From positions 1-23,155 of the IMG/VR virus record IMGVR_UViG_3300042561_000170: a stretch of DNA of 23,155 nt; one strand, written 5' to 3'. The notes below the pieces were generated by a model. It saw only the letters and a program-made list of their open reading frames with translations. It made no database searches and was not told the origin of the DNA. Both the position numbers and the translations under genes were made by a program. The stretch's first letter is position 1; every line of letters starts with the position of its first letter. This document shows, in pieces, positions 1 through 23,155 of the stretch. Source of the stretch: a virus.

Positions 1-63
1 CGTGCGCATCATCGTGCGCGCCGTGTCGGCGCCCACGTTCACAATCTCTACCCGTGCTTCCAT
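1..63 (-). CDS. 5' end of a leftward gene, product unknown (partial)
   Basis: An ATG at 63-61 on the minus strand opens a frame that stays open for 21 codons to the window edge, beginning MEARVEIVNVGADTARTMMR. An AAGGAG ribosome binding site lies at 76-71 with a 7-base spacer, which is the best reason to believe the start. The gene is divergent from the whole rightward structural operon, so it probably belongs to a different (early or regulatory) transcription unit. Too little is visible to name a family. Confidence 0.55.
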   Translation of the reverse strand, partial: MEARVEIVNVGADTARTMMRT

Positions 64-254
64 CTCTCTACTCCTTGCGCACCGCCCATCGGCGCGACAG
101 AGACAGTGTCGGCGACTTTCCTTACGCGAAACTTACAACCGCCGTCAGGATCGGTAGGGGCTTTCCCTAACCCGAGCCCGTCAGCGTGTACCCCTCGGCG
201 TTCTCCTATGGTGACCCCTGCGCGGTGTTGGGTGTACCCCTGCGGCAGACCCAT
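48..254 (-). CDS. Possible small leftward ORF, 68 aa, unknown
   Basis: A leftward frame of 68 codons (begins MGLPQGYTQH, ends GVERWKHG) starts at 254 with a GAGG motif about 5 bases upstream. It overlaps the start of the next leftward gene by 16 bases, a spacing common in phage operons. Against it, the protein is a featureless Gly/Arg/Val-rich string with one cysteine and no recognisable domain. It also carries two TGTACCCC sequences (187-194 and 233-240, + strand) that look like part of the repeat family of this intergenic region. It may equally be non-coding regulatory DNA. Confidence 0.25.
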   Translation of the reverse strand: MGLPQGYTQHRAGVTIGERRGVHADGLGLGKAPTDPDGGCKFRVRKVADTVSVAPMGGAQGVERWKHG

Positions 255-333
255 GCGCCCCTCTGGATGCCACTAATACCCCCCAGAATAGGAGATAAGT
301 TAGCAAAGGTCGCGGGGGTTGAGCTAAATAAAA

Positions 334-455
334 GGGGAGGGGTATGAGGGGTATCGAGGGGTATCGAGGGGTATTGGCCGGGGGGTATGCCCCGATGCCC
401 CTAATACCCCTGACCATCGCGGGCCGACGAAAGGATGCTCATACCCCTAATACCC
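334..455. repeat. Phased GGGGTAT heptamers plus inverted copies; G-quadruplex-like
   Basis: GGGGTAT occurs at 339-345, 348-354, 358-364, 368-374 and 382-388, so the first four copies are 9-10 bases apart, about one helical turn. Inverted copies (ATACCCC or ATACCC) follow at 404-410, 441-447 and 450-455, and another lies further left near 276-282. Runs of four or more G occur at 334-337, 339-342, 348-351, 358-361, 368-371 and 380-385, with loops of 1-8 bases, which satisfies a four-tetrad G-quadruplex pattern. GGGGTATT at 368-375 can pair perfectly with AATACCCC at 403-410. The block could be operator or iteron DNA, or a structured RNA or DNA element. Confidence 0.7.
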
Positions 456-544
456 ATGGGCACCCGATGTTAGCGGGGGCTCGCATCGAGCCGGGACCAG
501 CGCTGCGCGCCACCCTGCCGGCCCTGTGCTGCGGCGCAGCATGG

Positions 545-619
545 TCAGCGTCCGGAGCGTCAGAATGCGGATCGTCAGTGTGCTGATGATCGGATCGAGG
601 ATGATCAGTGTGCTGACGA
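545..619. repeat. Degenerate 15-bp tandem array with two perfect 12-mers
   Basis: TCAG or TCGG begins a new unit at 545, 560, 575, 590 and 605, giving five degenerate 15-base units. Units three and five share TCAGTGTGCTGA exactly (575-586 and 605-616, 30 bases apart). The 12-mer has inverted ends (TCAG...CTGA), as expected for a dimeric protein binding site. It lies just upstream of the small terminase gene and could be a transcription or packaging-recognition site. Confidence 0.5.
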
Positions 620-664
620 CCAGGCGGGGGGGTACACCAACGATGGAGGGCCGACGGTGTTCGT

Positions 665-1174
665 ATGCGGAGCCCCCGCACGGAATTTTTTTTGCACTAC
701 ACTTCGTGGATGTTCCGCGATCTTCCAGTCCGCGCCCGCGAGCTAAAGGCCACGCCCGAAATGCTGGAGCGCATATACGATGCCGCTCGCTTAGGTTTGC
801 GTGGAGAATCTCTTGCACTGGCGGCAGGTATATTGCCGGCTGAATTGGCGCGCCTGAAGATAATGGACCCGATAGCCGAGGTAGCGGAAATGAAAGGCCG
901 CGCCGACAGTGAGATGGAAATGTCCCGCGTGGTATTTGATGCTGCGCAGGCTGGGGATAGTAAAGCGGCGCTGGAGTTTCTGAAACACCGCCACGATTGG
1001 GTTGCCACCCAGAAAGTCGAGGTGCAGGGCTCGGCGCAGATTAGTATTACGGTTGCGCTAGAGGAGGCGCAGAAGCGCGTGGAGCGTATTGCTGCGGAGG
1101 ATGTGGTGGATATTGCGCCACGGTCGGCTGCGGTATTACCGCTGGCGCGGGAGCCGCTGGGGGAAGCGATATGA
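665..1174 (+). CDS. terS: Terminase small subunit (putative)
   Basis: This is the DNA-recognition subunit of the packaging motor, assigned mainly from its position directly before the large terminase and from its architecture. The protein is 169 aa. Residues about 30-75 are helical and resemble a helix-turn-helix (LGLRGESLALAAGILPAEL), residues 75-115 form a further helical segment resembling the oligomerisation region of small terminases, and the Ala/Arg-rich C-terminus could contact the large subunit. The start is uncertain. ATG 665 has GGAGG at 645-649, a long 15-base spacer. ATG 710 (154 aa) keeps the whole conserved-looking region and avoids the T8 hairpin, but has only a weak ribosome site. 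The stop is 24 bases before the next start. Confidence 0.7.
   Translation: MRSPRTEFFLHYTSWMFRDLPVRARELKATPEMLERIYDAARLGLRGESLALAAGILPAELARLKIMDPIAEVAEMKGRADSEMEMSRVVFDAAQAGDSKAALEFLKHRHDWVATQKVEVQGSAQISITVALEEAQKRVERIAAEDVVDIAPRSAAVLPLAREPLGEAI
666..693 (+). terminator. Hairpin plus T8 run at the small-terminase start
   Basis: TGCGG (666-670) pairs with CCGCA (676-680) around the loop AGCCC, and a run of eight T follows at 686-693 after five bases. The short stem and spacer make it a weak intrinsic-terminator candidate. No rightward gene precedes it, so if it works it would stop leader transcription before the packaging genes unless transcription is antiterminated. It overlaps the first codons if the small terminase starts at 665, which is a reason to consider the later start at 710. 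Confidence 0.3.
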
Positions 1175-1197
1175 GCCGATACGCGCCGATATAGACC

Positions 1198-2733
1198 ATG
1201 CAGTCCATAAAATACACACCGGCCGAAGAACAGGTGCTGATGACCCGCATGTGGTCGCCTGCGCTGCGGGACGACCCCGAGGCGTGGGTGATGTTTGTGT
1301 TTCCCTGGGGGCAGGCGGGCACGCCGCTGGCCAAGCGCACGGGGCCGCGCCGCTGGCAGCGCGATGTGCTGCGGCAGATCCGGGATCACGTGAAGGCGAA
1401 CGGCACACGCGATTTGTTTGAGGTGATGCGCCTGGCGGTGGCGTCGGGGCGCGGAATCGGGAAGTCGGCGCTGGTGAGTTGGCTGGTGCTCTGGATGCTA
1501 AGCACGCGGATCGGCGCGAGCGTAATCGTCTCGGCGAACAGCGAATCGCAGTTGCGCAGCGTGACTTGGGCCGAGGTGACGAAGTGGCTGGCGATGCTGA
1601 TTCACTCACACTGGTGGGAAATCAGTGCAACGCGGATCGTGCCGGCGAAGTGGCTGACGGACCTGGTGGAGCGTGATCTGAAGAAGGGCACGCGGTACTG
1701 GGGCGCGGAGGGGAAGCTCTGGAGTGAGGAGAACCCGGACGGGTACGCTGGGCCTCACAACGACGACGGCATGATGGTGGTGTTCGACGAGGCGTCTGGC
1801 ATCCCGGATGCGATCTGGTCGGTGGCTGCGGGGTTTTTCACGGAAAACACGCCGCACCGGTTCTGGCTGGCGTTCTCGAACCCGCGGCGGAACACGGGGT
1901 ATTTCTTCGAGTGCTTCCACGCCAAGCGAGCTTTCTGGCAGAACCTGCAGGTAGATGCCAGGGCTGTGGAGGACACGGACAAGGGCGTCTACGAAGCGAT
2001 CATCGCGGAATACGGCGAGGACTCACGCGAGGCTAGGGTCGAGGTGTACGGGCAGTTTCCGTCGTCGGGGGCGGACCAGTTCATTGCGCCAGCGCTGGTG
2101 GACGAGGCGGTGTCGCGCCCGCCGTGGAAGGATCCCGACGCGCCGATTGTGCTGGGCGTGGATCCGGCCCGGGGTGGCGCGGATTCGACGGTGATTGCCG
2201 TGCGCCGTGGGCGTGACCTGGTGGCGCTGCACAGGTATCAGGGCGATGACACGATGACGGTAGTGGGGCACGTCATTGAAGCGATTGAGCGGTACGAGCC
2301 GGCGATGACGGTGATTGACGAGGGCGGTCTTGGGTATGGAGTGCTGGACCGATTGAAAGAGCAGCGGTATGCTGTGAGAGGTGTAAACTTCGGGTGGAAA
2401 TCAAGCCGTCCCGTGATGTGGGGGAACAAGCGCGCAGAGATGTGGGGCGCGATGCGCGAGTGGCTGAAAACCGCGAGCATCCCTGTGGACAAGGCTCTGA
2501 AGGCAGACCTGACGGGTCCGAAGACCAAGCCTGACAGCAGCGGAACGGTGTTTCTGGAGTCGAAGAAGGACATGAGATCACGCGGCCTGGCATCGCCTGA
2601 CGCAGCAGACGCGATCGCGGTGACGTTTGCGTTCCCGGTTGCGTCGCGCTTGGATAGTGGCCAGTCGTCGCGCGGAGTGTCTGTGTACGCGGTTCCGACC
2701 GTGAATTTCTGGGGGTCGTCATGCCGCGTATGA
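1198..2733 (+). CDS. terL: Terminase large subunit
   Basis: This is the ATPase-nuclease that pumps DNA into the prohead and cuts it. The 511-aa protein is close to P22 gp2 (499 aa). The N-terminal ATPase has a Walker A at residues 83-90 (SGRGIGKS) and a Walker B at 192-200 (MMVVFDEAS, with D197/E198). The C-terminal RNase H-like nuclease shows acidic residues at D322 (GVDPARGGADST), D374 (TVIDEGG) and the D468/D471 cluster (SPDAADAIA). The motifs appear intact. No strong ribosome site precedes ATG 1198, so translation may be coupled to the small subunit. Its stop overlaps the portal start by 13 bases. Confidence 0.96.
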   Translation: MQSIKYTPAEEQVLMTRMWSPALRDDPEAWVMFVFPWGQAGTPLAKRTGPRRWQRDVLRQIRDHVKANGTRDLFEVMRLAVASGRGIGKSALVSWLVLWMLSTRIGASVIVSANSESQLRSVTWAEVTKWLAMLIHSHWWEISATRIVPAKWLTDLVERDLKKGTRYWGAEGKLWSEENPDGYAGPHNDDGMMVVFDEASGIPDAIWSVAAGFFTENTPHRFWLAFSNPRRNTGYFFECFHAKRAFWQNLQVDARAVEDTDKGVYEAIIAEYGEDSREARVEVYGQFPSSGADQFIAPALVDEAVSRPPWKDPDAPIVLGVDPARGGADSTVIAVRRGRDLVALHRYQGDDTMTVVGHVIEAIERYEPAMTVIDEGGLGYGVLDRLKEQRYAVRGVNFGWKSSRPVMWGNKRAEMWGAMREWLKTASIPVDKALKADLTGPKTKPDSSGTVFLESKKDMRSRGLASPDAADAIAVTFAFPVASRLDSGQSSRGVSVYAVPTVNFWGSSCRV

Positions 2734-4769
2734 GCAACGAAGAGCGGATGCGCAGCGTCCACCAGCGGGCGCTGGACGAGTTCTCGAGCATCCAGTCTGC
2801 GCTGCGCGACGAGCGCCTGCAGTGCCTGCAGGACAGGCGCTTCGCGTCGATTTCTGGGGCTCAGTGGGAGGGCCCGCTGCAGGATCAGTACGAGAATCGT
2901 CCGCGGTTTGAGGTGAACAAGATCACCCTGGCGGTGACGCGGATCATCAACGAGTACAGGAACAACCGGGTCACTGTTGATTTCATCAGCAAGGACGGCA
3001 GCAAGCGCACGAATCTTGCGGACGTCTGCAACCGCCTGTATCGCGCCGACGAGCAGGATTCCGCGGCGTCCGAGGCGTACGACAACGCCTTCGACGAAGC
3101 GGTGACGGGCGGTTTTGGTGCCTGGCGGCTGCGGGCGGTGTACGAGGACGAGTACGACTCGGAGAACGACCAGCAGCGCATTCGGATCGAGCCGATTTTC
3201 GACGCTGACAGCAGCGTGTATTTCGACCTGGATGCCAAGCGGCAGGACAAGGCAGACGCCAAGCGCTGCTATGTGCTGACGGCAGTGTCGCGCGATGCGT
3301 ATACAGAGCAGTGGGGCGATGACCCTGCGTCGTGGCCGAAGGAAATCTACCAGTACGAGTTCGACTGGAGTACGCCTGACGTCGTGTTCGTGGCCGAGTA
3401 TTATGAGGTCGAGGAAGTCTCACGCGAAGTGCGGACGTATGTCGGCATTGACGGCGTCGAGGAGAAGTATCACCAGGACGAGTTCGAAAAGGACCCCGAT
3501 CTGGAAAACAGGCTGCTGGCCACGGGCAATGTCGAGGTGCGTCGACGCCGCGTGAAGCAGCGCAAGGTTCACAAGTACCTGATGTCTGGCGGCAAGGTGC
3601 TTAGCGACGAGGGGTTCATTGCCGGCGATCAGATCCCCATCGTGCCGGTGTACGGCAAGCGGTGGTTTATCGACAACGTCGAGCGCTGCATGGGTGTGGT
3701 TCGTCCGGCGAAGGACGCGCAGCGGCTGAAGAACATGCAGCTCTCGAAGCTGGGTGAGATCAGCGCTCTGTCCAGCATTGAGAAGCCGATTCTGACGCCC
3801 GAGCAGGTTGCCGGCCACCAGATGATGTGGTCCGAGGACAACATCAGGCAGTACCCGTACCTGCTGATCAACCCGGTGACGGGGCCTGACGGGTCGCAGC
3901 AGATCAGCGGCCCGGTGGGCTACACGAAGTCGGCCGCGATCCCGCCAGCAATGGCGGCACTGTTGCAGATCACCGAACAGGACATGGCCGACCTGTTGGG
4001 CAACCAACAGAACGGCGACAAGATCGTCTCGAACATCAGCGGCAAGGCCGTTGAGATGGTGCAGCAGCGCTTGGACATGCAGGCGTATCTGTACATGAGC
4101 AATTTCGGCGTGGCCGTTCGGCGTGGCGGCGAGATTTGGCTGTCGATGTCCAAGGACATCTACGTTGAGCCCGGGCGCAAGATGAAGGGCGTCGGGCCTC
4201 AGAATGAGGTGGCGATGGTTGAGCTGATGAAGCCCGCCATCGGCCCTGACGGCGAAGTAATCATGGACAACGACCTGAGCGAAGCCAAATTTGATGTCGT
4301 GTCCACTGTCGGCCCGTCGTCGCAGAGCCAGCGTGCCGCCACGGTGCGGTCGCTGCTGGGCATGCTGCAGTTGGTGCAAGACCCACAGACGCAGCAGGTG
4401 CTGCTGGCGATGGCCTTCCAGAACATGGAGGGCGAGGGCATTTCCGATGTGCGGTCGTTCTTCCGCAATCAGATGGTGAAGGCTGGCATTCTGAAGCCGA
4501 CCGATGAAGAAGCCCAAGCGCTTGCCGCTGCGATGCAAAACGCGCAGCCTGACCCGCAGGCACAGTATCTGCAGGCCGCGGCGGCGGAGGCGATGGCCAA
4601 GGCGAGCAAGGCTCAGGCTGACGTCGTCAAGACCGTGGCCGACTCCGAGCTTGTGAAGGCCAAGACTGTCGAAACCCTGGCCCGACTGGAGATGGATGAC
4701 CAGAAGGCCGCAATCGACGCCGCCAAGGGCGTTATAGAGGTGATTCGTGGCGGACCCGTTCCTCAATGA
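2721..4769 (+). CDS. Portal protein, P22 gp1-like
   Basis: The portal forms the dodecameric ring at one capsid vertex through which DNA is packaged and ejected. The protein is 682 aa (P22 gp1 is 725). The N-terminal part has the character of the P22-type portal family (FEVNKITLAVTRIINEYRNN, followed by GGFGAWRLRAVY and IEPIFDADSSVYFD). The last 80 or so residues are an Ala/Gln/Lys-rich helix that would correspond to a short form of the P22 barrel. A GGGGG stretch at 2710-2714 gives a usable ribosome site for ATG 2721; ATG 2730 is an alternative. It overlaps terL upstream and the next gene by 23 bases downstream. Confidence 0.93.
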   Translation: MPRMSNEERMRSVHQRALDEFSSIQSALRDERLQCLQDRRFASISGAQWEGPLQDQYENRPRFEVNKITLAVTRIINEYRNNRVTVDFISKDGSKRTNLADVCNRLYRADEQDSAASEAYDNAFDEAVTGGFGAWRLRAVYEDEYDSENDQQRIRIEPIFDADSSVYFDLDAKRQDKADAKRCYVLTAVSRDAYTEQWGDDPASWPKEIYQYEFDWSTPDVVFVAEYYEVEEVSREVRTYVGIDGVEEKYHQDEFEKDPDLENRLLATGNVEVRRRRVKQRKVHKYLMSGGKVLSDEGFIAGDQIPIVPVYGKRWFIDNVERCMGVVRPAKDAQRLKNMQLSKLGEISALSSIEKPILTPEQVAGHQMMWSEDNIRQYPYLLINPVTGPDGSQQISGPVGYTKSAAIPPAMAALLQITEQDMADLLGNQQNGDKIVSNISGKAVEMVQQRLDMQAYLYMSNFGVAVRRGGEIWLSMSKDIYVEPGRKMKGVGPQNEVAMVELMKPAIGPDGEVIMDNDLSEAKFDVVSTVGPSSQSQRAATVRSLLGMLQLVQDPQTQQVLLAMAFQNMEGEGISDVRSFFRNQMVKAGILKPTDEEAQALAAAMQNAQPDPQAQYLQAAAAEAMAKASKAQADVVKTVADSELVKAKTVETLARLEMDDQKAAIDAAKGVIEVIRGGPVPQ

Positions 4770-5400
4770 ACTCCTGCGCCGCGCTGTCTTCGGACAGGCG
4801 GTACAGGGCCTCAACACCGGCTTCGCCACGGTGCCTATCACGTTCGGCCCCACTGGCGGAACGCCGCAAGCAGGCGTCCGCGGCCAGATGGGCGGCGGTG
4901 GCGCACAGGAAATCATGGCGGACGGCAGTGACTTCGGCGCGCCCGGGGGGTTCACTGGCGACGGCGTGAACTTCAACAACGAAGCGCTTGCGCAAACTCC
5001 GTTCGGCCCAATCACGCCCGCGGACATTGCTGGGTTTTTTGCGAACATTGCGACTCCTGTTGCGATCAATCTGGCGTCGAAATTAGCGACAGGTCGCACG
5101 GTCGGCACTGCGCTGAAGGCTTCGTTGACGCCGGTTTCGGAGGCGTCAATCGCAATGAGCCCGCAAGCGTTTGACATGGCCCAGCAAATCGGCATCACGC
5201 CGGCTGAGGCACAGGGGCTGATCAACGCAATGGGCGGATCTGAAGCGGTTGCCGGCAGGGACCCGGGGACGGTTGCTGCCCAGGCGCTTGGTTTTGATAT
5301 TGGCATGGGCACGTCGTATGGCGCAGTCGGCGGCGATGGCGGCATGTCCGGCGGGGGTTCGGCTGACAGTGGAGCAGCTACTGGCGGCGGAGTGATGTAG
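4747..5400 (+). CDS. Glycine/alanine-rich head-region protein, unknown
   Basis: The 217-aa product starts at GTG 4747 with GAGG at 4737-4740, inside the last codons of the portal gene, so the two are probably translationally coupled. Residues 1-30 are hydrophobic/helical, residues 35-75 and 190-217 are Gly-rich and look disordered (ending SGAATGGGVM), and residues 90-190 are Ala-rich helical, including ITPAEAQGLINAMGG. There is no recognisable catalytic motif, signal peptide or membrane segment. Its place between portal and scaffold suggests a minor head or assembly protein. The family is not recognised. Confidence 0.8.
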   Translation: MADPFLNELLRRAVFGQAVQGLNTGFATVPITFGPTGGTPQAGVRGQMGGGGAQEIMADGSDFGAPGGFTGDGVNFNNEALAQTPFGPITPADIAGFFANIATPVAINLASKLATGRTVGTALKASLTPVSEASIAMSPQAFDMAQQIGITPAEAQGLINAMGGSEAVAGRDPGTVAAQALGFDIGMGTSYGAVGGDGGMSGGGSADSGAATGGGVM

Positions 5401-5454
5401 GCGCATCGCGCCAACGGCAACCACGCAGCCGGCAATGCGTGAGATGAGGTGAGC

Positions 5455-6282
5455 ATGAACGAAGAAACAGTCCTGGACGAACTGGAGCCCGCGGCCGTAG
5501 AGCCGGAGGTCGAGCCCGAGCAGCCTGACGGCGAACCTCCGGAGGCGGAAGACGAACTCGTTGTCCAGATCGGCGACGAAGAGCCAGCCCAAGAGGCAGA
5601 GCGCGCCCCCGATTGGGTGCGCGACCTGCGCCGTCAGCACCGTGAACTGCAGCGGCAGAACCGAGAACTGCAGGCCAAGCTGCAGACCGTCGCGCCCCAG
5701 CAGCAATTGACGCTGGGACCGAAGCCGACGCTGGAAAGCGTGGACTACGACAGCGCCAAGTTCGAGCAGGAGATTGAAGCCTGGTACACCCGCAAGCGCG
5801 AAGTCGATTCTGTGCGCGAACGCGCCAAACGTGCGGAAGAAGAGCAGACTCAAGCCTGGCAGTCCAAGCTGGAGCAGTACGGCAAGGCCAAGCAGGAACT
5901 GCGCGTCAAGGACTACGACGAAGCCGAGGCTCTGGTGCAGGAAACCATGAGCACCGTGCAGCAGGGCGTGATTCTGCAGGGCGCCGAAAACCCGGCACTG
6001 CTGGTCTATGCGCTCGGCCGCAATCCGAAACGCGCCAAGGAACTCGCGGCCATCACCGACCCGGTGAAATTCGCTGTCGCCATCGGCAAACTGGAGAAGG
6101 ACATGAAGGTTACCCCGCGCAAGGCGCCACCGCCAGAATCCACCGTTCGCAGCGGTACGCCGGCCAGCGCCAACGATTCGACGCTGAATCGCCTACGTGC
6201 AGAAGCCGAGCGCACGGGTGATATGACCAAGGTCATCGCATACCGTCGTCAGATGCGCGAAAAGGAATCCGCGAGGCGCTAG
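5455..6282 (+). CDS. Scaffolding protein, P22 gp8-like in position and composition
   Basis: The scaffold directs coat assembly into a prohead and then leaves. The assignment rests on position directly before the coat gene and on composition: 275 aa (P22 gp8 is 303), highly charged, almost no Cys or Trp, and predicted mostly helical. Residues 1-60 are strongly acidic, residues 60-85 form an Arg/Gln/Leu coiled coil (RRQHRELQRQNRELQAKLQ), and the C-terminus is basic (RRQMREKESARR), as expected for a coat-binding end. ATG 5455 is preferred because GAGG at 5446-5449 lies 5 bases upstream; a GTG two codons earlier (5449) is possible. Confidence 0.83.
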   Translation: MNEETVLDELEPAAVEPEVEPEQPDGEPPEAEDELVVQIGDEEPAQEAERAPDWVRDLRRQHRELQRQNRELQAKLQTVAPQQQLTLGPKPTLESVDYDSAKFEQEIEAWYTRKREVDSVRERAKRAEEEQTQAWQSKLEQYGKAKQELRVKDYDEAEALVQETMSTVQQGVILQGAENPALLVYALGRNPKRAKELAAITDPVKFAVAIGKLEKDMKVTPRKAPPPESTVRSGTPASANDSTLNRLRAEAERTGDMTKVIAYRRQMREKESARR

Positions 6283-6307
6283 ACTTACCAGAGAGATGGT
6301 GTATAGT
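6280..6307 (+). promoter_or_regulatory. Candidate sigma70-type promoter before the coat gene
   Basis: TAGACT at 6280-6285 (4 of 6 matches to TTGACA) and TATAGT at 6302-6307 (5 of 6 to TATAAT) are separated by 16 bases. They sit at the scaffold stop codon, at the start of the 155-base gap before the coat gene, one of the longest gaps in the operon. An extra promoter here would raise coat expression. The call rests on eye-matched hexamers only. Confidence 0.3.
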
Positions 6308-6437
6308 CCACGCCATCTCGGGTTTCGCCAGCCCCAAAATCGGCAGCGCAGAACAGAGCGTCCGCCCGGCTCCAACGGGGTGAGTAGCAGTCGCGGGTTA
6401 CACCGCAATCGTCACTCATTTGCATCAGGAGCCTATC

Positions 6438-7706
6438 ATGGCGAATTCGTTTTCCAAGGAAGAGCGCGTCGCGTTCGAGGACATCCTCGAGAGCTTCAAC
6501 GACGCGCTCGTGCTGTCGCGCCACGTCTCGATGTACCGCACCGAAGGTACGATGATGGAGCGCACGAACAACATCATCTGGCGGCCGCAGCCCTACATCG
6601 CCCAATCCTTCTCGGGCATGGATCAGACGCTGAACTTCCAGCAGATGACCCAGCTGTCCGTGCCGGCGACGTTGGGCTTCCAGCGCTCGGTCCCGTGGAT
6701 CATGGACGCGCTCGAACTGCGCGACGCGCTGCAGGAAGGCCGCCTCGGCGACGCCGCGAAGCAGAAGCTCGCCAGCGACATCAACCTCGCCATCATGGCT
6801 GTGGCCGCGAACCAGGGTTCGCTGGTCGTCACCGTTGCCGGCGCTGCCGGCGACTATGACGATGTCGCCCTGTGCGACACGATCATGAACGAGCAGGGCG
6901 TGCAGGCGTTCGACCGCTACCTGGCGCTGTCCAGCCGCGACTACAACGGCATGGCCGGCAACCTGGCGATCGCCACGCGCTCGTTCGGCAACCGCATGAG
7001 CGACGAGGCGTATCGTCGCGGCTTCGTGGGCACCGTGGCTGGCTTCGACACGTACAAGTTCGACTACGCCAACCGCATCCGTGCGGCCAGCGGGTCGGAC
7101 CCGACGATGTCTACGCTGGCGGCTGCCGGCAACTACTGGGTGCCTCAGGCCACCTCGGTGGCCACCACGGGCGAGACGGCCAACGTGGACAACCGCTTCC
7201 AGACGATCACGGTCTCCTCGACCACCGATCTGCGGGCGGGCGACGCCATCACCATCGGAGGCGTCAACGCGGTGCATCACATCACGAAGGGCGACACCGG
7301 CAATCTCAAGACCTTTCGGGTCGTGCAGGTGCTGACGTCTACCACGTGCGTGATCACCCCGCCGATCATCAGCAACCAAGGCGGCACCGACGCCGAGGCA
7401 CAGTATCAGAACGTCGTGGTCACGCCGAACGCAACGGCCACCGTGGACCGGCTGAACATCGCCGCGGCGCCGATCAACTGCTTCTGGCAGAAGGGCGCGC
7501 TGGAAATCCTGCCGGGCCGCTATGCGGTGCCGATGGATGCTGGTGCGGCGGTGATGCGGGCCTCGACGGACCAGGGCATCGAACTGGTGATGCAGAAGCA
7601 GTACGACGTCAACACCATGAAGACGAAGTACCGCCTCGACACCCTGTACGGCGTCGTGAACAAGCAACCCGAGATGTCGGGCATCCTGCTGTTCGGCCAG
7701 ACCTGA
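6438..7706 (+). CDS. Major capsid (coat) protein, P22 gp5 family
   Basis: This protein forms the icosahedral shell. The product is 422 aa (P22 coat is 430). The clearest link to P22 is residues 249-276, where VDNRFQTITVSSTTDLRAGD parallels the P22 segment [20 protein letters not shown] in the inserted I-domain region. FWQKGALEILP parallels the P22 FW...AI.IV segment, and EEAYR / DEAYRRG contexts also agree. The N-terminal helices (SFSKEERVAFEDILESF) begin an HK97-like fold. ATG 6438 has an AGGAG at 6427-6431 with a 6-base spacer, the best ribosome site in the head module, as expected for the most abundant protein. Upstream in-frame ATG 6420 has no such site. Confidence 0.95.
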   Translation: MANSFSKEERVAFEDILESFNDALVLSRHVSMYRTEGTMMERTNNIIWRPQPYIAQSFSGMDQTLNFQQMTQLSVPATLGFQRSVPWIMDALELRDALQEGRLGDAAKQKLASDINLAIMAVAANQGSLVVTVAGAAGDYDDVALCDTIMNEQGVQAFDRYLALSSRDYNGMAGNLAIATRSFGNRMSDEAYRRGFVGTVAGFDTYKFDYANRIRAASGSDPTMSTLAAAGNYWVPQATSVATTGETANVDNRFQTITVSSTTDLRAGDAITIGGVNAVHHITKGDTGNLKTFRVVQVLTSTTCVITPPIISNQGGTDAEAQYQNVVVTPNATATVDRLNIAAAPINCFWQKGALEILPGRYAVPMDAGAAVMRASTDQGIELVMQKQYDVNTMKTKYRLDTLYGVVNKQPEMSGILLFGQT

Positions 7707-7711
7707 TGAAC

Positions 7712-7729
7712 AGGGGGCTTCGGCCCCCT
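7712..7729 (+). terminator. Stable UUCG-loop hairpin after the coat gene
   Basis: AGGGGGC (7712-7718) pairs with GCCCCCT (7723-7729) around a TTCG tetraloop closed by C-G, an exceptionally stable RNA hairpin. It begins 5 bases after the coat stop codon. Only two T follow at 7729-7730, so it is a poor intrinsic terminator and may instead be an mRNA 3' stability element or partial terminator that sets coat apart from the genes behind it. Confidence 0.55.
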
Positions 7730-7760
7730 TCGTCAACTCATCTTCCAGGAGCACATCACC

Positions 7761-8372
7761 ATGACCTACTCTGTCGTCGCGTCCCAAGGGACCGCAACCG
7801 TCACCCTCACCGCCAACCAGAAGATTGCCGTTCGCACGCAAGGCGAGGCGCAGGTTCTGCAGGTCGTCGGGTTCCCCAACTACCCTGAGCAGCAAGACCT
7901 GCTGCAGACCGTCACCAACACAACCTACACCTCGTCGGCGTTCGCCAATGGCGCGACGCTGGTCATCAATGCCGGCGCCTTCCCGGTGCAGTACGAGGTC
8001 GGCACCGATCCCGTCATCAGCGATGATGGCAACTGGCAGCCGCAGGGTGCGCCGACCAACATCGCTGATGGCGGCTCGATGGCCGCGACGGCTGCTGCCC
8101 TGCTCTCGGGCATCGTGACCGCCACGCCCACCACCGGCCGAAGCATCCAGCTCCCGCTGGCCACCGACCTCAACGCCGCTACCAACATCGCCGTCGGTGA
8201 GTCGTTCGACTGGTCGCTGATCACGCTGGCCGCGTTCGCGCTGACCATCACGGTCAACACGGGGATGACCATCGTGGGTTCGGCCGCCACCGCCGGCACC
8301 TCGGGCGCTGCGGCTCGGTTCCGCACGCGCAAGGACTCGGCCACGACGTACATCACGTACCGGATCGCCTGA
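7761..8372 (+). CDS. Beta-rich virion-type protein, possible decoration protein
   Basis: The 203-aa protein has an AGGAG at 7747-7751, 9 bases before ATG 7761. Residues 1-85 form one Thr/Val-rich beta region. Residues 90-203 form a second (TAAALLSGIVTATPTTGRSI, then VGESFDWSLITLAAFALTIT, then MTIVGSA and the end TYRIA). This second pattern of alternating strands resembles a module I have seen repeatedly in phage capsid-associated and fibre proteins. Being directly behind the coat gene and bounded by a terminator fits a highly expressed head decoration protein, but that is inference. The end of the 9711-10166 product resembles it. Confidence 0.8.
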   Translation: MTYSVVASQGTATVTLTANQKIAVRTQGEAQVLQVVGFPNYPEQQDLLQTVTNTTYTSSAFANGATLVINAGAFPVQYEVGTDPVISDDGNWQPQGAPTNIADGGSMAATAAALLSGIVTATPTTGRSIQLPLATDLNAATNIAVGESFDWSLITLAAFALTITVNTGMTIVGSAATAGTSGAAARFRTRKDSATTYITYRIA

Positions 8373-8380
8373 TCCCAGAT

Positions 8381-8425
8381 CGCGGGCGGTTTGGGTTGGG
8401 GGTTCCCGGCCGCCGCCCGCGTTTT
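8381..8425 (+). terminator. Rho-independent terminator after the 7761 gene
   Basis: CGCGGGCGG at 8381-8389 pairs perfectly with CCGCCCGCG at 8413-8421, followed at once by TTTT (8422-8425). The 23-base loop is G-rich then C-rich and can pair internally (GGG with CCC). It lies 9 bases after the stop of the preceding gene. With the hairpin at 7712 it brackets the gene at 7761, suggesting stepwise reduction of transcription after the coat gene. Confidence 0.65.
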
Positions 8426-8441
8426 CACATCTGGAGGCACC

Positions 8442-8627
8442 ATGCCGCTGAAGAAGGGCTACTCGCAGAAGTCAATCTCGTCCAACGTCTCCAAGGAGAT
8501 GAAGGCCGGCAAGCCGCAAAAGCAGGCCGTGGCGATTGCTTTGAACACCGCGCGCACTGCGGCAATGAAGGCCGGCAAGCCGAGCAAAGGCCCCGGCCCT
8601 GCGCCAATGAAGCGGGGCATGAAATGA
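8442..8627 (+). CDS. Small basic phage protein, 61 aa, unknown function
   Basis: The product begins MPLKKGYSQKSISSNVSKEM and is rich in Lys with Ala, Ser and Gly. It contains KAGKPQKQAVAIALNTARTA, a motif found in a widespread family of tiny phage proteins of unknown function. ATG 8442 is chosen because GGAGG at 8433-8437 lies 4 bases upstream; a longer in-frame start at 8391 would run through the terminator stem. Its stop overlaps the next start (ATGA). Basic charge and position among head genes would suit a DNA-binding internal protein, but nothing in the sequence proves this. Confidence 0.8.
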   Translation: MPLKKGYSQKSISSNVSKEMKAGKPQKQAVAIALNTARTAAMKAGKPSKGPGPAPMKRGMK

Positions 8628-8782
8628 AGGCATCGAAGCCCGGCCTGTACGCCAACATCAACGCCAAGCGCGAGCGCATCGCTGCCGGCAGCGGCGAAAA
8701 GATGCGCAAGCCTGGCGCCAAGGGTGCGCCCACGGCCGTGGCGTTTCGTGCGTCGGCCAAGACCGCCAAGAAGCCCAAGTGA
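8624..8782 (+). CDS. Small basic phage protein, 52 aa, unknown function
   Basis: Starts MKASKPGLYANINAKRERIA and ends KTAKKPK. It is strongly basic with almost no hydrophobic core beyond GLYANI. The pattern GLYANINAKRxRIAAGSGEKMR and KPGAKGAPTA recurs in many environmental phages as a conserved protein without a known role. It begins inside the stop of the preceding small basic gene and its own stop overlaps the next start, so all three are probably translated together. The Lys/Arg content suggests nucleic-acid contact; this is inference. Confidence 0.8.
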   Translation: MKASKPGLYANINAKRERIAAGSGEKMRKPGAKGAPTAVAFRASAKTAKKPK

Positions 8783-9219
8783 TGGAATTCCCGCGCTTCG
8801 TTTACCTGTCCCCTGGTACGCAGCGACACAGTAGCGGCGGCACGTACCGCTTTGTTTCTGTGGGCGACCAAGCAGAACACGACGTCTATCTCGCCCAGGG
8901 ATGGGCCGTGACTGTGCGCGACGCCATCGCGCAGGCCGGCGAAGCGGCGTTTCTGTCCGGGCTGAACGACCGCCAGGCCAAGAAGATCCGAAAGCTCAAG
9001 CCGTGGCTGAAGCTGCAGGCTCAGGAAGCCGCCCAGAAGGCCGCAGGATCGCTCGCAGGCGCATCGGAGATACCCGAGGTGCCCGAGGACGACAACGCGC
9101 CTCCTACGCGGGCTGAACTGCAGGCCAAGGCCACCGAGTTGGGCATCAAGTTCGATGGGCGCACCAGCGACAAAACGCTGCTGGCCAAGATTGACGCTGC
9201 CATGAAAGGGCCTGTCTGA
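8782..9219 (+). CDS. Putative head-tail region protein with C-terminal HeH/LEM-like domain
   Basis: The 145-aa product has an N-terminal beta-like segment (FPRFVYLSPGTQRHSSGGTY), a basic helical middle (about 65-95, RQAKKIRKLKPWLKLQ), an acidic linker (PEVPEDDN) and a C-terminal helix-extended-loop-helix-like unit at about 108-142 (TRAELQAKATELGIKFDGRT). Such C-terminal domains are common in phage structural proteins and often contact nucleic acid. Start at ATG 8782 overlaps the previous stop (TGATG) and its stop overlaps the gp4-like gene. The role is probably structural; no enzyme motif is seen. Confidence 0.8.
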   Translation: MEFPRFVYLSPGTQRHSSGGTYRFVSVGDQAEHDVYLAQGWAVTVRDAIAQAGEAAFLSGLNDRQAKKIRKLKPWLKLQAQEAAQKAAGSLAGASEIPEVPEDDNAPPTRAELQAKATELGIKFDGRTSDKTLLAKIDAAMKGPV

Positions 9220-9701
9220 TGGGCTACAGCAAGCGCCAGTTCGTTGAAGCTGCCTTCGAGGAAGTCGGCCTCGCGGCATATGCCTTCGACATCCAACCCC
9301 AGCAGTTGGAGTCTGCCCTGCGCCGCCTCGACGCCATGATGGCCGAGTGGAACGCCAAGGGCATCCGCCTGGCCTATCCGTTGCCGTCCAGCCCGCAGTT
9401 CAGCGACATCAACGCCGAGTCCGAGGTCCCCGACAGCGCCAACGAAGCCATCATCACCAACCTCGGCATCCGTCTGGCTGCTGGCTACGGGAAAACCCTG
9501 ATGCCGCAGACCATGATGGCCGCCAAGCAGGCGTACAACACGCTGCTGTCTCGCGCCGCCATGCCGGTGGAGCAACAGTTCCCGGGCACGCTGCCCGCGG
9601 GCGCAGGCAACAAGCCCTGGCGCATCTACGACGATCCCTTCTTGCCGGCCCCGGTGGACCCGATCACGGTCGGCACGGATGGCCCGCTCGCATTCAACTG
9701 A
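9219..9701 (+). CDS. Head-to-tail adaptor, P22 gp4-like tail accessory factor
   Basis: In P22, gp4 is the first protein to bind the portal after packaging and builds the platform for gp10. The product is 160 aa (P22 gp4 is 166). The helical start MGYSKRQFVEAAFEEVGLA, then QLESALRRLDAMMAEWNAKG, then NEAIITNLGIRLAAGYGK and MPVEQQFPGTLPAGAGNKP are the pattern of the gp4 family. Position before the gp10-like gene agrees. P22 gp4 has also been reported to have muramidase activity; no catalytic residue can be assigned here by eye. It overlaps the previous stop by one base. Confidence 0.88.
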   Translation: MGYSKRQFVEAAFEEVGLAAYAFDIQPQQLESALRRLDAMMAEWNAKGIRLAYPLPSSPQFSDINAESEVPDSANEAIITNLGIRLAAGYGKTLMPQTMMAAKQAYNTLLSRAAMPVEQQFPGTLPAGAGNKPWRIYDDPFLPAPVDPITVGTDGPLAFN

Positions 9702-9710
9702 GGCCGCACC

Positions 9711-10166
9711 ATGCCGCAGATCTACCAACTCTCGCTGTTGTCGCAGGTCAGTGCTGGCGACCAGATCCCCGTGTACTCGCCGCAAAACGGCGACTCTCGG
9801 CGTCTACCGATGTCGGCTCTGCTGTCGTACTTCCAGCAGCAGTTCGCCGCGCCCACGCTGGCCACGAACATCTACGTCCCGACGACGGGTTTTTCCATCG
9901 CCGCACCCACCCCGGTTGCGCAGCAGCAGTGGATCCTGCTTCAGCCTGCCGGCACGCTGGCCTCGGGCACCGTGGTGCTGCCGCTGAACACCGCCACACC
10001 CGATGGCACCGAGGTGCTGATCACCACCACCCAGCAGATCACGGCGTTCACGCTGGGGCTGAATGGCGCCGCCGCAGCATTCGGCGACCCGACCACGTTG
10101 GCTGCGGAAGATTTCTTCCGCATGCGCTTCGTGCAGGCCACGAACTCTTGGTATCGGATTGCGTGA
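9711..10166 (+). CDS. Small beta-rich virion-type protein
   Basis: The 151-aa product has GAGG at 9700-9703, 7 bases before ATG 9711. Residues 1-45 (QIYQLSLLSQVSAGDQIPVY, then RRLPMSALLSYFQQQF) resemble the short N-terminal segment found in many phage fibre and virion proteins. The remainder is Thr/Ala/Leu beta-like and ends MRFVQATNSWYRIA, recalling the end of the 7761-8372 product. Position between the gp4- and gp10-like genes suggests a virion accessory protein. There is no transmembrane or signal segment. Confidence 0.75.
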   Translation: MPQIYQLSLLSQVSAGDQIPVYSPQNGDSRRLPMSALLSYFQQQFAAPTLATNIYVPTTGFSIAAPTPVAQQQWILLQPAGTLASGTVVLPLNTATPDGTEVLITTTQQITAFTLGLNGAAAAFGDPTTLAAEDFFRMRFVQATNSWYRIA

Positions 10167-10450
10167 TGGCCACGAAAGATCACCGCTTGGCAAAGGCTGG
10201 CGTTTCGGGCTACAACCAGCCGAAACGCACGCCGTCGCACCCGACGAAATCTCACGTCGTGGTGGCCAAGTCTGGGGATCAGATCAAGACCATCCGCTTC
10301 GGTCAGCAGGGTGTTAGCGGGTCACCGCGCCGCGAAGGCGAATCTGAGGCAGACCGCGCGCGCCGAGAATCGTTCAAGGCCCGCCACGCCGGCAATATCT
10401 CCAAGGGCAAGATGTCGGCAGCGTATTGGGCCGACAAGGTCAAGTGGTGA
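10166..10450 (+). CDS. Small basic conserved phage protein, 94 aa
   Basis: Starts MATKDHRLAKAGVSGYNQPK and ends GKMSAAYWADKVKW. The segments KRTPSHPTKSHVVVAKSGDQ and KTIRFGQQG, a Lys/Arg-rich linker, SFKARHAGNISKGKMSAAYW and the terminal W are typical of a family very common in aquatic and soil phages, with no known function. It starts within the stop of the previous gene (GTGATGG). High charge and location among connector genes suggest a minor virion or DNA-associated protein. Confidence 0.82.
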   Translation: MATKDHRLAKAGVSGYNQPKRTPSHPTKSHVVVAKSGDQIKTIRFGQQGVSGSPRREGESEADRARRESFKARHAGNISKGKMSAAYWADKVKW

Positions 10451-10453
10451 TCC

Positions 10454-11866
10454 ATGCCCCAAATCCCCATCCTTTCCGGCGTCTTTACCGACAACGGTCC
10501 TGACGTCCGAACTTCGTACCCGGTCAACTTGGTGCCGGTGCCCAAGACTAGCGGCGTGAGCCAGGAATACCTGCGTCCCGCTGATGGCCTGGTGGCAAAC
10601 GGCGGGGGGCCTGGGCCAGACAGGGGCGGGATCTTCTGGAACGGCATCTTGTACCGCGTAATGGGCAGCAAGCTCGTGACGGTCAGCGTCTCTGGTACGG
10701 TCACGGTGCTGGGCGATGTGGGCAACGACGGCAAGCGTGCGACGCTGGACTACAGCTTCGACCTGCTGGGCATCGCGTCCAACGGAAACCTGTTCTTCTG
10801 GGATCCGGTTGCCGGCACACTGACGCAGAACACCGACCCTGACTTGGGTACGGTGATTGATGTCGTCTGGGTTGATGGCTACTGGATGACGACGGACGGC
10901 GAGTTCCTGATCGTCACCGACCTGACGAACCCACTGTCGGTGAACCCGCTGAAGTACGGCAGCAGCGAGGTGGACCCCGACCCCGTGGTGGCGCTGCTGA
11001 AGGTGCGCAACGAGGTTTACGCGTTGAACACGCACACCATCGAAGTGTTCGACAACGTTGGCGGGGATTTCTTCCCGTTCCAGCGCATCGACGGCGCCCA
11101 GATCGAGAAAGGCGCGGCCGGTACGCACGCCTGCTGCGTATTCGCAGAGGCTGTGGCGTTTCTGGGTGCCGGCTTCAACGAGTCGCCGGGGATTTACATC
11201 GGCTCCAACGCCAACGCGCAGAAGATCTCCACGCAGGAAATCGACCATATCCTCGAGGACTACACCGAGGCTCAACTTTCCACCGTTCTGCTGGAGGCTC
11301 GCAACGACCGCACGCACCAGCACCTGTACGTACACCTACCGGATCGCACGCTGGTGTACGACTACGCCGCCAGCCAGGCCACGCAGCAGCAGGTGTGGTT
11401 CGTGCTGACCAGCAGCGTGATGGGCTTTTCGCGCTACCGCGCTGCCGGCTTCGTGTGGGCTTTCGACCGCTGGAACATCGGCGATCCGACGTCAAACACG
11501 GTGGGCTACACCACAGACACCACGGGGCACCACTACGGCCTGCCGGTGCGGTGGGAATTCGGAACCCAGATGGTTTACAACGGCGGCAAGGGCGCCGTCA
11601 TCCACGAACTTGAGCTCGTCGCACTCACCGGCCGCGTGGCGCTTGGCGTCGCGCCGCAGATTTCGACCAGCTACTCGGTTGACGGTCAGACGTGGAGCCA
11701 GGACCGCTACATCGCTGCCGGCATGATCGGCAACTCGCTCAAGCGCCTGGTGTGGTGGCAGCAGGGATTCATGCGCAACTTCCGCATTCAGCGCTTCCAG
11801 GGCGACTCAACGGCGCACATCTCGTTCATGCGCCTCGAAGCCCAGATCGAACCCTTGGCGTACTGA
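10454..11866 (+). CDS. Packaged DNA stabilization protein, P22 gp10-like
   Basis: In P22, gp10 binds gp4 below the portal and helps keep packaged DNA inside. The 470-aa length is almost identical to P22 gp10 (472). The start IPILSGVFTDNGPDVRTSYP with PVNLVPVPKTSGVSQEYLRP, and repeated beta strands such as WVDGYWMTTDGEFLIVTDL, VYALNTHTIEVFDNVG and LYVHLPDRTLVYDYA, match the WD-like beta-propeller character of this family. The C-terminal part (WWQQGFMRNFRIQRFQG) is also typical. It lies 3 bases behind the previous stop with a weak ribosome site, so coupling is likely. Confidence 0.92.
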   Translation: MPQIPILSGVFTDNGPDVRTSYPVNLVPVPKTSGVSQEYLRPADGLVANGGGPGPDRGGIFWNGILYRVMGSKLVTVSVSGTVTVLGDVGNDGKRATLDYSFDLLGIASNGNLFFWDPVAGTLTQNTDPDLGTVIDVVWVDGYWMTTDGEFLIVTDLTNPLSVNPLKYGSSEVDPDPVVALLKVRNEVYALNTHTIEVFDNVGGDFFPFQRIDGAQIEKGAAGTHACCVFAEAVAFLGAGFNESPGIYIGSNANAQKISTQEIDHILEDYTEAQLSTVLLEARNDRTHQHLYVHLPDRTLVYDYAASQATQQQVWFVLTSSVMGFSRYRAAGFVWAFDRWNIGDPTSNTVGYTTDTTGHHYGLPVRWEFGTQMVYNGGKGAVIHELELVALTGRVALGVAPQISTSYSVDGQTWSQDRYIAAGMIGNSLKRLVWWQQGFMRNFRIQRFQGDSTAHISFMRLEAQIEPLAY

Positions 11867-11870
11867 CGGC

Positions 11871-12728
11871 ATGGCCACGCAACGCCTCAATCTCACGCGC
11901 GATCAGCTCGCCACGTTCCTCAAGGACCACGAGCAGATCAAGCAGTTCGAGGCGCTGTTCCGCGTCGCGGATCAGATCGCGCCTGACGTCGTCAACGAGG
12001 TGTCCACTGCCGCTGCCAGCGCCCAATCCACCGCCGTGCAGGCCGTGGGCATGGCCCTGCAGTTCGCGCAGGACGCCGCCGTGTGCTGTGCTGCAGCCGA
12101 AGCTAAGGCTCAAGAGGCTATCGACCGCGTCTCCACGCTGGAGCAGGACGCCGCAACACGCATCGCCGCAGCCGAGGCACTGTCCAATCAGGCGCTGACG
12201 CTGCTGGCGGGCCTGCGTGGCGACGTCGAGGGCCTGCAGTCTGCGCCCCCCGACCGCGAATTCAAGCGGTCACGCTACGGGTCGTTCTACGACACCACCA
12301 CGCAATCCGCAACGGTCATCAACACGGCCACCGCGATCACGTTCAACACGACGGACCTGAGCAACGGCGTGTATCTCGGCACGCCGACATCGCGCGTCTA
12401 CGTTGACACTGGTGGGATCTACAACTTTCAGACCAGCATTCAACTCGACAGCACCGTCGCTACAGCGCAGGAGTTTTACCTCTGGTTCCGCTTGAATGGC
12501 GTCGACGTCACCAATTCTGCAAGTCAAGTTCGGGTGCAGGGGAATAACGCAGAGGTCTTTGTTTCTCTGAACTACTTCTTCAATCTCAAGGCTGGCGATT
12601 ACGTCGAGTTGATGTTCAGCGTAAGCAACCTCGGAGTTCAACTACTGGCCGCTGGAGCGGTTGCTCCGCATCCCGGCATTCCTTCTATCATTCTCACCGT
12701 CGCAAACAACATCGAGGGCATCCAATGA
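11871..12728 (+). CDS. Tail needle-position protein: coiled coil plus TNF/C1q-like knob
   Basis: The 285-aa product sits exactly where P22 carries gene 26, the tail needle that plugs the gp10 channel. Residues 1-40 are a conserved-looking phage segment (RLNLTRDQLATFLKDHEQIK). Residues 40-125 are an Ala-rich helix with heptad character, including Cys72/Cys73. From about 136 there is a beta jelly-roll-like domain (YGSFYDTTTQSATVINTATA ... FYLWFRLNGVDV ... GDYVELMFSVSN) with the strand order of TNF/C1q trimers. Needle knobs of phage Sf6 type have a TNF-like fold, so a needle with knob is plausible; a short fibre is the alternative. Its stop overlaps the next start. Confidence 0.78.
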   Translation: MATQRLNLTRDQLATFLKDHEQIKQFEALFRVADQIAPDVVNEVSTAAASAQSTAVQAVGMALQFAQDAAVCCAAAEAKAQEAIDRVSTLEQDAATRIAAAEALSNQALTLLAGLRGDVEGLQSAPPDREFKRSRYGSFYDTTTQSATVINTATAITFNTTDLSNGVYLGTPTSRVYVDTGGIYNFQTSIQLDSTVATAQEFYLWFRLNGVDVTNSASQVRVQGNNAEVFVSLNYFFNLKAGDYVELMFSVSNLGVQLLAAGAVAPHPGIPSIILTVANNIEGIQ

Positions 12729-13060
12729 CTGTCACCGTCAAGGTACTGGTCCCGCCGCTGCAAATGCAGAACTCGCAGACCACGCAATACACCGCCACGG
12801 CCGCTAAGGCCATCATCGACAAGGCCACGGTGACGAACACCGATACGGTGAACCGCACGTTCAGCGTGAACCTAGTCACTTCTGGCGGCTCTGCCGGCAA
12901 CTCGAACCTCGTGATCGACGACCGTACCGTCGTGCCGGGTGAAACCTACCTGTGCCCGGAATTGGTGGGCCAGGCGCTGGAGTCTGGCGGGTTCATCAGC
13001 ACCATCGCCAGTGCCGCAACGGCGCTGACGCTGCGTGTTTCTGGCCGCGAAATCACCTGA
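12725..13060 (+). CDS. Conserved hypothetical virion-type protein, 111 aa
   Basis: The product is an all-beta-looking protein (MTVTVKVLVPPLQMQNSQTT; KATVTNTDTVNRTFSVNLVT; VPGETYLCPELVGQALESGG). The pattern of a paired-strand core and a PGETY-type turn is common in phage proteins lying near tail needle or fibre genes. It overlaps the previous gene by ATGA, so it may be an accessory or assembly partner of the knob protein. There is no signal peptide, membrane segment or catalytic motif. Function unknown. Confidence 0.78.
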   Translation: MTVTVKVLVPPLQMQNSQTTQYTATAAKAIIDKATVTNTDTVNRTFSVNLVTSGGSAGNSNLVIDDRTVVPGETYLCPELVGQALESGGFISTIASAATALTLRVSGREIT

Positions 13061-13070
13061 CGAGGCAAGC

Positions 13071-13508
13071 ATGGAAGACGCAGAGCGCCCTGATGTGATG
13101 ATGCTGACTCTCGGGGGTATCCCATACGAAGAGCCGTTCATCACTGCGTCCGAGAACAAGCGCAACACGCAAAACGCCATTCGCAACTGGATGCTAGGCC
13201 CGGAAGTGCCCAGCAACGAGCCCCGCGCGAATCGGACGTATTGGATCGCGCTTGCAAAGTCCATGCGAGTGGACGAGCGTGAGGCGCGGCGTCGTCGCTG
13301 CTCGAACTGCGAGTATTACGACAACTCCACCGAAACGCAGCGCAAGATGGAGGCGATCCCGTGGAATGCGTGGGATGTGGGCGCTGGTTTCCGCGGCTAC
13401 TGCGAGAAACTGGAGTTCGTCTGTCACGACCTGCGGGCATGCCAAGCGTGGGAGCCGCGCGAGGATGAAGAAGAAGACTCTGGCGGCATGTCGGATGACG
13501 AAGACTGA
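13071..13508 (+). CDS. Cysteine-containing (metal-binding?) phage protein, 145 aa
   Basis: ATG 13071 has GAGG at 13062-13065, 5 bases upstream. The protein begins with an acidic stretch, then GGIPYEEPFITASENKRNTQ and IRNWMLGPEVPSNEP, and then a Cys-rich half: C77-x2-C80 (RRRRCSNCEYYDNS), C111 (RGYC), C118 and C124-x2-W127 (ACQAW). The tail is very acidic (EDEEEDSGGMSDDED). The Cys spacing suggests a zinc-binding or HiPIP-like iron-sulfur site, which is inference. Similar proteins occur in other phage structural operons without a known role. Confidence 0.8.
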   Translation: MEDAERPDVMMLTLGGIPYEEPFITASENKRNTQNAIRNWMLGPEVPSNEPRANRTYWIALAKSMRVDEREARRRRCSNCEYYDNSTETQRKMEAIPWNAWDVGAGFRGYCEKLEFVCHDLRACQAWEPREDEEEDSGGMSDDED

Positions 13509-13592
13509 ACGCTGCTTCACCGCTCGGCTTTTGCGTGGCACAATGCGCCCGCTGAGATTCGAGCGGCCAGCGGCTCCTGAAAGGGGACTGTG

Positions 13593-14333
13593 ATGGCACT
13601 GGGTTGGACCGACCTACTCATTCTCGGCGGCTCGCAACTGCTCAGCGGGATCATGGGATCGAATGCGGCCGAGGAGGCTGCGGGCCTGCAAGCCGGCGCA
13701 GCCGCTGCCGGCATCGAAGAGCAGCGTCGCCAGTTCGACCGCATCCAGGAAATCCTCAAGCCCTACGTGCAAGCGGGCCAGCAGGCGCTTCCGGGCTTTA
13801 CCCCATACCAAACCCTAGGCACTGAGGCGCTCGCCCAGCAGCGGGCCATTGCGGGCCTCGCAGGCCCCGAAGCGCAAGCCGCAGCCATCCAGGGCATTGA
13901 GTCATCGCCGCTGTATCAGGCCCAGGTGCGTCAGGGCGAGGAGGCCATGCTCGCGCGGGCCTCGGCCACAGGCGGCTTGCGTGGCGGCAATCTGCAGGCG
14001 GCACTGGCTCAGTTTCGGCCGCAGATGCTCGGCCAAGCTATCGAAAGCCAGTACAACCGCTTCGGCGGCCTTGCTGGCGCGGGCTACGGCGCTTCGCAGC
14101 GTCTCGCAGAGCTCGGGCAGGCATCTGCAGGCGGCACCGCGGCTGCCGGCAGCACGATGGCCACGAACGTGAGCAATCTGCTCCAGCAACAGGGCGCGGC
14201 CCAAGCCGGTGGAGCGCTCGGGCAGGCTGGCGCGTTCCAGGGGCTGATGAACCTGCCGGCAGGCCTGATCGGCGCCCAGATTGGCGCTGGCGGCAAGATG
14301 GGCCTCGGGTTCGGCTCGCTGTTCGGGAGGTAA
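13593..14333 (+). CDS. DNA ejection/transfer protein, P22 gp7-like position
   Basis: The 246-aa Ala/Gln/Gly-rich product resembles small internal ejection proteins carried in the capsid and released into the cell envelope. Residues 1-25 are hydrophobic (WTDLLILGGSQLLSGIMGSN), as expected for membrane contact. A Gln-rich helix follows (EEQRRQFDRIQEILKPYVQ), then MLARASATGGLRGGNLQAAL, a motif I associate with the phage DNA-transfer protein family, and a Gly-rich C-terminus ending GLGFGSLFGR. ATG 13593 is preferred over GTG 13590 because AAGGGG at 13581-13586 is then 6 bases upstream. It is the first of three consecutive ejection genes. Confidence 0.82.
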   Translation: MALGWTDLLILGGSQLLSGIMGSNAAEEAAGLQAGAAAAGIEEQRRQFDRIQEILKPYVQAGQQALPGFTPYQTLGTEALAQQRAIAGLAGPEAQAAAIQGIESSPLYQAQVRQGEEAMLARASATGGLRGGNLQAALAQFRPQMLGQAIESQYNRFGGLAGAGYGASQRLAELGQASAGGTAAAGSTMATNVSNLLQQQGAAQAGGALGQAGAFQGLMNLPAGLIGAQIGAGGKMGLGFGSLFGR

Positions 14334-14335
14334 AC

Positions 14336-16204
14336 GTGGTTCAGCCGTTCGATTACAGCATCCGAAGCACTGCGCAGGGGCCGCTGCAGGCGCTACAAAC
14401 GGGCATGAAGCTCGGAGAGAGTTTTGCTGAGGCGTCCAAGGCAAGAGAAGAGCTTGAGCTAAGACAGGCTGCCGCCAGACGAGCCGCAGAGCAGCAACTT
14501 CTCATGGACGCGGCGCTCAAGAACCTCAACGCGAAGCGTTCGGCAGGCACGGCAACGTATGACGACTTTCAGAACGTCGTTTTGGCCAATCCTGGCATGA
14601 AGTCGCTTGCCGAGAACATGACTGGGCTCTTCAATCAGTTCAGCACCGAGCGGCAGAACAACGAGAAGTCCTACTTCGGGAAGGTCATTGCTTCGTTGCA
14701 GGTTGACCCCAGTGTGGCCGTGCAGCTTTTAAACCAGCGCGCGGACGCCACGGCCGAATCCAATCCGAACGAGTCAATGGTCATGCGCACCTATGCGCGC
14801 TTGGCCAACGAGAATCCTGGGCGTGTCGCGGACACGCTGATTGCAATGAACAGCGGCCCGTTCGGCAAGGACTGGACGGAGTCTGTGCTGAAGGTGCGGC
14901 AGGCAATGGTCATGGGGCCTACTGAACTGCGCGAGGCCAGTGCAAAGGCCGACAAGGCGATTGCCGACGCAAAGATCGCCCAGGCACAGGCCGGAACCGC
15001 TGAGGCCAGAGAGGTCGCCAGCAGGGACTTGGCGGTTGCTCAGGCGCGCAAGGCTCAGATTGAGGCTCAGGTTGCGGCTGCAGAACAAAAACTTACTGGC
15101 GGCATCCAGGCAACAGAAGACATTCGGGAGCAGACCTACTTCAACAGCCTGACCCCGGAGCAACAACAACAGTGGATTGCTCGCAAAGGTGCCGGCGCGA
15201 CCAAGATTGAGGTTGGCGGGCAAGCGGCACCGCCTACTCCGTTTGAACAGGCTCTTGACAAAAAAGCGGCGGACATTTACACCGACTGGACTCTTGGCGG
15301 TGGTTCTGCAAACGCAACTGCTCGTATTGCTGCGCTGCAAGATGTTGTGACAAAACTTGAAAGATCCGCGACGGGTCGCGGCCCCACGTTGACTGGTGTT
15401 CAAGTTCAAGTCATACCAGAGGCATTGAGGCCACTCTTGGTTCCAGCGTCGCAAGAGGCAAGGCAAAACGCGGAGCGAGTGATACAAGATGGATTGAGGG
15501 CTATTCTTGGCGCCCAATTCACGCAGGTTGAAGGCGAAAACTTCCTCAAGAGGTCATTCGATCCGGCGCTTGGCCCAGATGTGAATGCTAGAAGGTTGCG
15601 ATTGATTCTGCAGCAGATGAAAACCTCTGCCAAACAATCTGCTGATGTTGCAGATTATTTGGAAAAAAACAGAACGATACGTGGGTTTAAGGGAAAGATA
15701 CCTTCATTGGCTGACTTCGAGGCCGCCATTCAAGGAGCCCAGCCAAGCGCGGCAGCGCCCCCCACTACTGGCGCAGCCCCCGTCACACCAGTGCCGGCGG
15801 CCAATGTCGCCACTCCGGTGTTGACAAGACCTGCCCCTGCCCCTGCCCCCGCTCCGGTTCCTGCGCCTGCCCCCGCTGTCGCCGCGCCAGTGCCGGCGGC
15901 AAACGTCGCCACTCCGGTGACGACAAGACCGGCTCCAGCACCTGCGCCGGCCCAACCAGCCACCGCCGCCATCACCGACCAGCAGATCATTGACGCAGTG
16001 AAAAAAAATGGGGTGTTGGGCTTTGTGCAGTCATTGATTGGCAGAAGGCCTTTGGAGGAAACTCCCGAGTTCGGTCCGTACGTGAGGCGGATGCGCGAGT
16101 TGGGTCAACGATATGACGCCCTGAATGCGCAGGGCGCGTTCAGGTCCGCGCCGACTGCCCCTGGCGGCAAGGACATTGGCGGCGGTTTCCGCGTACTGGA
16201 CTGA
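14336..16204 (+). CDS. Ejection (internal virion) protein, P22 gp20-like position
   Basis: The 622-aa product starts at GTG 14336 with a strong GGGAGG at 14325-14330 that overlaps the end of the previous gene. Residues 1-70 are helical (QALQTGMKLGESFAEASKAR), residues 195-265 form an Ala/Lys/Gln coiled coil, and residues about 464-543 are a Pro/Ala linker containing two copies of PVPAANVATPV. A short folded C-terminus ends KDIGGGFRVLD. Ejection proteins of this class are long, helical and flexible. The assignment rests on order and composition, not on a motif. About 15240-15720 is richer in A/T than its neighbours. Confidence 0.75.
   Translation: MVQPFDYSIRSTAQGPLQALQTGMKLGESFAEASKAREELELRQAAARRAAEQQLLMDAALKNLNAKRSAGTATYDDFQNVVLANPGMKSLAENMTGLFNQFSTERQNNEKSYFGKVIASLQVDPSVAVQLLNQRADATAESNPNESMVMRTYARLANENPGRVADTLIAMNSGPFGKDWTESVLKVRQAMVMGPTELREASAKADKAIADAKIAQAQAGTAEAREVASRDLAVAQARKAQIEAQVAAAEQKLTGGIQATEDIREQTYFNSLTPEQQQQWIARKGAGATKIEVGGQAAPPTPFEQALDKKAADIYTDWTLGGGSANATARIAALQDVVTKLERSATGRGPTLTGVQVQVIPEALRPLLVPASQEARQNAERVIQDGLRAILGAQFTQVEGENFLKRSFDPALGPDVNARRLRLILQQMKTSAKQSADVADYLEKNRTIRGFKGKIPSLADFEAAIQGAQPSAAAPPTTGAAPVTPVPAANVATPVLTRPAPAPAPAPVPAPAPAVAAPVPAANVATPVTTRPAPAPAPAQPATAAITDQQIIDAVKKNGVLGFVQSLIGRRPLEETPEFGPYVRRMRELGQRYDALNAQGAFRSAPTAPGGKDIGGGFRVLD
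15788..15930 (+). repeat. 44-bp direct repeat in a Pro/Ala linker
   Basis: Two copies at 15788-15831 and 15887-15930 match at 40 of 44 positions and are 99 bases (33 codons) apart, so the repeat keeps the reading frame. Each encodes PVPAANVATPV followed by a Thr-Arg-Pro motif. The spacer is a Pro-Ala run. This looks like an in-frame duplication able to lengthen or shorten the linker by recombination. Confidence 0.85.
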
Positions 16205-16206
16205 AC

Positions 16207-19200
16207 ATGGCAGAGCGCGAATATCGAATCCAAGCGCCTGACGGCAGCGTTCTACGCATCGTCGGGCCTGACGACGCCACGCCCGACCAACTTCGTGCGG
16301 CTGCAGAACGGGCTTTTGCGGCTCGGGCTCAGGCGGCTCCTGCGGCACAGCCTCAGCCAGAACAGGCCGCGGTAGCCGCACAAGCCGCTGCACTGCCGGC
16401 GGCGGAGCCTTCAGTTCAGCCGTCAGCCCCCGCTATGCCGGCAGCAGCTATGCCGACGGCACCAGCTATGCCAGCGACGGCAGCAATGCCAACGACGGCA
16501 ATGCCATCGCAGGCAACTTCATCGCTTCCGCAGGCGGCTCCCCAGGCCGCTCCGCAGCAGGTCGCGCAGATGGCTCCGGAAACGGCAGCGGAAGTACCCC
16601 AGCAGCCTCCTCCTGCCACGCAGCCGCCGGCAGCGCCAATGACCTACGAGGAGACGTTCGGCATCAAGCCAACCACGGCAGCCGGCATTGCAGGTGCCGT
16701 CACGCGCGGCGCTGCCCCGGTTGCAATGGGCGCACTCGGTGGCGGCGCAGTTGCGGGTCCACCTGGCGCCGTTTTGGGTGCCGGCGTCGGAGCTTTGGCG
16801 CCACTGGTGCTTGACCCTGCCGTCGAGGCAGTGAACAGACTTTTCGGCACGAACTTGTCAACGCCTTCGCAGGCGCTGAACAACCTGCTGACGAAAATGG
16901 GAGTGGCCGTCCCAGAAACGGCCGCAGAACGAGGAACTGAAACCGTTACCCGAGGCGTGACGACTGGCATTGCCGGTCCTGCTGGTGTTGGCAGATTGTT
17001 GCAGACTGCCGCAGCGCCCGGTTCCATTACAGCCCGAACCGGGGCGGCCATTGAAACCGGTGGCATGGGGCCGACTGGAGCTGCGGGCTTGACGGGTTTT
17101 CGAGGCGCTGGCGTGCGCGCTGGTGCTGGCGGCACCTCGGGCTTGATTGGTGGCGTCGCGGCCGAGGGAACGCCGGCAGGGGCTACTGGTGGGGCGCTGG
17201 TGGGGTCTTTAATGCCAGTTGTTGGCGCCGGCGCAAGACTAGTTGGAAATGTTTGGAATTCAACGATTGGTCGCATAACAAAACCAACTCAAACGGCAGA
17301 GGATGTGCTGTTCAACGCGCTGGGCGGCACAACCGAGGCTGGAAGGGCGGCGCAGGCTGGATTTGCGCGCGGCGGTGAAACGGCAGGAACGCCGGGCATG
17401 AGGTACAACCTGCTGGAAATTCTTGACGCTGGAGGCGTAGAGCCGACGGTCGATCTGGCGGTGCTGACCAGCAGGCTTGCAAACGCCGGCAGCCCAATCT
17501 CGGATCAGGTGCTGCAGTTTCAACGTCAGCAGGTAAGCGCACTGCGTCAGTCGCTGCTGCAGGTCAACGATCAGCTTCGCGTCCCGATGCTCACGCCCGC
17601 GCGGCGCAGTGAACTGGAAGGCGTGCGCGACACGATGCTGGCCCGCGTTGACGCGGAGGAAGCCGTCCTCAATGCTGCCGCACGCGCCAAAGGCGAGGCA
17701 CTGCCAGGGCCGCAGGCCGCTGGGCAGGCCATTGCTGCGCGGGCAGAGGAACTGTCCAAAAATCTGCGGGAAACGCTAATCACTCCTGCATACAAGGCGG
17801 CAACCGACTCTGCTGGCGGCACAAGAGCCAACATTGACGGCTTGGTTGCTGACGCAGAGCGTATCCTTGGCAGACCGCTCAGTGGGTTTGCGCCAGAAAC
17901 CGCTCCACCGATTGTCAGAAGGATTCTTGCGCTTCGCCAAGTTGAGAAGCCGCAACCCGTTGGACGGGGCGAAATTACAAAGCGCATGGTGGCCCAACCC
18001 GGCGCACCCGTACCAACGACGGCAACTCTTGAGGAGCTGGACGATCTTCGCAAGGCGATCAACGGCACTATTGCAGAAGCTCGTAGGGGTTCGCCTTCGC
18101 TGCAGGGCGTAGAAGTCAAAAACCTGCAGACATTGCACGCATCCGTTGACCGCATGGTCAGGGAGTCGCCGGCGTTTTCTGACGAGACGAAGCAGCTGTA
18201 CGACAAAGCGCTGGCGAACTATCGCAATATCTATGCGCCGCGCTTCCGCGAAGGCGAGACTGCGCGCATTCTGAAGCCGGCCATGTTTGGCGAGATGCGC
18301 GTCGATCCATCGCAAGTGGTCGGATCGTTTCTCAAAGACCAAGACGCCGCAGATCAGTTTGTTCGTACGTTTGCAGGCGACGTAACGGCTTTTTCTGCGA
18401 TGCGTGAAGGATTGACCGCGCTGGCCCGCAAGGAGGCCATGTCGAACTTCCAGTTCGACCCGAAGAAGTTGCAAGGCTGGCTGCAAACCAATGCGCCGGT
18501 GCTGCGGCGCTTTGAAGACGCCGGCATGAACGTGCGCGGCGCACTGGCGCAGGTTGAAAACGAGGCGTTGCAAGCCAAGGCTGCACTGGACAACTTGGCG
18601 ACGTTCCGTGGCCCGTTCCAAGGCAAGACCGCGGACCAGATGCTGACGTACATCACGGCAGATCCCGCGCGGATGAAGTTGGCTCTGGAGCGCAGCAATG
18701 AGCAGGGCAAGGATGCCATCAGGCGCGTGACGGCAGAGAGCCTGAACCAGCTCATTGAGACGAACCCGAGCGCAGCGCTTAAAACGCTTAATGACGAGGC
18801 GCAGCGTAGGGCGTATATGGTTGCGCTGCCAGAGAACATTGTGCCAGGCCGAAACCTGATCAACGAGTTCACTGAGCGCGCGCGACTCGGCATTGCGGCA
18901 AAGCAGGCGCTGGCAGACCCAACGCTTGCCATGCCGGGCGCCGCAGATCAGGTCATTCGCCGCAGCAATCTTAGCTTGCCGGCGCTGCAGGGCTTGCTGA
19001 AGCTGGCGCAGGATGACATCGCCCGCATCAGGCGCATCGACGAATCAGCCACGCGCGGCGGCGCAACTCCACGCATTGGATCGCTTACAAAAGAAACATC
19101 AGATTCCGGACTCCCGGCGCTAACAATCCCAAGCTCTTCAATGAGCGCTACTACTCAAGCAGTTCTGCGTGCGCTGAACAGCGTAGACCAAGCTGTCAAC

Positions 19201-19398
19201 CGCAAGGTCAACGCCGAACTCGCCCGCGTGATCTATCAGAATCCAGAGGCTGCGATGCTGTCTATTGAAAACGCCATCAAGCGTGCCCAAGCGGCCCAGC
19301 GGCCGGCCCGGGCTGCCCGTGCGGCGCCCGCTGTCGGCGGCGTGGCAGGCGCAGCGTTCACCGAAGAGCGTGCCCGTCAACTTCAACCCGAAAGATAA
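16207..19398 (+). CDS. Large ejection protein, P22 gp16-like position
   Basis: The 1063-aa product is the largest in the window (P22 gp16 is 609 aa). Residues 1-40 (EYRIQAPDGSVLRIVGPDDA, then TPDQLRAAAERAFAAR) are a small N-terminal domain seen on many phage proteins. Residues 41-145 are a Pro/Ala/Gln disordered stretch with AMP-rich repeats. Residues 155-330 are Gly/Ala-rich, with GxxxG-like hydrophobic segments (GALGGGAVAGPPGAVLGAGV) that could enter membranes. The remaining 700 residues are helical, with Ala/Arg/Glu coiled coils. It probably crosses into the host envelope with the DNA. No enzyme motif was recognised. Confidence 0.77.
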   Translation: MAEREYRIQAPDGSVLRIVGPDDATPDQLRAAAERAFAARAQAAPAAQPQPEQAAVAAQAAALPAAEPSVQPSAPAMPAAAMPTAPAMPATAAMPTTAMPSQATSSLPQAAPQAAPQQVAQMAPETAAEVPQQPPPATQPPAAPMTYEETFGIKPTTAAGIAGAVTRGAAPVAMGALGGGAVAGPPGAVLGAGVGALAPLVLDPAVEAVNRLFGTNLSTPSQALNNLLTKMGVAVPETAAERGTETVTRGVTTGIAGPAGVGRLLQTAAAPGSITARTGAAIETGGMGPTGAAGLTGFRGAGVRAGAGGTSGLIGGVAAEGTPAGATGGALVGSLMPVVGAGARLVGNVWNSTIGRITKPTQTAEDVLFNALGGTTEAGRAAQAGFARGGETAGTPGMRYNLLEILDAGGVEPTVDLAVLTSRLANAGSPISDQVLQFQRQQVSALRQSLLQVNDQLRVPMLTPARRSELEGVRDTMLARVDAEEAVLNAAARAKGEALPGPQAAGQAIAARAEELSKNLRETLITPAYKAATDSAGGTRANIDGLVADAERILGRPLSGFAPETAPPIVRRILALRQVEKPQPVGRGEITKRMVAQPGAPVPTTATLEELDDLRKAINGTIAEARRGSPSLQGVEVKNLQTLHASVDRMVRESPAFSDETKQLYDKALANYRNIYAPRFREGETARILKPAMFGEMRVDPSQVVGSFLKDQDAADQFVRTFAGDVTAFSAMREGLTALARKEAMSNFQFDPKKLQGWLQTNAPVLRRFEDAGMNVRGALAQVENEALQAKAALDNLATFRGPFQGKTADQMLTYITADPARMKLALERSNEQGKDAIRRVTAESLNQLIETNPSAALKTLNDEAQRRAYMVALPENIVPGRNLINEFTERARLGIAAKQALADPTLAMPGAADQVIRRSNLSLPALQGLLKLAQDDIARIRRIDESATRGGATPRIGSLTKETSDSGLPALTIPSSSMSATTQAVLRALNSVDQAVNRKVNAELARVIYQNPEAAMLSIENAIKRAQAAQRPARAARAAPAVGGVAGAAFTEERARQLQPER
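16435..16505 (+). repeat. Short imperfect in-frame repeats (AMP motif)
   Basis: ATGCC recurs at 16435, 16450, 16468, 16486 and 16501, spaced 15, 18, 18 and 15 bases. It encodes Ala-Met-Pro at Met77, 82, 88, 94 and 99 of the large ejection protein. The repeats lie in the disordered linker behind the N-terminal domain and are probably slippage products. Confidence 0.7.
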
Positions 19399-19400
19399 CC

Positions 19401-21521
19401 ATGACCGCCCTCAGCATCCAGCCCCCCTTCCCCATCATCACCGACATCGACGGCCAGCCGCTTGAAGACGGTTACATCTGGATCGGCACCGCCGGACTGA
19501 ACCCCATCGGCAACCCGATCAGCGTGTACTGGGACGCCGCACTCAGCGTGCCGGCCGCGCTTCCGGTGCGAACCCGTGGCGGTTATCCCATGCGCTCTGG
19601 CACGCCCGCCAGGCTGTACGTGGACAGCGATTACAGCCTGCTGGTGCAGAACAAGAACGGCAGCACGGTGTACTCGGCGCTGACGGCGACGGAGCGCCTG
19701 AGTGGCGTGGTCGTCGAGGTGGATGCTACCGATGTGTCGTTCCTCCAAGCCGGCACCGGCGCAGTCACGCGCACGGCGCAGGCGAAGATGCGGGATGTGG
19801 TCAGCGTGTTGGACTTCGGGGCCGATCCAACCGGTATCTCGGACAGCCGTGCTGCATTCCAATCCGCCGTCACCGCTGTTATTGCCGCTGGCCGTGGGAC
19901 GGTTTATGTCCCTGACGGCACCTACCTGATCAACGGCACGACTAGCTCGGATTCGATTCTCAATGGCGTATTGATTCCTTGGGACAACAACTACGACTTG
20001 CGCCCTTACCTGCGCATCGTCGGTGATGGCGGAGTTACGATCAATGCTGGCTCAAATAATATGGCCGTGTTCCGTGTCTCCACGACATTTGTGGAAATCA
20101 GCGGAATCTGTATTGACGGCAACGGAAAAACCAATGTGACCGGCATTGGTGTGTGGCCAGAAAACACTGGCAATGTCACACTGGCAGCGCCCGTATCGCA
20201 GTCTTATTTTGTAAGCCACAGCGTTACGGCGAAGAACTGCCACATCGGTATGGATTTTCAGCCCGGTGTGACCGACACAAGCAATCGTCAGTCCGGGTGT
20301 TTTTACCATGCCGTCTATAACTACCACGGCAACACAAACACGCAGCACTTGGTGTTTTCGTATCCATACGATTACAACACATCGCCGTCCGCAACAAATC
20401 AGAACTACACGACTCGCAGCGGCTTCTACAACTGCTCGTTTGTCAACGGAAACGTCGGCATCTACGCCAAAGGCGTTGGCGATGTCTTTTTCTACAACAC
20501 CAACGTCGAGCTGATCAACTCGACCAGCAACGTCCGCGGCACTGCGCCTCTGGCTACGCCGACAGGCGTGTATATCAGTTCGCAAGGCACGTTTGCGAAG
20601 ACTGTGCAGATGTTCGGCGGCTACATCGAAGCCTGCACGGAGACGCTCTACAACGGAAGGACAAACGGGGTTGCCACGTTCGGCACAATCTATCTTCCGC
20701 CAACCACTGGCAATTTCAGAAATATCGTCAAACTGGACCGCGACGGTATCAATTTGGCGGCTGATTCAGCCAACGCAAACGTCGCGTTAACGCCGACTGC
20801 CAACGGCGGATTGGACGTCATGGCTGACCCTGGCAATGCAAAGAGCGCAACGATTTTGCAGCTTGGCGTTGATGGCGTATACGGTTTTGCGCTTCAGCCA
20901 TATCTGAGAGCATCAGGCCCGTCTGCGGTTACAACATCAGGAAATTTTCACGGTCTCTACTCTGCCGACGCCAGCAACCCGACGACGCGCGACTACCACA
21001 CAGGGTCAAGCGGCACGCTGCGTTTGTATCGTCAGACGTTTCCGAATGCATCGCCCAACGACACATCTAGTTGGTTCCAGTTTGCGGAGGACGCGACGGA
21101 ATCGAAGTTCATCGTTTGGTCGAACGGAACTTGCCAGAACCGCACCGGCACGTTCAGCGCTATCTCCGACATCAAGCTGAAGCAGGACATCGCGCCAGCG
21201 CCGAGCTACTGGGATAAGTTCAAAGCCTACGAGTTTGTGCGCTTTGCGTTCAAGACGAACCCTTCGCAGAAGATGCTCGGCGTGATCGCACAGCAGATCG
21301 AGCAGGTATCTCCTGGCTTGGTGTATGAGACGCCCGACTATGAGAAGGTCATCGAGGCCGATGCAGAGGGCAATCTCATCGAGGTGGACAAACCCACCGG
21401 CACGACGACAAAAGCCGTGAAGCAATCGATCATGAGCGTGGTGTCGCATGTCGTGTTGCAAGAAGCCATGCTGCGCATTGAGGCCATGGAAGCACGACTG
21501 GCGGCCTTGGAGTCGAAGTGA
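19401..21521 (+). CDS. Tailspike with head-binding, beta-helix and S74 chaperone domains
   Basis: The 706-aa receptor-binding protein has three parts. Residues 1-105 resemble the P22 tailspike head-binding domain (DGQPLEDGYIWIGTAGLNP, NPISVYWDAALSVPAALPV, DYSLLVQNKNGSTVYSA). Residues 130-175 begin a pectate-lyase-like beta-helix (VVSVLDFGADPTGISDSRAA), which runs to about 580 with Asn/Thr/Gly-rich coils; the polysaccharide target cannot be read from sequence. Residues 589-706 are an endosialidase-type (peptidase S74) intramolecular chaperone starting SDIKLKQDI, with GVIAQQIEQVSPGLV and a C-terminal coiled coil. Self-cleavage is expected just before Ser589, removing 118 residues after trimerisation. 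The ribosome site is weak. Confidence 0.93.
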   Translation: MTALSIQPPFPIITDIDGQPLEDGYIWIGTAGLNPIGNPISVYWDAALSVPAALPVRTRGGYPMRSGTPARLYVDSDYSLLVQNKNGSTVYSALTATERLSGVVVEVDATDVSFLQAGTGAVTRTAQAKMRDVVSVLDFGADPTGISDSRAAFQSAVTAVIAAGRGTVYVPDGTYLINGTTSSDSILNGVLIPWDNNYDLRPYLRIVGDGGVTINAGSNNMAVFRVSTTFVEISGICIDGNGKTNVTGIGVWPENTGNVTLAAPVSQSYFVSHSVTAKNCHIGMDFQPGVTDTSNRQSGCFYHAVYNYHGNTNTQHLVFSYPYDYNTSPSATNQNYTTRSGFYNCSFVNGNVGIYAKGVGDVFFYNTNVELINSTSNVRGTAPLATPTGVYISSQGTFAKTVQMFGGYIEACTETLYNGRTNGVATFGTIYLPPTTGNFRNIVKLDRDGINLAADSANANVALTPTANGGLDVMADPGNAKSATILQLGVDGVYGFALQPYLRASGPSAVTTSGNFHGLYSADASNPTTRDYHTGSSGTLRLYRQTFPNASPNDTSSWFQFAEDATESKFIVWSNGTCQNRTGTFSAISDIKLKQDIAPAPSYWDKFKAYEFVRFAFKTNPSQKMLGVIAQQIEQVSPGLVYETPDYEKVIEADAEGNLIEVDKPTGTTTKAVKQSIMSVVSHVVLQEAMLRIEAMEARLAALESK

Positions 21522-21796
21522 CCCCCCACCCCGCGCCCCACCTCATCCGCTGGTTCCTGCGCCGCACCGGCTACGCAGGCATCTGCCTCGCGCCGTGGGG
21601 CATCTTCATCCTGGCCGAGCACCTGCACAGCCAGCGCCTGATCCGCCACGAGCAGGCGCACTGGCGGCAGTACCAGCGCATGGGCGTAGTGCGATACTAT
21701 GTTACGTACTTGTGGGGCCTCGTCCGCCACGGGTACACCGATCATCCGATGGAGCGCGAGGCTCGCGCTGCAGAAACCGACGAGCGATTGACATGA
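21518..21796 (+). CDS. Small HExxH (zincin-like) protein with hydrophobic segment
   Basis: The 92-aa product starts at GTG 21518 with GGAG at 21509-21512, overlapping the tailspike stop. Residues 17-35 are hydrophobic (TGYAGICLAPWGIFILAEHL). The HExxH motif is H44-E45-Q-A-H48 in LIRHEQAHWRQYQRMG, and DHPMEREARAAE at 75-86 offers E79 or E81 as a third zinc ligand, the arrangement of glutamate zincins. Family members are small phage and bacterial proteins of unknown substrate. Its place between the receptor-binding gene and the holins suggests a role in lysis or envelope modification; this is inference. Confidence 0.8.
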   Translation: MTPHPAPHLIRWFLRRTGYAGICLAPWGIFILAEHLHSQRLIRHEQAHWRQYQRMGVVRYYVTYLWGLVRHGYTDHPMEREARAAETDERLT

Positions 21797-22011
21797 GCCT
21801 GACCATGCAGCAGAAAGCCGACATCGCCACTGAAGCCGCAAAGGCTTCGCCGCCAGTCGCCGTCGCTGGCGCGACCGTCGCCGGCATCCAGGTGAACGAT
21901 CTGATCCTGTGGTCCACGTTGGTCTATGTGGTGCTGCAGATCGCGTTCTTGCTGTACAGGTGGCACAAAATGCATACGACCAAGAAGGGAGAGCGTGATG
22001 GCGTGGACTGA
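21793..22011 (+). CDS. Holin, HP1-type class (putative)
   Basis: A 72-aa protein with an N-terminal soluble part (MSLTMQQKADIATEAAKASP), a middle hydrophobic region (PVAVAGATVAGIQV) and a transmembrane segment at about 36-55 (DLILWSTLVYVVLQIAFLLY), followed by a short basic tail (RWHKMHTTKKG). The pattern AAKASPPVAVAGxTVAG...LxYRW is that of small phage holins. It overlaps the previous stop (ATGA) and ends inside the next gene, whose start is at 21998. It would open the inner membrane for the lysozyme downstream. Confidence 0.82.
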   Translation: MSLTMQQKADIATEAAKASPPVAVAGATVAGIQVNDLILWSTLVYVVLQIAFLLYRWHKMHTTKKGERDGVD

Positions 22012-22273
22012 CGTTCTCAAGGCGGTCATCCCCATCGTGGTGATGTGCCTTGCATGGCTTCTGGGGCAGGTCAACTCGTTCTCTGAGCGGCTGACCAAGA
22101 TTGAGGGCCACATGCCGGCGCTGATCACCAATGAGGGGATTCCTACCGACAGCCCGCTTTCTGCCGAGCGCAGGGCCATCATGAAGGAGCAGTTGATGAT
22201 GCACATCAACGACCTTCAGGTCAAGGTCAAGCTCCTTGAGGAGCGCGAGAAGTTCGCAAAGGGGACCAAGTAA
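21998..22273 (+). CDS. Membrane-anchored coiled-coil protein of the lysis cassette
   Basis: ATG 21998 has GGAG at 21988-21991, 6 bases upstream. The 91-aa product has one N-terminal transmembrane segment at about 8-25 (AVIPIVVMCLAWLLGQV) and then a helical, charged region with heptad character at 55-88 (SAERRAIMKEQLMMHINDLQ, VKVKLLEER). This is the layout of an inner-membrane spanin-like (Rz) or antiholin protein, but it is shorter than most Rz proteins. It overlaps the previous gene by 14 bases and the next by one base. The exact function is unknown. Confidence 0.7.
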   Translation: MAWTDVLKAVIPIVVMCLAWLLGQVNSFSERLTKIEGHMPALITNEGIPTDSPLSAERRAIMKEQLMMHINDLQVKVKLLEEREKFAKGTK

Positions 22274-22776
22274 TGCTGTCGCTTCTGTCTACCCTCGGCG
22301 GTCTATTGATCAGCGGCCTGCCCAAGCTGCTGGAGTTTTTCCAGAACAAGAGCGACCAGAAGCACGAGATTGCCCTAGCGCGTTTGCAGACCGAGCGGGA
22401 GCTCCAGCTTGCGGCTCAGGGGTACGCCTCCCAAGCCAAGATGGAAGAGATCCGCGTCGAACAGGTGGCGATGCAGACCGAGGCGCAGATGACCGAGGCT
22501 GCGCTCAGGCACGATGAGAAGGTGCTGGAGAAGGCCAGCCGCTGGGTTGCCAACTACGTCGGCACGGTGCGCCCGACGGTGACCTATATCTTCATCATCG
22601 AGTTGGTGCTGATCAACGCTGCGCTGACGCTGTATGTCTGGAAGCATCCGGGCCTGATCCAGTCGGTGGATGACCTGATCCGGGTGACGGCGATCATCTT
22701 CAGCGAGGACGAGATGGCCATGCTGGGCGGAATCATCGGGTTCTGGTTCGGCAGCAGGCAGTGGAGCAAGAAGTGA
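22273..22776 (+). CDS. 3TM-type holin (GTA-holin-like)
   Basis: The 167-aa product starts at ATG 22273 within the previous stop, with AAAGGGG at 22258-22264. Residues 1-22 are hydrophobic (LLSTLGGLLISGLPKLLEFF), residues 28-88 form a Glu/Ala/Gln coiled coil, and two transmembrane segments follow (TVTYIFIIELVLINAALTLY at about 102-121 and MLGGIIGFWFG at about 150-160). The VRPTVTY motif and the terminal FWFGSRQWSKK are typical of this holin family, which is found in gene transfer agents and phages. It may be the main holin or work with the 72-aa one. Confidence 0.85.
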   Translation: MLSLLSTLGGLLISGLPKLLEFFQNKSDQKHEIALARLQTERELQLAAQGYASQAKMEEIRVEQVAMQTEAQMTEAALRHDEKVLEKASRWVANYVGTVRPTVTYIFIIELVLINAALTLYVWKHPGLIQSVDDLIRVTAIIFSEDEMAMLGGIIGFWFGSRQWSKK

Positions 22777-23155
22777 AGCTCAGCCCCGAGGGCGCTGCGC
22801 TGATGCACAGGTACGAGGGCTACAGAACCCGGCCCTACTTGTGCCCTGCTCACATCTGGACCGTTGGGTACGGGCACGTCCTGTATCAGGACCAGATCCA
22901 ACTGCCTATGGTTCGCAAAGAAGGCTACACTGGGTTCATCCGCATGAACTACCCGCTACGTCCAGAGCACAACCGTGTCTGGTCCAAGAAAGAGATCGAT
23001 GCGCTTTTCGACGCTGACGTCACTGCTTTTGAACGAGGTGTTCTTCGTCTGGTTCCCGGCTGTGCTGGTCATCAAGGGCGCTTCGACGCTCTGGTCTCTT
23101 TTGCGTACAACGCAGGGTTAGGAAATCTGCAGCGCAGCCAGATCCGCATGAAGGC
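22773..23155 (+). CDS. Endolysin, GH24 lysozyme (cut by window edge)
   Basis: The first 127 codons of a muramidase that cleaves peptidoglycan. The frame starts at GTG 22773, overlapping the holin stop, and begins MKLSPEGAALMHRYEGYRT. The catalytic Glu is E15. The E-x8-C-x5-T arrangement (E15, C24, T30 in YLCPAHIWTVGYGH) is the Cys variant of the usual E-x8-D-x5-T lysozyme signature. AYNAGLGNL further on is a typical GH24 helix. There is no signal peptide or signal-anchor at the N-terminus, so release should depend on a holin. The 3' end lies outside the window. Confidence 0.93.
   Translation, partial: MKLSPEGAALMHRYEGYRTRPYLCPAHIWTVGYGHVLYQDQIQLPMVRKEGYTGFIRMNYPLRPEHNRVWSKKEIDALFDADVTAFERGVLRLVPGCAGHQGRFDALVSFAYNAGLGNLQRSQIRMK

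Follow-up and report, generated by a model that had tools for sequence, protein, structure and literature searches.

The GGGGTAT array upstream of terS in the window (the whole stretch of DNA analysed here, a complete virus record of 23,155 bases that is a linear fragment) very probably represents the iterons of the single replication origin of a podovirus of approximately 36-39 kb, bound by the C-terminal domain of its initiator-helicase, VapE. In the loci compared here, the repeat word covaries with a single VapE segment of about 17 residues, in which residues 738 and 743 dominate.

Layout of the array in the window

The window carries the late half of a podovirus genome, namely terS, terL, the portal and major head protein genes, and later genes, and the array lies upstream of terS in a divergent intergenic region of about 600 bp (63-664). 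An earlier note on this DNA had called the region gene-free, and no gene was found between the start of the minus-strand gene (62) and terS. The note had also reported six runs of four to six G with loops of 1-8 bases, and the coordinates bear this out: GGGG at 334, 339, 348, 358, and 368 and GGGGGG at 380, with loops of 1, 5, 6, 6, and 8 bases between them. Its repeat of GGGGTAT every 9-10 bases held for four of the five direct copies, as the AGGGGTAT copies start at 338, 347, 357, and 367 (steps of 9, 10, and 10); the fifth, GGGGTA at 382, lies 14 bases beyond the fourth. The full array, at 189-448, is larger than the densest part that had been described. Over the whole contig, GGGGTA/TACCCC occurs 17 times, as compared to a mean of 3.6 and a maximum of 9 in 100 dinucleotide shuffles, and 11 of these copies, on both strands, fall in 189-634. 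The array is ordered as three minus-strand copies, an AT-richer core, five plus-strand copies, and two minus-strand copies. A hairpin had been proposed in which 368-375 folds onto 403-410; the pairing is present, and it arises merely from the inverted word copy ATACCCC at 404-410. The left-block and inverted copies listed below were placed by word count and the alignment of relatives, and the plus-strand copies by the sequence itself as well.

1-62, minus strand: start of a left-arm gene (MEARVEIVNVGADTARTMMR...), read from the sequence; runs off the contig end, with a homologous reading frame in the related locus L005
185-485, no strand: whole array cassette, a block replaced by arrays of other words in L004, L005, and L006, with both flanks aligning
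189-195, minus strand: iteron copy AGGGGTA, left block
235-241, minus strand: iteron copy AGGGGTA, left block
276-282, minus strand: iteron copy GGGGTAT, left block (GGGGTA counted from 277)
283-333, no strand: AT-richer core, candidate unwinding element (43% GC versus 62% for the contig)
338-345, plus strand: iteron copy AGGGGTAT
347-354, plus strand: iteron copy AGGGGTAT
357-364, plus strand: iteron copy AGGGGTAT
367-374, plus strand: iteron copy AGGGGTAT
382-388, plus strand: iteron copy GGGGTAT
404-411, minus strand: inverted iteron copy AGGGGTAT, the hairpin arm of the earlier note
441-448, minus strand: inverted iteron copy AGGGGTAT
665-1174, plus strand: terS (start possibly 709)
1198-2733, plus strand: terL, terminase large subunit

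Repeated ATCAGTGTGCTGATGAT / GATCAGTGTGCTGACGA units, partly palindromic, were seen at 540-625 of the window and also in L004, L005, L006, and L096; they lie outside the swapped cassette and are kept between phages of different words. A second conserved element occupies the interval between the array and terS, just upstream of terS, at 600-705 of the window and in L036, L035, and L054. Its G/C-rich part contains GGGCC/GGGGG blocks and leads into a T-rich run, and the element may serve as a packaging site (cos/pac) or as a late promoter/terminator.

Conservation of spacing and exchange of words among relatives

A search of related phages for tandem GGGGTAT, a check that the earlier note had suggested, returned 28 viral loci, 13 of which have the layout of the window with a closely similar 46-42-62-9-10-10-14 spacing. 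When ten near relatives were aligned, the match to the window was 0.90 at site columns versus 0.73 elsewhere, and the array of L092 has exactly one additional 10-bp unit. The earlier note had named loss of the G-runs or phasing in related phages as evidence against a function; because the site columns are conserved above the linkers in near relatives, a functional array is favoured. Words and phasing are kept in these near relatives and the spacing is kept farther out, but the G-runs are not kept in distant relatives.

The closest loci by terminase, L004 and L005 (TerL 99% identical to that of the window), carry the word TTGCCAC, and L006 carries GTCCCC; L005 aligns with the window at 1-184 and from 486 onward, but not inside the array. 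Other relatives carry ATGGGTCA, TGTGGACA, TAGTCAT, TGGGGTA, TTGGCAATA, TGTAGGCAAT, TTAGTCAT, TGTGGACAA, and more. The words of L005 and L006 are also written GTGGCAA and GGGGACA; TGTAGGCAAT is the word of L055, and L105 has AGGGGTAT. In farther relatives the slot, the spacing of about 9-10 bp, and the AT-rich core are all kept, whereas the word differs. In the family, a word of 6-8 bp is repeated about 10-25 times per array, both as tandem copies about 9-10 bp apart and in inverted blocks, around an AT-rich core and between divergent replication and packaging arms.

These properties were measured in 96 non-redundant loci. Neighbouring sites on the same strand are most often 9 bp apart (n = 326; 8 bp, 119; 10 bp, 64; 11 bp, 76). 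The AT-rich core has a mean minimum 50-bp GC of 0.23 versus 0.47 for the region, and is weaker in the window (0.43 versus 0.62). Site orientation differs across the core at 0.42, as compared to 0.20 by chance and a null maximum of 0.24. The array was the sole cluster of its own word in the twelve genomes and fragments tested, that is, one array per genome; G009 seemed to have another cluster, at the opposite end of its linear contig, which was interpreted as the one array continued across the contig ends. Across these loci, what is conserved is the grammar of spaced binding sites and not the G-runs. The motif finder was simple and misread some arrays, and ten loci (L022, L260, L027, and others), in which simple repeats or motifs of low score had led it astray, were removed before the statistics; the loci are in part metagenome contigs, among which chimeras are possible.

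Several other features were seen beside the arrays. The AT core of L015, L020, L026, L027, L040, L043, and L047 holds a near-invariant palindrome around CTGTATATATATACAG, whatever the word. Simple tandem repeats adjoin the arrays of L022 (4500-4620, GGTCGGC x18) and L037 (near -180, GGCAGGC). L103 (record G025) is a 95,467-base contig, much longer than the family phage with a GGGGTAT array inside it, and is possibly a chimera or an integrated copy.

Search for the protein that reads the word

The left-arm genes are widely shared among relatives and encode an SNF2 helicase, a RecB-type exonuclease, an SSB, a family B polymerase, and a primase-helicase annotated "virulence-associated E", here called VapE. 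The VapE gene is found to the left of the array, its stop codon some 2-6 kb away with other genes between, and the window contig lacks VapE. In the nearest relatives of the window, VapE consists of TOPRIM and DUF5906 (PHROG label primase/helicase). DSL-LC05 and G020 have another primase type, and arrays are nonetheless present.

Several candidate readers were rejected. The DNA-binding region of TerS is near-identical in the window, L004, and L005 despite their different words, as is TerL at 99% identity. DnaA domain IV is encoded in only 1 of 28 records (MW202483), and among the small genes of the VapE-array interval, no family tracks the word. VapE itself was at first rejected, as the proteins of L037 and L043 are 95-99% identical and their words differ; it was reinstated because other near-identical pairs differ at residues 738-772 and L037 is the only clear exception. 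In the L054/L055 and L105/L006 pairs, the near-identical VapE proteins have their differences grouped near the C-end. Between L105 and L005, the N-halves are shared at 88-98%, and identity falls abruptly to about 45% in the C-halves, as if swapped, at about residue 345.

The VapE N-halves of the L105/L005 and L054/L085 groups are of two dissimilar types (a TOPRIM primase and another, about 18-22% identical), and they are joined to homologous C-halves. The stand-alone DnaA domain IV protein of MW202483 (L085, 31423-31719; PF08299, 64 bits) accompanies an array of the word TGTTTACA. A small gene in the VapE-array interval of L054 (4773-5366, minus strand), also seen in L037 and L043, matches DNA polymerase processivity factor and RusA-labelled families in PHROGs, and its product looks like a short sliding clamp.

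Covariation of the word with a VapE segment

VapE scans gathered the 96 non-redundant loci, each of which provided both an array word and the C-half of VapE, and residues were numbered on the L105 VapE, counted from the first codon after a stop. In a sliding-window test that controlled for the rest of VapE, a single sharp peak was found at residues 730-746 (partial r 0.435). None of 500 permutations reached it (maximum 0.069), in a comparison from which permuting does not fully remove shared ancestry. Outside the peak, the flank up to about residue 767 scored 0.13-0.25 and the remainder at most about 0.10. Among the 82 loci with TerL, the partial correlation was 0.552 for the segment given TerL and 0.182 for TerL given the segment, and the rest of VapE, given the segment of about 17 residues, retained 0.034. 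For pairs with at least 88% identity elsewhere in VapE, the word is the same in 93% of cases when this segment (a predicted wing, hereafter the wing) is 85% identical or more, and in 1% when its identity is 50-70%.

The rule was then applied to 75 loci fetched afterwards, with L037 excluded from the reference as a suspected hybrid. The wing neighbour (at least 85% identity) predicted the word in 86%, as compared to 67% for the rest-of-VapE neighbour; below 75% wing identity, neither neighbour predicts the word. This result depends on the view that L037 is a hybrid, because ties land on L037 when it is retained in the reference and the advantage at 90% identity or above then vanishes. L037 is the one clear exception to the rule: it has the wing of the CTACCCCAC group (L043-type, shared with 26 other phages) and an array of TGACCCAT. 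It joins L043-like and L036-like sequence within a segment common to both at 95%, and is likely a recombinant or a chimeric assembly, that is, a hybrid contig.

Among single columns, residue 738 (0.48) and residue 743 (0.42) came first, followed by 744, 761, and 740. Residue triplets and words pair up consistently for the most part, as in these entries (wing residues, then word):

M at 738: TAGTCAT
K/D: TGTGGACA
A/M/N: TGGCAATA
D/R/T: TTCGGCA
K/A/Q or K/P/Q: AGGGGTAT, the word of the window

One locus, from a metagenome bin of Rhodoferax, fits the rule with a K/D/S wing and a TGTGGACAAT array, even though the remainder of its VapE is only 64% identical. Among deeply diverged VapE proteins, similar wings seldom share a word, so the code would depend on the background. 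Because the gene is absent from the contig, the VapE type of the window's phage was taken from its nearest VapE-bearing relatives (L105, L097, L096, L106, L094, and L092), all of which have the K[VI]K..(L/I).QK[KR]H wing. Collectively, this covariation supports cognate specificity between the C-terminal domain of the initiator and the repeat word.

Predicted structure of the VapE C-terminal part

AlphaFold2 models of the C-half had a mean pLDDT of 83.9 (85.3 for the last 117 residues). In these models, the covarying segment forms a beta-hairpin in the C-terminal domain, and residues 738 and 743 lie on its two strands near the turn. The predicted order of helix-strand-helix-helix-strand-strand is that of a winged helix, and the domain is likely one. 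The closest solved fold to the C-half is the NrS-1 primase-polymerase (6k9c, 6k9e, 6lrb; Foldseek E 1.4e-18; VIA Z 25.3 over 357 residues), which is also the one relative of solved structure that sequence comparison clearly detected; the SaPI5 primase-helicase (7ola/7om0) matches with a VIA Z of 17.7 over 355-360 residues. On its own, the small C-terminal domain gave weak and generic matches, the best being TFIIIC with a VIA Z of 5.8, below the trusted level.

Discussion

The array and its predicted reader resemble several known systems. P4 alpha combines a TOPRIM primase, an SF3 helicase, and a C-terminal winged-helix domain. Its winged helix binds origin repeats (PMC4234260). In the phages closest to the window, VapE likewise combines TOPRIM with a DUF5906/SF3-type helicase, and its C-terminal domain is predicted to be winged-helix-like; no sequence match of VapE to P4 alpha was reported here. 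The C-terminal domains of SaPI Rep and SCCmec Cch2 bind short iterons (PMC7581432). These replicons (Rep and ori of SaPI5 and SaPIbov1; Cch2) likewise use an initiator of the primase/helicase kind that recognizes several short repeats through its C-terminal domain; however, the SaPI origin lies directly downstream of rep, whereas the array here is 2-6 kb from VapE and beside terS, in a podovirus of about 38 kb that encodes a family B polymerase and an SSB of its own, and sequence identity is about 12%. The NrS-1 primase-polymerase, from a deep-sea phage, resembles VapE in fold over the helicase-and-tail half, but it has a prim-pol N-half, and the phage genome holds two 8-nt recognition sites rather than an array (PMC7102993). 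In the PLE satellites of Vibrio cholerae, the DNA-binding part of the initiator and the iterons of the RepA/ori modules covary and swap as modules, as here, and cognate specificity is proven (PMC8263062); the PLE initiator is unrelated (RepA_N), with three iterons of about 30 bp and few specificities, in contrast to dozens of words here.

By analogy with the C-terminal domains of SaPI Rep and SCCmec Cch2 and with P4 alpha, the array is most likely an origin. It is unlikely that the same VapE domain binds it chiefly as a regulator, repressing or switching the divergent early and packaging promoters while replication starts elsewhere. The array does sit between divergent units, promoter-like TATA-rich palindromes occur in the AT core of several relatives, and GC skew, uninformative here as an origin marker, has its minima away from the array and makes no turn there. 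However, the covarying reader is a primase-helicase, each genome has a single array and no dispersed operators, and iterons with an AT core match known initiator-helicase origins. The array may also regulate the packaging operon; a primase-helicase as reader points instead to replication. Much less probable still is an array of TerS binding sites for cosB-like packaging recognition. Such sites would suit a position directly upstream of terS, where lambda-type cos sites have theirs, but the near-identical terminase proteins of the window, L004, and L005 coexist with different words, the word has little remaining relation to TerL after the wing is accounted for (partial 0.18), and the separate conserved G-rich element nearer to terS is a better packaging candidate.

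That a G-quadruplex or a structured leader RNA is the functional feature appears extremely improbable, even though the window and its near relatives carry the six runs of four to six G. Only 18 of the 96 arrays contain a four-G quadruplex motif, so the four-tetrad motif is not conserved in the family, and the words that occupy the slot in most relatives are incapable of forming a quadruplex; what is kept is the spacing and the covariation of word and protein. Since the slot holds different words in relatives while the spacing and AT-rich core persist, the G-runs, the quadruplex, and the hairpin are incidental. Thus, neither the polymerase-blocking fold nor the leader RNA offered by the earlier note is supported, the hairpin being an inverted copy of the word, whereas its option of operator or iteron DNA gains support from helically phased, conserved sites in two orientations that covary with a putative DNA-binding segment of the phage initiator. 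A host or phage DnaA-like protein is a hardly credible reader of these sites: some words, for example TTGTCCACA, equal DnaA boxes, L075-type words resemble them, and MW202483 does encode a stand-alone DnaA domain IV, yet that domain occurs in only one of the 28 records, most words differ from DnaA boxes, and the word tracks the VapE wing.

As a replication origin, the array would work as follows. The predicted wing hairpin of the VapE C-terminal domain would contact the word, VapE would assemble on the two blocks with its helicase assemblies facing the AT core, the AT-rich core would melt, and the helicase would load and replication be primed, as in P4 alpha or SaPI Rep. The phage of the window would encode its own VapE beyond the fragment, with the wing type of its relatives. 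We infer wing contact, melting, and origin use by analogy.

Covariation of initiator and origin, with module swapping, has already been demonstrated in PLE satellites, in which an origin-directed nuclease drives change of the origin word (PMC8263062). The novelty here appears to lie in the phage clade concerned, in how wide its range of words is, and in the tracing of specificity to two residues and a predicted wing hairpin; in the literature searched, we found no report of the array or the code. We tentatively suggest, as a possibility somewhat short of even, that this freshwater podovirus clade rapidly re-spells its origin, with two to three wing residues setting one word of dozens in a natural recognition code that would act via the wing and not the recognition helix, and that the change is probably under selection from origin-targeting rivals or for incompatibility with co-infecting relatives. 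This raises the question of what drives word change in origins. Initiator-helicase origins are usually known from one or a few examples each, and about 170 natural initiator-word pairs here place specificity in a short hairpin and nominate two residues. The recognition code of the VapE initiator family would thereby become directly testable, and the origin words of uncultured phages may be predictable from close initiator sequences.
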